54,616 bases of DNA from a bacterium (lineage in GTDB: Bacteria > Verrucomicrobiota > Verrucomicrobiia > Limisphaerales > UBA11358): the NCBI GenBank assembly GCA_021780375.1, contig JAJXYT010000076.1:1-54616 (forward strand), in the 5' to 3' direction. Each line of letters starts with the position of its first letter. Position 1 is the stretch's first letter. Below, piece after piece: positions 1 to 54,616 of the stretch. Position numbers and translations under genes: made by a program. Under the pieces are notes generated by a model. It did not search any database and had not been told where the DNA came from. It worked only from the letters and a program-made list of their open reading frames with translations.

Positions 1-648
1 CCATATATTTCGTAATCCGACGTGGAGGCCGTCTTTTTTGGCATAGGCGGCGCCGGGATTCCCCGCGTCAGCCGGGGAAAACGGAGACACAATTCGCTTG
101 TCAAAAGAATTACCCAGAAACGTTTCCCGAAGGATTTCCAGGATGCCGCCCGGATGGTAATTGTCCTTCACGTAATCGCCGAGGGAATCCCTCGCCGTAT
201 TTCTGAAGACGGCCGCGACGTGATGGTCGGTCAACTCGACGGGGCTTCTCCGGGGTGAAATGTCGCGAGCCGTGGAGGACATCAAATCCTCGGTGAGCAC
301 CCGGGCCGACGCCAGCGTTGATTCGGCCCGTTTGGTTCCCACTTTATCAAGAATAGAGGAAAGGCTCTGCGCATCCTTCCGCCCGAGGTCCAGTTTCAGC
401 TCCACGTTTGTCCCCACCTCCGGCCAGCTGTTCCATATCAATACGGCATAGACTGAATGGGTGTCACCATGCCACTCTGAAACCGGCCTGGGTGGAACGT
501 TAGTGTCGCCGGTGAATTCAAGCAGCGCCGCATATTGTTGTGCCTGGGATGGCATGGTGGAGACTTCCAGGAATGCGCCTAATGTCAAAATCCCCGCCGA
601 GCACGCAATCCATCGGACACCGTCTGTCCGGTTGAATGCGGTTTTCAT
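1..648 (-). CDS. Exported hypothetical protein, C-terminus outside window
   Basis: The minus-strand frame stays open for 216 codons from an ATG at 648 to the window edge, so only the N-terminal part is visible. The start is MKTAFNRTDGVRW followed by a hydrophobic stretch (IACSAGILTLGAFL) and a polar region, which reads as a signal peptide or N-terminal anchor. The rest is hydrophilic and mixed, with no motif that I recognise (for example VYAVLIWNSWPEVGTNVELKLD near residues 67-88). The plus-strand frames over the same stretch are short and fragmented, while this one is continuous, which supports it as the coding strand. Function is unknown; an extracytoplasmic location is an inference from the N-terminus. 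Confidence 0.6.
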   Translation of the reverse strand, partial: MKTAFNRTDGVRWIACSAGILTLGAFLEVSTMPSQAQQYAALLEFTGDTNVPPRPVSEWHGDTHSVYAVLIWNSWPEVGTNVELKLDLGRKDAQSLSSILDKVGTKRAESTLASARVLTEDLMSSTARDISPRRSPVELTDHHVAAVFRNTARDSLGDYVKDNYHPGGILEILRETFLGNSFDKRIVSPFSPADAGNPGAAYAKKDGLHVGLRNIW

Positions 649-777
649 AAGGTGAGGCGTGAAGGTGCAACGAAATACTGAAGCAGGGGGGTACGACTGG
701 GGTGCGTCTTGAAAAAATCCGGGCAAAAACTCCGGGGTGTTAAGGACAGTTTAGTGGTGGCGATTAAGAAACGGCGT

Positions 778-1029
778 TCAACTCTGACTTTGCCCGGTGT
801 CGCAGCGCCGGAGAGCCGATGAAATCAGCCCAACCTCACCGGGTGCCGGAGGATTGACCGGCGCCGGTTGCGCTTTGCTTTCCGCTTCGCTGCTGACCTC
901 CCGGTGACCGGGGAATGACCGGGAGGGCTGTGAAAGTGGGCTGCGACGCATCGCCGCTTCAAAGTAGGCCACGCCACCAGCCGCCACGATCAGGGCGGCG
1001 ATAAGAATCATCCACGTCATTGCATCCAT
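778..1029 (-). CDS. Small single-pass membrane protein
   Basis: This is an 83-residue frame. Residues 5-22 (TWMILIAALIVAAGGVAY) form one clear transmembrane helix at the N-terminus. It is followed by a Pro/Ser-rich polar tail with no recognisable domain. No good Shine-Dalgarno sequence precedes the ATG at 1029; an alternative ATG three codons downstream gives the same protein. Being short and in GC-rich DNA it could be a chance frame, but the helix followed by a basic-polar tail is typical of real small membrane proteins. No function can be assigned. Confidence 0.4.
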   Translation of the reverse strand: MDAMTWMILIAALIVAAGGVAYFEAAMRRSPLSQPSRSFPGHREVSSEAESKAQPAPVNPPAPGEVGLISSALRRCDTGQSQS

Positions 1030-1333
1030 CGAGCCGGGAAAGAGCTAATCCCTTGCCAATACGGTTTAGTGGGGTATGTGACGCTAACGGTTTCAAACCA
1101 ATCGCGGGTTGTCCCAATCCGGTACGGCAGCGAGGCATTTGCACTGCGCCGGCGAGTCACCAACTTGCCGAACCGCAGCCCCTGGGCGAAGGCGGGTCAC
1201 TTGCCACACCGCGCAGCCGAAGAAATTGTAAATCGCAAATAAAAAGCCATCCACGAAGTGTCGCGCCGCAGTCTTACAAAGGCGGACCAATCTTCAACCG
1301 AATAAAACTGCAGATGACGCAGATGCACGCGGG
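1030..1333. other. Intergenic stretch, nothing recognised
   Basis: About 300 bases between the small membrane protein and the TlpA gene. Open frames cross it on both strands, but none shows a domain, signal peptide or credible start. The part around 1218-1245 is AT-richer (repeated 'aaat' words). Confidence 0.5.
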
Positions 1334-1927
1334 TTAATTCTGCCCGGGCGCTGCCGGCGGCAACGCCCTCCGGATGGTTTGTTCCCATTCGGATTTGCTG
1401 CGCGCGCCGACGAAGGCCTTCAAAATTCGGCCGTCGCGTCCGATGAGAAACGCCGTCGGAACCGCCTGGATCCCGCCATACCTGGCGGCGACCTGCGTGT
1501 CTCCGATCACCAGCGGATAGTTGACGCCGAGTTTTTGCGCGAGCGGTTTCACGACCGCCGCGCCGTCTTCATCCAAAGCGATGCCCAGCACGGTAAAACC
1601 CCTGCCCGAGTATTGCTTCTGTAATTGGATAAAATCGGGGATTTCCTCCCGACAGGGCGCGCACCAGGTCGCCCAAAAATCCAGCAGGACAATTTTGCCT
1701 TTGAAATCCGACAGCCGCACCGTCTTGCCCGCCAGATTCGTCAGGGCAAAATCCGGCGCCGCTTCTCCCGGCGCACCCGCCGGATCTTTCCCGGTAATTT
1801 CAGCGCCGCGGGCCGGGGAAACCGCCGCCCACCACGCTATCCCGATGGCAGCCACGCACACCACCGCGCATTTCCTTGCGCTCGCGGAATTCACGCGCCT
1901 CACTGCGGTGTTCGTCCCGGGCCTCAC
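1334..1927 (-). CDS. TlpA/ResA-type thiol-disulfide oxidoreductase
   Basis: This 197-residue protein starts with GTG. An N-terminal hydrophobic segment (residues 20-36, ending SPARGA) looks like a signal peptide or anchor, so it should act outside the cytoplasmic membrane. The rest is a thioredoxin fold of the AhpC-TSA/redoxin type: 'APDFALTNLAGKTVRLSDFKG', then 'LLDFWATWCAPCREE' with the redox pair C89 and C92, then the cis-proline loop 'AVPTAFLIGRDG'. The family reduces or oxidises periplasmic thiols, for instance in cytochrome c maturation; no cytochrome gene is visible here, so the substrate is open. The start overlaps the stop of the upstream rhodanese gene by four bases (GTGA), which implies translational coupling and a shared role in extracytoplasmic sulfur or thiol chemistry. 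Confidence 0.9.
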   Translation of the reverse strand: MRPGTNTAVRRVNSASARKCAVVCVAAIGIAWWAAVSPARGAEITGKDPAGAPGEAAPDFALTNLAGKTVRLSDFKGKIVLLDFWATWCAPCREEIPDFIQLQKQYSGRGFTVLGIALDEDGAAVVKPLAQKLGVNYPLVIGDTQVAARYGGIQAVPTAFLIGRDGRILKAFVGARSKSEWEQTIRRALPPAAPGQN

Positions 1928-2466
1928 GGTTTCTCAGGCCCTTTCGCAATGGGGAACCCCTTGGCAATCCAGTCCTCCCGAAAATTCGTTGGGATGGACA
2001 ACACCTTGACGTTTGTGAATCCCAGGTCTTGCAGGGTGCTAAACGCCGGGCGGACGTTGGGACAACGCTGCCAGGGACAGCATCCGCAGTACACAACGAT
2101 TTGCGTCTCCCGCGGCAGGCCCTGCACCGCGTGCTTCAGCGCCTGAAGGCCTTCCGGTCTGGCGGCCGGCCCTGCGAATTTTGCCCCGATGATGTGACCA
2201 CCCTGGTAAAGAACAGGAAATCCCACGCAAATCACCAACGGCTTCCCGCCCTTGGCCGCCGACAGGGATTTAACGAGTTGTTTGGGTTCGATGACCTGAT
2301 TGTCCTGCCACGGGGCGGGAGGCGGTGGGCGAACCTGGTTGGTTTGGTTGGACGGCCCGCTCCAACACAACGGCGCGCTTTCGCCTGAAATCAGTGCGGT
2401 GGTCATGAGGATCACCCACAGCCGACGGGCCGAAGACCTGGTTAACACCGGAAGTTTTGATCTCAT
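1924..2466 (-). CDS. Exported rhodanese-like protein
   Basis: I chose the ATG at 2466 because AAGGA lies 9 bases before it; an in-frame ATG 14 codons upstream has no such site. The 180-residue product begins MRSKLPVLTRSSARRLWV and a hydrophobic stretch ending in 'SAPLCWS', a likely signal peptide. A rhodanese domain follows: 'VIEPKQLVKSL', 'HIIGAKFAGPA' and the active-site loop 'VVYCGCCPWQRC' (Y126-C135), with 'NVKVLSIPTNFREDWIAKGFPI' at the end. The loop has extra cysteines (C127, C129, C130, C135) compared with a plain rhodanese CxxxxR loop; C127 is the expected sulfur carrier. It probably transfers or senses sulfur at thiols, working with the coupled TlpA-like protein downstream. Confidence 0.85.
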   Translation of the reverse strand: MRSKLPVLTRSSARRLWVILMTTALISGESAPLCWSGPSNQTNQVRPPPPAPWQDNQVIEPKQLVKSLSAAKGGKPLVICVGFPVLYQGGHIIGAKFAGPAARPEGLQALKHAVQGLPRETQIVVYCGCCPWQRCPNVRPAFSTLQDLGFTNVKVLSIPTNFREDWIAKGFPIAKGPEKP

Positions 2467-2768
2467 TCTGTTGGTTCCTTTGACAGGTGGTTTTGGTGAT
2501 TTACTCAACCACGGAAGCGCCTGACAGCCCTTCCCACGTCAGCCCACCGGGCACAACATGCTCCACCTGGCCAACCCGGTCAACAATCAGTTCCAGCCCC
2601 CGAATGCGCCCGGCCTCCAAAATCTCCGACGCCGCCGGCTCCGTTTGTTGCTCAAAAGGACGTTCGGCACAATGATTTGCCATTGCAAAACCGGATTTCC
2701 GTCCTACGATGCTCTGGAAATCAGATGCTTCCGGAAACCGATACTTGCCGGAAGTCTGTGGGACAACC

Positions 2769-3533
2769 ATGAGCGAATTCAAATATGCCTGTCCGGTATG
2801 CGGCCAGCATATCAAGTGCGATTCCTCCCACAGCGGGTCGGTGATGGAATGCCCGACGTGTTTCCAGAAAATCACCGTGCCCCAGGCACCCGCGACGGAC
2901 GACCCGAAATTCATCCTGACGGGCACGCAGGCGGGCAAACGCCGCCTTCCGACGGCGCCGGTGGCCTCGGGGTTGGCCGCCCCGCCGGCAAAAAATTCTT
3001 TGGCGCCGGGAATCGCCTTTGTCATTTTGCTTGGCGTGCTGGTGGCAGCGGCATTTGTGTTTCGCGGAATCATTTTCCAATCGGCTCCCGCCGGGACAAA
3101 CGTTGTCACTAATGCCAATCTCACCGGCGCCCCGTCGGGTCCGGCGCCGGGCAACCCCACGGCCGCCGTGCTCGGCTACCGCGTTGATCACGACGAAGTG
3201 GTGTTTGTATTCGACCCGGCGGCGTTTGGCGTGCCAATTGCCCCCGACGCCCGGGTGCACGTGGCGGGTGATTTCAACCGGTGGCTGGACGCGAGTGACG
3301 GCAAAATCCGCAACCCGTCGCCGGCCTGGCAAATGCAGCGGGTGGCGGAAGGCCGTTATGAACTGCACAAGCCGCTTGCGGACTTTCAGCAACGCCGGCA
3401 ATGGGAATTCAAATTTGTCGTCAACCTCAGCCAATGGATTGACGTCCCCGGCACGGCCTTGAATCGAACCACCGGTTACCCCGTGAACCTGACGCTGACC
3501 ATTCCGGAAAAGCCCGGCGGAGCCCCGAACTGA
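2769..3533 (+). CDS. Zinc-ribbon membrane protein with AMPK/CBM48-like domain
   Basis: The 254-residue protein starts at the ATG at 2769 (MSEFKYACPVCG); a longer frame exists but the zinc ribbon fits an N-terminus. Residues 7-35 form a ribbon with CPVC and CPTC knuckles. A transmembrane helix follows (around residues 80-100, 'IAFVILLGVLVAAAFVF'), then a Pro/Ala/Asn linker, then an E-set domain with 'VHVAGDFNRW' near residue 163 and 'WEFKFVVNLSQWIDVP', the pattern of glycogen-binding/CBM48 domains. The ribbon would be cytoplasmic and the carbohydrate-type domain outside. Ribbon-TM-domain arrangements are common in Verrucomicrobiota and Planctomycetes; ligand and partner are unknown. Confidence 0.75.
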   Translation: MSEFKYACPVCGQHIKCDSSHSGSVMECPTCFQKITVPQAPATDDPKFILTGTQAGKRRLPTAPVASGLAAPPAKNSLAPGIAFVILLGVLVAAAFVFRGIIFQSAPAGTNVVTNANLTGAPSGPAPGNPTAAVLGYRVDHDEVVFVFDPAAFGVPIAPDARVHVAGDFNRWLDASDGKIRNPSPAWQMQRVAEGRYELHKPLADFQQRRQWEFKFVVNLSQWIDVPGTALNRTTGYPVNLTLTIPEKPGGAPN

Positions 3534-3549
3534 GCCTTCAAAGCCGGCC

Positions 3550-3577
3550 GTTCGCTGTTCGCTGTTCGCCCGCCTTG
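3550..3577. repeat. Degenerate 7-nt-period array
   Basis: Units of the type GTTCGCT repeat three times with a 7-nt period, just after the stop of the zinc-ribbon gene, and then degenerate. It belongs to the same class as the arrays at 5863, 15441, 19111 and inside mfd. Confidence 0.6.
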
Positions 3578-3757
3578 GTTTCAGCCTTCAGCCGTTCTCT
3601 GCGGTTAAACAAATTGTAAACCGGAATTTGCAAATCGAGTGGTTCCCTTCGTTGGCTTGGATTCAACTCTTAAGAAAATCTTGAACCCGGAAATCAAGTT
3701 CGTGCCAGGGAAACAGTTGAAGGCCGGGCCGAATTCGCCGACTCTGGAGCCCCGGCC

Positions 3758-4183
3758 ATGAACAACGAATTCGCCCATTTCCTGGAAGCCCAGCAACCGG
3801 TCTTCGATCAGGTCACCCGCGAGCTGGCCGCCGGCGAAAAGCGCTCGCATTGGATGTGGTTCATTTTTCCCCAGGTCATCGGACTGGGCCAAAGCTGCCT
3901 GGCGCGGCGATACGCCATCCGCTCCCTGGAAGAGGCGCGGCGCTATGCCGCCCATCCCCTTCTCGGCGAACGGCTCCGCCGCTGCACCCGGCTGGTTGGG
4001 GAGGTCCAAAATCGGGATCTATCCGACATCTTCGGTTACCCGGATGACCTCAAATTCCATTCGTCCATGACCCTCTTTGCCCTGGCGGTTCCGGACGAAC
4101 CACTCTTTGCCTTTGCGCTCGAAAAGTATTTTGCGGGCCGGCAGGATGTTAAAACCATCGAGATACTGGGCCTGAAAGCATGA
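3758..4183 (+). CDS. DUF1810 family protein
   Basis: The 141-residue product matches the whole length of the DUF1810 family: 'FLEAQQPVFDQVTREL', 'GEKRSHWMWFIFPQV.GLG', 'YAIRSLEEARRYAAHPLLGERL', 'FGYPDDLKFHSSMTLFALA' and 'FAFALEKYFAGRQDVKTIEIL'. These are the conserved signatures; the biochemical role is not established as far as I know. It has no signal peptide and should be cytoplasmic. Its stop overlaps the start of the Smr-like gene by four bases (ATGA), so the two are co-translated and may act together. Confidence 0.9.
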   Translation: MNNEFAHFLEAQQPVFDQVTRELAAGEKRSHWMWFIFPQVIGLGQSCLARRYAIRSLEEARRYAAHPLLGERLRRCTRLVGEVQNRDLSDIFGYPDDLKFHSSMTLFALAVPDEPLFAFALEKYFAGRQDVKTIEILGLKA

Positions 4184-4527
4184 GCGCCTATCGCGTTTAC
4201 AACGTCGAAGCCGGATTTCCCGGCCTGGACGAAGCGCGCCGGCAGGTGATCACCGAAATCCGCCGCGCCCAAAAAGAGGGCGTCCGGGTGTTGAAGGTCA
4301 TCCACGGGTACGGTTCCTCGGGCAAAGGCGGCACGCTCGCCGCCGGCCTGCGCAAATCGTTTGCGCTGCGCAAGCAGGAAGGCGTCATCAAGGACTTCGT
4401 TCCCGGTGACAACTTTTCCATTTTCAATCCCGTGGTGCTGGCGCTCATGGACGCGGTCCCGGAATTGCGGCAGGACCCGGACCTGGAACAGACCAACCTG
4501 GGCGTGACGCTGCTCTGGCTGAAATGA
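4180..4527 (+). CDS. Smr-domain-like protein
   Basis: This 115-residue protein resembles a stand-alone Smr domain: an N-terminal stretch ('GFPGLDEARRQVITEIRRAQKEG') followed by 'VRVLKVIHGYGSSGKGG', the HGxG(S/T)G signature near residues 45-53, and then 'LAAGLRKSF'. Smr domains of MutS2 and related proteins bind or cut nucleic acid. Here the canonical LDLHG start is replaced by VEAGFPG, so the nuclease-associated motif is only partly conserved and activity is uncertain. The C-terminal 45 residues are family-specific. It overlaps the DUF1810 gene by four bases. Confidence 0.7.
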   Translation: MSAYRVYNVEAGFPGLDEARRQVITEIRRAQKEGVRVLKVIHGYGSSGKGGTLAAGLRKSFALRKQEGVIKDFVPGDNFSIFNPVVLALMDAVPELRQDPDLEQTNLGVTLLWLK

Positions 4528-4886
4528 TTGCTGGAAGCGGCGATGGCGAAGAATCAAAGCAGTCCGGTCAATGCCGGCGAAGCCAAATCCCGCCGCCAAT
4601 GCCAGTCATAAATCGAAAATCGTAACCCGGCTCGCGACCCACCGCGTGAGACGAAGTCTTTTACGCGGTTTCCTGTTGCTTAAAATCCAGGGCGGCTTAG
4701 GATGTTTTATAGCAGCGGTAAAGAATGCCTTTTGACAGGGCCTGGTCCAACAGGACTTTACGCCCTGATGCATTTCGTCGAATCTGCGTGGTTTATGGGA
4801 AATGTCCGTAACATGCCAACACCCTTGACCGGCCGTATTGCGCTGTTCCCGCGCAAAACAATCCGCCCCACCACCCCGTTGAGGCC
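4528..4886. other. Intergenic stretch, no gene seen
   Basis: About 360 bases with no convincing frame. It begins with two 7-nt units of the AAATCGA type (4610-4623). A TTGACA box at 4732-4737 could be part of a promoter for the gene at 4887, but I see no good -10 box at the right distance. Confidence 0.4.
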
Positions 4887-5291
4887 ATGTCACTGATTAA
4901 AGGACGCCGCTACACCTGGAGCGAGATCGTGGATGCGACCGGGGCCGACGGTTCGCCGCCGTATTCTCTGTTGCATCGGGATGGCCGGGTCGTGGCGGGT
5001 TGTTTCACGATGGAGATCAACCCGGAGGCGCCGCTGGTGGTTCTGGCCGGCAGAGGCGCGCAGCTCACCGAGTTGGCCGACCGCTTCTGCGCGCAGACAG
5101 GTTTCATCCCGGTGTGTGTCAAGTCGGGCATGGGCGAATGGCTAAGCTGCGGGGACTTCAAACTGGTGCGGTCGAGCGCCGACCCGGCGGAAATCGCCAG
5201 TCATGTGGTTGAGGCCCGCAGGCCAGACATCTATAAACTCCTCTTCCTCGCCGAAGTCGTCCGACCCAGGACTCCCCGCGCCACCGCGTAA
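4887..5291 (+). CDS. Conserved-looking hypothetical protein
   Basis: The 134-residue frame begins MSLIKGRRYTWSEI and has an even amino-acid mix without a signal peptide or membrane segment. Phrases such as 'YTWSEIVDATGADGSPPYSLLHRDGRVVAGCF' and 'LVVLAGRGAQLTELADRFCAQTGFIPVCVK' look like a small alpha/beta protein. I do not recognise the family. It stands alone between two intergenic stretches. Four cysteines are present without a metal-site spacing. Confidence 0.6.
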   Translation: MSLIKGRRYTWSEIVDATGADGSPPYSLLHRDGRVVAGCFTMEINPEAPLVVLAGRGAQLTELADRFCAQTGFIPVCVKSGMGEWLSCGDFKLVRSSADPAEIASHVVEARRPDIYKLLFLAEVVRPRTPRATA

Positions 5292-5321
5292 ATTTAGAAT
5301 TCAGCCTTTGCCGCTCCGCCT

Positions 5322-5840
5322 TCAGCTTTCGCTTCCGCCTTCTGTCCCCTTTAATCTATGGAGCAGTTCAATGGCCGCTCGCGATGGCCCCGGGCCAGTG
5401 TCATCTGCGACGGTACCCAGGTGTCTCTTGATCCAACGAATCAGCAGCAGACCGGCGATTGACCCGATCATCATAAACAAGAGTGTGTCAACGGCGACAT
5501 GACAAAGGTAGCTCGCGGTCACGCTGCTGGCCGAACCTTGTGCAACGTCATAAACGGCCTTGCGTTGAAGCAGGCCGGCGTCAGTGACCGACTTGATGCT
5601 CTGAATCTCTGCGTCGCGCGCGCCGGGACTGCTGAAAAAGGCCACCCCGGGTGTGAGCACTGCGAAAACAAGAAGAGCGACGGCGCTCACCAGCAGCATC
5701 AACCCCCACACCGCCGCCAGCAGATTGAGTGAAAAGAATACCATAAATGCGCCCGAGGACGCCCGGCGATCCGAATCGGAACCCGGCCGGCGCGCGAATG
5801 GCACGAAACTGAGCAATTGATTCAGGCTCATACTGACCAA
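5322..5840 (-). CDS. Membrane protein with two TM segments
   Basis: The 172-residue product has a basic N-terminal part, a long hydrophobic region (around residues 32-68, 'FMVFFSLNLLAAVWGLMLLVSAVALLVFAV') and a second helix near residues 117-135 ('TLLFMMIGSIAGLLLIRWI'). Between them is a soluble loop of about 45 residues. The basic residues after the second helix (RWIKRH) would be cytoplasmic. No family was recognised. It is transcribed away from the neighbouring hypothetical gene. Confidence 0.6.
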   Translation of the reverse strand: MVSMSLNQLLSFVPFARRPGSDSDRRASSGAFMVFFSLNLLAAVWGLMLLVSAVALLVFAVLTPGVAFFSSPGARDAEIQSIKSVTDAGLLQRKAVYDVAQGSASSVTASYLCHVAVDTLLFMMIGSIAGLLLIRWIKRHLGTVADDTGPGPSRAAIELLHRLKGTEGGSES

Positions 5841-5862
5841 AGACAGCGGATTCCGTGCCGTT

Positions 5863-5897
5863 TTGGACCTTGGACTCTAGACTTTGGACTTTGCCAG
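5863..5897. repeat. Degenerate 7-nt-period array
   Basis: Units related to TTGGACT repeat four times with a 7-nt period. The rest of the gap up to 6117 carries imperfect copies of a 'cgcagat-aacgcagatg' phrase (5892-5921) and no gene. Confidence 0.65.
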
Positions 5898-6117
5898 GAA
5901 CCGCAGATAAACGCAGATGAACGCAGATTTAACAGCCGCCAAAAGGCACAAAAAGCAGAAAAAAGCTGTCAGGTTCTTTTAGTAGAAAACGGAGGAAACA
6001 AAGATTTGTCTCAAAACCGCGAAATACCCGAAATACGCGAAAGGAATTCCCCCTATCGTAAACCTGCTCGCGACCCGCTCGCGATTCGTCGGAGTTCATC
6101 AGAGTCCATCGGAGTTT

Positions 6118-6345
6118 ATTGATTTGACGCTGCATGGCAAGGGCCTGGCTCACGAGGATTTGTTGACGATTATGGGAGAACTCGACGACCTGTTGTTACC
6201 TTATACGATTGACCTTTCTCTTTTTGCAGATTTGACGCAGGAGGATTTGATTGATCACATCCGGCGAGTGGGCATGGTTTTTTATGAAATTAAACCAGAG
6301 CAGCCACGTCGTGGCGTCTCCGGCCCACCGAAGCCGCGGTATTAA
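6118..6345 (+). pseudogene. C-terminal fragment of MNT nucleotidyltransferase (antitoxin type)
   Basis: From 6118 the frame reads IDLTLHGKGLAHEDLL and continues with 'ELDDLLLPYTIDLSLF' and 'LIDHIRRVGMVFYE', the typical C-terminal part of minimal nucleotidyltransferases (MNT) that act as antitoxins next to HEPN proteins. The N-terminal half with the GSxxxG and first DxD catalytic motif is missing: homology begins exactly where the second aspartate motif (xIDL) should be, and upstream DNA is repeat-like. A TTG at 6124 could start translation, but the product would lack the active site. No HEPN partner remains. It is the first of a series of truncated defence genes. Confidence 0.7.
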
Positions 6346-6412
6346 GATTTTTGAAACGCACCGCCCACGGCCGCCGGAAACGCCCATGAAATCCCGATTA
6401 ATCGGAATCAAT

Positions 6413-6447
6413 AATCCGCATTTCGCAGTCCGCAATTGGAAATTGAG
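6413..6447. repeat. Degenerate 7-nt-period array
   Basis: Five consecutive 7-nt units (AATCCGC, ATTTCGC, AGTCCGC, AATTGGA, AATTGAG) lie between the MNT fragment and the HsdR fragment. Confidence 0.6.
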
Positions 6448-6528
6448 TGATCTCCCATCCCCCAAATTGTTCGTTTTCCATTGCAAAACTACGCACAAGT
6501 TCTACGATTCCGGCTAATCTGCACGGCT

Positions 6529-8106
6529 AACGCCCGCGCCGTCTTTGATTATTTCATCGGCTACAAACTCGGCCTTACCGCCACGCCGCGCGATTACCTG
6601 AAAAAATTCGACAAGCACAAGCCCACCACCAACGACCCGCGCGAATTCGAGCGCCGCCTGCTGCTCGACACCTATCGGACATTTGGCTGTGAGGACGGCC
6701 AGCCCACCGTCCGCTATTCCTTGCTGGACGGAGTGAAAGACGGCTTCCTCATCAACCCGACAGTGGTGGATGCCCGGACTGAAATCACCACCGAACTGCT
6801 ATCAGAACAGGGGTTTGTCGTCGAATTCAAGGATGACGAAGGCGAGGACCAAAAGGAAACCTACAAGCAGCGCGAGTTTGAGAAACGTTTTTTTGCCGAC
6901 GCCACCAACAAGCTGTTCTGCAAAACTTTTCTGGAAAACGCCCTGCGCGACCCGGTCAGCGGGGAAATCGGCAAGTCCATCATTTTTGCGGTCAGCCAGA
7001 AGCACGCCGCCAAGCTCGCGCAGATTTTGAACGTGATGGCGGACAAAATGTTTCCTGGCAAATACCAGTCCGACTTTGCCGTGCAGGTCACGTCCCAGAT
7101 TGCCGATGCCCAGCAGTTCACCATCAACTTGACGAACAATAATCTACTCGGCTCTGCCAATTTTCTCGCCGCCTACAAAACCAGCAAGGCCCGCGTCTGC
7201 GTCACCGTGGGAATGATGACTACCGGCTACGATTGCCCGGACATCCTGAATCTCGGCCTGTTCCGCCCCATCTTTTCGCCCACGGATTTCATCCAGATCA
7301 AGGGTCGTGGCACCCGCAAACACAATTTCCTGCAACAAATTTTTGACGACACCCTTAAGGAAAGCGTCAAAGCGCCGGACAAGACCGCCTACAAGCTGTT
7401 CGACTTTTTTGCCAACTGCGAATATTTCGAGGAGGAATACAACTACGACCAGGTCATCAAGCTGCCCGCGCCCAAGGGACGCGGTGAGGGCGGTGGTGGT
7501 GGCGGCCCCGCGACTTACACCGGCATTTACGAATATGCCGGCGATGATCTCGTCTCCATGCTCAAGGAGGAAACTATCGGCACCGGTGGCATGAAGATTG
7601 ACCGCATGTTCTTCCAGCGGTTCGAGGATAACGTGCGCGAAAACAAATTCATCGCCACCAGCGTCGAAGCCGGGCAATGGGATCGCGTCATTGATTATGT
7701 GAACCACGAAGTATTCGACAAGCCCACCGAATTTTACTCGCTCGACAAACTCCGCCGCGCCGCCTCCGTGGATCGCCGACTGACGCTGCGCGAAATCCTG
7801 GAAAGAATCTTTGGCCTCATTCCGCGTTTCAAATCCAAGGATGAACTGCTTGAAGAAGAATTCGCCAAGTTTGTAGCCGACTATAAACCGGACGAGGCCG
7901 GGGCCATTCCTGCCATCAAAAATTATTTCAAGGCCTACGTCACCAGCGACCAGATTCGGTCCATCATCGAATCCCGGCAATACACCGATCTTGCCACCAA
8001 TCCGTTATTATCAACGCGCGATTTCAAGGCCGTGCCGGCAAAATACCGCACCCTCATTCCTGAATACGTCAAGGACTACGTTCCAGTCCAGTCTTTCGCC
8101 AACTGA
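6529..8106 (+). pseudogene. hsdR: Type I restriction subunit R (HsdR), 5'-truncated
   Basis: About 525 codons of an EcoKI/EcoEI-type HsdR remain open. Homology starts at 'RAVFDYF' and 'GLTATP' (helicase motif III), continues through 'KSIIFAVSQKHAAKLAQIL' (motif IV), 'VGMMTTGYDCPDILNLGLFRPI' (motif V), 'FIQIKGRGTRKH' (motif VI) and the C-terminal helical domain that contacts the methylase. The N-terminal nuclease domain, Walker A and DEAH box, normally about 350-400 residues, are absent. No credible start codon precedes the homology; only a TTG at 6481 lies upstream. The protein could neither cut nor hydrolyse ATP. It is followed six bases later by the HsdM-HsdS chimera. Confidence 0.85.
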
Positions 8107-8112
8107 TTCATT

Positions 8113-8853
8113 ATGCTCGATTCCGATACCAAACGCCGCATTGATACCGCCCGCGACATCCTCGTCGGTAAAGTCCCCGACCCCAAATCCCAGGTGGAGC
8201 AGATCACCATCGCCCTGATTTACAAATTCATGGATGACATGGATGCCGAATCCGAGGAAATGGGCGGCAAGCGCAAGTTCTTTACCGGCGACTTTGCCCG
8301 CTACGGCTGGGCCAAGCTCATGCGCGCCGGTCTTGGCGGGCATGAAACGCTGAATCTCTACGCCGAAGGCATTACCAAGATGCCGGAGAATCCCGGCATT
8401 CCGCCTCTGTTCCGCGACATTTTCAAGAACGCCTATCTGCCTTACCGCGACCCGGAGACGCTCAAGGCCTTTCTCAAAATCATTAACGAGTTCAACTACG
8501 ACCACAGCGAGCGTCTTGGCGAGCCGAAGGCATGGGTAACGGATAATGCCCTTTATGTGAAAGAACTTCTCAAGCCTGTCGACCTAAAATTTTTGGAGCA
8601 AGCGTTACGGAATCTCAATCTAAACTCATATGCCAAGGTGGGTGGGCAACCATCCATTTCTCAATCAACGGTCCTTGAACGCAAAATTGCTCTACCGAAC
8701 CTTGATACCCAACGCTCAATCGTCGCCGAGATCGAAGCCGAGCAGGCGCTAGTTGCCGCCAACCGCGAATTGATTGCCCGGTTCGAGCAAAAAATCCAGT
8801 CCACCCTCGCCCGCATCTGGGGCGAAAAGAGTGAAATTGAAGGCACGGCTTAA
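8113..8853 (+). pseudogene. In-frame chimera: HsdM N-terminus joined to HsdS C-terminus
   Basis: Residues 1 to about 137 are the N-terminal helical domain of a type I methyltransferase subunit HsdM ('DTKRRIDTARDILVGK', 'EQITIALIYKFMDDMDAES', 'PPLFRDIFKNAYLPYRDPETL', 'NYDHSERLGE'). Directly after it, with no linker, the sequence becomes the end of a specificity subunit HsdS: 'WVTDNALYVKELL', 'SISQSTVLERKIALPNLDTQRSIV' and the conserved-helix repeat 'EAEQALVAANRELIARFEQKI'. The SAM-binding and NPPF catalytic core of HsdM and most of HsdS are missing. The junction near 8520-8530 keeps the frame for 246 codons. It may be a decayed locus, an assembly collapse, or a residual protein; no methylase activity is possible. 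Confidence 0.85.
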
Positions 8854-8877
8854 AACCATGCCAAGCTGCATATCGCC

Positions 8878-9396
8878 ATGCCTACTCCACCAATTCTTTC
8901 GTATGACAATGTCCTCGCAGAATTAAATGGACTCCGTCACCTTCTGCTTGGAAACGGGTTCAGTATCGCCTGTCGTCCCGATGTGTTCAGGTACGACACA
9001 CTGTTCAGCCGTGCCGATTTCTCAGAACTTGCGCGAGCCCGACAAGCATTTGATAGGCTCAACACAAGAAATTTTGAAGCCATCATCCGAGCACTCCGCA
9101 GCTTCGCTCTGCTTGCTGGTATTTATGCGCCAGGCGACGCTACCGCCCAGACAAATGCAGCAGAAGACGCTAACTCGTTGAGAGAGGTATTGGTAAGCGC
9201 GGTGGCGGGTTCTCATCCAGATCGTCCACACGATATTCTCCCGGAAGAATATCTGAAGTGCCGTCATTTTCTCCGTGGATACCGAAGTATCAACACCCTG
9301 AATTACGACCTGCTGCTTTATTGGGCATTAATGCAAAATGAGCTTGGAGATGAGGAAATACCCTGTGATGATGCATATAAATTTTCCTGGCATTGA
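8878..9396 (+). pseudogene. DUF4917 family protein, C-terminally truncated
   Basis: The 172 residues start with 'LLLGNGFSIACRPDVFRYDTLF' and continue with 'LNTRNFEAIIRALRSF' and 'FRSINTLNYDLLLYWALM'-like text (seen as RSINTLNYDLLLYW), which match the N-terminal half of DUF4917 proteins. The LLLGNGFS loop resembles the nucleotide loop of SIR2-like defence proteins; that link is my inference. Family members are usually over 300 residues, so this copy ends early, at 'DDAYKFSWH' and a TGA, where a longer domain should follow. It lies in a block of other truncated defence genes and is probably the product of the same kind of deletion. Confidence 0.65.
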
Positions 9397-9435
9397 ATCC
9401 CTCCACCAAACCCTCCAAAAGCAATACGTCACCGC

Positions 9436-9600
9436 ATGAAACAAAAAATTTACGAGCCAATCAGGGAATTTGAGCGGCACCGCAGTTATTGTCAGCCGTA
9501 TCTGGCCTGGTACATCCTCGACAGCCAGATTGATGCCCCAGTTTATGACTTTTACGCCCTGACGCCGGCCGAAATCAAAATCGTGGAATCCGTGAAATGA
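9436..9600 (+). pseudogene. C-terminal tail of an Eco57I/PglX-like DNA methyltransferase
   Basis: A 54-codon frame ends with 'DSQIDAPVYDFYALTPAEIKIVE', close to the 'IDxLVYxLYGLTxEEIxIVE' ending of class 1 (N6-adenine) methyltransferase and type IIG/BREX PglX proteins. Nothing upstream in this frame resembles the methylase core, and the preceding bases belong to the end of the truncated DUF4917 gene. The stop overlaps the RhuM start by four bases (ATGA), as expected for the original operon end. The assignment rests on the tail motif alone. Confidence 0.45.
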
Positions 9601-10628
9601 AACCGAAATCCGAACTGATTCTCTATCAGACCGAGGACAACCGGACGCGCATTGAAGTGCGGCTGGAGAACGAAACGGTCTGGCTGACCCAAAACCAGAT
9701 GGCGGCGTTGTTTCAGACCACCCAGCAAAACATCAGCCTGCACCTCCAAAACATCTACGCAGAGGGCGAATTGCAGCCGGAAGCAACTCACAAGGAATTC
9801 TTGTCACTTCGCCGGGAGGGAAACCGTAATGTCCAGCGCCAGCTCGATTTCTACAACCTCGACGTCATTATTTCGGTCGGCTACCGGGTAAAGTCGCAAC
9901 GTGGCACGCAGTTCCGCGTCTGGGCCACGCAGCGGTTGCATGAATACATCGTCAAAGGGTTCACGCTGGACGATGAGCGGTTGAAAGAGGGCGGCACGAG
10001 GAACGAGTATTACGACGAACTGCTCCAGCGCATCCGGGAAATCCGGCTCTCGGAACGGAATTTCTACCGGAAGATTTGCGACATCTACCGGACGAGTGTG
10101 GATTACGATCCGAGCGCGGAGATGACGCAGCGGTTTTTCCAGACGGTGCAGAACAAGATGCATTGGGCCATCCACGGCCGCACGGCGGCGGAGGTGATTC
10201 ACCAGCGGGCCGACGCCACGAAGCACGGCATGGGCTTGACCTCGTGGAAAGGTACAAAGCCGCGCAAGCCGGACGTGGCCATCGCCAAGAATTACCTTAC
10301 CGGGGAGGAATTGAAGAAATTGAGCCTCATCGTCACGCAATATCTGGACTTCGCCGAATTGCAGGCGCTGGAGCGCCGTCCCATGACGATGCACGACTGG
10401 ATCGCCAAGCTGGACGCCTTCCTGCGCGCCGGCGACCGGGACATTCTGGAGCACGCGGGAAGCATTTCCGCCGGGGAAGCAAAGCGGAAAGCGGAACTGG
10501 AGTTTGACAAGTTCGACCGGCAACGCCGCCGGGTAGAGGACGCCCAAGCCGACGCGCAATTTGCCCGGGAAGTCGAAGACCTGGCGAAGAAAGCGAAGCA
10601 ACTTAAACCGCCCAAGCGGAAGAAATGA
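9597..10628 (+). CDS. RhuM family protein
   Basis: The 343-residue protein is full length for the RhuM (virulence protein RhuM) family: 'ENETVWLTQNQMAALFQTTQQNISLHLQNIYAEGEL', 'YNLDVIISVGYRVKSQRGTQFRVWATQRL', 'YIVKGFTLDDERLK', 'FYRKICDIYRTSVDYDP' and a charged C-terminal helix. The N-terminus resembles an HTH DNA-binding domain. RhuM genes are often placed inside type I restriction operons between hsdM and hsdS; here it is the only gene of the island that looks intact. Its molecular role is not settled. It overlaps the methylase tail upstream and a 23-codon remnant downstream. Confidence 0.85.
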   Translation: MKPKSELILYQTEDNRTRIEVRLENETVWLTQNQMAALFQTTQQNISLHLQNIYAEGELQPEATHKEFLSLRREGNRNVQRQLDFYNLDVIISVGYRVKSQRGTQFRVWATQRLHEYIVKGFTLDDERLKEGGTRNEYYDELLQRIREIRLSERNFYRKICDIYRTSVDYDPSAEMTQRFFQTVQNKMHWAIHGRTAAEVIHQRADATKHGMGLTSWKGTKPRKPDVAIAKNYLTGEELKKLSLIVTQYLDFAELQALERRPMTMHDWIAKLDAFLRAGDRDILEHAGSISAGEAKRKAELEFDKFDRQRRRVEDAQADAQFAREVEDLAKKAKQLKPPKRKK

Positions 10629-11328
10629 GCACACACACCCGGCTTGGCCGCATCCTGAAAATCAAACCCTCCGTCGTTCCTCAGTTGGAACTATGAAGGA
10701 CAGGCGCTGGAGACCTGACTCATTTTGAGCAAATACTTTGTTCACCCGCGCTTGCGTCAGATCCGTTGGCAATGCCGATACTGTGAAATTTGCGAAACTC
10801 CGGCAGCGACACACAGTTGCTACTTTTTGACCATCCTGAGAGGCAAATTTGACACGTGACCAGCCTTCGCCCAAAGGCTACGGCTCGGCAAGCCAGCCAT
10901 TCGCAAGAGGATCTACCTCGGCAAACAGAGGACAGTGGCAGCATTACAGAAAAATTATTTTGCGGCGTTGGAACGCCTCATTTCAATCTGCTGAAACCCA
11001 AAACAAACCTGCAACGACTTTTTGCAGTTGTGTTTGCACCAGATTAAATTCTCATAATGCTGACTCGATCTGCTTCTGCCCTTAACAGCGGTTTCGACGG
11101 CCGTTGGTGGCGAGTAAGCAAAGACCATCCTTTCCGAGAATGCGCTGCCTCTGCTTGAATTGCCGGGTGGCTGGCCGGCAGCGCTGCTGGCGCAGCGGCG
11201 ATTGCGCCATAAACGTTCCAAAGACAGTTACCAGTTCGTGTTCTGGCTGATCGAACCACAGAGAGCTTTGGGTTCTTGGCGGTTGACAACGGCTTGACAG
11301 GGCCGCTTGTAAAACATAGTTTAACATC
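10629..11328. other. Long intergenic stretch with possible gene remnants
   Basis: A frame of 23 codons at 10625-10696 (MSTHTRLGRILKIK..) overlaps the RhuM stop by four bases and may be the first residues of a lost hsdS or similar gene. Further on, around 11140-11300, one plus frame reads LPLLELPGGWPAALLAQ and 'DSYQFVFWLIEPQRALGSW', which looks like the end of a protein I cannot name. No intact gene, RNA or repeat was recognised between them. Confidence 0.4.
11294..11322 (+). promoter_or_regulatory. Candidate promoter of the AbrB-Doc module
   Basis: A perfect TTGACA (11294-11299) is followed after 17 bases by TAGTTT (11317-11322). A second TTGACA lies at 11283-11288. The ATG of the antitoxin is at 11329, so transcription from this promoter would start at or next to the start codon and no Shine-Dalgarno sequence is present: the message may be leaderless. 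The AAAC-ATA-GTTT near-palindrome over the -10 region could be an operator for the antitoxin. Confidence 0.35.
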
Positions 11329-11556
11329 ATGACCAAGACAATTAGCAGGATCGGCAACTCCCAGGGGCTGATGTTTGATTCCGCGCTGATGGATCTGGCG
11401 CGCCTCAAAGTGGGCGACCAGGTGAGCATCACGGTTCACGAAGGCGGTTCGATCGTGTTGACGCCGCTGCGGCCGAAGGTGGCGCGCGCAAAAGTGTCGC
11501 GGGTCATCCAAGCGACGATGAGGGATTACGCCCGGACGATGAAGAGGCTGGCATGA
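11329..11556 (+). CDS. AbrB/MazE-type antitoxin
   Basis: The 75-residue protein starts 'MTKTISRIGNSQGLMFDSALMDLARLKVGDQVSI', the swapped-hairpin fold of SpoVT-AbrB/MazE proteins, which bind operator DNA and neutralise a toxin with the C-terminal tail. The tail here (residues 50-75) is basic. The stop overlaps the start of the Doc-like toxin by four bases. Doc toxins are classically paired with Phd antitoxins, but AbrB-type partners are also known. It probably represses its own promoter together with the toxin. Confidence 0.85.
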   Translation: MTKTISRIGNSQGLMFDSALMDLARLKVGDQVSITVHEGGSIVLTPLRPKVARAKVSRVIQATMRDYARTMKRLA

Positions 11557-11960
11557 ACGCCACGCCGGAGAATTGTTTCCATCTCACGGTGGACATCGTG
11601 CGGGAGATTCACGCCGGGGCGGTTGCGCAGTTTGGCGGGTCGGACGGCGTGCGGGAAATGGCCCTGCTCGAATCGGCCGTGGGTGCGCCGCAAGCCAGTT
11701 TTGGCGGCAAGTCGCCTTACAAGGATCTGGCCGAGGTGGCGGCGGCGTATCTGTTTTATCTGTGCCGGAATCATCCGTTCATTGACGGCAATAAACGGGC
11801 GGCGCTGGGCGCGTGCCTCGTCTTCCTGCGGTTGAACGGCATTAAACCAAAGGCCGACGGGCCGGAGTGGGAGGCTTTGACTTTGGCTGTGGCCGCCAGC
11901 GCAATTGACAGAGACCAGACCACCCTCCGGCTCCGAAAGCTTCTTAGGAAACGGAAATGA
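11553..11960 (+). CDS. doc: Doc-type (Fic fold) toxin
   Basis: The 135-residue product carries the Doc/Fic signature 'HPFIDGNKRAAL' starting at H74 (HxFx(D/E)GNKR), preceded by 'DGVREMALLESAVGAPQASFGG' and 'YKDLAEVAAAYLFYLCRNHP', the usual Doc layout. Doc of phage P1 phosphorylates EF-Tu and stops translation; the catalytic histidine, aspartate and the GNKR loop are all kept here, so the toxin looks active. It is translationally coupled to the AbrB-type antitoxin and lies at the edge of the damaged defence island. Confidence 0.9.
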   Translation: MNATPENCFHLTVDIVREIHAGAVAQFGGSDGVREMALLESAVGAPQASFGGKSPYKDLAEVAAAYLFYLCRNHPFIDGNKRAALGACLVFLRLNGIKPKADGPEWEALTLAVAASAIDRDQTTLRLRKLLRKRK

Positions 11961-12155
11961 ACGCGCCGGGTCTGAACCCGGCTTTGGACGTCTTGTTCTC
12001 CGCCAGCTTCGACCGCACGTCCGGTCCCTGTCCGTGGTCATGAAATCCATGCCCATCAGGGTTCATCTGTGGCTCATTTCAGGCATCTTAACGCCTCAGA
12101 TCAGCCGTGAGAGTCCGGGGACCCGGGTGGGCGGCGACGGCAGGTTCGGCCCGTC

Positions 12156-12485
12156 TTACACGCCAATGTGGCCATGCGCATCAAGGGTAACATTTGGCGC
12201 CCATACGACTTCCCAGCGGTAGCCGTCGGGATCGGAAGAATATCCGCTGTGGCCGCCCCGGAATACATCTTGCGCCGGCTTTTCGATTTTACCACCGGCC
12301 CTTTCGGCAAACGCCAACACCTCGGCGACTGCTTCCTTCTTCCTGACGTTATGCCCGAGAGTAATCACTGAAAGTCCTTTCCCGGGCGCCACCCGCGGGT
12401 CCACATCCTCCGCAAGTTTCTTCAACGGATACAGCGCCAGCCGCGTGCCGGCAGTCTTGAAGAACGCGATGTCATCGCTAATCAT
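12156..12485 (-). CDS. VOC (glyoxalase-like) protein, N-terminally short
   Basis: The 109 residues read 'DIAFFKTAGTRLALYPLKKLAEDVDP', 'VITLGHNVRKKEAVAEVLAFAERAGGKIEKPAQ' and 'GGHSGYSSDPDGYRWEVVWAP', typical of small VOC proteins. Family members usually have about 25 more residues with the first beta-alpha unit (a metal ligand strand and 'FYxxLGW'). Upstream in this frame a TGA lies two codons before the ATG at 12485, and neighbouring frames do not restore the missing part. The gene is therefore probably 5'-truncated. The remaining 'DPDGYRWEVVW' ends with the glutamate metal ligand. Substrate unknown. Confidence 0.65.
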   Translation of the reverse strand: MISDDIAFFKTAGTRLALYPLKKLAEDVDPRVAPGKGLSVITLGHNVRKKEAVAEVLAFAERAGGKIEKPAQDVFRGGHSGYSSDPDGYRWEVVWAPNVTLDAHGHIGV

Positions 12486-12611
12486 CGCTCATTCGCGCCG
12501 TTCATGCCGATGAGCGGTTAAAACATTCTGCCATGACAATCGTGCCGCTTTCGTGTAGGTCTAATTTAAACGCGTGAAGGATTTTACACCCGAAAACCAT
12601 CGGCCGGCATC

Positions 12612-13649
12612 ATGAAAGCCGCCTTGCTCACCGGCATCAGGAAATTTGAAACGCGACAGCTCCCGGAACCAAACCTGGCCAAGGACACCGATGTCCTGAT
12701 CCGCATCAAAATGGTAGGCGTCTGCGGCTCGGACATTCACTATTACACCACCGGCCGGATCGGTTCGCAGGTTATCCAGTTTCCGTTCACCGTCGGACAC
12801 GAAGCCGCCGGCATCGTGGAGCAGGTCGGGACCAAGGTGACCCGGGTAAAACCCGGCCAGCGCATCGCGATTGATCCGGCGGTGTATTGCGGCCAATGCG
12901 ACCAATGCCGGGCCGGCCGGGAAAATACCTGCCGGGAACTTCTTTTTCTGGGATGCCCGGGCCAATTGGCAGGCGCGCTATGCGAATATCTGGTTTTACC
13001 CGAATTTTGTTGTTTCCCGATCAAAGACCGGACGACCTTCGAGCAGGCGACTTTGTCCGAACCGCTGGCCATCGCCGTTTATGCGGTGGAACGGTCCCAT
13101 CTCCCGACCAAAGCCAGTGTTGCCATCCTCGGCGCCGGTCCCATCGGGATGTCGGTCTTTCAGGTCTTGCGGGCCAACCACGTGGGCGATGTTTTCATCA
13201 CGGAAAAAATCCCGGACCGATTGAAATTCGCGCAACAACTAAAACCCGAATACTGCGGCAATCCGGACCGCGCGGACGTGGTCGGGGAAATTTCGAAAGC
13301 CGCACCGTTGTTGCTGGATGCCGTTTTTGAGTGCAGCGGTGACCGGATGGCCTATGACCAGGCGGTGCGCTTGCTGAAGCCGGGCGGGACCATGGCACTC
13401 GTCGGCATCCCGGAATTCGACGCGGTCTCTTTTCCCATCCACGATCTGCGCCGGAAGGAAATCACCGTCCTCAACGTCCGCCGGCAGGCGCATTGCACGC
13501 AAAAGGCGATTGATTGGCTTGAAGCCAAAAAAATCAACCTGGACGCGATGGTGACCCATCATTTTTCATTGGCAGAAACCAAACGGGCCTTTGATCTGGT
13601 GGCCCATTATCGTGACGGCGTCATGAAAGCGATGATTCACGTGGAGTAA
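12612..13649 (+). CDS. Zinc-dependent sorbitol/threonine dehydrogenase-like enzyme
   Basis: The 345-residue protein is a medium-chain dehydrogenase. Catalytic zinc ligands fit C38 ('GVCGSD'), H63 and E64 ('GHEAAG'); the structural zinc lobe is 'CGQCDQCRAGRENTC'; the NAD(P) fold is 'VAILGAGPIGMSVFQVL'. The closest class by eye is polyol (sorbitol/xylitol) or threonine dehydrogenase, which oxidises a secondary alcohol with NAD. The gene stands alone, with a small hairpin (CCGCC-TAAA-GGCGG, 13663-13677) shortly after the stop that could end transcription. Substrate cannot be fixed from sequence. Confidence 0.9.
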   Translation: MKAALLTGIRKFETRQLPEPNLAKDTDVLIRIKMVGVCGSDIHYYTTGRIGSQVIQFPFTVGHEAAGIVEQVGTKVTRVKPGQRIAIDPAVYCGQCDQCRAGRENTCRELLFLGCPGQLAGALCEYLVLPEFCCFPIKDRTTFEQATLSEPLAIAVYAVERSHLPTKASVAILGAGPIGMSVFQVLRANHVGDVFITEKIPDRLKFAQQLKPEYCGNPDRADVVGEISKAAPLLLDAVFECSGDRMAYDQAVRLLKPGGTMALVGIPEFDAVSFPIHDLRRKEITVLNVRRQAHCTQKAIDWLEAKKINLDAMVTHHFSLAETKRAFDLVAHYRDGVMKAMIHVE

Positions 13650-13815
13650 AAAGGCAGGGTGCCGCCTAAAGGCGGAACTCCGAGCGAATTCAGGACAGCA
13701 CCGGTTGTTTTGTCAGGGTGACAGGCCAGCCCGACTGTGATAGCGTGAATCAGGCGGCTCGGGCCGTTCCGGGCCCCAGCAACAGCCACCAACCACTAAC
13801 CAGGAGACTGAAACC

Positions 13816-14235
13816 ATGAATGCGATTGCAGAACAAGAGGAAGTCTGGGTTGCCAGTGTGGAGGACAAACCGGGCGCATTGGGAAACAAGCTGGCCACGC
13901 TCGCCGAGGCCGGGGCTGACCTCGGTTTCATCATCGCGCGCCGATCACCTGAGAAGCCGGGGATGGGCGTGGTGTTTGTCACCCCGCTGCGCGGCGACCA
14001 GGAGATCGACGCGGCTACGGAGGAAGGGTTCACCGTCAGTAACCACCTGCATTCGTTGCAGGTAAAAGGGCAGAATGACCCCGGCATCGCCGCCAGGGTG
14101 ACGCAGAAGATGGGTCAGGCCGGCCTGAACCTGCGCGGCTTCTCCGGCGCGGTCATCGGCACGCAGTTCATTCTGCATCTGGCCTTTGACACCGAGGATG
14201 CGGTTCAGAAAGCCATCGCCGTGCTGCAGCCGTGA
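13816..14235 (+). CDS. Tandem ACT-domain protein
   Basis: The 139-residue protein consists of two ACT-like halves: 'WVASVEDKPGALGNKLATLAEAGADLGFIIAR' (residues 10-41) and 'NDPGIAARVTQKMGQAGLNLRGFSGAVIGTQFILHLAF' (residues 87-123). ACT domains bind amino acids and regulate enzymes; a free-standing pair suggests a small-molecule sensor. No enzyme domain is attached and no obvious partner is next to it. AGGAG lies about 10 bases before the ATG. The stop lies just before the UPF0158 gene, which is probably in the same transcript. Confidence 0.8.
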   Translation: MNAIAEQEEVWVASVEDKPGALGNKLATLAEAGADLGFIIARRSPEKPGMGVVFVTPLRGDQEIDAATEEGFTVSNHLHSLQVKGQNDPGIAARVTQKMGQAGLNLRGFSGAVIGTQFILHLAFDTEDAVQKAIAVLQP

Positions 14236-14261
14236 AGTCCAAGCAAGGCTGGAGTCGCTGT

Positions 14262-14759
14262 ATGAACCCACTCGCCAAACTGAGCGCGTTGACGGATGCG
14301 CTCGAGTTCGAGTCCGTGGAGCGGCGCACCTATTTTGACCGGTACACCGGCCGGGTCGTCAGCGTGGCGGATGAGATCCTGAGCGCCGTGGAAGAGGGCA
14401 ACGACAAAGCGTTGACGAGCGTGCCGGGTTGGCAGAAGGAAGAAGTCGAAACGGCACGGGCGATTGTGAACCACAGCGGGGACCGCTTCATTGATCCGCC
14501 GGGCAAGTTTGAGTTCAACGAATACCGTCACATGGAGCGATTCATCGCGTCCTTGCCCGACACGAAAGCCGCGGAACAACTTTGGCGTGCGATCAAGGGC
14601 CACGGCGCTTTCCACCGTTTCAAGGACACGCTCTACCGGCTGGGGATTCAGGACCAATGGTTCGGATTCCGTGACGAGGCCATGAAGGCGTTCGTGATCG
14701 GCTGGGCCGAGGTGAACCACGTGCCCTACGAAGATGACATCAAAAACGGCAAAGGTTAA
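14262..14759 (+). CDS. UPF0158 family protein
   Basis: I chose the ATG at 14262 because GGAG precedes it by 7 bases; a GTG ten codons upstream overlaps the previous stop. The 165-residue product shows the UPF0158 pattern: 'YFDRYTGRVVSV', 'RFIDPPGKFEFNEYRHMERFI', 'LWRAIKGHGAFHRFKDTLYRLGIQDQWFGFRDEAMKAFVIGWAEVN'. The family is widespread and cytoplasmic but has no established function. It follows the ACT-domain gene closely. Confidence 0.85.
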   Translation: MNPLAKLSALTDALEFESVERRTYFDRYTGRVVSVADEILSAVEEGNDKALTSVPGWQKEEVETARAIVNHSGDRFIDPPGKFEFNEYRHMERFIASLPDTKAAEQLWRAIKGHGAFHRFKDTLYRLGIQDQWFGFRDEAMKAFVIGWAEVNHVPYEDDIKNGKG

Positions 14760-14852
14760 AGGCCAAGGGCTCCCGTCTTCGTTTCACTACGACGCGGCCA
14801 GGAAGGCAGAAGGCGGAGGGCTCCCGTCATCACCCGGGCTGCGCCGCCGCAG

Positions 14853-15290
14853 TTATCGCAACTGCTCCCATTTGACGCTCGTGGAACGGCGGCCCGTCTC
14901 GAAGAACTCTCTGACCACCTCCCGGGCCTGCGAGGTCGGGATGAGATTGTGCCGGGGTATCTCGGTGTGACGCGTGTCGAGAAAGAAAAAAACCACTCCG
15001 CGCTTCGCCGGGCTGCCGCCGACGGTGATGAAACAGGACTCGGGCGCGTCCGGCTCCGGGCGCTTGATGCTGACAAAGCTCTCGTGCAGGCCGATCCCGA
15101 TTCCGACCTGGTAACCATGGGCATAGATGGCCACAATGATGGGATGCCCCGGGGTGCAACGCGCGGCGACCTGGTGGAGCGCCTGGTCAAGCTCATGGCG
15201 CGTCGAAACCTCAACCGGAGGCTCTGCTTCTGACCATTGCACTGTCGCGGTGATGGCGGTCATGGGTGGACGCGGGCTGCTGCCCGACAT
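14853..15290 (-). CDS. Imm1-like immunity protein
   Basis: The frame extends upstream to a GTG at 15389, but the coding signal begins near the ATGs at 15290 or 15263; I give 15290 without a strong ribosome site. The text 'TRHELDQALHQVAARC', 'HGYQVGIGIGLHESFVSI', 'PESCFITVGGSPAKRGVVFFFL', 'TEIPRHNLIPTSQAREVVREFFETG' and 'KWEQL' resembles the Imm1 immunity family that neutralises polymorphic (contact-dependent or T6SS) nuclease toxins. No toxin gene is near, so it would be an orphan. Family assignment is by pattern only. Confidence 0.6.
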   Translation of the reverse strand: MSGSSPRPPMTAITATVQWSEAEPPVEVSTRHELDQALHQVAARCTPGHPIIVAIYAHGYQVGIGIGLHESFVSIKRPEPDAPESCFITVGGSPAKRGVVFFFLDTRHTEIPRHNLIPTSQAREVVREFFETGRRSTSVKWEQLR

Positions 15291-15440
15291 CCACAGCTCT
15301 AGCCACAGCGGGCGGATGAGGCAAGAACCAATGCGCGACTTCCCGGCAATACTTTTGAACCCAAGCCCACGAACTGAACAAAGCGGCACGAACCGTCCCA
15401 GGTCCGAAATTCAACCACCGCGGGCCCGGAGAACCCTGCG

Positions 15441-15467
15441 ATATACGATATACGATATACGATTTGA
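15441..15467. repeat. Degenerate 7-nt-period array
   Basis: ATATACG repeats three times with a 7-nt period. The gap 15291-15603 otherwise holds two copies of a 'ctttgcggttaaa' phrase (15485-15500 and around 15561-15574) and no gene; the same phrase occurs near 3596. Confidence 0.65.
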
Positions 15468-15603
15468 AAGCAGTTCTTTGCGCGGTCTTTGCGGTTAAAG
15501 GAGCGGTTTCTTTGCTTCGTTTGCTTCTGTGGAAAAAAATCTCTGCGGTCTTTGCGCGGTCGTTGCGGTTAAATTTTTTGATTTATTTCACTCTCATCAC
15601 GCC

Positions 15604-17766
15604 TCATCGTGGTCCAGCCACTTGTGAAAGGGTGTCGAGACGGGCTTTCACTTCGCGAGTCAGCGTCTCCCGTTCCGGTGCGCTCAAACCGCGCGGGTCA
15701 AAACGATAACGGTAGTGCAGCCGCAGCAATTCCAGCAAGGGTCCGCGCAAATCCTTCAATGCCGGTTCGTCCAAAGCGCGCGTAAGCCAGGCAGAGAGCG
15801 GCTCACCGGGCTGTCGTGGCACACCGCGCGCAGCCAGCTTCCGTTCGAGCAGGTAAAATTCCGAGTCCAACCCCGGCCAGAAAACGGCCGCCGCGGTCTT
15901 CCCGCCCCCCTTCCGCCGCTGCCGCCGGCCCCGCCGGAAAATGATTTGATAAAGCAACAGGGCCAGCATGGGAACCAGCGCCCAAAGGATGTACTGCCGC
16001 AGGTTGGTTTGGCCCCAGCGGAATTTTGCAATTTGATATCCAATCCACGACCGGAGATCGGAAAGCCGCTGCCAGACCGACGCGCGTTTGGCTTCGTCGG
16101 CCACCCACGACGCGGGGGTGGTGTCAAAATTTTCCCACGTTCGGGTATCCGCGTCCCAGACAAGGCACCACGCGTGGGCGTCGCGTTCGCGCACAACATA
16201 GCCGCGGCCGGATTGTTCGTGGACGGCGTAGCCAACGGCATAGCGCGCGGGGATATTCAGCTCGCGCAACAGCAGCACGGTGGCGGTGGCGAAGTACTCG
16301 CAATGGCCGCGGCGGCTGGTCAACAAGAAGCGCGCCAGCGGCGTTTCATTTGTGGTCGCCAGCTGGTCCGGGCCCAGCCAGACGCTGTAGGTGAAATGGT
16401 TCCGGAAAAAACCAGAAACGTTCCGGAGCGTTTGCGCTTCGTCCCGGCCGGCGAGGTGCATGGTGGAAATGACCTGTTCGAGCGCCGGCGCTTCATTGGT
16501 TGGCACGGTCAAGTCCAGCAAATTGGTACTCGTGTCGGGCGGCGAATCAATCGTGGCGCCGGGGCCGTAGCGCGCGTCAAAGATGACGAGTCCCGGCCCG
16601 TCGGCGAGCACCGCGCCTTCGCTGTTCGCTTTGAGCGAGACGGCGTTCAGATTTTCGAGCCGGCCGCTGCCCGTGGGCAACGGCAGCAATCCTTCCGGTA
16701 TGCCCAATTCCTGCGACCAGCCGTTGAGATAACCAGCGATGTTGACCGAGGCGATGTTGGTTTTGCCCGGCAGCAGGACCCACGTCGTCTGGTTGGTTTC
16801 GGACGACAGGTTCGCGAAATCGCTCCGCGGAGTGCCGGCATACCAGCTTTGTCTCGGGGAATAATAAGTGCGGTAGCTGGCTTCGCGCAGATACTCCGGC
16901 GGCGGGGTGTGGTTGTCCGTCCACAGCCGGATGACAATCCGGCCGGACATCTCCAATTTGCCGATCCGGCCGATGGCCGTGGTGGCTTGCATCGGGTCAG
17001 TGCGTTGCCGCAGGAACCGGGCAAACCACTGCGGGTTGTAATTTTCGATGACCCGCTCCAACACACCAATCCCACTCTGGCCGAAGTACCCCAGGACAAA
17101 CACGGCCGCCAGAGTGCCCGCCCAGACGGCGATGCCATAACGCCGTGATCGGAACGGCCACAGCGCCCAGACGGTCAGGAGGCATTGCCCCCAAAAGTAC
17201 GAGGTGCCGCCGTTGTTTGGATGGACGCCGGCGGAAAACAGGCACACGATGAAATACGGATAGGAGATATTCAGGCCGCCGCCCGGCGGCGGGAGGTGGC
17301 CGGATTTCCGCTCCCGTTGCGCGCGGCGGTAGGAAAAAAATGAGATGGCCGTCCAGGGAATTTTTTCACGCGCGCCGAAGGCCTGCGCCGCCATAAATAG
17401 AAACAGAGTCAGCGGCAGCCAGCGGAAAAAGGCGCTGGAGGCGCGCACGCTGGTGAGGGTGGCATTCCGGGCGGCCGCCGGTCCATGAATCAGACCGCTC
17501 AAGCTGCCGCCCTCCTCGTTGGAAGTGAAGGCATAAACTGCCGTGGCGAGCAACAGCACGGTGCAAAACGTCAGGATGCGGCGGAGATCGGCGTCCGACA
17601 ATTCCCAGCGGGCTTTGACGAACCGCGCGCTTTCGAGGAGGACGCCCATGACCGCGCCGGCCAGCAACAGGCCCGATTGCCAGCCCCAGAAGAGCAGGAC
17701 CGCCAGCAACAAAAACGGCGGTGTTTTGAGGGCGCGCGTTTCAAGTCCGGGAGCGTTTTCGTTCAT
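15604..17766 (-). CDS. TgpA-like membrane transglutaminase
   Basis: The start is the ATG at 17766, which overlaps the DUF58 stop by four bases; the longer frame upstream runs inside DUF58. The 720-residue protein has several N-terminal membrane helices, a periplasmic region with the transglutaminase-like cysteine protease core, a further helix (IILWALVPMLALLLYQIIF type) and a C-terminal DUF4129-like tail. The catalytic triad fits C489 ('SRRGHCEYFATA'), H531 ('RDAHAWCLVWD') and D548 ('NFDTTPAS'). Family members sit with MoxR and DUF58 genes, as here, and are linked to envelope protein or peptide processing. The substrate may be the giant exported protein of the same block; that is inference. 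Confidence 0.9.
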   Translation of the reverse strand: MNENAPGLETRALKTPPFLLLAVLLFWGWQSGLLLAGAVMGVLLESARFVKARWELSDADLRRILTFCTVLLLATAVYAFTSNEEGGSLSGLIHGPAAARNATLTSVRASSAFFRWLPLTLFLFMAAQAFGAREKIPWTAISFFSYRRAQRERKSGHLPPPGGGLNISYPYFIVCLFSAGVHPNNGGTSYFWGQCLLTVWALWPFRSRRYGIAVWAGTLAAVFVLGYFGQSGIGVLERVIENYNPQWFARFLRQRTDPMQATTAIGRIGKLEMSGRIVIRLWTDNHTPPPEYLREASYRTYYSPRQSWYAGTPRSDFANLSSETNQTTWVLLPGKTNIASVNIAGYLNGWSQELGIPEGLLPLPTGSGRLENLNAVSLKANSEGAVLADGPGLVIFDARYGPGATIDSPPDTSTNLLDLTVPTNEAPALEQVISTMHLAGRDEAQTLRNVSGFFRNHFTYSVWLGPDQLATTNETPLARFLLTSRRGHCEYFATATVLLLRELNIPARYAVGYAVHEQSGRGYVVRERDAHAWCLVWDADTRTWENFDTTPASWVADEAKRASVWQRLSDLRSWIGYQIAKFRWGQTNLRQYILWALVPMLALLLYQIIFRRGRRQRRKGGGKTAAAVFWPGLDSEFYLLERKLAARGVPRQPGEPLSAWLTRALDEPALKDLRGPLLELLRLHYRYRFDPRGLSAPERETLTREVKARLDTLSQVAGPR

Positions 17767-19106
17767 GACAAGCCGGCGAGTTGTTCCTCGATTTTTCCAG
17801 GTTCGAGCACATGAAAACGTTCCGGCTCGGCACGCAAGGGGCCGGCATCCAGGTTCGCTTTGCCCGGTGGAGCGATGACGAACACGAGCACCGGCACGCG
17901 CAGCGCGCGCAGTTTTTCCACCAGGCTCTTCCGCGCGCCGTCCCATTTCTGCAATACGCAGATGCAGCCGCTCACGACGGACACATGGGCGAGGACGAGG
18001 TGTTCGAGGGTCGCAAACGGTTTATCCGCGCACGCACGGACCGAGGCGAGAATTTCGAGCATCTGGTCGGCATGGGCCAGACCGCGTCCGGCGGTGAAGC
18101 AATACGATTCCGCGCCGACAAACAGCAAATCCAGCAGCGATTCCTGCGTCAACACCGTGCAGGCGAACGAGGCGGCCACGGAGACCGCCTCCTCGAGCAG
18201 TTCGCTGTGCGGCTCGCCGGTGAACGTGTCGAGCACCAGCGCGTGGCGGACGAAAAATTCGTCCTCAAATTCCTTCACGATGGGCCGGCCCGCCTTGGCC
18301 CAACTGCGCCAGTGAATGTGCCGCAGGGGGTCGCCCCGGCGGTAGTCGCGCAGCGAGACGAATTCCTCGCTGCGCCCGATGTTGGCCGCCAGCGCGACGC
18401 CGCCCTGCTGGTATTTCATGGTGCCGGGCAACGCGATGGGCGGCAGCCAATAGCGCTTCGGCAGAACCAAAACCGTTTGGGGCGCGGACACCCGGCTGAA
18501 CGCGCGGAAGAGCCCGAGTGGATCAGGCCGCGCCAGGGTCAAGCCGGCAAAACGCAGGAGGCCGCGCCGCAACGGCAGAATTTCCACGCTCAGTTCCGCT
18601 TGCCCGCGCGGCCCCAGCGGCGGCACCGGCACGGCCACCGGGTTTACCCGCCGGAACGGATTGTTCCGGCGCCGCTCGCTGACTTGAAACGGCCGGAGCC
18701 GCTTGTTTTCGGCCAGCTGAAACGCAAACCACTCGCCAAAGGGCGGGCGCGGATCGGCAAAATCTTCCAGCAACGTCAGCCCGGTTTGCGCCCGTCCGGT
18801 CAGATTTTTCAAGCGCACGCGGTAAGGCAGCGGCGTTCCGGCGGTGCCAAAGCGGGGCAAGGCGCGGGTCGCAGAAAATGTGGCGCGGAAAAACCGGCAA
18901 CCGGCGAAGGCGGCAATCAACAGCGCGAGCAGCAGCGCGAACTCCTGATAAAGGACATTGTTCTCCACGTCCGCGCCAACCGTGACGGCGACGAGGAAGC
19001 CTCCGGCCACGCACAGTCCGGCCGGCGTGAACCGGCGTCGCGCCCGGAACCACAGCGACGAACCGATGCGGTAGATCAGGAACAATACCCGGTAAATCGG
19101 TTTCAC
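17763..19106 (-). CDS. DUF58 family protein
   Basis: The 447-residue product starts with GTG and has two N-terminal membrane helices ('GLCVAGGFLVAVTVGA', 'FALLLALLIAAFAGCRFF'), then the DUF58 core with the diagnostic 'SEEFVSLRDYRRGDPLRHIHWRSWAK' near residues 240-262, followed by a von Willebrand A-like C-terminal half ('ALVLDTFTGE', 'LLFVGAESYCFTAGRGL'). DUF58 proteins accompany MoxR ATPases, which are thought to act as chaperones on VWA-type partners. It overlaps the transglutaminase gene by four bases (ATGA), so they are translated together. Confidence 0.9.
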   Translation of the reverse strand: MKPIYRVLFLIYRIGSSLWFRARRRFTPAGLCVAGGFLVAVTVGADVENNVLYQEFALLLALLIAAFAGCRFFRATFSATRALPRFGTAGTPLPYRVRLKNLTGRAQTGLTLLEDFADPRPPFGEWFAFQLAENKRLRPFQVSERRRNNPFRRVNPVAVPVPPLGPRGQAELSVEILPLRRGLLRFAGLTLARPDPLGLFRAFSRVSAPQTVLVLPKRYWLPPIALPGTMKYQQGGVALAANIGRSEEFVSLRDYRRGDPLRHIHWRSWAKAGRPIVKEFEDEFFVRHALVLDTFTGEPHSELLEEAVSVAASFACTVLTQESLLDLLFVGAESYCFTAGRGLAHADQMLEILASVRACADKPFATLEHLVLAHVSVVSGCICVLQKWDGARKSLVEKLRALRVPVLVFVIAPPGKANLDAGPLRAEPERFHVLEPGKIEEQLAGLS

Positions 19107-19110
19107 TTTG

Positions 19111-19194
19111 AATTTACGATTTACGATCTGCGATTTGCGAGCCGGCTGGACATTGCCCGTGGTGGCGCCAATCGTAAATCGCAGATCGTAAATT
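19111..19194. repeat. Long inverted repeat built of 7-nt units, between moxR and DUF58 genes
   Basis: The left arm (19111-19140) is AATTTAC, GATTTAC, GATCTGC, GATTTGC with a 7-nt period; the right arm (19171-19194) is nearly its reverse complement, giving a stem of over 20 bp around a 30-base loop. It fills the 89-base gap between the moxR stop and the DUF58 start, so in the transcript it forms a strong hairpin inside the operon. Confidence 0.8.
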
Positions 19195-19195
19195 G

Positions 19196-20146
19196 CTACG
19201 CCGGCACCTTGAGCTGCTTCAGGATTTCCTCGACGACGCCACGCGCATTGAGGCCGGAGAACCTCGCCTGCGGCTCCAGCACCAGCCGGTGCGCGATGAC
19301 CGGCACCGCCAGCGCCTGAATCTGTTCCGGCGCCACAAAATCAAATCCGTCGAACAAGGCCAGCGCCTGCGCGGTTTTCATCAGGGCGATGGAAGCGCGC
19401 GGGCTGGCCCCGAGCTGGACGCCGCTCGCGGCGCGCGTCGCCGCGGCGATGTCCACGGCATAGCGTTTCAATTCCTCGCTGATCCGCACGTCTTCCACCG
19501 CGCGCTTCAGCGCCAGCACGTCCGCGAGCGTCGCGCAGGGCTGCAATTGGTCGAGCGGATGGTCATGCTGTTGCGCGGTCAGGATGGCCGTTTCCTCCTC
19601 CGGCGGGACGTAGCCGAGCGTGAATTGCATGGCAAACCGGTCCATCTGCGCCTCCGGCAGCGGGTACGTTCCGCGGAATTCGACCGGGTTCTGGGTGGCG
19701 ATGACGAAAAACAGTTCCGGCAAATTCCGGCGTTCGCCTTCCACGCTCACCTGTTGTTCGCCCATGGCCTCGAGCAATGCCGATTGTGTGCGCGGCGAGG
19801 CGCGGTTGATTTCGTCGGCGAGCAGGATGTGGGTAAACACCGGGCCTTCATGAAAATGGAACTGCTGGTCCCGCTGGCTGAAAATGGAGACGCCCAGGAT
19901 GTCCGACGGCAACAGGTCCGGCGTGAACTGGAGGCGCTTGAAACGCGCGTCAATCGAGCGGGCCAGCGCCTTGGCCAGGGTGGTCTTGCCCGTGCCGGGA
20001 AAATCCTCGAGCAGGACGTGGCCGCCGCTGGCCAGTGCCGCGAGGAGCTGGCGGGTCGGGCCGGCCTGGCCGCGCATGATTTTGGAGATGTTCCCGGCGA
20101 TTTTCCGGTAGATGTCGCGCGCGGCTTCAAACGGGGATGTGGTCAT
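19196..20146 (-). CDS. MoxR-family AAA ATPase
   Basis: The start at 20146 gives a 316-residue protein, normal for MoxR; the longer frame upstream runs through repeat DNA. Motifs: Walker A 'EDFPGTGKTTLAKALA' with K54, Walker B 'HILLADEINRASPRTQSALLEAM', the sensor/GAFTP-like 'FFVIATQNPVEFRGTYPLPEAQMDRFAM' and the C-terminal lid 'GASPRASIALMKTAQALALF'. MoxR ATPases are chaperones that insert cofactors or assemble complexes with VWA/DUF58 partners. It lies between the giant exported protein and DUF58. Confidence 0.95.
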   Translation of the reverse strand: MTTSPFEAARDIYRKIAGNISKIMRGQAGPTRQLLAALASGGHVLLEDFPGTGKTTLAKALARSIDARFKRLQFTPDLLPSDILGVSIFSQRDQQFHFHEGPVFTHILLADEINRASPRTQSALLEAMGEQQVSVEGERRNLPELFFVIATQNPVEFRGTYPLPEAQMDRFAMQFTLGYVPPEEETAILTAQQHDHPLDQLQPCATLADVLALKRAVEDVRISEELKRYAVDIAAATRAASGVQLGASPRASIALMKTAQALALFDGFDFVAPEQIQALAVPVIAHRLVLEPQARFSGLNARGVVEEILKQLKVPA

Positions 20147-20279
20147 GGCAGATTCCGGCAATTGGAACAACGACCGCGGGAAAAGGTTGCGGCGGTATTG
20201 GCATCGTCCCGCACAAGTTAACAAACCGCGCGGCCGGCCACGAATACAAAATCGGGCGGCGGTATATTTTGCAGCGTTT

Positions 20280-20360
20280 GGTGGGGCGAGTGTCCTCGCG
20301 AGCCGCCGTCGCTTCGCTTTGAGGCGCCGGGGCCGGCTCGTCAGCAGCCTCGCCCCACCA
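20280..20360. repeat. Palindromic 'GGTGGGGCGAG' element, copy 1
   Basis: The ends are inverted: GGTGGGGCGAG at 20280 and CTCGCCCCACC ending at 20359. The 3' part, from CGGCTCGTCAGCAGCC through the CCCCACCAAAC end, recurs nearly exactly at 34944-34972. It lies between moxR and the giant gene; a third copy in opposite orientation lies inside mfd (52968-53036). Confidence 0.85.
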
Positions 20361-20391
20361 AACTTTACCCGCCATAAAAATTGACCTCCGT

Positions 20392-23300
20392 TCATGCCGG
20401 TTTGGCGCGCAGCGTCAGGTGCGACACCAGGGCGACCAATCCCCAGAGCGCCAGGAATGCCGCCGCCAGCGTCACGATGCGCGCCGGCCAGTTGACCGCC
20501 CGGGTGTTGGCCGCCTGCATCTGAATGGTCATCGGTTTGCCGGGTTCCGTCTGCAAAACCTGGGTAAACGCGTAATAGACGCCCCGGATCGGCAGGTTCA
20601 CGTGCAACGGCCGGACCCGGGCCACTCCGATTTCCTGGGCCTGCTGTAATTTTTCCGATTGTCGCGCCGCGGCGCCGGTGTCGTATTGCCCGACGGGCGC
20701 GCCGGCGGGCGCGGGCGCATTCAGCCCGCCCGCCGCCCGCCCGTTGCGCGATGAAAATTCGCTTTGGGCATTGATCAGGTTGCTGGCCTGGGCGTTTTGC
20801 AAATCCTCTTCGAGTTTTTGGACGTCCTGGACTTCTTCCGCTCCCTTGGCCGATTTGGCCTTGGCCCGCCAGAAATTCACGCTGGCCTCGCGGACGTTGC
20901 CGCTGGCCAGTTCGCGCTGCGCCGTGCTCACGTCCTGCCGGACTTCGACCTCGGCCTGTTGTCGGTTGGCCTGTTCCATGCGCGAGTAGTCGAGAACGGA
21001 GAAGCTCGCCGATGACCCGGCCGAGGCGGCGACCGCTTCGCGCGTCATCGTGCCGCCGAAATCCTGATAGTCGTAATCCGGCGGCAGATAAATTTCCCAG
21101 CGCGCATTCTTCAACGGCACGTCGAATTGCGGGGAGACGAACCGGACCGCGCCGCGGGTGCGCGGGAAGGTGTTGGTGCCGACGTAGGTCAACTCCACGG
21201 ACATCGCGCCGTCATCCACGCCGGATTGCTCGATGGGCAGCAGGATTTTTCCGTCGCGCAAACTCGGCTGCACCGGCTGGCCGGCCACGAACGCCGACCA
21301 GACTTTTGCGCCCGCCGGCAGTCCGATGGCGAGAAACTGCCGGCCATGGTTCCGCACGGACAGGGACATTTCGGTCATCATCTGGCCGTCATCGGCCAGG
21401 ACGCTGGTCAATTGCGCGCTGTCCACCAGCGCCTGCAGCACCCCGGCTTCGTCGAACCGGCGCGCCTCGAGCGTCAGTCGGTAACCCGGCCGCACGTAAT
21501 GATACACCAGCGCGGTCGAACGGTCCGGTTCGCCGGCCCAATCAGGAAAATCATCCGTGTCCACGCGCTGCAAATCCGCCGCGTTCAATTCGCTCACCTG
21601 CAACGGCGCCTGGGCCGAGACGGCCAGCAGGCCGGTTTCGCGTTCCACGCCTTCCGCCGACACTCCGGTCATTGCCATCGCGTTGGTTTTGACCGGGCGC
21701 GACTGGTCCCACGTGACCGTGAGCGTATAGAAGCCCTGCACCGGGCTTTGCAATTCCACGCGCCACAGACTGTAGTTGGTTTCGGAAGGACGAGCTATGC
21801 GAGTCCCCGACTGGCCGCCGTTCGAGGGGCTCGCGGTTGAATGATTGGGACTCGTGTAACTCGTCCCTCCGATGGTCGTCCCTCCCGGGATTTGTTCCTT
21901 GCTGCGGATGTTCGGACCGGAAATCTCGACGTTCTTGAATTCCGCCGGGACTTTCACCCGCAACTCCTGCACCGGCGCGTTGGCAATGTCATAACGCACC
22001 CGGGCGCGGCCGGTGACGAGCGTTTCGGTGAAGGCAAACGTGTTGACCACTTCGGCGCGCACCCAGGCGGCCACGGCCTCGGTCGCCACGCGCAGTCGCC
22101 ACTCCGGCGCGGATTTCGGTTCCGCCGAAATGAATTTATAAGCCAGCACATTGCCCGAGCCGGCCAGGGTTGCGTCCTCCGGCAGCGACACGGCCGGAAT
22201 CTCCGTGAGCCCGTCGAACGATTCGGTTTTGACCCCCACACCCGGTGTCGGAGAAACCGCGATAAAACCGGTGAGCTTCGCCGTGTCGAGCGGATACACG
22301 CCGGCGATGGCCAGCGATGAGGGCAGTGCCTTGAAGCTCCGCGTCAACTCGATGCCCAGGGTATAGGCACCGCTCGTGCGGTCTTTCAGTGTCACCTCCA
22401 GGATGCGTGAGACGCTCGCAGGTGGAGGGCCGAGCACCGCCTCGGCCTGTTTCGCATCGCTACTCGGTTGCGCCGGGGCGGTGCCCGGCGCTCCCGCCCG
22501 CTCGGTGTACTGCAAAATGTTGTCTCCGGTGACCCGTTCCACGCGGTACCCGTCGGGGAGCGCCACCCGCACTGCGAACAAGCCGGCGCGTTTGATGGTG
22601 TAATCAATCGTCGCCGACAGCGACACTTGCTCGGCGCCCACGCGGAAATTGTTCCGCACCACGGCTTCAATTTCCGGCCGGACGGTTTTGGCCTGCACGC
22701 GGAGGGCGAAGTCCGGAGTGGCAAACCGGAACACGCTGAACAGCCGGCCGGTCTGGTCCGCGCCGGCCCGCGTGAATTCCCCGGCGTCCACCCGCTCCAG
22801 ACCGGAAACGGATTCGACCGACAACCCCAGTTCCTCGGTCCCCTGCAAAGCCAGCAGTCCCGTCTCGCGCATTACCTCGAGGGCGTGCGGCACGGCCACT
22901 GCCTCGCTGACGGGCAGCGCCGCGAGGGTCTTCTCAGTTTCGATCGTCAATTTCCACGACGACGAGACTCCTTTGAGCAAATCCACGACGAGTATCTGCC
23001 CGCCGGGGAGCGCCGGCATCCCGCCGGCGTGTTCCGGATTCGCCGGCAGGATGCCGGCGCTCCCGGATGACTTGACTTCCCAGGTCCGGATTTCCTTTCC
23101 TTCGACCCGCAGGAGGCGTTGGCCGGGCGGCAACTGGACCCGCGCCTGGCGCAATTCGCCCTGTGTAATCTGATAATCCAGCGTGGCTCGTACATTGACC
23201 ACTCCGCCGCCGAAGGTGACGAGGGATTGGTTCCGGCAAAACACCGTGGCGGCCACTTCCGCCGCCCGCTTCACCCGCGGCGTCCAGGCCAGTTCAACAC

Positions 23301-26300
23301 GGTCGCCGGAGCCGACCACGGCTTCCACGCGGGTCCGGTCCTGGTCCAGAATGCGCTGAAACGAAATCGCCGTGGGAAAATCCACGTCCGCTCCGGATTC
23401 ATCCAGCGTGAGGGCGACCTGGCTGGACAACGCGGGCGGAATGCCGAAGGCGAGCCGGCGCTTGGTCACGTCACCGGCAATCTTGACCAGCAGTTTGACC
23501 TGCAACGTCACCGTGCCGCGGCGGTTGAGTTGCGCCGCCACGCCATCGCCATCCCGGATGAGTTCGGCGCGGCCGCCTTTGACCGTAAATTGCTGCACCG
23601 CCACGTCGCCGCCGAAGAGCGGAACGATCCGGCCCGGGGTGGCCGACGAGAATTGCAGCGTGGCATTCAACAGCGCCACACGGTCATTCACCGTCCCGGT
23701 ATAACTGGCCGAATCGATAGCAGCGTTGGCGATTTCGGAGTTCGAAGTTCGGAGATCGGAATTGGCGGCGCGTGTGCTGGCCGGACTGAAGGCGAACAGC
23801 AGGAGAATGGCGGCCATCACCGGCGGCAGGCCGGAAGCCGGCGCCGGCGGTCCGGCGGGGGGCGAGTCCAGGGGTTCCGATGTGTGGCGGCGCGGCCAGT
23901 AGCGCCAGACGAGCCAGGCCATGACGGCCAACGTCACCACCGGGAAGCCCACGATGAGCGCGTCGTGCAAGGCGCGCCATTGGACCAGCAGGCTGCACAC
24001 CGACCCGATGATTAACATCAGCGCCACGGTGAGCATGAATGAGCTGCGATGCAGCCGGCGCCATTGCAGCCACCACAGGATCAGACCGATTAAAAATGCC
24101 GCCGACTGCCACACCATTTGCAGGGTCTGGAAGGTATGCAGCGACATGATGCGCGCCCGGATGGAAAGCGGCTCGTCGCGGACGTTGAGCACTTTCGTGA
24201 ACAGGAACGGCTGGCCGGTCTGCGGCAATTCAATTCGGAGCGAACGGATGCCGGCGACGGTCGCCACCGGCGGCGGCGCAACGGTCAGAGGAACTCCGGA
24301 AGCCGGCGGGCCGGGTGTCGCTGGCGCCCCACCGCCTCCACCCCCGCCGTAACCGCCGGCGCCCAAAGTACCGCCGGACAGTGGCATTGCGGGCGCAGCG
24401 GTCCGGGGGCTGGCAACCAACTGGCCGCGCACCACGGCCTGTCGTTGTTGTTCCACAGCGATTTCCTGCGGCGTGGCCGTCTGCACCAAACCGCGCTGGG
24501 ATAATTGCGCGAAATTTCCAGCCGTCATCTGCTGGACGCTGCCGTCGGCGAAAAGCACTTCGCAGTGGTCGTTGACGATCGGACTATAAGCGAGGACGGA
24601 ATCGGGTTTGAGGCTGTCCAACGACATGCCGGCGCCCAGATAGGTGAAACGCCGGCCGGTTTCGACGTCGTAAGTGATCCGGTCCGTGTCCAGTTCATTG
24701 GTCATTTCGTCGAATGACATCGGCAGGCGATTGTTGTTGTCACCGGCAAAAAGCTGCGCGGCCACTCCGATTTGTTTGAGGTTACTGACGGAATTGATCC
24801 TTTGCGCCTTGCGTTTGGCGGCGGCCAGACTGGGCAATAACATGGCGGCCAGCACGGCCAGGATGGCCACGACGGCCAACAGCGTGAGGACGCCATTCCA
24901 GCCGCGCCGGACCGCGGAAATGACGAGCGCAATGACCAGGCAGGCGAGGAAACCGATGATGAGAATCGCGCCGCCCGCTTCGCGCAGGACCAGGACATAG
25001 AACCCGAGGAATTTTTCCCACGCGTCGAGCAATCCGTAGGTGGTGCCCTGGGCGATGTTCATGCTGCCGCCGAAATGGGAAAGCCGGAACGACGGCGGCA
25101 CGAGCAGTTGCCACTCCGCGTAGGTGTTCGGCACGTCGGTGCGCGGCGCGTCCAGTTCGAGGGTTTTCGACCAGGGTGATGCGAGCGCGCCATTGGTTTG
25201 TGCGTACACGATGTCCACGGCAAACGCCTGGTCGCGGTCCACATCGCGCGGCAGCGGGACCAGCACCCAGCCGCCGTCGCGCTCCGGTTTGGCCGGCTGG
25301 CCGTTGACGTAGCAGCTCCAGAGCGTCGCGGCCCGCGGCAATTGGAAGCGTTGAAATTGTTTCTCGTTGTTCTTTACCATGAACGAGGCCTGGGTCAGCA
25401 TTTCGCCGCTCTCGGCCAGCACCGAGGTGATTTGCGTGCGGTCGGCCACGGCTTCAAGCACCGGTTCCGTGGCGTAGCGACGCGCCTCCAGCGCCAGGTC
25501 GTATTGGTTGCCGGTGTATTGCCAGGCCAGCACGACGGCGCGGGTGATGAACGAACGGTCGGCGGCGGACAACTCGGTTTCATCCACCCGCCGCAGCGTG
25601 TCGCTCACGGTTTGCGGGTTGAGCTGCAGGCTGGCGGCGGTGGTGACGGCAATGGAACCGGTCTCGCGTTCCACGTCCACGGGGTGAATGCCGCCGACGG
25701 GCAGGCTGGCGTCGCCCTGGGCGGAATCAAAGGGATAATCGTACGTGACGACGAGCGTGTAACCGCCCCAAACCTTGTCCTGCAACCCAATCGTCCAAAC
25801 CACATCATTTGTGTCGAGTGTCGAGTGTCGAGTGTCGAGAGCATCATTTGGCCCTCGTCCCTCGTCTCTGGTCTCTCGACTTGATTCTTTGCGGCGGATA
25901 TTGGGACCGGTGAACTCGACATTTTTAAACTGCGCCGGGACCCGGACGTTGAATTCCTGCACGCCCTGGTTTGCCAGGCTGTAACGAATCGTCGCGCTGC
26001 CGCCCACCACCCCATCCCCGATGGTAACGAGGTTGAAGACATCGGCGACGACGCGGGCGGCCAGTTTTTCGCTGGCGATGGCCACTTGCCAGTCGGGTTG
26101 TTCAGCGGTATAGGCGAGAATTTCATCTCCGTGATCCGGCAGACGGCCCGCGGGCATTTCCCGCAGCCCGTTCAATTCAGCCGTTCGCAGCCGGATGCCG
26201 GGCGCAGCGGCCGCGCCGATCTGCGCGGTTTCCCTGGCCGCACCGATCACGCGCAACGGCCGGAGGCTGATTTGTCCGGGAAAAACTTTAAGCGCCTGTT

Positions 26301-27624
26301 CCAGTTGCACCTCGAGCTGGCGCCGGCCCAGCACGCGGCTGGCGAAACTCACCTGCAGCCGGCCCTCGCTCACCTTCCAGTCCTCGAGCCCTTCACCGCG
26401 GACGTCGGCCACGGCAAATCCGGGCGGTGGCACCAGTTCGAGCGTGTAGATACCGGCCTTTTCCACGTTGAGCGTGAGGCCGTGGGCCACCACCAGCCGC
26501 GTCTCCTCGAGCCGCGCGTTGACGCGGTCGGCCACATTGATGACCGGTTCCACCGGTTTGAGCCGGAGGGTCAGCGTGAAGGGGCGGGCATTGAAACGAT
26601 AGGCGGCCACGGCGTTGTCCGGCGCATTGACCTGGCGCAAACCGGTCAGCGAGTCAATTTCCGCCAGCATGTCCTCGGCGGAAATTGTCAGCGAGCCCGA
26701 TTCGCGGTCCACGTTCAGCGGCTGTGGCGGGTTCAGCGAAGCCGCCGCGGAGGCGGCGCGGCCAACCGGTTGCTCGGTGTAGAGCGTGAGGTCATAGGCG
26801 TTCTCAATGGGTTTGATAAATTCAACGGTCAACACCTGGTGAGCGCCCTCGGCGGCGGTGTGCCAGTCGCGGATCTGGTCGCCTTCTAGGCGCGTGAGCG
26901 CCTGCGCGGTGGGCAGGGCGAGTCGCAACTGCGCGGCATTGCCCTGGACGACGTCGTAATGAAACCGGCTGGTGTATTTGATGACCGTCGGCGTGATTTG
27001 CGCGCCGATGGTGGAATCCACGGTCAGCAGCGCTTTGCGGGCGACTTCGGCAATTTTGCCCTGCCAGCGCAGGGCGACGGTCTGGTCCGCGCCCAGAAAA
27101 CCGGTCACGCGGGAAACACCGTTGGTCCGGACCGCCTCCAGCAACGTGCCGTCGAGCAATTGCACTTCCGTGTTCGTGCCGATGGCCCGGGCGGTGACGG
27201 AGGCGATGGCCGCCGCGGGACCGACAAAGGAAATTTCGTTCCACGGTTCTCCGTGCTGGATTTTGGCAACCACGTCGAGCTTGAACTGGAAATGTCCCCG
27301 GCGTGACGCGATCAGTAGATAGGAGTTGCCTTCGCGAACGATTTTCAACGCGTCCGGCAGCCTCACCGGCAGCACCGCCACGTCGCCTTCGAGCAGCGGC
27401 GCCGAGCTTTCGCCGGTGGCTTCGGCGTCAATTCCCAGCGTAAATTGCGCCTCGTCGTCGGCCAGCCGGCCGTCGTAGCGGACTTCGCGGAAAATGAAAC
27501 TGCCTGCTGACAAAACCTTTTTAGAAACGACGGACTTGTCCACCGCACGGGTCTGAGGGATGGACTGGGCAAACATTGCGGAAGCCAGCAGACAAACCAG
27601 CAGGGTGACGATGGATTTTTTCAT
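20392..27624 (-). CDS. Giant exported membrane protein with two paralogous halves
   Basis: The start at 27624 is preceded by GGAG at 6 bases and gives 2410 residues. It begins with a signal peptide (MKKSIVTLLVCLLASAMFA). Two similar halves follow, each made of beta-rich repeats ('..VERETGSIAV..L..VDETEL', 'GLLALQGTEELGLSVESVSGLERVD', 'FKNVEFTGPNIR' / 'FKNVEISGPNIR') and each ending in a 'LP..G..F.FTKVL..' strand and membrane helices. The first half ends with a membrane block (residues 875-930) carrying a prepilin-like 'LPSLAAAKRKAQ..SNLKQIGVAAQLFAGDNN' module, then more helices (about 1170-1240); the second half starts with a second signal-peptide-like stretch ('VMAAILLLFAFSPASTRA', near 1270-1286) and ends in a TM helix near 2381-2401. 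Four repeat elements are inserted in frame. It heads the MoxR-DUF58-transglutaminase block. Function unknown; probably a large envelope protein. Confidence 0.85.
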   Translation of the reverse strand: MKKSIVTLLVCLLASAMFAQSIPQTRAVDKSVVSKKVLSAGSFIFREVRYDGRLADDEAQFTLGIDAEATGESSAPLLEGDVAVLPVRLPDALKIVREGNSYLLIASRRGHFQFKLDVVAKIQHGEPWNEISFVGPAAAIASVTARAIGTNTEVQLLDGTLLEAVRTNGVSRVTGFLGADQTVALRWQGKIAEVARKALLTVDSTIGAQITPTVIKYTSRFHYDVVQGNAAQLRLALPTAQALTRLEGDQIRDWHTAAEGAHQVLTVEFIKPIENAYDLTLYTEQPVGRAASAAASLNPPQPLNVDRESGSLTISAEDMLAEIDSLTGLRQVNAPDNAVAAYRFNARPFTLTLRLKPVEPVINVADRVNARLEETRLVVAHGLTLNVEKAGIYTLELVPPPGFAVADVRGEGLEDWKVSEGRLQVSFASRVLGRRQLEVQLEQALKVFPGQISLRPLRVIGAARETAQIGAAAAPGIRLRTAELNGLREMPAGRLPDHGDEILAYTAEQPDWQVAIASEKLAARVVADVFNLVTIGDGVVGGSATIRYSLANQGVQEFNVRVPAQFKNVEFTGPNIRRKESSRETRDEGRGPNDALDTRHSTLDTNDVVWTIGLQDKVWGGYTLVVTYDYPFDSAQGDASLPVGGIHPVDVERETGSIAVTTAASLQLNPQTVSDTLRRVDETELSAADRSFITRAVVLAWQYTGNQYDLALEARRYATEPVLEAVADRTQITSVLAESGEMLTQASFMVKNNEKQFQRFQLPRAATLWSCYVNGQPAKPERDGGWVLVPLPRDVDRDQAFAVDIVYAQTNGALASPWSKTLELDAPRTDVPNTYAEWQLLVPPSFRLSHFGGSMNIAQGTTYGLLDAWEKFLGFYVLVLREAGGAILIIGFLACLVIALVISAVRRGWNGVLTLLAVVAILAVLAAMLLPSLAAAKRKAQRINSVSNLKQIGVAAQLFAGDNNNRLPMSFDEMTNELDTDRITYDVETGRRFTYLGAGMSLDSLKPDSVLAYSPIVNDHCEVLFADGSVQQMTAGNFAQLSQRGLVQTATPQEIAVEQQRQAVVRGQLVASPRTAAPAMPLSGGTLGAGGYGGGGGGGAPATPGPPASGVPLTVAPPPVATVAGIRSLRIELPQTGQPFLFTKVLNVRDEPLSIRARIMSLHTFQTLQMVWQSAAFLIGLILWWLQWRRLHRSSFMLTVALMLIIGSVCSLLVQWRALHDALIVGFPVVTLAVMAWLVWRYWPRRHTSEPLDSPPAGPPAPASGLPPVMAAILLLFAFSPASTRAANSDLRTSNSEIANAAIDSASYTGTVNDRVALLNATLQFSSATPGRIVPLFGGDVAVQQFTVKGGRAELIRDGDGVAAQLNRRGTVTLQVKLLVKIAGDVTKRRLAFGIPPALSSQVALTLDESGADVDFPTAISFQRILDQDRTRVEAVVGSGDRVELAWTPRVKRAAEVAATVFCRNQSLVTFGGGVVNVRATLDYQITQGELRQARVQLPPGQRLLRVEGKEIRTWEVKSSGSAGILPANPEHAGGMPALPGGQILVVDLLKGVSSSWKLTIETEKTLAALPVSEAVAVPHALEVMRETGLLALQGTEELGLSVESVSGLERVDAGEFTRAGADQTGRLFSVFRFATPDFALRVQAKTVRPEIEAVVRNNFRVGAEQVSLSATIDYTIKRAGLFAVRVALPDGYRVERVTGDNILQYTERAGAPGTAPAQPSSDAKQAEAVLGPPPASVSRILEVTLKDRTSGAYTLGIELTRSFKALPSSLAIAGVYPLDTAKLTGFIAVSPTPGVGVKTESFDGLTEIPAVSLPEDATLAGSGNVLAYKFISAEPKSAPEWRLRVATEAVAAWVRAEVVNTFAFTETLVTGRARVRYDIANAPVQELRVKVPAEFKNVEISGPNIRSKEQIPGGTTIGGTSYTSPNHSTASPSNGGQSGTRIARPSETNYSLWRVELQSPVQGFYTLTVTWDQSRPVKTNAMAMTGVSAEGVERETGLLAVSAQAPLQVSELNAADLQRVDTDDFPDWAGEPDRSTALVYHYVRPGYRLTLEARRFDEAGVLQALVDSAQLTSVLADDGQMMTEMSLSVRNHGRQFLAIGLPAGAKVWSAFVAGQPVQPSLRDGKILLPIEQSGVDDGAMSVELTYVGTNTFPRTRGAVRFVSPQFDVPLKNARWEIYLPPDYDYQDFGGTMTREAVAASAGSSASFSVLDYSRMEQANRQQAEVEVRQDVSTAQRELASGNVREASVNFWRAKAKSAKGAEEVQDVQKLEEDLQNAQASNLINAQSEFSSRNGRAAGGLNAPAPAGAPVGQYDTGAAARQSEKLQQAQEIGVARVRPLHVNLPIRGVYYAFTQVLQTEPGKPMTIQMQAANTRAVNWPARIVTLAAAFLALWGLVALVSHLTLRAKPA
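21782..21872. repeat. Inverted-pair element (GTRIARPSE peptide) inside the giant gene
   Basis: The 26 bases at 21847-21872 differ by only one base from 50552-50577 in mfd. An inverted, diverged copy stands at 21782-21808, so the element can fold back. In the giant protein it is read as '..[16 protein letters not shown]..' and 'SGTRIARPSETN'. Confidence 0.85.
23003..23066. repeat. Palindromic 'AGILPA' element inside the giant gene
   Basis: The arms GGGGAGCGCCGGCATCC and GGATGCCGGCGCTCCC are inverted. It is translated as GSAGILPANPEHAGGMPALPG. A second copy lies between genes at 38532-38603. Confidence 0.9.
23731..23765. repeat. Degenerate 7-nt-period array inside the giant gene
   Basis: Five units (GATTTCG, GAGTTCG, AAGTTCG, GAGATCG, GAATTGG) are read on the coding strand as NSDLRTSNSEIAN, directly after the second signal-like stretch. 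Compare [10 protein letters not shown] and [10 protein letters not shown] in mfd. Confidence 0.75.
25811..25881. repeat. Inverted 7-nt arrays inside the giant gene
   Basis: Four GTGTCGA units (25811-25838) are followed by period-7 units of the complementary type (25850-25881). On the coding strand they give 'ESSRETRDEGRGPND' and 'ALDTRHSTLDTNDVV', between the conserved 'GPNIRRK' and 'WTIGLQDKVW' strands. Confidence 0.85.
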
Positions 27625-27995
27625 GGCGATCTCCGGGGTGACAGGTTGAAAGCCGGCGAATGGGCGTCGCTTCATAGAAATGCGCATAGCATCAGGAAGG
27701 CCACAGGGTAATCCTGTTGAAAATCCGCGGTTTTGTCCCAAACCGGCGCTGGCGGTGTCGCCGACCCTGCGTGGGCTGCACGCCGGTTGCGGAATTTTCA
27801 CGCGCGCGAATAACCGGTTCATACCGGGTCAGACGGAAGGCTGCGCCAAATGCTCCCGCGGAAATTATGGACCGCGGACGACGGAGGAACGGAAAACGAA
27901 AAGATTTAGCCCCGGCGGCTGATTCGTTGGCAGACACCTGGTTCAATGTTTTGGCCAGGAAGGAATCTTTGCCGTGGCAGAATCGGCAGGCTGCT
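27625..27995. other. Upstream region of the giant gene; no gene seen
   Basis: About 370 bases between the giant gene and the PIN pseudogene. It should hold the promoter of the minus-strand envelope block, but I see no convincing -35/-10 pair. Its left part codes nothing recognisable. Its right end contains the left copy of the repeat that flanks the PIN module. Confidence 0.4.
27949..27985. repeat. Left direct repeat flanking the PIN toxin-antitoxin module
   Basis: The sequence around TTGGCCAGGAAGGAATC (27951-27967) recurs with few changes at 28833-28870, in the same orientation, on the other side of the toxin-antitoxin pair. Confidence 0.65.
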
Positions 27996-28418
27996 TCACT
28001 CGACACCGAGATGCACCCGGATGAATTCTTCCGGAGCGATGGGCTTGGGTTTGTGACCCGCGGATTTGAGCGCGGCAAAGTGCGCGTCGCTCGTCACGAC
28101 AAAATCCGCCTCCGCCGTGATGGCGCAGTCGCAAAATTTGTTGTCATCCGGGTCTTGGGCAATAACGGCGAACCGGAACTGCGGTTCGATTTGCCGGATG
28201 TTACCATGAAGCCGGTCAAGCAGTTCCAGTAGCGCGACGACTTCCCGCCAGCGTTCCGCGCCGGAAAGTTTCGTCGTGACTTCCTCCTATTCGAGCAGGA
28301 TTTCATTGGACACCGCCAGTGTCAGCCGGCCATCCAGCAACGCGCGGATAATCGGGTAATAGGGCTGTTTTCGCCCGAAGATTTGGAGAAAGACGTTGGT
28401 GTCGAGGCAGACCGTCAT
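27996..28418 (-). pseudogene. PIN-domain toxin with in-frame amber codon
   Basis: The 140-codon frame reads MTVCLDTNVFLQIFGRKQP, then '..LTLAVSNEILLE', a TAG at codon 44 (28289-28287), then 'EEVTTKLSGAERW', 'DPDDNKFCDCAITAEADFVVTSDAHF' and 'PIAPEEFIRVHLGVE'. The PIN acidic residues are visible in both parts (D6, and the D/C-A motifs in DDNKF..A..ADFVVTSD). In related PIN toxins of the COG1569 group the stop position carries a tyrosine (EILLEYEEV), so a single base change of TAT or TAC explains it. The reading frame is otherwise intact on both sides. The start overlaps the antitoxin stop by four bases. Unless the amber is suppressed, the toxin is dead. Confidence 0.85.
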
Positions 28419-28657
28419 GCGTAACGGTGTTCAGCCCGGAATTGCCGCACCAACTCGGCCACGCGCCGAAACTTTCCCTGCTCCTGGTCGGCATCGAACG
28501 CCTCGCTCAAATGGTCGGCGGCCTGCTCGGCTTCAAGTTGCAGCAACACGCGGTCGAGCAACGCGAGTTGCTCGCCGCTCATCCGCTCGATTTTCTCGTG
28601 CAGAACCGGCTTGAGCCGCTCCGGCGGAACCGGCGCGGAAGGCTGGCGGCCTTTCAT
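28415..28657 (-). CDS. Putative antitoxin of the PIN toxin
   Basis: The ATG at 28657 gives an 80-residue acidic-helical protein beginning MKGRQPSAPVPPERL, followed by 'HEKIERMSGEQLALLDRVLLQLEAEQAADHLSEAFDADQEQGKF' and a C-terminal 'VAELVRQFRAEHRYA'. The size, the helix content and the ATGA overlap with the PIN gene fit the antitoxin position. I recognise no named antitoxin family; the longer frame upstream adds 18 residues without support. With the toxin interrupted, the antitoxin may persist alone. Confidence 0.7.
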   Translation of the reverse strand: MKGRQPSAPVPPERLKPVLHEKIERMSGEQLALLDRVLLQLEAEQAADHLSEAFDADQEQGKFRRVAELVRQFRAEHRYA

Positions 28658-28832
28658 GCCCAAACCATACACCGGCGGAACCAGCCTGACAAGCGCCGGG
28701 GCGAGGGCCAATTTCTGGCACGCTGCTTCAAAGACAAAAACTTCACAGAAGAAAATGAAGCTAACAAAGCTGGGAGTTTTTTCTTCGTTTCCTTAGTTGC
28801 CTTCTGTTCGATTCCCCGCTAAGCGCCTTTGG

Positions 28833-28870
28833 GTTTGGCAAGGAAGGAATCCTTGCGGCTGTGGCGGATT
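28833..28870. repeat. Right direct repeat flanking the PIN module
   Basis: The sequence TTTGGCAAGGAAGGAATCC is the second copy of the repeat at 27949-27985. Together they enclose the toxin-antitoxin pair, and this copy runs into the start region of the next gene. Confidence 0.65.
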
Positions 28871-28875
28871 TTGCA

Positions 28876-29466
28876 ATGATGAATCACACGCCGATGAAAA
28901 CCGAAAAACAAAAGCTCATTCCCAAACGGCGGCGAACATTTGCGAGTCAAATCCGAACACTCGCCCAAACGGACATCGTCGCGGCTGAACTTCTGGCATC
29001 GCGTGGAAAGCAATTTAGTGAAATTGAGACGTTGCTTGCCAATTATTATGATGTCCTTGGTGAGTTACAGAGCCTAAAACCATCTGGCGACACTAAAACA
29101 CAAAAGCCGTCGGGCAATAGCCGGATTTGCTCAAAAGGGGTTGCTGGAGCAATCCGAGAATTCACGGAGAGAGACAGGATGAAATTGTGCCTCATTTTCA
29201 TTAGAGCGGTGGATTCCCGTGATTCCAAAAAAATCATTGAAATCGCAGAGGCGGTTGATTTTTCAAAATCATTCAAGGCGTCTGGTGACCGCTTGCGGCA
29301 TGACATTTTGGCTTTGAAAAACATACTCGACCGGTGCCGAGTAAGATGTCCGATACGAGATGTTGCCGAAGCTGTGAACTGGCCGGATATGAAAAGTCAG
29401 GATGGATTTTCACGCCTTCGCAGGCTGTGTGCTGAATTGAATTTTCCGCTCGCCCCTTCAAGATAA
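28876..29466 (+). CDS. Hypothetical helical protein
   Basis: The product is about 196 residues if it starts at the ATGATG at 28876; a GTG at 28861 and an ATG at 28894 are alternatives and none has a good ribosome site. The N-terminus is very basic (KTEKQKLIPKRRRTF). The rest is helix-rich and polar ('DIVAAELLASRGKQFSEIETLLANYYDVLGELQ', 'ILALKNILDRCRVRCP', 'DGFSRLRRLCAELNFPL'). Its base composition is more AT-rich than the surrounding housekeeping genes, which suggests an accessory origin. I recognise no family. Confidence 0.5.
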   Translation: MMNHTPMKTEKQKLIPKRRRTFASQIRTLAQTDIVAAELLASRGKQFSEIETLLANYYDVLGELQSLKPSGDTKTQKPSGNSRICSKGVAGAIREFTERDRMKLCLIFIRAVDSRDSKKIIEIAEAVDFSKSFKASGDRLRHDILALKNILDRCRVRCPIRDVAEAVNWPDMKSQDGFSRLRRLCAELNFPLAPSR

Positions 29467-29761
29467 ATAAGGCCGCTCGGCACGCCTCAAAGTCTTAAAA
29501 TTATTTACTGCGCCCGTGATAGCGTTGGGCATGCAGAAAAAGTTACTGGTTGCGAATGACGGCACGGCAACGAAGCCAACATTGAAGAATCGAGGCCGGT
29601 CAAACCAAACGAAAGCCTCGCGGATTGATTTTTGGGATTTCAAACTTGCATCCCGGCGCAACCGGAGACAGCGTCACAGGCGAAATGGCGCCGTGAATTC
29701 CGGGCAGGAGTTTCACGATTGACTGATTATTTCAAAAATGGATGTGAAAGGAAAATGACCA
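29467..29761. other. Intergenic stretch, nothing recognised
   Basis: AT-richer DNA between two accessory genes. Short frames cross it, but none has a start, domain or composition that supports a gene. Confidence 0.4.
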
Positions 29762-30145
29762 ATGGACGACAAGCAACTGCTTTGGAAAGAATACGAGTTA
29801 AACATAACCACTTATCGCGGGCATCTTGAGTTGGCCCTGAAGATAAATATTTTTTATTATGCGATCACTGGAGCAATTTTGACTTATTATTTTGCCCACG
29901 ATGACCAGCCTCTGATCAGGCTGGCGCTTGTTTTTCCGTTGGCCATGAGCGTGTGTTTCGCGTTTCTGTTTGGCGTGGGTGCTTATCTATCGAAGAATAC
30001 ACGACGAGATACGCGAGAACTTGGAGCGCAACTGGGGTTTAAGGTTATACCAGAACTAGGCATTCTCACTCTTTTTCTGGCGATTTTTGCCGCACTTATG
30101 CTGCTGGTTTCGGCGGGCTTGTTTTTGCTAATTTTATTCAACTAA
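29762..30145 (+). CDS. Membrane protein with three TM helices
   Basis: The 127-residue product starts MDDKQLLWKEYELNI after GGAAAATGACCA-type upstream sequence. Helices: residues 27-44 ('INIFYYAITGAILTYYF'), 52-74 ('LALVFPLAMSVCFAFLFGVGAYL') and 101-126 ('LTLFLAIFAALMLLVSAGLFLLILF'). No signature was recognised. It lies 14 bases before the Sel1-repeat gene and is probably co-transcribed with it. Confidence 0.65.
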   Translation: MDDKQLLWKEYELNITTYRGHLELALKINIFYYAITGAILTYYFAHDDQPLIRLALVFPLAMSVCFAFLFGVGAYLSKNTRRDTRELGAQLGFKVIPELGILTLFLAIFAALMLLVSAGLFLLILFN

Positions 30146-30159
30146 ATCCAAACCGGAGC

Positions 30160-31167
30160 ATGAGCGCCAAAAGTGAGAAAAATAATTTCGCGTTGGTGCC
30201 GAGAATGCCGGCTGGACTCGAAAGAGCGAAGCCGGGAAGAAAGCGCGTTTTGTCCGGCATGGTTACGGACGCGCTCGCCCTCGTTCGCGCCGATGATTCA
30301 GAAGCCATTTTCAAACGTGGCGTGAGCTATTATTTCGGTGAGGGGATTCAACAGGATTATGTGATGGCGGCAAAAGTATTTCGTGAGGCAGCGGAAAAAG
30401 GCCATGCTGGAGCGCAATATAATTTAGCCATTTGCTATCGCGATGGCCAAGGGGTTTCGCAGAATTACGCCGAAGAAGTAAATTGGTATCGCAGAGCAGC
30501 AGACCAGGGACACACGGCGGCGCAAAATAACCTGGGGTATTGCTACCAGAGCGGGATTGGTGTTGTCCAGAACGACATCGAAGCTGCGAACTGGTATCGG
30601 AAAGCGGCTGAACAAGGATACGCATTTGCCCAAGGCAACCTTGGCTGGTGTTATCTAAAAGGTATTGGTGTGCCGCAGGACGACATCGAAGCCGTGGAGT
30701 GGATTCGCAAAGGCGCAGAACAGGGAGAAGCTCTTGGGCAGGCCAACCTTGGAATCTGCTACCAAGATGGGATTGGTGTCGCCCAAGACTACACCGAAGC
30801 TATGAAGTGGATTCGCAGAGCCGCGGAGCAGGGAGAAGCAGGCGCTCAAAACAATTTGGGCCTCTGCTACTTCAAAGGTCGAGGCGTTCCGCAGGACTAC
30901 CTCGAAGCTACAAAGTGGTTTCGCAAAGCAGCAGAACAGGGAAATAGTTCTGCTCAAAACAGCCTTGGTTACTTTTATGAGCATGGGCATGGGGTTCCAC
31001 AAGATTATACCGACGCCATCAATTGGTATCGTAAAGCCGCCGAGCAAGGAAATTCATTTGCCCAAAACAATCTGGGAGTTTGCTACGAGAAAGGGCTGGG
31101 GGTTCCAAAAGACAAAACGGAAGCAGACAGATGGTTTCATCGAGCGGCGGAACAAAGAGGCCAGTGA
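30160..31167 (+). CDS. Sel1-like repeat protein
   Basis: The 335-residue protein carries about eight Sel1-like repeats of 36 residues, each of the type 'AEQGxxxAQxNLGxCYxxGxGVPQDYxEAxxWxRKA', from residue 48 to the end. Sel1 repeats form helix-turn-helix superhelices and mediate protein-protein contacts. No signal peptide is present; the first 45 residues are basic and polar. The repeats are close copies at the DNA level, so the number of units may vary between strains. It follows a membrane protein and precedes the exonuclease gene by 17 bases. Confidence 0.9.
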   Translation: MSAKSEKNNFALVPRMPAGLERAKPGRKRVLSGMVTDALALVRADDSEAIFKRGVSYYFGEGIQQDYVMAAKVFREAAEKGHAGAQYNLAICYRDGQGVSQNYAEEVNWYRRAADQGHTAAQNNLGYCYQSGIGVVQNDIEAANWYRKAAEQGYAFAQGNLGWCYLKGIGVPQDDIEAVEWIRKGAEQGEALGQANLGICYQDGIGVAQDYTEAMKWIRRAAEQGEAGAQNNLGLCYFKGRGVPQDYLEATKWFRKAAEQGNSSAQNSLGYFYEHGHGVPQDYTDAINWYRKAAEQGNSFAQNNLGVCYEKGLGVPKDKTEADRWFHRAAEQRGQ

Positions 31168-31184
31168 AAACAATAAGCTCACTC

Positions 31185-32834
31185 ATGCGAAACACCACTT
31201 GGATTCTCTTCGACACCGAAACGACCGGCCTGTCCGCTCCGATTTTCGTGGTTGAGCTGGCAGCGCAGCGGATGCGCGGCTGGGTGACGGAGGGCGAGCC
31301 GTTCCGCAAGTTGCTCAATCAAAATCAGGAGATTCCCGCCGAGGCGTCACGCGTCCACGGCTACACGCGCGAAATTCTGGAGCGCGACGGCGAACCGGCG
31401 CAGCAGGTTTATCGGGCGTTCGCCGCCTACGCGGGCAATCTGCCGCTGGTGTCCTACAATCTGGAGTATGATTTGGACGAGGTGTTGCAGCCGGAATGGC
31501 GGCGGCTGCGCCTCGCGCCGGTGGGCGGGCGCGGTTTTTGCGCGTTGCGGCTGGCGCAACGGCTGCTGGACCCGGTGCCGGCGGGCAACTGCAAGTTGCA
31601 AACGTTGCGGCAGTATTATCGCCTGCCGGAACGCGGCGCGCACACGGCGCTGGGCGACGTGCAGACGGTGGCGGATTTGTTTGCCAACGTGCTGCGGCCC
31701 ATCGCGGGGCATCGCGGGCTGGATTCGTGGGAAAAACTGGCGGCGTTCGCGGCGGAGGAATGGTATCCGTCGCGCATCGCCTTCGGCAAACACAAGGGCC
31801 GGCTGATTCACGAAGCGCGCAAGGACGCGGAATTGCGCCGCTGGCTGGATTGGCTGGCGGGTTCAGCCAATGCGCGCAACGCGAAGATGGGGCGCTGGTA
31901 TTTGCGGCAGTTGGAAAAGGATTTGCCAGCAGATGCCACGGTGTTTGCCACGGCGGGTATTGACGGCAAACGGGCCAAGGCTGTTTTCACGACGGAACGG
32001 GCGGCGCTGGTTATTTACGTCAATCCGGAGTTGGAAGAGTTGAGGCAACTTGTGGCGGGCGCGCGGGCGCGGCTGGCGGAATTGGAAGTGGACTATGCCA
32101 GGGAAAAATCGCACGTGGACGCGATGCAGGCGGCGCTGTTCCGGCGGTTGCGCGAGCATTACCAGAAACGTGACCGGCTGCGGTTGATTTTGGATTACCG
32201 GAAGAAATATCTGGATTCGCTGGTACGCGGCGGCGAGGAGGAGGCCAGACAGGCCGAGGAGAATTACGAGAAGGCCAGGGCGCAGTCGGACCGGGATTAC
32301 GAGGAAACGGCGGCAGCGGTGGCGGAGAAGCAGGCGTTGACGGCAGCCGAGGAGGCGGAATTGAATGGCCTGTGGCGCAAGCTGGTGAAGCTGTATCATC
32401 CCGACCGTTTCGCGAACGAGCCGGACAAGCTGGCGACTTACGAAAAGCTGACCGCCGCCATCAACCGCGCGAAGGAGGCGGGCGACATCAAAACGCTGCG
32501 CGAAATTGCCGAGGACCCGGCGGGCTACATCCTGCGGCAAGGCTGGACGGGATTGGATTTCAGCGACGAGGTGGAACTGGCGGAATTGCGGCGGCTGCAT
32601 GAATCGTTGCAACTGGAAATCATCGCCGTCATCGAATCGCTGGAGCAATTGAAAGAAAGCGCGGAATACGAGCTTTGCGGCATTGTCGAGCAAAGGCCGG
32701 GCGTGCTGGACGAACTCGCGGCAGAGCGGACCAGGTTGCTGGAACAGGAAAGCGCGGAGTTGCAGCAAGAGGCGGAACGACTGGCGGAGGAGATCAAGGA
32801 ATTGAGCGGGGAGAAGCCATCACGGATTGGTTAG
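31185..32834 (+). CDS. DEDDh exonuclease fused to a DUF3820-like and a J-like domain
   Basis: The ATG at 31185 (MRNTTWILFDTETTG) starts a 549-residue protein; the frame opens earlier inside the Sel1 gene. Residues 5-180 are a DnaQ/RNase T-type 3'-5' exonuclease: 'LFDTETTG' (near residue 8), 'YNLEYDLDEVL' and 'HTALGDVQTVADLF' (H152, DEDDh type). Near residue 200 comes 'IAFGKHKGRLI..DAELRRWLDWL', a DUF3820-like segment found after exonuclease domains. A long charged coiled-coil region follows, then 'LNGLWRKLVKLYHPDRFANEP' with an HPD motif near residue 405, as in J domains, and another acidic coiled coil. The fusion suggests a nuclease that recruits an Hsp70-type chaperone; this is inference. 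Cytoplasmic. Confidence 0.8.
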   Translation: MRNTTWILFDTETTGLSAPIFVVELAAQRMRGWVTEGEPFRKLLNQNQEIPAEASRVHGYTREILERDGEPAQQVYRAFAAYAGNLPLVSYNLEYDLDEVLQPEWRRLRLAPVGGRGFCALRLAQRLLDPVPAGNCKLQTLRQYYRLPERGAHTALGDVQTVADLFANVLRPIAGHRGLDSWEKLAAFAAEEWYPSRIAFGKHKGRLIHEARKDAELRRWLDWLAGSANARNAKMGRWYLRQLEKDLPADATVFATAGIDGKRAKAVFTTERAALVIYVNPELEELRQLVAGARARLAELEVDYAREKSHVDAMQAALFRRLREHYQKRDRLRLILDYRKKYLDSLVRGGEEEARQAEENYEKARAQSDRDYEETAAAVAEKQALTAAEEAELNGLWRKLVKLYHPDRFANEPDKLATYEKLTAAINRAKEAGDIKTLREIAEDPAGYILRQGWTGLDFSDEVELAELRRLHESLQLEIIAVIESLEQLKESAEYELCGIVEQRPGVLDELAAERTRLLEQESAELQQEAERLAEEIKELSGEKPSRIG

Positions 32835-32888
32835 GTTCCTCCGTTTCCTTCTGTTCAAAAAATACGGCCGGAAATAAGATGGCGCCGC

Positions 32889-33539
32889 ATGGATTCAGAC
32901 CCGCCTTCGCTCGGAAGTTCCGGCGCGGCAGAAGCGGCACTGCTGGCGCGTTGCCGCCGCGGCGAACCGGACGCGTGGGACGAATTGTTCGATCTCCACT
33001 ACGCGGCGGCCGGGCGCTTCATTTTCCAACTGGCGCCCGATTTCACCCGCGAAGATGCCGAGGAAATCTGCCAGGAAGCCTTCCTGTCCGTCATCAAAAA
33101 CCTGGAGTCCTTCCACGGCGAAAGCCGGTTCCAGACCTGGCTCTTCCGCATCGCCGCCAACCAGGCGCGTGATTACCGGGAGAAGCGGAATGCCGCCAAA
33201 CGCGGCGGCGGACAATCCACCGTCTCGCTGCAAGCCGAAGACCCGGAAACCGGCCTCGCGCCCGACCCGCCGGCCAACCTGCCCGGGCCGGATGATCTGG
33301 CGATGAACGCCGAACAGATGGCCGGCGTGCGCGCCGCCCTCGACCGCGTCGGCGAACCGTGCCGTGAAATCATCGAACTGCGCTATTTCGGCGACTTGAG
33401 CTACGACGAGTTAAGCCGCACATTGAACTTGAATCCGAAGACCGTCAGTTCGCGCCTGAGCAAATGCCTGGACCGGCTGGAGGAAATCGCGCGCGGAATT
33501 TTTTCACGGGAAAACCGGGGTGTTTTCCCGTCCAACTGA
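32889..33539 (+). CDS. ECF RNA polymerase sigma factor
   Basis: The 216-residue product has sigma region 2 ('AWDELFDLHYAAAGRFIFQLAPDFTREDAEEICQEAFLSVIKNL' with 'FQTWLFRIAANQARDYRE') and region 4 ('LDRVGEPCREIIELRYFGDLSYDELSRTLNLNPKTVSSRLSKCLDRL'), joined by an acidic linker rich in Pro and Asp. Region 3 and 1.1 are absent, so it is an extracytoplasmic-function sigma factor. The next gene begins eight bases later and encodes a membrane protein with a cytoplasmic N-terminus, the usual place for the anti-sigma factor. Confidence 0.95.
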   Translation: MDSDPPSLGSSGAAEAALLARCRRGEPDAWDELFDLHYAAAGRFIFQLAPDFTREDAEEICQEAFLSVIKNLESFHGESRFQTWLFRIAANQARDYREKRNAAKRGGGQSTVSLQAEDPETGLAPDPPANLPGPDDLAMNAEQMAGVRAALDRVGEPCREIIELRYFGDLSYDELSRTLNLNPKTVSSRLSKCLDRLEEIARGIFSRENRGVFPSN

Positions 33540-33547
33540 CTGAACAC

Positions 33548-34888
33548 ATGGAACCGGAACGCGAAATTGAAAAGCTGTTGCGGGCGTACGTGCGGAAACG
33601 CCGGACCGACGCCGGTGACCCATTGAAACTGCATCCTGCGACGCGGCGGTTGTTGCAGGATGAAGTGTCGCGCCGCGCGCCGAAACCGGGAATGGAAGAA
33701 GCTTCGCTCTCGCTCTGGCAATTGTTCCGGCAGCGGTGGGCCTTCCTGCTGGGATTCGCGCTCATGATCTTTCTCGGCGCGCTGCTGGTGCTGCCGCCCT
33801 TAAGCAGCGCGAAACGCAAGGCGCAAAGCATGAACGCGATTAATAACCTCGAGCAAATCGGCGCCGCCGCCCAAATGGCCGCCGAAGAGAACAACGGCAA
33901 ATTGCCGATTTCGCTCGAGGCGCTGACGAACGGATTTGTCCCGGAACAAGTGCTGACGGACCCGGTCAGCGGCAAGCCGTTTGTTTATCTGGCCGGAGGG
34001 CAAAATCTGGATGAGCTGCCGAGCAATGCGGTGCTGGCTTATTCGCCGGTGGACAAGGATGGCCGGGCCGTCCTGCTGGCCGATGGTCGCGTCGAATACG
34101 CCGACCGTGCGCGCTTCCGCGAATTGACCAACCAAAAATCCTTCCAGCTCGCCCGGGCCGACAAGGTCGCACGTGAACAAGGGGCGAACGTTGCTTTCAA
34201 TGGGCCGGCCGCCGGCGCGGCATCTCCACCAGCTACACTGGCCCCCGCAGCCGCGCCTCCGGCTGTGCCGACGGTTGGCGGTGAACCGGCAATGCAAAAA
34301 TCCGAGGTGAACGCCACGCAATCATTTGTCCAAACCGGTGTCGCCGCCAATCAGCAAAACCGCTACCGCAACGTAGCTACCGCCGCTCAGACCGTTCCCG
34401 TGCTGCAATCGTTCCAGGTGCTGCAAAACGGAGACGTCGTATCCGTGGTGGACCGGGACGGCTCGGTGTACCAAGGCTCGGTGCAGATGGCCGCGGCGGA
34501 ACGTGAGGCGCCGCCGCCGCTCGGGGCAGCCAGCCGGGCGGTCGCGCCGTTGCCGGAGCAGGCCAAAACGATTCAACCGCCCGGCAATCAACCGCAAACG
34601 GTCCAGAATTATTTCTTCCGCGTGGCGGGAATGAACCGGACGCTGAAGCAGAACGTGGTGTTCACCGGCAACGTAGAAACGCTCCCCGGCGCGATTACGA
34701 ACATACCATCAACCCTCGGCGCTATCGGTGGTGTTGGTGGCGGCGGCGGCGGCGGAATAACGCAAACCAACCTGCCAGCCACCGCCAATCAACTGCAGTG
34801 GCAGTTGTCCAATTCCCGGGTGGTGGGAACAGCGGTAATTGATCACACCAATCAAATCCAAATCAACGCCGTGCCGGTCGCGCCATAG
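33548..34888 (+). CDS. Membrane protein downstream of ECF sigma, with prepilin-like module
   Basis: The 446-residue protein (MEPEREIEKLLRAYVRKRR) has a polar N-terminal part of about 60 residues, one TM helix (around 65-82, 'FLLGFALMIFLGALLVL'), then 'PPLSSAKRKAQSMNAINNLEQIGAAAQMAAEENN' near residue 84, and 'VLAYSPVDKDGRAVLLADGRVEYADRARF'. This matches the module in the middle of the giant protein and the usual H-x9-DG type prepilin text of Verrucomicrobiota. The C-terminal 250 residues are Pro/Gln/Ala-rich with 'VLQNGDVVSVVDRDGSVYQGSV' and a glycine run. Position and topology suggest an anti-sigma or sensor role for the upstream sigma factor; no zinc-anti-sigma motif is visible. Confidence 0.75.
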   Translation: MEPEREIEKLLRAYVRKRRTDAGDPLKLHPATRRLLQDEVSRRAPKPGMEEASLSLWQLFRQRWAFLLGFALMIFLGALLVLPPLSSAKRKAQSMNAINNLEQIGAAAQMAAEENNGKLPISLEALTNGFVPEQVLTDPVSGKPFVYLAGGQNLDELPSNAVLAYSPVDKDGRAVLLADGRVEYADRARFRELTNQKSFQLARADKVAREQGANVAFNGPAAGAASPPATLAPAAAPPAVPTVGGEPAMQKSEVNATQSFVQTGVAANQQNRYRNVATAAQTVPVLQSFQVLQNGDVVSVVDRDGSVYQGSVQMAAAEREAPPPLGAASRAVAPLPEQAKTIQPPGNQPQTVQNYFFRVAGMNRTLKQNVVFTGNVETLPGAITNIPSTLGAIGGVGGGGGGGITQTNLPATANQLQWQLSNSRVVGTAVIDHTNQIQINAVPVAP

Positions 34889-34972
34889 CTGCGAAGGCGG
34901 AACCCCGCGAGCGGGATCCGGCGCGCCAAAGCGAAGCGGCGGCGGCTCGTCAGCAGCCTCGCCCCACCAAAC
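34889..34972. repeat. Palindromic 'GGTGGGGCGAG' element, copy 2
   Basis: Shares its 3' part, from CGGCTCGTCAGCAGCC to the CCCCACCAAAC end, with 20335-20363 nearly exactly. Its 5' part is diverged and contains the small palindrome CCCCGCGAGCGGG. It fills most of the gap before the pectate lyase gene. Confidence 0.8.
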
Positions 34973-35042
34973 GGCACCAGGACTCTTCGGCAATGCGGGT
35001 TTCAAATCGGGACACGACCAAGATATATTCCCTCAAACTTTT

Positions 35043-36374
35043 ATGAATCATTGCGCCGGTTTTTGTTTTTCTCGCGGACGTTCTCTTCCCGGGATCGTAC
35101 TGGCATTGGCTTTCAGTTTCAGCCCTCGCCTTTCAGCCGCCGTCATCGGCACCAACCCGCCCGCACCGCCGCTGACCCGCCAGCGCATCGCCACGTTGCC
35201 GGCGGCGCAACAGGCGGTCTGGACGGAATATCTGAAACGGTCGGAACGGCAACGGCAGGCCGACCAAAGCTTTCTCCGGGTGGAAATGCGCAACCACGGC
35301 ATCAAAATTCCCGTTGCCCCACCCTCCGGCAATTCCGCCAGAAGCATTCCGTTGAATTATCCCCAGCCCTGGTACGGCAGCAATGAAGCGATACGTCTCG
35401 CCGGCATCATCGTCTCGTTTCAAACCCCGGCCGGCGGCTGGAGCAAAAATTTGAATCTGGCAAAACAGGCGCGCGCACCGGGAGAAAGTTTTGCGCCCGA
35501 CAACGACTCACGGCTGCCGGGCAAAAAGGACTTCGACTCACCGCCGGCCGGCCATTGGGACTACGTGGGAACCTTTGACAACAACGCGACGGTCACTGAG
35601 CTGCGTTTTCTGGCGAAGGTCATCGCCGCCGGCGGAACCAATCAGGTCAAACCATTCGTCACGTCGTTTGAGCGCGGCCTGGACTACATTTTTGCCGCGC
35701 AATATCCCAACGGCGGCTGGCCGCAGGTCTGGCCGCTGCAAGGCGGCTATCACGATGCCATTACATACAATGACGACGCGATGATCAACATTCTCAATTT
35801 ATTGCGCGAGGTTGCCACCGGGACAAACGATTTCGCCTTTGTGCCCGAGAAAACGCGCCGGCTCGCCGCCGCCAGCCTTCAGCGCGGGTTCGCGTGCGTT
35901 TTGGCGTGCCAGATTATTGAGGACGGCCACGCCACGGTGTGGTGCCAGCAACATGACGCGCTGACGCTCCAACCGGTTTCCGCGCGGAACTACGAGATGC
36001 CCTCCGAAGTCAGCAGCGAGAGCGCGAAAATCATGATGTTCTTGATGGCGCAACCTCATCCCGGCCCGGAAATCATCAAGTCGGTCAATGCCGCGGCAGT
36101 CTGGTTCGAGAAAACCCGAATCTCCGACATGGCGTTCAAGGTCGTTCCCGGCGCCGGACACCGCCTGGTGTCTGCGCCGGGTCACGGGCCGATCTGGGCG
36201 CGCTATTATCAAATCGGCGCCGACCGTCCGATTTTCGGCGACCGTGACAAAACCATCCATGATCATTTGAATGAAATTTCCGATGAACGCCGCAACGGAT
36301 ACGCGTGGTTCACCGCTGCCCCGCAAACAGCGCTCGATCGTTACGCGGGGTGGAAGCAACATTTGTCGGAATAG
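35043..36374 (+). CDS. Secreted pectate lyase, PL10-like
   Basis: The start at 35043 gives MNHCAGFCFSRGRSLPGIV and a signal peptide ending near 'SFSPRLSAA'. The 443-residue enzyme shows the family pattern: 'NYPQPWYGSNEAIRLAGIIVSFQTPAGGWSKNL', 'GTFDNNATVTELRFLAKVI', 'GLDYIFAAQYPNGGWPQVWPL', 'YHDAITYNDDAMINILNLLREV' and 'GRYYQIGADRPIFGDRD'-like text (seen as ARYYQIGADRPIFGDRD). The aspartates in 'FDNNAT' and 'ITYNDDAM' are typical calcium or catalytic residues. PL10 enzymes cut polygalacturonate by beta-elimination. It is followed by a GH26 lipoprotein, so both may act on plant polymers at the cell surface. Confidence 0.9.
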   Translation: MNHCAGFCFSRGRSLPGIVLALAFSFSPRLSAAVIGTNPPAPPLTRQRIATLPAAQQAVWTEYLKRSERQRQADQSFLRVEMRNHGIKIPVAPPSGNSARSIPLNYPQPWYGSNEAIRLAGIIVSFQTPAGGWSKNLNLAKQARAPGESFAPDNDSRLPGKKDFDSPPAGHWDYVGTFDNNATVTELRFLAKVIAAGGTNQVKPFVTSFERGLDYIFAAQYPNGGWPQVWPLQGGYHDAITYNDDAMINILNLLREVATGTNDFAFVPEKTRRLAAASLQRGFACVLACQIIEDGHATVWCQQHDALTLQPVSARNYEMPSEVSSESAKIMMFLMAQPHPGPEIIKSVNAAAVWFEKTRISDMAFKVVPGAGHRLVSAPGHGPIWARYYQIGADRPIFGDRDKTIHDHLNEISDERRNGYAWFTAAPQTALDRYAGWKQHLSE

Positions 36375-36444
36375 ATTGCCGGTCGGATCATTTTTGTCTG
36401 GCCACCACTCATTCTCTCGGCAACATTGCCATGCTTTGCTGACG

Positions 36445-37482
36445 ATGGCACACGCTATAAAAAACCTCGGCTGTCTCTGGCTGGCCATGGCACTGGTTTC
36501 CGGCTGTCGCACGGCGCAGGCACCGGCCAATCCGGCCGCGAACGCCCGGGCCAAAGCCGTTCTCAAATACTTCCAACACCTGGAGCAGCCACCGGACAAA
36601 CGTCTGGTGTCCGGCCAGTTTTCCAGTTTTGGCAACCGGGCGAATCTGGATTTGCCGGGCGAAATCCACGACCGGACCGGGCATTGGCCGGCGCTGTTGG
36701 GTGTGGACTACGCCGGCCGGGGCGGCATCGCCACGGAAGCGCCGGACCAGGCCGCCATCGAGTATTGGAAGGCGGGCGGTCTGGTGACCGTCAGCACGCA
36801 TCTTTACGATCCCGCCCGGGCCACCAACAGCGCCTTCGGCGGGCTGCGGGACAAGGACGTTGACCTCAAGACCCTGCTGGATCCCGACTCGGAAACCCAC
36901 ACCCGCTGGATGCACGAACTCGACCAGGTCGCCGCCGGCTTGCAGGAACTCCAGAGCAATGGCGTGGTGGTGTTGTGGCGGCCGTTCCATGAAATGAATG
37001 GCAACTGGTTCTGGTGGGGCGGCAAAGACCCGGCGACCTTCAAAACACTCTGGCGCCAGATGTTCGACTATTTCACAAAGGCCAAAGGTCTGGACAATTT
37101 GCTCTGGGTCTATGCGCCGAACCATGGCACCAACACCGCGGTGTATTATCCCGGCGACCGTTATGTGGATCTGGTCGGCCTCGACGCCTACACGGATTTC
37201 GTGGATACCAACCATATTTTCGGTTACGCCGAAGTCGCGCGGCTGCCCAAGCCGTTCGGCTTCACGGAATTCGGTCCGCACGGACCGCAGAATCCGCCCG
37301 GTGATTTCGATTACCTGCGCTTCCTGCAGGGCGTGCAGAGGAATTTCCCGCGCACCGTCTTCTTCATGAGCTGGAACGCAAAATGGAGCCTGGCGCAGAA
37401 TTCGAACGTCACCGAAATGCTGAACAGTCCCTGGATGGTTAATCGCAGCGATTTGCCGAAGGGGCTGGCCGGAGACCAATAA
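36445..37482 (+). CDS. GH26 beta-mannanase-like lipoprotein
   Basis: The 345-residue product starts MAHAIKNLGCLWLAMALVSGC, a lipoprotein signal with the lipobox LVSGC, so the mature protein is anchored by its cysteine. The catalytic domain is GH26: 'VVLWRPFHEMNGNWFWWGGKDP' with the acid/base E183 and 'FGFTEFGPHGPQ' with the nucleophile E275; 'VGLDAYTDF' lies between. GH26 enzymes hydrolyse beta-1,4-mannans. It follows the pectate lyase with a 70-base gap. The start is chosen because the lipobox requires this N-terminus. Confidence 0.9.
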   Translation: MAHAIKNLGCLWLAMALVSGCRTAQAPANPAANARAKAVLKYFQHLEQPPDKRLVSGQFSSFGNRANLDLPGEIHDRTGHWPALLGVDYAGRGGIATEAPDQAAIEYWKAGGLVTVSTHLYDPARATNSAFGGLRDKDVDLKTLLDPDSETHTRWMHELDQVAAGLQELQSNGVVVLWRPFHEMNGNWFWWGGKDPATFKTLWRQMFDYFTKAKGLDNLLWVYAPNHGTNTAVYYPGDRYVDLVGLDAYTDFVDTNHIFGYAEVARLPKPFGFTEFGPHGPQNPPGDFDYLRFLQGVQRNFPRTVFFMSWNAKWSLAQNSNVTEMLNSPWMVNRSDLPKGLAGDQ

Positions 37483-37504
37483 TTCAGCCAAATAAACCGG
37501 CGAC

Positions 37505-38530
37505 ATGGCGTTCAAAAATTTCTCCAAACCATCGCAAGGCGTGCAATTGCTGCAACGCTCGCTGGCGCGCGGGCGGCTCGGCCACGCCTACCTGTTCACC
37601 GGCCACCGGCCGGAGGAACTGGAGTTGCTCGCCCGGACGCTGGCCAAGACGTTGAATTGCCAGAAACCGGTCAAGACCGGCGGGGTAGCGACCGATTGTT
37701 GCGACGAATGCCTGAGCTGCCGGAAGATTGACCACGAAACGCACGCCGACATTCATTGGGCGCGGCCGGAATCCAGGTCGCGCGTCGTCACCGTCGAGCA
37801 AATGCGCGACTTGATGCGGGAGATTCAACTCAAACCGGCCGAGGCCGAATACAAGGTCGCCATCATCGCGGCGGCGGACCGTTTGAATCCGCAGGCCGCC
37901 AACGCCTTCCTGAAAACGCTCGAAGAACCGCCGGCCAAGTCCGTGCTGGTTTTGCTTTCCACCGAACCCCAGCGGATTCTGGAAACGATTTTGTCACGCT
38001 GTCTGCGCCTGAATTTCTCCGCCGAAAGCGGCTACGCGCCGGACGAAGCGCAATCCGAATGGCTCGCGGCCTTCGGCGCTTTGGCGGCGGGCGGGCAAAA
38101 GAGCCTGCTGGGCCGTTATCGCCTGCTGGATGTGTTGCTGCAAAAACTCGGCGAAATCCGCGCGCGCGTGGACGAGGCGCTCACGGCGCGCTCGCCGCTG
38201 CAACGGTATGATGACGTGGAAAAGGACTTGCGGGAAAGGTGGGAGGATGAACTGGCCGCGGCCATCGAGGCGGAATACCGGCGGCAGCGGGCGGATTTGT
38301 TGCTGCTGGTGCAATGGTGGCTGCGCGACGTCTGGCTGCGCAGCCTGGCGGTTGGCGGTGAATTGTTGAATTTCCCCAAAATGGCCGGTGTGGAAGCCGT
38401 GGCCAAAAAAATCTCGCCGCGGCAAGCCCTGGAAAATCTGCAAACCCTGGAACAGACGCAACGGCTGTTGCACACCAATGTCCAGGAAGCGCTGGCGCTG
38501 GAGGTGGGACTGTTAAAACTCCACCTTTGA
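37505..38530 (+). CDS. holB: DNA polymerase III subunit delta'
   Basis: The 341-residue AAA-type protein opens 'LGHAYLFTGHRPEELELLARTLAKTLNC', where the Walker A GKT is replaced, so it cannot bind ATP as DnaX does. A zinc module follows ('DCCDECLSCRKI' with an upstream Cys), then 'RVVTVEQMRDLMREIQLKPAEAEYKVAIIAAADRLNPQAANAFLKTLEEPP' and 'LVLLSTEPQRILETILSRC' (SRC motif). This is the pattern of HolB, the clamp-loader wrench subunit. It sits 22 bases after the mannanase gene but is functionally unrelated to it. Confidence 0.9.
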   Translation: MAFKNFSKPSQGVQLLQRSLARGRLGHAYLFTGHRPEELELLARTLAKTLNCQKPVKTGGVATDCCDECLSCRKIDHETHADIHWARPESRSRVVTVEQMRDLMREIQLKPAEAEYKVAIIAAADRLNPQAANAFLKTLEEPPAKSVLVLLSTEPQRILETILSRCLRLNFSAESGYAPDEAQSEWLAAFGALAAGGQKSLLGRYRLLDVLLQKLGEIRARVDEALTARSPLQRYDDVEKDLRERWEDELAAAIEAEYRRQRADLLLLVQWWLRDVWLRSLAVGGELLNFPKMAGVEAVAKKISPRQALENLQTLEQTQRLLHTNVQEALALEVGLLKLHL

Positions 38531-38531
38531 A

Positions 38532-38603
38532 CCGGGAGCGCCGGCATCCTGCCGGCCAGTTCTTCCAGTCGCAATACGCCGGCCAGCTGCCGGCGCTCCC
38601 GGG
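38532..38603. repeat. Palindromic 'AGILPA' element, intergenic copy
   Basis: Arms CCGGGAGCGCCGGCATCC and CCGGCGCTCCCGG are inverted, around a 25-base centre. It is the same family as 23003-23066 inside the giant gene. It begins right after the holB stop and could act as a terminator. The remaining gap up to 38826 holds no gene. Confidence 0.85.
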
Positions 38604-38826
38604 ATTGCCTGCCAGTCCCGGGTTGAGGGGCTTTTCAAAAAATGTGCAGCCGCCGGCGGCAGTCGGCGCAACTCAAATAAAGGAAAACAATGTGGCGCGA
38701 ACTGACGTTCGCGGCTACGAGATTCAGGGTATTATTCCAGCAACTCCGGTCTTTTATAAGTGTCGCGAGTTTTGACGACAGTTTTTGGCTTTGCCTTTGC
38801 GGATTCAGTTCTTAACTTGCACAAAC

Positions 38827-41718
38827 ATGAAAGTCATCCCCCTCGCCTGCCGGTTCCTCTGTGCCGCCTCACTCGCCCTTGCCACGATGAATTTGTTCGC
38901 CGCCGACGATTCGTCCCCGCGCGAACGGCTATTGCTGGACTTCGGCTGGAAATTCCATCTGGGCAACGAATGGGGCGCGGGCATCAGTTGGGCCAAGGCG
39001 GGCACCGGCAGCGGCCCGGCCAGCATGTCGTTCAGCGACGCGAGCTGGCGCACGGTGAACCTGCCGCATGATTGGGCCGTGGAACTGCCCTTTGACAGCA
39101 CCGCCGACGGCTCGCACGGATTCAAGCCGGTCGGCCCGGGTTTCCCGCAAACCAGTGTCGCGTGGTATCGCCGCACGTTTGACCTGCCCGAAACCGACAC
39201 CGGCAAGCGGCTCTGGCTGGAATTCGACGGCGTGTTCCGCGACTGCGACGTGTTTGTGAACGGCTGGTTCGTCGGCCATCACAACAGCGGCTACGACAGT
39301 TTTCGTTACGACATCACCGATGTGGCGAACTATGGCGGCAAAAATATTATCGCGGTGAAGGTGGATGCCTCGCAGTTTGAAGGCTGGTTTTACGAAGGCG
39401 CGGGCATTTACCGGCACGTCTGGCTGGTGAAAACCTCACCCGTGGCCATCGCCCCGGATGGGATCTTTGTCTATTCCAAGTTCAGCAATAACATTCCTGA
39501 AGGGCAGGCCACGATTCAGTTGAAAGCAAAAGTGGTAAATCGGCGAAAGGATATCAGCGTCGCGGAAGTCAATTGGAACATCATCTCACCTGACGGCAAA
39601 ACCATCAAAGAAAGTGGAACGCCTGAAACTTCTGAAATTGCTCCGGAATCGGAAATTGAATTCAGCCGGGAAATTGATCTGAAGTCTCCCATTCTCTGGT
39701 CGCCGGAATCGCCGAAACTCTACAAACTCGTCACGACGGTTGAAGTGGATGGTAAAGTTGTGGACCAGAAAGAAACCGAGTTTGGCATCCGGACCGTGGC
39801 GTTCGACCCGAACCAGGGATTTCTGCTGAACGGCAAGCCTTACGAATTGAAAGGCACCTGCAATCATCAGGACATGGCGGGCGTGGGCGCGGCGCTGCCT
39901 GACCGGCTGCAATATTTCCGCGTCGAGAAATTAAAAGAAATGGGCTGCAACGCCATCCGCACTTCACACAACGCGCCGACACCCGAACTGCTCGAGGCCT
40001 GTGACCATCTCGGCATGTTGGTGATGGATGAAAACCGGCTGCTCGGCAGCGACGCGGCGAATCTGGCCCGGTTTGAAGGACAAATCCGGCGCGACCGGAA
40101 TCATCCCAGCGTCGCCATCTGGAGCCTTGCCAACGAGGAGTTCACCGTGCAGGACACGCCCGCGGGCAAACGCGTCGCCGACACCATGCAGACCCTCCTG
40201 CGGCAGCTTGACCCGACGCGGCCCATTACCTATGCCGCGCCCGTCGGCGACGACTATGAGGCAAATATCAATTCCGTCATCGAAGTGCGCGGCTGGAATT
40301 ATCACGTCGGGCCCGACATGGACAATTATCACCGGGAACATCCCGACCAGCCGGAGGTCGGCACCGAGCAGGGTAGCACCGTGAGCACGCGCGGTATTTA
40401 CGTGACCGACCCGGCGCGCGGTTACGTCAGCGCCTATGACATCAACGCGCAGCCCTGGTCGAGCACGGCTGAAAGCTGGTGGAGTTACTTTGCCAAACGC
40501 CCGTGGCTCTCCGGCGGTTTCATCTGGACAGGTTTCGATTACCGCGGCGAACCGACGCCGTATGGCTGGCCGTGCATCAACTCGCACTTTGGGGTCATGG
40601 ACATGTGTGGTTTCCCCAAAGACCTTTATTACTACTATCAATCTTGGTGGACGGACAAACCGGTGCTGCATCTGTTGCCGCATTGGAACTGGCCGGGCAA
40701 GGAAGGCCAGGACATCAACGTGTGGTGTTTCAGCAATTGCAAAGAGGTCGAATTGTTTTTGAACGGCAAAAGTCTCGGCCGGAAAACGATGAAACCCAAT
40801 TCGCACCTGGCATGGACGGTGAAATACGAACCGGGCACGCTCTCGGCCCAAGGTTACGACAAAGATGGCAAGCTGATCGCCACCACGAAGGTCGAAACCA
40901 CCGGCGCACCGGCTGCGGTGCAACTGGAACCGGACCGCGCAACCATCAACGCCGACGGCGAAGACGTCAGCGTCATCACCGTTTCCATCCGCGACGGGCA
41001 GGACCGCATCGTGCCGGTGGCGACCAATCGGGTGGAGTTCGACCTGGAAGGTCCCGGAAACATTCTGGGGGTTGGCAACGGCGACCCCAGTTGTCACGAG
41101 CCGGACATTTACCTGCCAAAATTGCGGAGTCAGACCGTGGCCATCAACGATAACTGGCGCTGGAAACCGGTGACGAACGTGTACGACTCAAATCTGCCTG
41201 AACTCGAAACCGGTTACGACGATTCAAGCTGGGAAAAAGCCGATCCGCAATCCGCCAGCGGACCGTTGGATGGCCGCGCCCAGGCCGTTTTTCGAGGGAA
41301 AATTCAAGTGACCGGAGAGCAACTGAATTCGGAAAGCGTCGAGTTGTGTTTCGGCATGATTGATGAGGACGGCTGGGTTTATGTCAATGGCCGGAAGGCC
41401 GGGGAATCCCATGATTGGCAGTCGTCACCGTCCTTTGATGTGAAACGTTTGCTCCACCCGGGCGAAAATGTCATTGCGGTTGCGGTGGCCAACTGGAACG
41501 GTCTCGGCGGCATCAACAAAGGCGTGACGTTGCGGCTGGGGGAAAAACCGGAAATACCCCAATGGCAACGGAGCGTCTTTAATGGTCTGGCGCAAATCAT
41601 CGTGCAATCCACCAAAACGCCGGGGGAAATCAAATTGACCGCGCGGGCGGAAGGTTTGTCGCCTGCCACGATGGTGATCCAGACCCGGCCCTGCACGCCG
41701 CAGCCTTGCGTGCCGTGA
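38827..41718 (+). CDS. Secreted GH2 beta-galactosidase-like enzyme with inserted domain
   Basis: The 963-residue protein has a signal peptide (MKVIPLACRFLCAASLALA...NLFAA). The GH2 layout is complete: jelly-roll sugar-binding domain ('LPHDWAVELPFD', 'RLWLEFDGVFRDCDVFVNGWFVG'), Ig-like domain, and TIM barrel with 'AIWSLANEEF' (acid/base E437) and 'VGTEQGS' (likely nucleophile E514), then a DUF4982-like domain ('VLHLLPHWNWPGKEGQDINVWCFSNC'). Near residues 765-905 a galactose-binding-like domain ('ETGYDDSSWEKADPQ', 'VELCFGMIDEDGWVYVNGRKAG') interrupts the C-terminal Ig domain, which resumes at 'SVFNGLAQIIVQST'. It likely removes galactose or similar residues from plant polymers outside the cell. 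Confidence 0.9.
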   Translation: MKVIPLACRFLCAASLALATMNLFAADDSSPRERLLLDFGWKFHLGNEWGAGISWAKAGTGSGPASMSFSDASWRTVNLPHDWAVELPFDSTADGSHGFKPVGPGFPQTSVAWYRRTFDLPETDTGKRLWLEFDGVFRDCDVFVNGWFVGHHNSGYDSFRYDITDVANYGGKNIIAVKVDASQFEGWFYEGAGIYRHVWLVKTSPVAIAPDGIFVYSKFSNNIPEGQATIQLKAKVVNRRKDISVAEVNWNIISPDGKTIKESGTPETSEIAPESEIEFSREIDLKSPILWSPESPKLYKLVTTVEVDGKVVDQKETEFGIRTVAFDPNQGFLLNGKPYELKGTCNHQDMAGVGAALPDRLQYFRVEKLKEMGCNAIRTSHNAPTPELLEACDHLGMLVMDENRLLGSDAANLARFEGQIRRDRNHPSVAIWSLANEEFTVQDTPAGKRVADTMQTLLRQLDPTRPITYAAPVGDDYEANINSVIEVRGWNYHVGPDMDNYHREHPDQPEVGTEQGSTVSTRGIYVTDPARGYVSAYDINAQPWSSTAESWWSYFAKRPWLSGGFIWTGFDYRGEPTPYGWPCINSHFGVMDMCGFPKDLYYYYQSWWTDKPVLHLLPHWNWPGKEGQDINVWCFSNCKEVELFLNGKSLGRKTMKPNSHLAWTVKYEPGTLSAQGYDKDGKLIATTKVETTGAPAAVQLEPDRATINADGEDVSVITVSIRDGQDRIVPVATNRVEFDLEGPGNILGVGNGDPSCHEPDIYLPKLRSQTVAINDNWRWKPVTNVYDSNLPELETGYDDSSWEKADPQSASGPLDGRAQAVFRGKIQVTGEQLNSESVELCFGMIDEDGWVYVNGRKAGESHDWQSSPSFDVKRLLHPGENVIAVAVANWNGLGGINKGVTLRLGEKPEIPQWQRSVFNGLAQIIVQSTKTPGEIKLTARAEGLSPATMVIQTRPCTPQPCVP

Positions 41719-41724
41719 GGGAAA

Positions 41725-43434
<1,710 letters not shown>

Positions 43435-43592
43435 GCGGTGTGCTCCTTTATCCCGGGCGGAACCCGCCTCGATTTTACAAACCTTCGATTTCGACATACG
43501 TACTCAACACTCCCGGTTCACCGACCGCAAGCGGGCGGGGAAAATGGGAAGCCCGTTCCGCTCCGTCAATGGGGAAACTTCATGACATAATT

Positions 43593-44954
43593 CTACAATG
43601 CTTTTTCCGGCACAATGTAAATACCACGGCCCTTCAGATTTTCCAGAATCATATCCACCGTACGGCCCATGGCGCCCAGATTTTCACGGACCACCCGGAG
43701 CGCATTGCGTCCCAATTCTTCCCGCCGGTTTTCATCGGCGAGCAATTCCGCAATCGCGTTTTCCAATATTTCCGGGTTGCCGGCCTGGACCGCCGCACTC
43801 TGCGTGACGAAATCCCGCGCAATGTCCGTGAAATTTTGCATGTTCGGCCCGAATACGATCGCCTTGCCTACCGCCCCCGGCTCAATCGGATTCTGCCCGC
43901 CGACCGCCGTGAGGCTTTTGCCAACGAACACTACTGTCGCATGTTCATAGAAGAATCGCAACTCGCCGGTGGTATTGACCAGCAAACACTCGGTTTTGCC
44001 CTCATCAAACCGGGCCTGGGCCAGGATTTCGTCGCGAAAAACAAATTTGACGCCGCGCTCGCGCAATTGCCGTCCCACCTCCCGGCAGCGCTCAAAATGC
44101 CGGGGCACCAGTACGAGAAACAGTTTGGGAAACAGGATCCGCAAGCGCCGGGCCATGTCGGCCAGCGCAATTTCCTCGCCCGCGTGGGTGCTGCCGCCCA
44201 ACAGGATCGGCGCGTCCGGCGGCACGCCGATCTGCCGGAACAACGCCGGCACATCCAGCCGGCGGGGGCCGTGAAGCTTGGCCGCGTCAAATTTCAGACT
44301 GCCCACGACGCGCACGGCCTCGGGCCGGCACCCGATTTTCCGCAAACGTTCGGCATCGGCTTCGTTCTGGGCACAGACGCCCGTGAACGAGGCGAACAAC
44401 GGGCGAAACAGGAATCCAAACCGCCGGTAGCCGCGATAGGAACGGCCGGACAACCGGGCGTTGGCCAGAAACAGGGGGATGCGAAGGTCGCGGGCACGCC
44501 ACAGGAAATTCGGCCAGATTTCCGCTTCAAAAAGCACAATGGCTTCAGGATTAATGGTGTCGAAGGCGCGGGCGACAAATTTTCGCCGGTCAATCGGGTA
44601 GTAAATTTTGCTGATGTGCTTGGGCAAATGATGGTGTAACTGAGCCATGCCGGTCGTGGTCGTCGTGGAAACAACGATCTTGAGGTTGGGCATGCGCGGT
44701 TCCAGGGCGCGGATGAGCTGCGTGCAGAGATTGACTTCGCCGACGCTGACGGCATGGAGCCAGATGACCTGGCGGTTGGTCAGGGCCTGCTTGAGGTTCC
44801 GGCTGTAATATCCAAATCGTTCGCGAAAGCCGGGCAGCCAGTTGCCGCGCCGCCACATCCGCAGAAAGTAATACGGCGCGGACAGCACGAAAAAAAACGT
44901 GAACAGAATGTTGTAGAGTGTACGCACTCCAATTTTAAACGGTACGGTTCTCAT
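43593..44954 (-). CDS. waaA: 3-deoxy-D-manno-octulosonic acid transferase
   Basis: The 453-residue GT30 enzyme starts at 44954 (MRTVPFKIGVRTLYNIL). An N-terminal membrane anchor ('NILFTFFFVLSAPYYFLRMW') is followed by 'IWLHAVSVGEVNLC', 'VVSTTTTTGMAQL', 'PEAIVLFEAEIWPNFLW', 'VVGSLKFDAA', 'LLGGSTHAGEE' and 'NPIEPGAVGKAIVFGPNMQNF'. WaaA adds Kdo to lipid A precursors on the inner face of the cytoplasmic membrane, so the cell makes LPS. It follows rpoD and precedes the NhaD-like gene on the minus strand. Confidence 0.95.
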   Translation of the reverse strand: MRTVPFKIGVRTLYNILFTFFFVLSAPYYFLRMWRRGNWLPGFRERFGYYSRNLKQALTNRQVIWLHAVSVGEVNLCTQLIRALEPRMPNLKIVVSTTTTTGMAQLHHHLPKHISKIYYPIDRRKFVARAFDTINPEAIVLFEAEIWPNFLWRARDLRIPLFLANARLSGRSYRGYRRFGFLFRPLFASFTGVCAQNEADAERLRKIGCRPEAVRVVGSLKFDAAKLHGPRRLDVPALFRQIGVPPDAPILLGGSTHAGEEIALADMARRLRILFPKLFLVLVPRHFERCREVGRQLRERGVKFVFRDEILAQARFDEGKTECLLVNTTGELRFFYEHATVVFVGKSLTAVGGQNPIEPGAVGKAIVFGPNMQNFTDIARDFVTQSAAVQAGNPEILENAIAELLADENRREELGRNALRVVRENLGAMGRTVDMILENLKGRGIYIVPEKAL

Positions 44955-44996
44955 GTTCCCGAAAACCGGGGGCGCGCGCAAAGAAAATGTTTCAAC

Positions 44997-46265
44997 TCAA
45001 CCCCGAAAGAAAATGAACCAGACCGCCAGCAACATCGGCAGCAGAAACGGCAGCGTGAATTTCACGATAAATCCCGGAAACGTCGGCGTGCGGATTTTTT
45101 CGTGGTCGGCGATGGCCTTGACCATGAAATTCGGCCCGTTGCCGATGTAAGTCGCCGCGCCAAAAAAGACCGCGCCGACGCTGATGGCGGCCAGGTTCAA
45201 CCCATTTCCGGCCAATAATTCTTCCATGCCCCGGGCGCCACTCGTGCCATAGAGCGCGCTTAAAAAGCTGAGGTACGCTGGCGCGTTGTCCAGCCCGCTG
45301 GATAAAATGCCGGCGCCGAAATAAAAAATTCCCGCCGCCGGATGGGCGCCCAATAACGTGCGCGCGTTCAGATCCAGCCAGTCGAGCGCGGGAATCATCG
45401 TGGCAAAAATTCCCATGAATAAAATCGCCACCTCCTGAACCGGATGAAAATGGAACCGGTTCGCTTCATGCACGGATCTGGCGGTGGTGAAATAAGAACC
45501 CGCCGCGGCCGCCAGCATGATGCCTTCCCGCAGAAAAACCGGCCGGTTGATGAACACGGCGCCCAGGATGACCGCCAGAAAAAATAAATTCCCCAGCCCC
45601 GCGAATTTCCAGGTTTCCTTTGCCGTTTCCCTTCGCCGGACCGCCCGCGGCGCGCGGATGAAGTTGAGCCGGTCCACGACGTAAAAGATGGCCAGCAGGA
45701 TGCCGACCCCGGTCACCCACATCGGCCAGCAATGTTCCGCCACCCACCAGAACGGGATGCCCTGCAAATAACCGAGAAACAAGGGGGGATCGCCAATGGG
45801 CGTCAGGCAACCGCCGAGATTCGCCACAAGGAAGATGAAAAAAACGATATGGTGGGCCGTGACACGGTATTGGTTCATCCGCATCCACGGCCGAATCAGG
45901 AGCATCGCCGCGCCGGTCGTGCCCAAAACATTCGCCAGGACCGCGCCCATCAACAAAAAAACCACATTGGTCCAGGGCGTCGCCTCGCCTTTTACTTTGA
46001 TGTGGATACCGCCGGAAACCACGAACAGCGAGCCAACCAGCAGGATGAAGCCGAGGTAATCCTGCGCGACGTGCCGCACGCGGTCGGGGTTCTGCAAAAC
46101 CAAAAGGTAATAGCCCAGCGGGATGGCACCCAAACCCAGCGCGACCTTGGGATAATGCCGCAACCACCAACCCGGAACGAGCAACGGCGCCAGCGCGATG
46201 GCGCCGAGCAACAATCCAAACGGTAAAATCATCCAGGGATTGGGCGCGATGATGTTTTCGCTCAT
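44997..46265 (-). CDS. NhaD-like sodium/proton antiporter
   Basis: The 422-residue protein (MSENIIAPNPWMILPFG) has about 12 membrane helices and two inverted, discontinuous-helix motifs: 'LANVLGTTGAAMLLIRPWMRMN' with 'NLGGCLTPIGDPPLFLGY', and 'SSGLDNAPAYLSFLSAL' with 'ATYIGNGPNFMVKAIA'. This is the ion transporter superfamily (NhaD, ArsB, citrate carriers). Such proteins with the TPIGDPP motif are usually annotated as Na+/H+ antiporters. It reads away from the glycosyltransferase genes. The transported ion is not proven by sequence. Confidence 0.8.
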   Translation of the reverse strand: MSENIIAPNPWMILPFGLLLGAIALAPLLVPGWWLRHYPKVALGLGAIPLGYYLLVLQNPDRVRHVAQDYLGFILLVGSLFVVSGGIHIKVKGEATPWTNVVFLLMGAVLANVLGTTGAAMLLIRPWMRMNQYRVTAHHIVFFIFLVANLGGCLTPIGDPPLFLGYLQGIPFWWVAEHCWPMWVTGVGILLAIFYVVDRLNFIRAPRAVRRRETAKETWKFAGLGNLFFLAVILGAVFINRPVFLREGIMLAAAAGSYFTTARSVHEANRFHFHPVQEVAILFMGIFATMIPALDWLDLNARTLLGAHPAAGIFYFGAGILSSGLDNAPAYLSFLSALYGTSGARGMEELLAGNGLNLAAISVGAVFFGAATYIGNGPNFMVKAIADHEKIRTPTFPGFIVKFTLPFLLPMLLAVWFIFFRG

Positions 46266-46394
46266 GCGCCGGAAGGTTGCGCGGCGGAGGGAAACGAGGT
46301 CAAACCGAAACCTTGGAACCACCACTCTAAATTTTCACCCGGGCCGCGGCAAATTCGCTTGTTCCCATCCGGCTGATTTGTTCAATTGCCGCGC

Positions 46395-48032
46395 ATGGCG
46401 CAACCATTCGCTGCACCGGCTGAACATCACAAGCTCTTTCATCGGCACTGGACTTGGTGGTTCATGGTGGCGGCGCTGGCGCTTGTTGTCGTCGTCCGCG
46501 TTCGCCTGCTCAATCTCCCGCTGGAACGCGATGAAGGCGAATATGCCTACGCCGGACAACTTATGTTGCAGGGCATCCCTCCCTACCAGCTTGCCTACAA
46601 TATGAAATTTCCCGGCACGTATGCGGCCTATGCGGTCATTATGGCTGTGTTCGGGCAGACACCGGCCGGAATTCATCTCGGCGTGCTGGTGGCCACGGTG
46701 CTGACCGCTGGAATGCTTTACTGGCTGGGGCGGCGGTTGCTGGATGAAACCGCCGGCCTGGTGGCAGCCAGCGCCTACGCCGTCATGGCCGCGTCGCCGG
46801 GCATTCTGGGATTGGAAGGGCACGCCACGCATTTTGCAGCTTTGTTCGCCACGGCGGGTTTGTGCCTTCTCGTGCCGATTCGTCATGCAATTCATTGGGA
46901 GCGGGCGATAGCCGGCGGGTTCATGCTGGGCATGGCCATGTTGATGACACAGCAAGGGGTTTTCTTTTGTCTGTGGGGAATGATATTTCTGGCGGTCACC
47001 GGCCAGCGCCAGTTGGGAATCGGTTGGAGGAGAAGACTGTCGCTCATCGCAGCCTGCGGTCTGGGTGCGATCCTGCCTTTGGGCTTGACCTGCCTGATGC
47101 TTTGGCCTGTCGGAGTTCTCGACCGGTTCTGGTTCTGGACCATCGGTTACGCGTGGCAATACGTGTCCCTGGTGCCGTGGGCCGACGTTCCGATGAAATT
47201 TTTTACCGGATTTTCCAAGGCGGTTGGTGGAAACGCACTGCTTTGGATGGCGGCCATTGTCGGGGTGCGAATGTTTTGGCTGGACCAGCGGTTGCGGGAA
47301 TCGCGGTTTGCCCTGCTCGGTTTCGCCGTGGCGTCCTTGCTGGCCACTTGTCCCGGCTTTTATTTTCGCCCGCATTATTTTCTTTTAACTCTGCCAACGG
47401 TGGCGTTGTTGGCTGGCTGCTGTGTCAGCAGCGCGGGACTGGTTTGCCAGCCTCCGACCAGGTCCAAGGCTTTATGGAAAGCATGGTCCAAGGTGGTTTA
47501 CGTGCTGATGCTGTCGGCAAGTGTTTTCTTCGACCGGCGGGTCTGGTTTGAATTGAAGCCGGCGCAGGCCAGCCAGGCGATTTACGGTTTCAACCTGTTT
47601 TCCCAGGCGGGAACTGCCGCGACGTTCATCCGAACACACACGCCCCCGCACACACGATTGGCAGTGCTGGGTTCGGAACCGGAGATTTATTTTCTTTCGC
47701 ATCGGCGTTCAGCAACCGGCTACATCTACACGTATGCCTTGATGGAACCGCAGCCGTTTGCGCGCCGGATGCAGAAGGAAATGATCCACGAAATTGAGTC
47801 AGCCCGGCCGGAATGCGTGGCGGTCGTCACGTTTAACGACTCGTGGATCAGCCGGCCGGAATCGGACCGCGAAATTTTTGACTGGTGGGATTCCTACCGG
47901 ACGAATTACCAGTTTATCCGCGGTTTTCCCATCGCACCGGCTCCGGAGGGCAGCACCATCCTGATTTACCGGCGAAAACGTTTCACGCCTCCAGCCAACC
48001 CCATTCCCCTGAATGACCCTCAAAAAACTTAA
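46395..48032 (+). CDS. GT-C membrane glycosyltransferase (GT39/ArnT-like)
   Basis: The ATG at 46395 gives 545 residues. The first helix ('WWFMVAALALVVVVRVRLL') is followed by the GT-C acidic motif 'LERDEGEYAYAGQLMLQGIPPYQLAYNMKFPG'. About ten further helices follow and a periplasmic C-terminal domain ('RLAVLGSEPEIYFLSHRRSATGYIYTYA'). Such enzymes move a sugar from a polyprenyl-phosphate donor to lipid or protein outside the membrane. The last 20 bases overlap the next gene, also GT-C, so the pair is translated together. Confidence 0.85.
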   Translation: MAQPFAAPAEHHKLFHRHWTWWFMVAALALVVVVRVRLLNLPLERDEGEYAYAGQLMLQGIPPYQLAYNMKFPGTYAAYAVIMAVFGQTPAGIHLGVLVATVLTAGMLYWLGRRLLDETAGLVAASAYAVMAASPGILGLEGHATHFAALFATAGLCLLVPIRHAIHWERAIAGGFMLGMAMLMTQQGVFFCLWGMIFLAVTGQRQLGIGWRRRLSLIAACGLGAILPLGLTCLMLWPVGVLDRFWFWTIGYAWQYVSLVPWADVPMKFFTGFSKAVGGNALLWMAAIVGVRMFWLDQRLRESRFALLGFAVASLLATCPGFYFRPHYFLLTLPTVALLAGCCVSSAGLVCQPPTRSKALWKAWSKVVYVLMLSASVFFDRRVWFELKPAQASQAIYGFNLFSQAGTAATFIRTHTPPHTRLAVLGSEPEIYFLSHRRSATGYIYTYALMEPQPFARRMQKEMIHEIESARPECVAVVTFNDSWISRPESDREIFDWWDSYRTNYQFIRGFPIAPAPEGSTILIYRRKRFTPPANPIPLNDPQKT

Positions 48033-49632
48033 CTATCCGGATTGGATCATTGCCGCGTGCCTCAGCCTGGTCGCCGTCTGGTTGCACTTTATCTTTCTGA
48101 CGCACGCCGGTGGTCTCTGGCGCGATGAGGCAGCCATTACCAATATTTCCCGACTGCCGACGCTCGGCCAGGTTTGGCAAGCGTTGCCACATGATAATTG
48201 TCCCATTGTCTTTCCGGTGCTGATACGGCTCTGGTCAATGTCGGGACTCGGCGCCACGGATGCCGGTTTGCGAATTTTGGGATTGGGTTGCGGGTTATTG
48301 CTGCTGGCGGCGTTTTGGGCCGCCAGCCGGATGATGGGCAGGGGATTGCCGCTGCTTTCGGTCGCGCTCGCAGGATTGAATTTCACGGTGGTCCGGTATG
48401 GCGATTCGCTCCGCGCGTACGGTTTGGGGACCGCGTGCATTTTGCTGACGATGGCACTGATTTGGCGCTATGTGGAAGCGCCGAACGCGGGGCGTGGTTT
48501 GATGGCCGGGATGGCCGCGGTGTTGAGCGTGCAGGTGCTTTATCAAAATGCCTTTTTATTGCTTGCTATTTGCACCGCCGGCGCGGCTGTCTGTTTTCGC
48601 AGAGGCCGGCAACGCAGCGCCATTAGCGTTTTAAGCATGGGGGTGGCAGCAGCGTTTTCCTTGCTGCCCTACATTTCTCCCATCTATCACGCGCAAAGCT
48701 GGTGGATTGTCAACAAAACGGGCGTTGATTGGGCGATTTTTCTTAACCGTATTGCCGAAGCAACTGGCATTCTGGCTGGCGTCTGGTTGGTTCTTCCCGT
48801 GGTCGCGGCCCTGTTCGGCGTGGGCTGCGTTCTGACAAATATCCCGCAAAAAGAAACCGATAACCGGCGGGATTTGCTTTTGTTCGCCAGTGTGGCCTTG
48901 GTTATTGGAGTAGTCACTTTTGGAATTTTCATTAAATTGGCGGATTTGCCCACTCAAAGTTGGTATTACATTCCGGCAATGTGTTTCACCGTGGTTTGTT
49001 GCGACGCCATTTTACCACGGATTCATCGAGTGGCGCATGTCGTGGTGCTGGTTGTGGCGGTTATCGCCGCTCCTCTTGCGTTTACCCCGGCGTTCTCCAA
49101 TTTGAAATGGCGGCAGACCAATGGTGATTTGGTTGCCGCACTGATCTCGCAAAGGGCCCTGCCCAACGACCTCATTATTGTCCATCCCTGGTACTATGGA
49201 ATCAGCTTTGCCCATCATTACCGGGGAACCGCGCCGTGGACGACACTTCCGCCGCTCGCGGATTACCGGTTTTACCGTTATGACCTGCTCAAAGCGGCCC
49301 TGCAAAAAACCAAGGCCATCGAACCGGTTCTGGAAAAGGTAAAAACCACCCTTTCCTCGGGTCATCGGGTATGGCTCGTCGGACAAATTCCAACGCCTCA
49401 ATCGGGGACGCCTCCGGCGGTCCTGCCTCCAGCTCCTCATGGTCCGCAGGGCTGGGCCGACCAGCCCTATTCGGATGTTTGGGGCGCCCAACTCAGCTAT
49501 CTCCTCATGCGTCACATCACCAACGCTGCGCTCCTGATTAACTCCTCAAATAATTTCGTCAATCCCATGGAAGACATGGCGTTAATTCGCACCAGTGGCT
49601 GGCGCCCTTCGACACAAACCAACTTGCCCTAG
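48013..49632 (+). CDS. Second GT-C membrane glycosyltransferase
   Basis: The 539-residue product starts MTLKKLNYPDWII inside the end of the previous gene. Helix 1 is followed by 'LTHAGGLWRDEAAITNISRLPTLGQVWQALPHDNCPIVFPVL', an acidic RDE motif in the first external loop as in other GT-C enzymes. Roughly ten helices and a soluble C-terminal part ('NDLIIVHPWYYGISFAHHYRG') follow. It is related in architecture but not closely in sequence to its neighbour. Donor and acceptor are unknown; an envelope glycan is likely. Confidence 0.75.
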   Translation: MTLKKLNYPDWIIAACLSLVAVWLHFIFLTHAGGLWRDEAAITNISRLPTLGQVWQALPHDNCPIVFPVLIRLWSMSGLGATDAGLRILGLGCGLLLLAAFWAASRMMGRGLPLLSVALAGLNFTVVRYGDSLRAYGLGTACILLTMALIWRYVEAPNAGRGLMAGMAAVLSVQVLYQNAFLLLAICTAGAAVCFRRGRQRSAISVLSMGVAAAFSLLPYISPIYHAQSWWIVNKTGVDWAIFLNRIAEATGILAGVWLVLPVVAALFGVGCVLTNIPQKETDNRRDLLLFASVALVIGVVTFGIFIKLADLPTQSWYYIPAMCFTVVCCDAILPRIHRVAHVVVLVVAVIAAPLAFTPAFSNLKWRQTNGDLVAALISQRALPNDLIIVHPWYYGISFAHHYRGTAPWTTLPPLADYRFYRYDLLKAALQKTKAIEPVLEKVKTTLSSGHRVWLVGQIPTPQSGTPPAVLPPAPHGPQGWADQPYSDVWGAQLSYLLMRHITNAALLINSSNNFVNPMEDMALIRTSGWRPSTQTNLP

Positions 49633-49684
49633 ATTGCCGCCTCTGGCTTGACGTTTCCGATTTCGGCTGCGACTTTTCCCCTGC

Positions 49685-52600
49685 TTGACGCAACCAGCAG
49701 CAGTCGAAGCGGCCAGCAATTTGTTCGCTGACATTTTGAAGGCTCCGGCTGTGCAATCCTTGGCGCAGCAATTGGAGAATGGCGGAGTGTTAACTTGCGC
49801 CGGCGTGGGCCAGGCGGCCCAGCCGTTTTTCACTGTCCTGCTCCGCAACAATTTCCCGGGCCGGCCATTCGTCCTCGTCGCACCGGATTTGAAAACGCAG
49901 GAAAGTTTTCAGCAGGACATCGAAACGTGGCTTTCTTTAAGTCGAGGGTCGAGGGTCGAGAGTCGAGAGCAAAAGTCGCCGGGCGAAACTGGCCCTCGAC
50001 CCTCGGCGCCCGGCTCCCAACTGCTGTTTTACCCGCCGTGGGAAGTTTTTCCCCACGAAGGCAAACTGCCGCACGCCGATACCATCAGTGATCGGCTCCA
50101 GACGTTGGTTGCCCTCACTGACCACGCCGTACTCCGCACTCCGCACTCCGCATTGGTCGTGACCAGCGTCACCGCCCTGCTCCAGAAAACCTTTCCGCCG
50201 GGTGACCTTCAGCAGCGGACCCGCGCGTTGCACCGTGGCGATAAAATCAATCCGCTGGATTTGATCGAAGGGCTCGAAGAACAGGGCTACGAGCCGGAAG
50301 CCCAAGTCACACAAAAAGGCGAAATCGCCCTGCGCGGCGGCATTCTGGACGTTTGGCCGCCCACCAGCCCGTGGCCCGCCCGGCTGGAATTCTTCGGCAA
50401 CGTGTTAGAGTCACTTCGTTACTTTGATCCGCTCACGCAAATCTCGTGCGCGACAATTTCCAACATTACGATTTCCCCAGCCGGCGAACTGGGGTTTTTA
50501 AAGCAAATTCAGTCGGAAGGGCGGGTTACACGAGCCCCTGACCTGGAGAATGGGACTCGTATAACTCGTCCCTCCGAAGTTAACGCACTCTCAACTTTGT
50601 TGAATTATCTGTCCCGCGATACCATCTTCCTCTTGTGTGACCCGGAGCGGCTTTCCGTCCGTGCCGGGGAATATGCCTCGCAAATTCCCGCCGGTGACCC
50701 GTTCTTTATTTCCTGGCCGGATTTTCTTGGCGAATTGGGCCGCGGTGGATTCACGTCCCTGGAATTGGGTGATGCTGACGGAGCGCCGGGCGCCGCCCCG
50801 GCCGGAACCGATGCGGAGGCCAGACAACCCGCCGGGCCGGTGCCCGGCGTTCCGTTGTTTGCGTCCCTGGACGCTTTTCGCCCGCTCGCCGGGCACGCGC
50901 CGGAACCGCAAATTGCCGAGGCCCGGCGCCGCGAGTTTTTCCATCAGCTTCACCGTTGGCTCCGTCAAGGTTACGCCGTTCACATCTTCTGCAATAACGA
51001 CGGCGAGCGGCAGCGGTTTGGGGAAATCTGGGCGGAATTAGGTCGCGAGTCGAGAGTCGAGAGTCGAGCGCCAGATTCTGTTCAGCCCTCGACTCTCGAC
51101 CCTCGCCCCTCGACTCACCTCGGCTCCCTTTCCCGCGGCTTTCTTTGCGATGAAGCCAAACTCGTCGTCGTCACTGACGCCGAAATCTTCGGGCGCTACA
51201 AAATCCAGCGTCCGCGCCGGTTGAAATCGCCGCACGCGCTGGCCACCCGTTCCGCGCTCGATATTGATTTCACTGAACTCGAAGCAGGCGACCTCGTGGT
51301 CCATCTTCAATACGGCATCGGAAAATTTCTCGGTCTGAAAAACCTTCCGGTGACCACGAAGCCTTCCAATACGGAACTCCGGACTCCGGAGTCCGGGATT
51401 GAATGTCTCGTCATCGAATATGCCCCGGCCAATCCCGGGGACGAGCCGCCGAAACTCTACGTGCCGGTCCCCGAAGCGCATCTGGTCGGCAAATATGTCG
51501 GGGCAGGCAAGGCGCATCCGCCGCTGAACACGCTCGGCGGCACCCGTTGGCAGAAGGCGAAGGAACAGGCCGAACGCGCCGTGCGCGATGTCGCCGCCGA
51601 CTTGCTCCAGATTCAGGCCGCGCGCGAAACGCAACCCGGCCACGCCTTCAAGCCGGACGCGCCCTGGCAACGCGAATTCGAGAGCGCGTTCATTTTTGAG
51701 GAAACCCCCGATCAATGGCGCGCGATTCAGGAAACCAAATCCGACATGGAAAAACCCAGGCCGATGGACCGGTTGATCTGTGGCGACGTCGGCTTTGGCA
51801 AGACCGAGGTCGCCATCCGCGCCGCGTTCAAGGCCGTGCTGGGCGGCAAACAGGTTGCCGTGCTGGTGCCGACGACCGTCCTGGCACAGCAACATTTCAA
51901 CGTGTTCCGCGAGCGCATGGCCGATTATCCGGTTCGCATCGAATTGCTCTCCCGTTTTCGCACCCGCCCTGCCCGGCAGCGCGTGGTCAAAGACCTGGCC
52001 GGCGGTTCGGTGGACATTGTCATCGGCACGCACCGGTTGATTCAAAACGACATCATCTTCAAAGACCTCGGCCTGGTGGTGATTGACGAGGAACAGCGGT
52101 TTGGCGTATTGCACAAGGAAAAGTTCAAGCGGCTGCGCACGCTGGTGGACGTGCTCACGCTCAGCGCCACGCCGATTCCCCGCACGCTTTATCTCGCGCT
52201 GACCGGCGCGCGCGACATGAGCACCATCCAGACGCCGCCGCACGACCGCCTGCCGGTCGAAACCATCGTCACTCAATTCGACGAACGCGTCATCCGCGAC
52301 GCCATCCAGCGCGAACTGACCCGCGGTGGCCAGGTGTTTTTCCTGCACAACCGCGTGATGACGATTCAAACCATGGCCGACCGTTTGAAACGGCTTTTGC
52401 CCCGCGCCCGCATCGTGGTCGGCCACGGCCAGATGGACGCGGACGAACTGGAAGAGGTCATGACGAAATTCGTCAATGGCGAGGCCGACGTGCTGCTCTC
52501 CACGACCATCATCGAAAGCGGCCTGGATATTCCGAATGCGAACACCATCATTATTGACCGCGCGGACCGTTTTGGCTTGAGCGACCTTTACCAGTTGCGC

Positions 52601-53380
52601 GGACGCGTCGGGCGTTACAAGCACCAGGCTTACGCCTACCTGCTGTTGCCGCGCCATGTGAGCCTGCTCACCGACGTGCGCAAACGCATCAGCGCCATCC
52701 GCCAGTATGCCACGCTGGGCAGCGGTTTCAAAATCGCCATGCGCGACCTGGAAATCCGCGGGGCGGGCAACCTGCTCGGCGCGGAACAAAGCGGCCATAT
52801 CACGGCGGTGGGTTTCGAGCTGTACTGCCAGTTGCTCAAACAAAGCGTCAGCTCGCTGAAAGGGGAAAAGGTGAAGCCGCGCGTGGAGGTGAGTGTGAAA
52901 CTGGATTTTTTGGACCAGTCAATAGTCAGCAGTCAGCCGTCAGCAGGAATTGGCGGCGAACGCAGTCGGTGGGGCGAGGCTCCTGACGAGCCGGGGGGTG
53001 CTGGTTCGAGCGGCTCGCGAGGACGCTCGCCCCACCATGCTGCTTTGCCCCATACCTACGTCACCGAACCGCAGCATCGCATCGAAATCTACCGCAAACT
53101 GGCGCAGGCCACCGATAAACCGGCACTCGAAGCATTGCAAAGGGAACTGCGCGACCGGTTTGGCCCGCTGCCGTCACCGGTGGAATTGCTGCTGCTGGTG
53201 GCCGAACTGAAAATCCTCGCCAGCGAGAAATCCGTAACCACGGTCGAAGTGAAAGACGATAAACTGATGCTGACGCGCCACGGCGATTTTATCACGCTGA
53301 GCGGCAAATTTCCAAGACTGACCAAAAAGGAGGCGAAGGCACGATTGAAAGAAATCAAGAAACTGCTGCTGGCGATTTGA
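49685..53380 (+). CDS. mfd: Transcription-repair coupling factor Mfd with in-frame repeat inserts
   Basis: The 1231-residue protein starts with TTG (49685); no better start is seen upstream. Domains: UvrB-like N-terminus ('[29 protein letters not shown]', '[25 protein letters not shown]'), RNA polymerase-interacting domain ('[20 protein letters not shown]' near residue 530), translocase with Walker A 'GDVGFGKTE' (K706), DEEQ box (D801-Q804), '[16 protein letters not shown]', and the C-terminal autoinhibitory TRCF domain ('[33 protein letters not shown]'). E. coli Mfd has 1148 residues; the surplus lies largely in seven repeat-derived inserts that match intergenic elements. All key motifs are kept, so the enzyme should displace stalled polymerase and recruit UvrA. 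Confidence 0.95.
49941..50010. repeat. Inverted 7-nt arrays inside mfd, residues 86-109
   Basis: Four GTCGAGG/GTCGAGA units (49941-49968) and the complementary CCCTCGACCCTCG at 49993-50005. The encoded peptide is [19 protein letters not shown] followed by RPSAPG. A 13-bp stem is possible. Confidence 0.9.
50131..50154. repeat. 7-nt array inside mfd, residues 149-157
   Basis: ACTCCGC repeats three times exactly, encoding the segment around VLRTPHSAL. Confidence 0.8.
50524..50577. repeat. Inverted-pair element (GTRITRPSE peptide) inside mfd
   Basis: Right arm 50552-50577 differs by one base from 21847-21872 in the giant gene; the left arm (50524-50538) is its partial reverse complement. Encodes [18 protein letters not shown]. 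Confidence 0.85.
51042..51116. repeat. Inverted 7-nt arrays inside mfd, residues 453-478
   Basis: Units GTCGCGA, GTCGAGA, GTCGAGA, GTCGAGC (51042-51069) and complementary period-7 units at 51087-51116. Encodes [20 protein letters not shown] and PRPSTH, the mirror-type peptide of the 25811 element. Confidence 0.9.
51375..51396. repeat. 7-nt array and perfect 18-bp palindrome inside mfd
   Basis: Units AACTCCG, GACTCCG, GAGTCCG; bases 51379-51396 (CCGGACTCCGGAGTCCGG) are self-complementary. Encodes LRTPESG in a loop of the polymerase-interacting domain. Confidence 0.85.
52917..52947. repeat. 7-nt array inside mfd, residues 1078-1088
   Basis: Units AGTCAAT, AGTCAGC, AGTCAGC, CGTCAGC, then the frame continues. 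It encodes [11 protein letters not shown] and stands directly before the palindromic element at 52968. Confidence 0.8.
52968..53036. repeat. Palindromic 'GGTGGGGCGAG' element inside mfd, copy 3
   Basis: The ends GGTGGGGCGAG and CTCGCCCCACCA are inverted; the inner GACGAGCC and GGCTCGCGAGGACG words match copy 1 in reverse orientation. It encodes [20 protein letters not shown] and SPHHA in the linker before the C-terminal TRCF domain. Confidence 0.9.
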
Positions 53381-53559
53381 GATTTGGCGTTGCCATGTGC
53401 GACGCCGGCGGGCATTTTCTTTACGGCAATGTTCGAATCCGGCATTGATAACGCGCCCGTTTCAAACCCCTTGAAAGGCCGGCGGCGGCATTGCCGGGTC
53501 GCTGCGTTTGTAGAAGCGTGGTTTCACGCGCGCCGGTTCAGCCCGCCAATCTCAAGACC

Positions 53560-54616
53560 ATGCCATTGAAGCGACTACCCCAATTTATCGAGGGAAAATT
53601 CATTAAATCCTTCATCGTCATTGCCGGCATTGTCCTGGGGCAGGCGGTGCTTTACGGCCCTTCCTTGATTGGACAAAAAATCCTGCTGCCACTGGATATT
53701 CTTGCCCATCCCGGCGCTTATATTCCTCCGACCGCGGAAACGGCAAAGCTGGTGCCACACGACTTAATATTGTCCGATTTGGTCCTGGCGCTCGAACCCG
53801 CGCGGCGGTTCGCAGTTTCGCAAATTCATCAAGGCCGGTTTCCGTTATGGGCGCCCTATCAGTACGGCGGCGTTCCTTTCATCTGGCCGAAATATTCACC
53901 GTTCCTGCTTTTAGAATGTTGCACCAAGTCGCCGGTGATTCTGGCCTGGGCGCAATTTTTTGTCGCGCTGGTCGCAGGCATTGGCATGTTTTTCTTCTGC
54001 CGGAAATCATTGCGCGTCGGTTTTTGGCCGGCGACGGTCTGTGCCTGGTGTTATCCTTTGACGGGATTTTTTGTCCTTTGGCAGGGTTATTTCACGCCTT
54101 TGGCGGTTTGTTGGCTTCCGTGGCTTTTCCTTTCAGTGGACAAAACCGTCCGCGGCGGTAGTTCATCGGCACCCATCGGATTAAGCATTTTCACGTTTTT
54201 GGTCCTGACCAGCGGGCAACTTGACATTTCCGGCCAGGTCCTTTTGGGTTCCGGGTTTTATGCCATTTGGTGTTTGGGGGACACGTATAGGAACGAATGG
54301 TTTCACCGGAAGTCGCAAGCGGCCATCGCCATGTTGATAGCAGGCTGGGGACTGGGATTTATGCTGGCGGCTCCACACATGCTACCGCTGCTGGAATATG
54401 CCAAAACAGGTTCCCGAATGATACATCGCAGCACGGGTGCGGAAGAACGGCCCCCAGTGGGATTGGCCGCGTTGCCGCAAGTGGTTTTGCCGGACATCTA
54501 CGGCACCACTGAAAAGGGCAGCACCTATATTTTGTCCGCCCATAAAAGCTACCTTCAGGAGAGCGCAGCCGCCGGATACACGGGCGTGTTGGCCATGTTG
54601 CTGGTGGCTCCGCTGG
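53560..54616 (+). CDS. YfhO-like polytopic membrane protein, C-terminus outside window
   Basis: From the ATG at 53560 the frame is open for 352 codons to the window edge. It begins MPLKRLPQFIEGKFIKSFIV with a TM helix, then a loop with 'HDLILSDLVLALEPARRF' and 'FPLWAPYQYGGVPFIWPKYSPF', and several further helices ('AQFFVALVAGIGMFFFC', 'AMLIAGWGLGFMLAAPHMLPLLEYA'). The pattern 'WxPYxYGGxPFxxxxxxxxFxP' plus 'APHxxPxxE' is typical of YfhO-like GT-C membrane proteins, which glycosylate envelope polymers. It fits the nearby glycosyltransferases. The 179-base gap before it shows nothing recognisable. Confidence 0.75.
   Translation, partial: MPLKRLPQFIEGKFIKSFIVIAGIVLGQAVLYGPSLIGQKILLPLDILAHPGAYIPPTAETAKLVPHDLILSDLVLALEPARRFAVSQIHQGRFPLWAPYQYGGVPFIWPKYSPFLLLECCTKSPVILAWAQFFVALVAGIGMFFFCRKSLRVGFWPATVCAWCYPLTGFFVLWQGYFTPLAVCWLPWLFLSVDKTVRGGSSSAPIGLSIFTFLVLTSGQLDISGQVLLGSGFYAIWCLGDTYRNEWFHRKSQAAIAMLIAGWGLGFMLAAPHMLPLLEYAKTGSRMIHRSTGAEERPPVGLAALPQVVLPDIYGTTEKGSTYILSAHKSYLQESAAAGYTGVLAMLLVAPL

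What the first reader, a model, noticed from the sequence alone, without database searches (positions are those of the whole stretch)
31185..32834. Exonuclease fused to a J-like domain
A DEDDh nuclease, a DUF3820-like segment, a coiled coil and an HPD-containing segment occur in one chain. The HPD tripeptide is the functional core of J proteins that activate Hsp70. A nuclease that brings Hsp70 to nucleic acid, or is itself remodelled, would be unusual. The gene stands next to Sel1-repeat and membrane genes of AT-richer composition, which points to an accessory system.
Basis: partly seen in the sequence, partly recalled or inferred. Interest (0 to 1): 0.55.

Follow-up and report, generated by a model that had tools for sequence, protein, structure and literature searches.

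The report
Tagged-sensor and nuclease–co-chaperone gene module
A bacterial nucleic-acid-cutting enzyme joined to a chaperone-activating segment is one half of a mobile two-gene module whose partner proteins share one short tag but carry very different sensing parts, possibly a new kind of chaperone-gated bacterial immune system.

Summary
The fusion is real: 31185-32834 encodes a DEDDh exonuclease, a variable linker, a coiled coil and a J-like hairpin with an invariant HPD; both halves are under purifying selection.

In its order, the gene directly upstream usually encodes a protein with a conserved ~38-residue N-terminal tag followed by an interchangeable part: Sel1, receiver, LRR, HEAT+Sel1, PTS EIIA or an Hsp70 substrate-binding domain. 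The tag was found in 16 of 320 genomes, all among the 19 with a near-full-length J half. The J half also stands alone, as its own clade, so the exonuclease is optional. Identity is flat across families: the module moves horizontally. Defence-type genes lie upstream at several loci (CBASS cyclase + 4TM effector, TIR, Fic).

Best reading (inferred): a chaperone-gated conflict module in which the tag puts a sensor under a dedicated J protein and DnaK, as ChAD tags do in toxin–antitoxin–chaperone systems, and infection releases the effector. Tag–J binding, DnaK contact, nuclease activity and phage defence are untested; the J match is modest and lacks a canonical helix I.

The parts
31185..32834 (+). 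ExoJ: DEDDh exonuclease (res 1-175), ExoX-like C-terminal part (176-245), variable linker (246-275), coiled-coil hairpin (281-380), J-like hairpin with HPD (387-443), C-terminal helices (461-541)
31185..31967 (+). Exonuclease half, residues D10 E12 D96 H153 D158 invariant in 9 of 9 rows
32001..32831 (+). J half; occurs as a stand-alone gene in other genomes
32397..32405 (+). HPD tripeptide, residues 405-407
30160..31167 (+). Tagged partner gene, here with 8 Sel1 repeats; ends 17 bases before the ExoJ ATG
30178..30288 (+). Conserved N-terminal tag of the partner protein (profile positions 1-37 of 38)
29762..30145 (+). 127-aa membrane protein upstream, two hydrophobic segments by hydropathy; possible effector (weak 8xMP match, E 0.017, below cut-off)
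   Evidence: role inferred
28861..29466 (+). 201-aa ORF with no Pfam or PADLOC match, partly in the AT-rich stretch; membership uncertain

Best explanation
This is one copy of a mobile, modular conflict (probably anti-phage) module of Limisphaerales. Its core is (a) a partner protein with a shared ~38-residue tag followed by an interchangeable sensing or binding part (here Sel1 repeats) and (b) a dedicated J-like co-chaperone with a long coiled coil, fused in the main subtype to a DEDDh 3'-5' exonuclease. Shown by sequence: the fusion, the tag, its specific co-occurrence with the J half, the interchangeable domains, purifying selection, signs of horizontal spread, defence-type genes upstream at several loci. 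Inferred: the tag docks on the J half and is handed to DnaK; this holds the sensor and its upstream effector inactive or unstable, as SecB-like chaperones do with ChAD-tagged antitoxins in TAC modules; infection disturbs the chaperone complex (for example by phage proteins occupying J or DnaK) and frees the effector, while the exonuclease degrades nucleic acid.
For: Tag profile in 16 of 320 order genomes, all 16 among the 19 with a near-full-length J half (hypergeometric p about 2e-24; genomes are related, so nominal). A tagged gene is the next gene upstream on the same strand at 15 of 21 assessable J places, a 16th (G690) by eye. All 23 tagged genes were scanned with Pfam: Sel1, Response_reg, LRR, HEAT, PTS_EIIA_2 and Hsp70 substrate-binding region (E 1e-24), 22 over cut-off. 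A second Hsp70 substrate region (E 4e-28), untagged, lies directly before a J-only gene. Median dN/dS 0.13 for both halves. ExoJ identity to the window is 76-80% in eight genomes of several families, while a clamp-loader-like gene varies 56-81% in the same eight. Upstream genes: CBASS cyclase (E 6e-61) + 4TM effector (4e-15) in G073, ThsB_TIR (2e-16) in G559, Fic (7e-19) and a weak trypsin-like match in G138, SIR2-like beside a tagged gene in G565:C432; on the other strand in G031 Schlafen AlbA and a TrwC relaxase. Precedents: CmdTAC and ChAD (PMC11618068 passages; PMC5105189 abstract); DnaJ needed for phage sensing by bNACHT25 (PMC12169576 abstract).
Against: The J domain scores below Pfam's cut-off in the window and lacks a recognisable canonical helix I; profile comparison with the genome's two DnaJ domains gives E 6.5e-4 but probability only 27.5, and a J-half profile against solved structures reaches J domains only at E 0.17. 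Tag and J-half distances do not correlate once G690 is left out (r = -0.22, n = 14): this fits exchange of tagged genes but gives no support for co-evolved binding. 5 of 21 assessable J places have no tag. The window has no recognised defence gene among the genes scanned beside it, and several loci have ordinary or unknown neighbours. The G073 copy next to CBASS has a stop codon and a lost first catalytic Asp. No binding, nuclease or phage data exist.
Confidence: 0.42

Rival explanations
1. Adaptor model without immunity: tagged Sel1/REC/LRR/SBD proteins are interchangeable substrate adaptors that recruit client proteins to the J protein and DnaK (as the receiver protein RssB does for ClpXP, recalled), i.e. 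a regulatory proteostasis module.
For: Most partner domains are binding modules (Sel1, LRR, HEAT, receiver, Hsp70 substrate region); HPD invariant.
Against: Does not explain the exonuclease, the patchy horizontal spread, or CBASS, TIR and Fic genes next to the module.
Confidence: 0.2
2. Nuclease-scaffold model: the HPD hairpin is only structural and does not touch DnaK; the tag and coiled coil assemble a complex that positions the exonuclease.
For: DnaJ match under the Pfam cut-off, no canonical helix I.
Against: HPD kept in the divergent G690 copy and in J-only genes that have no nuclease; the J segment is among the best conserved (84% mean identity among ExoJ rows without G690); Hsp70 substrate region as a neighbour domain twice.
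Confidence: 0.17
3. Cassette element: tag and J 5' end are mainly the conserved ends of a gene-cassette array that recombines within the J gene, and the proteins' joint function is secondary.
For: Two ~75-base J 5' remnants between genes in G031 and G001 end at the same bases (CTGGCGGAATTGG-like), and J homology starts near that point in G653 and G570; tag and J distances do not match.
Against: Strong purifying selection on protein sequence; among the neighbours scanned the only recombinase-like match was a weak one in G690; fragment ends occur elsewhere in the gene too.
Confidence: 0.1
4. Ordinary DNA-repair exonuclease that happens to be fused to a J-like hairpin.
For: DnaQ/ExoX-type catalytic domain with all residues.
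Against: Patchy presence, decayed copies, tagged partner, J-only clade.
Confidence: 0.05

Closest known systems
Toxin-antitoxin-chaperone (TAC) modules, CmdTAC, ChAD sequence
   Same: Operon with a dedicated chaperone component and a short transferable tag on the partner; used in phage defence (PMC5105189 abstract, PMC11618068 passages)
   Different: Chaperone there is SecB-like and the tag is C-terminal on an antitoxin; here a J-like protein with or without an exonuclease, and a (nearly always N-terminal) tag on many unrelated domains
GTPase-centric conflict systems with HSP70, GrpE and DnaJ-fused FNIII proteins (Kaur et al. 2020, PMC7159879, 12 passages seen)
   Same: Modular conflict systems with variable effectors and Hsp70/DnaJ parts
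   Different: No GTPase, MoxR or vWA gene among the neighbours scanned here; no exonuclease-J fusion or shared N-terminal tag in the passages seen
bNACHT25, which needs host DnaJ to sense phage coat protein (PMC12169576, abstract and outline)
   Same: J protein in phage sensing
   Different: Uses the host DnaJ; here a dedicated J-like protein is encoded in the module
DEDDh/ExoX-DUF3820 exonucleases (DnaQ superfamily)
   Same: Catalytic domain and ExoX-like C-terminal part
   Different: No coiled coil or J half in the listed hits; 20 of 37 plasmid and 19 of 19 phage records were listed, and these align only within residues 1-238 at about 24-33%
DinG with N-terminal 3'-5' exonuclease (PMC12345164, search listing only)
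   Same: Exonuclease domain fused to another functional protein
   Different: Helicase instead of a J-like half

Membership tests
DEDDh 3'-5' exonuclease | D-E-D-D-H catalytic residues in Exo I, II, III motifs | tested here: met
   Pfam 3e-14; residues invariant in 9 of 9 rows; the G073:C77 copy, not in that alignment, has lost the first
DEDDh 3'-5' exonuclease | Exonuclease activity | not testable with these tools
   needs a biochemical assay
J-domain protein | HPD in the connection between helices II and III | tested here: met
   model of the J half, helices 126-142 and 152-170 with HPD 144-146 between them; HPD invariant
J-domain protein | Sequence match to the J family above curated cut-off | tested here: not met
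   window copy 17.8 bits against 27.8; best E over 13 members 1e-4
J-domain protein | Full four-helix J fold including helix I | tested here: inconclusive
   the helix before the HPD helix belongs to the coiled coil in the model; fold search dominated by coiled coils
J-domain protein | Stimulates an Hsp70 ATPase | not testable with these tools
   needs an assay with DnaK
Toxin-antitoxin-chaperone (TAC) | SecB-like chaperone | not tested
   no SecB search was run; the chaperone-like component here is J-like
Toxin-antitoxin-chaperone (TAC) | Short tag on partner that binds the chaperone | not testable with these tools
   a shared tag exists; binding untested
CBASS | CD-NTase cyclase plus effector at the locus | tested here: not met
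   seen at one locus (G073); not found among the window's three upstream genes scanned
MoxR-vWA or GTPase-centric conflict systems | MoxR/vWA or TRAFAC GTPase gene | tested here: inconclusive
   none among the neighbours scanned, but not every neighbour was scanned

The most novel reading that the evidence does not exclude
A new class of chaperone-gated bacterial immune module: one conserved tag makes many different sensors (Sel1, receiver, LRR, HEAT, EIIA, Hsp70 substrate-binding domain) clients of one dedicated J-like protein, itself often fused to an exonuclease, so that Hsp70 traffic itself is the infection sensor and sensors and effectors are swapped as cassettes.
Probability: 0.3. Interest if true: 0.8.

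Novelty: new variant of a known kind. Interest (0 to 1): 0.6.

Why it matters
If right, it would put an Hsp70/J co-chaperone where known TAC systems have a SecB-like chaperone, and a single transferable tag would explain how unrelated sensing domains are plugged into one immune output. The tag, the J-only form and the ExoJ form give a ready set of parts to test chaperone-based infection sensing, a question raised by CmdTAC and bNACHT25.

Tried and rejected
Exonuclease–J fusions elsewhere: no record in 72,556 plasmids (37 with a match, 20 listed) or 50,697 phages (19 with a match, all listed) had one place covering 80% of the protein; the listed hits were to the exonuclease half only. No relative of the J half in IMG/VR by back-translated patterns. 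J half in 1 of 387 phylum genomes, the window's own; none of the order's other positive genomes was in that sample. Close relatives in genome contigs: 7 loci, six titled as Limisphaerales or other Verrucomicrobiota, one as an unnamed bacterium. Other phyla were searched only through.

Fold search of the J half: no match at E <= 0.001 by Foldseek and mostly coiled-coil or helical-bundle arrangements among the rows shown by VIA-align (best Z 8.9 with rmsd 23): uninformative, no J fold among the rows shown. The full-length model is poor in the exonuclease half (pLDDT under 50 at residues 1-177) and was not used there.

Tag–J co-evolution (Mantel): r = 0.43, p = 0.08 with G690 (n = 15), r = -0.22 without it (n = 14); against the exonuclease half r = -0.31, n = 10: no support. 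One tag per locus was used, at 15 loci; the sixteenth, G062, was left out because its nearest tag is cut by a contig end.

A recombination site in the J gene is suggestive only (Noticed in passing). It resembles part of tRNA-Leu genes as I recall them, but ARAGORN found no tRNA in L078, the locus whose match outside J made me think of it. A conserved DNA site upstream of tagged genes: none seen by eye. PADLOC hit PDC-S48 (E 3e-13, residues 1-245) covers the exonuclease part and was not taken as membership.

Literature: searches of the held PMC library with the terms listed (titles and abstract starts; 15 of 25 papers, 8 of 23, 12 of 81) no paper on an exonuclease–J fusion or this tag; subscription papers and preprints are not held, so this is weak evidence of novelty. 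Papers seen: PMC7159879 (passages), PMC12169576 (abstract, outline), PMC11618068 (passages), PMC5105189 (abstract, outline), PMC12345164 (search listing). RssB is recalled.

Full report
Observation. The ORF at 31185-32834 (549 aa) has a DEDDh exonuclease (Pfam RNase_T 3e-14; catalytic residues invariant in 9 of 9 aligned halves), an ExoX-like C-terminal part (NCBIfam exodeoxyribonuclease X over 9-221, E 1e-7, below cut-off), a linker that is hardly conserved (35% mean identity against 74-85% for the other parts among ExoJ rows without G690), a coiled coil and an HPD segment. DnaJ is the only Pfam family matched at E <= 0.1 by 13 of 13 J halves scanned (best E 1e-4), although the window's copy alone is below the curated cut-off. 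AlphaFold2 of the J half (13 sequences, mean pLDDT 79.5) gives helices 126-142, 152-170 and 174-182 with HPD 144-146 between the first two. A canonical helix I is not evident; a profile comparison with the genome's two DnaJ domains aligns only helix II, HPD and the start of helix III (E 6.5e-4, probability 27.5).

The J half is a separable unit. In G001, G025, G082, G143, G138:C11 and G565:C42 it is a gene of its own that starts about where the linker ends; these six form one clade with support 0.999. Three other copies without a full exonuclease (G123:C413, G653, G565:C632) are truncated or at a contig end and fall among ExoJ. G138 and G565 carry both forms. The exonuclease is therefore an optional addition.

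The partner. The gene just upstream, here the Sel1 gene, begins with a ~38-residue tag. A profile from ten tags matches 16 of 320 genomes of the order. The J-half profile matches 42 of 320, of which 19 have a near-full-length copy (at least 240 of 278 positions in one match; 24 places); the other 23 have fragments or only a match to the J core, the latter probably other J proteins. All 16 tag genomes are among the 19. The tag hits come from 23 genes (24 rows, two being halves of one gene split over contigs); 19 of the 23 lie on the same contig within about 5 kb of a J half, the other 4 on other contigs (G062:C280 two, G598:C96, G025:C364). Of the 24 J places, 3 cannot be judged because the contig ends (G598, G025, G565:C632); of the 21 others 15 have a tagged gene directly upstream on the same strand, G690 has a diverged tag recognised by eye, and 5 have none (G123:C196, G123:C413, G073:C7, G565:C42, G653; the C413, C7 and G653 copies are visibly damaged). 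At 5 of the 15 (G031, G051, G062, G561, G143) the stop and start overlap by 4 bases. A partial ExoJ at a contig end (G565:C432) has an untagged Sel1-receiver gene upstream and a tagged Sel1 gene pointing the other way.

What follows the tag varies: of the 23 genes, Sel1 in 10 (one with HEAT repeats, one with membrane helices), receiver domains in 8 (one with a Sel1 repeat too, one only weakly, below cut-off), LRR in 3, PTS EIIA in 1, and an Hsp70 substrate-binding region without the ATPase domain in 1. A second such Hsp70 region, without the tag, lies directly before the J-only gene of G565:C42 (E 4e-28). The two are 55% identical; the G138 one is 34-42% identical to the longer Hsp70 genes of G000, G138 and G565, so it is not a recent copy of the housekeeping gene. 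An Hsp70 substrate region as partner of a J-like protein is the best independent hint that the HPD is meant for the Hsp70 cycle.

Selection and transfer. Median dN/dS is 0.13 for both exonuclease and J halves over 36 pairs of nine ExoJ genes, and 0.20 for the J half over 10 pairs of five J-only genes. ExoJ identity to the window is 80, 79, 78, 78, 77, 76, 78 and 77% in G031, G123, G051, G073, G062, G138, G563 and G565:C174, against 81, 71, 56, 70, 62, 67, 72 and 73% for the gene at 37505-38530, which reads like a clamp-loader subunit (my reading). G690 is an exception, divergent in both. This flat profile and the patchy distribution point to horizontal transfer. Distances of tag and J half do not correlate without G690, as expected if tagged genes are exchanged, but this also means no co-evolution signal.

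Neighbourhood. Genes upstream of the tagged gene differ from locus to locus and several are of defence type: a CD-NTase cyclase and a 4TM CBASS effector in G073, a ThsB-type TIR protein in G559, Fic and a weakly matched trypsin-like peptidase in G138:C194, a SIR2-like gene before a tagged gene in G565:C432, a weak GNAT-like gene and an addiction-module antidote in G138:C11, small membrane proteins in the window and G001; in G031 a Schlafen AlbA gene and a TrwC relaxase lie on the other strand. Others are ordinary or unknown: SelA and LemA near G062, UvrB near G559, DNA ligase near G565:C174, aminotransferases near G051 and G001, and several ORFs with no family. Not every neighbour was scanned.

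Mechanism. Shown: shared tag, constant J-like half, optional exonuclease, interchangeable partner domains, selection, signs of mobility. Inferred: tag docks on the J half; DnaK is engaged; a sensor or its effector is held in check and released on infection. The closest working model is the TAC module, in which a short ChAD tag makes a partner chaperone-dependent and is transferable (PMC5105189, abstract) and a phage capsid protein displaces the chaperone (PMC11618068, passages). bNACHT25 shows that a J protein can be central to phage sensing (PMC12169576, abstract). I hold this reading at 0.42; adaptor, scaffold and cassette readings are listed as rivals.

Noticed in passing
L080 7171-7245 (-) and L061 10326-10400 (+): Two ~75-base remnants of the start of the J gene lie between genes in G031 and G001 and both end at the same CTGGCGGAATTGG-like stretch; J homology begins near this point in G653 (L116 ~7987) and G570 (L127 ~7898). 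Possible recombination site inside the J gene.
   Followed up: partly
L068 10280-10490 (G073:C77): The ExoJ copy next to the CBASS genes has an in-frame stop and a lost first catalytic Asp at its exonuclease start, while its J half matches over full length.
   Followed up: partly
L073 1651-3557 (G025:C364): The tag core sits inside a long protein, after eight hydrophobic segments and a helical-looking stretch and before Sel1 repeats, so it need not be N-terminal.
   Followed up: no
L118 5652-7970 (G690): Divergent version: exonuclease half 72% but J half only 46% identical to the window, with an LRR partner whose N-terminus looks like a diverged tag.
   Followed up: partly
L074, L075 (G040), L120-L121 (G586), L122 (G649), L076 (G010), L079 (G030): Several genomes keep only pieces of ExoJ or the J half, suggesting rapid gain and loss.
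   Followed up: no
window 33464-34888 and 20392-27822: The protein after the ECF sigma factor and the 2476-aa ORF on the other strand share a stretch 40% identical over 145 residues; it looks pseudopilin-like to me.
   Followed up: no
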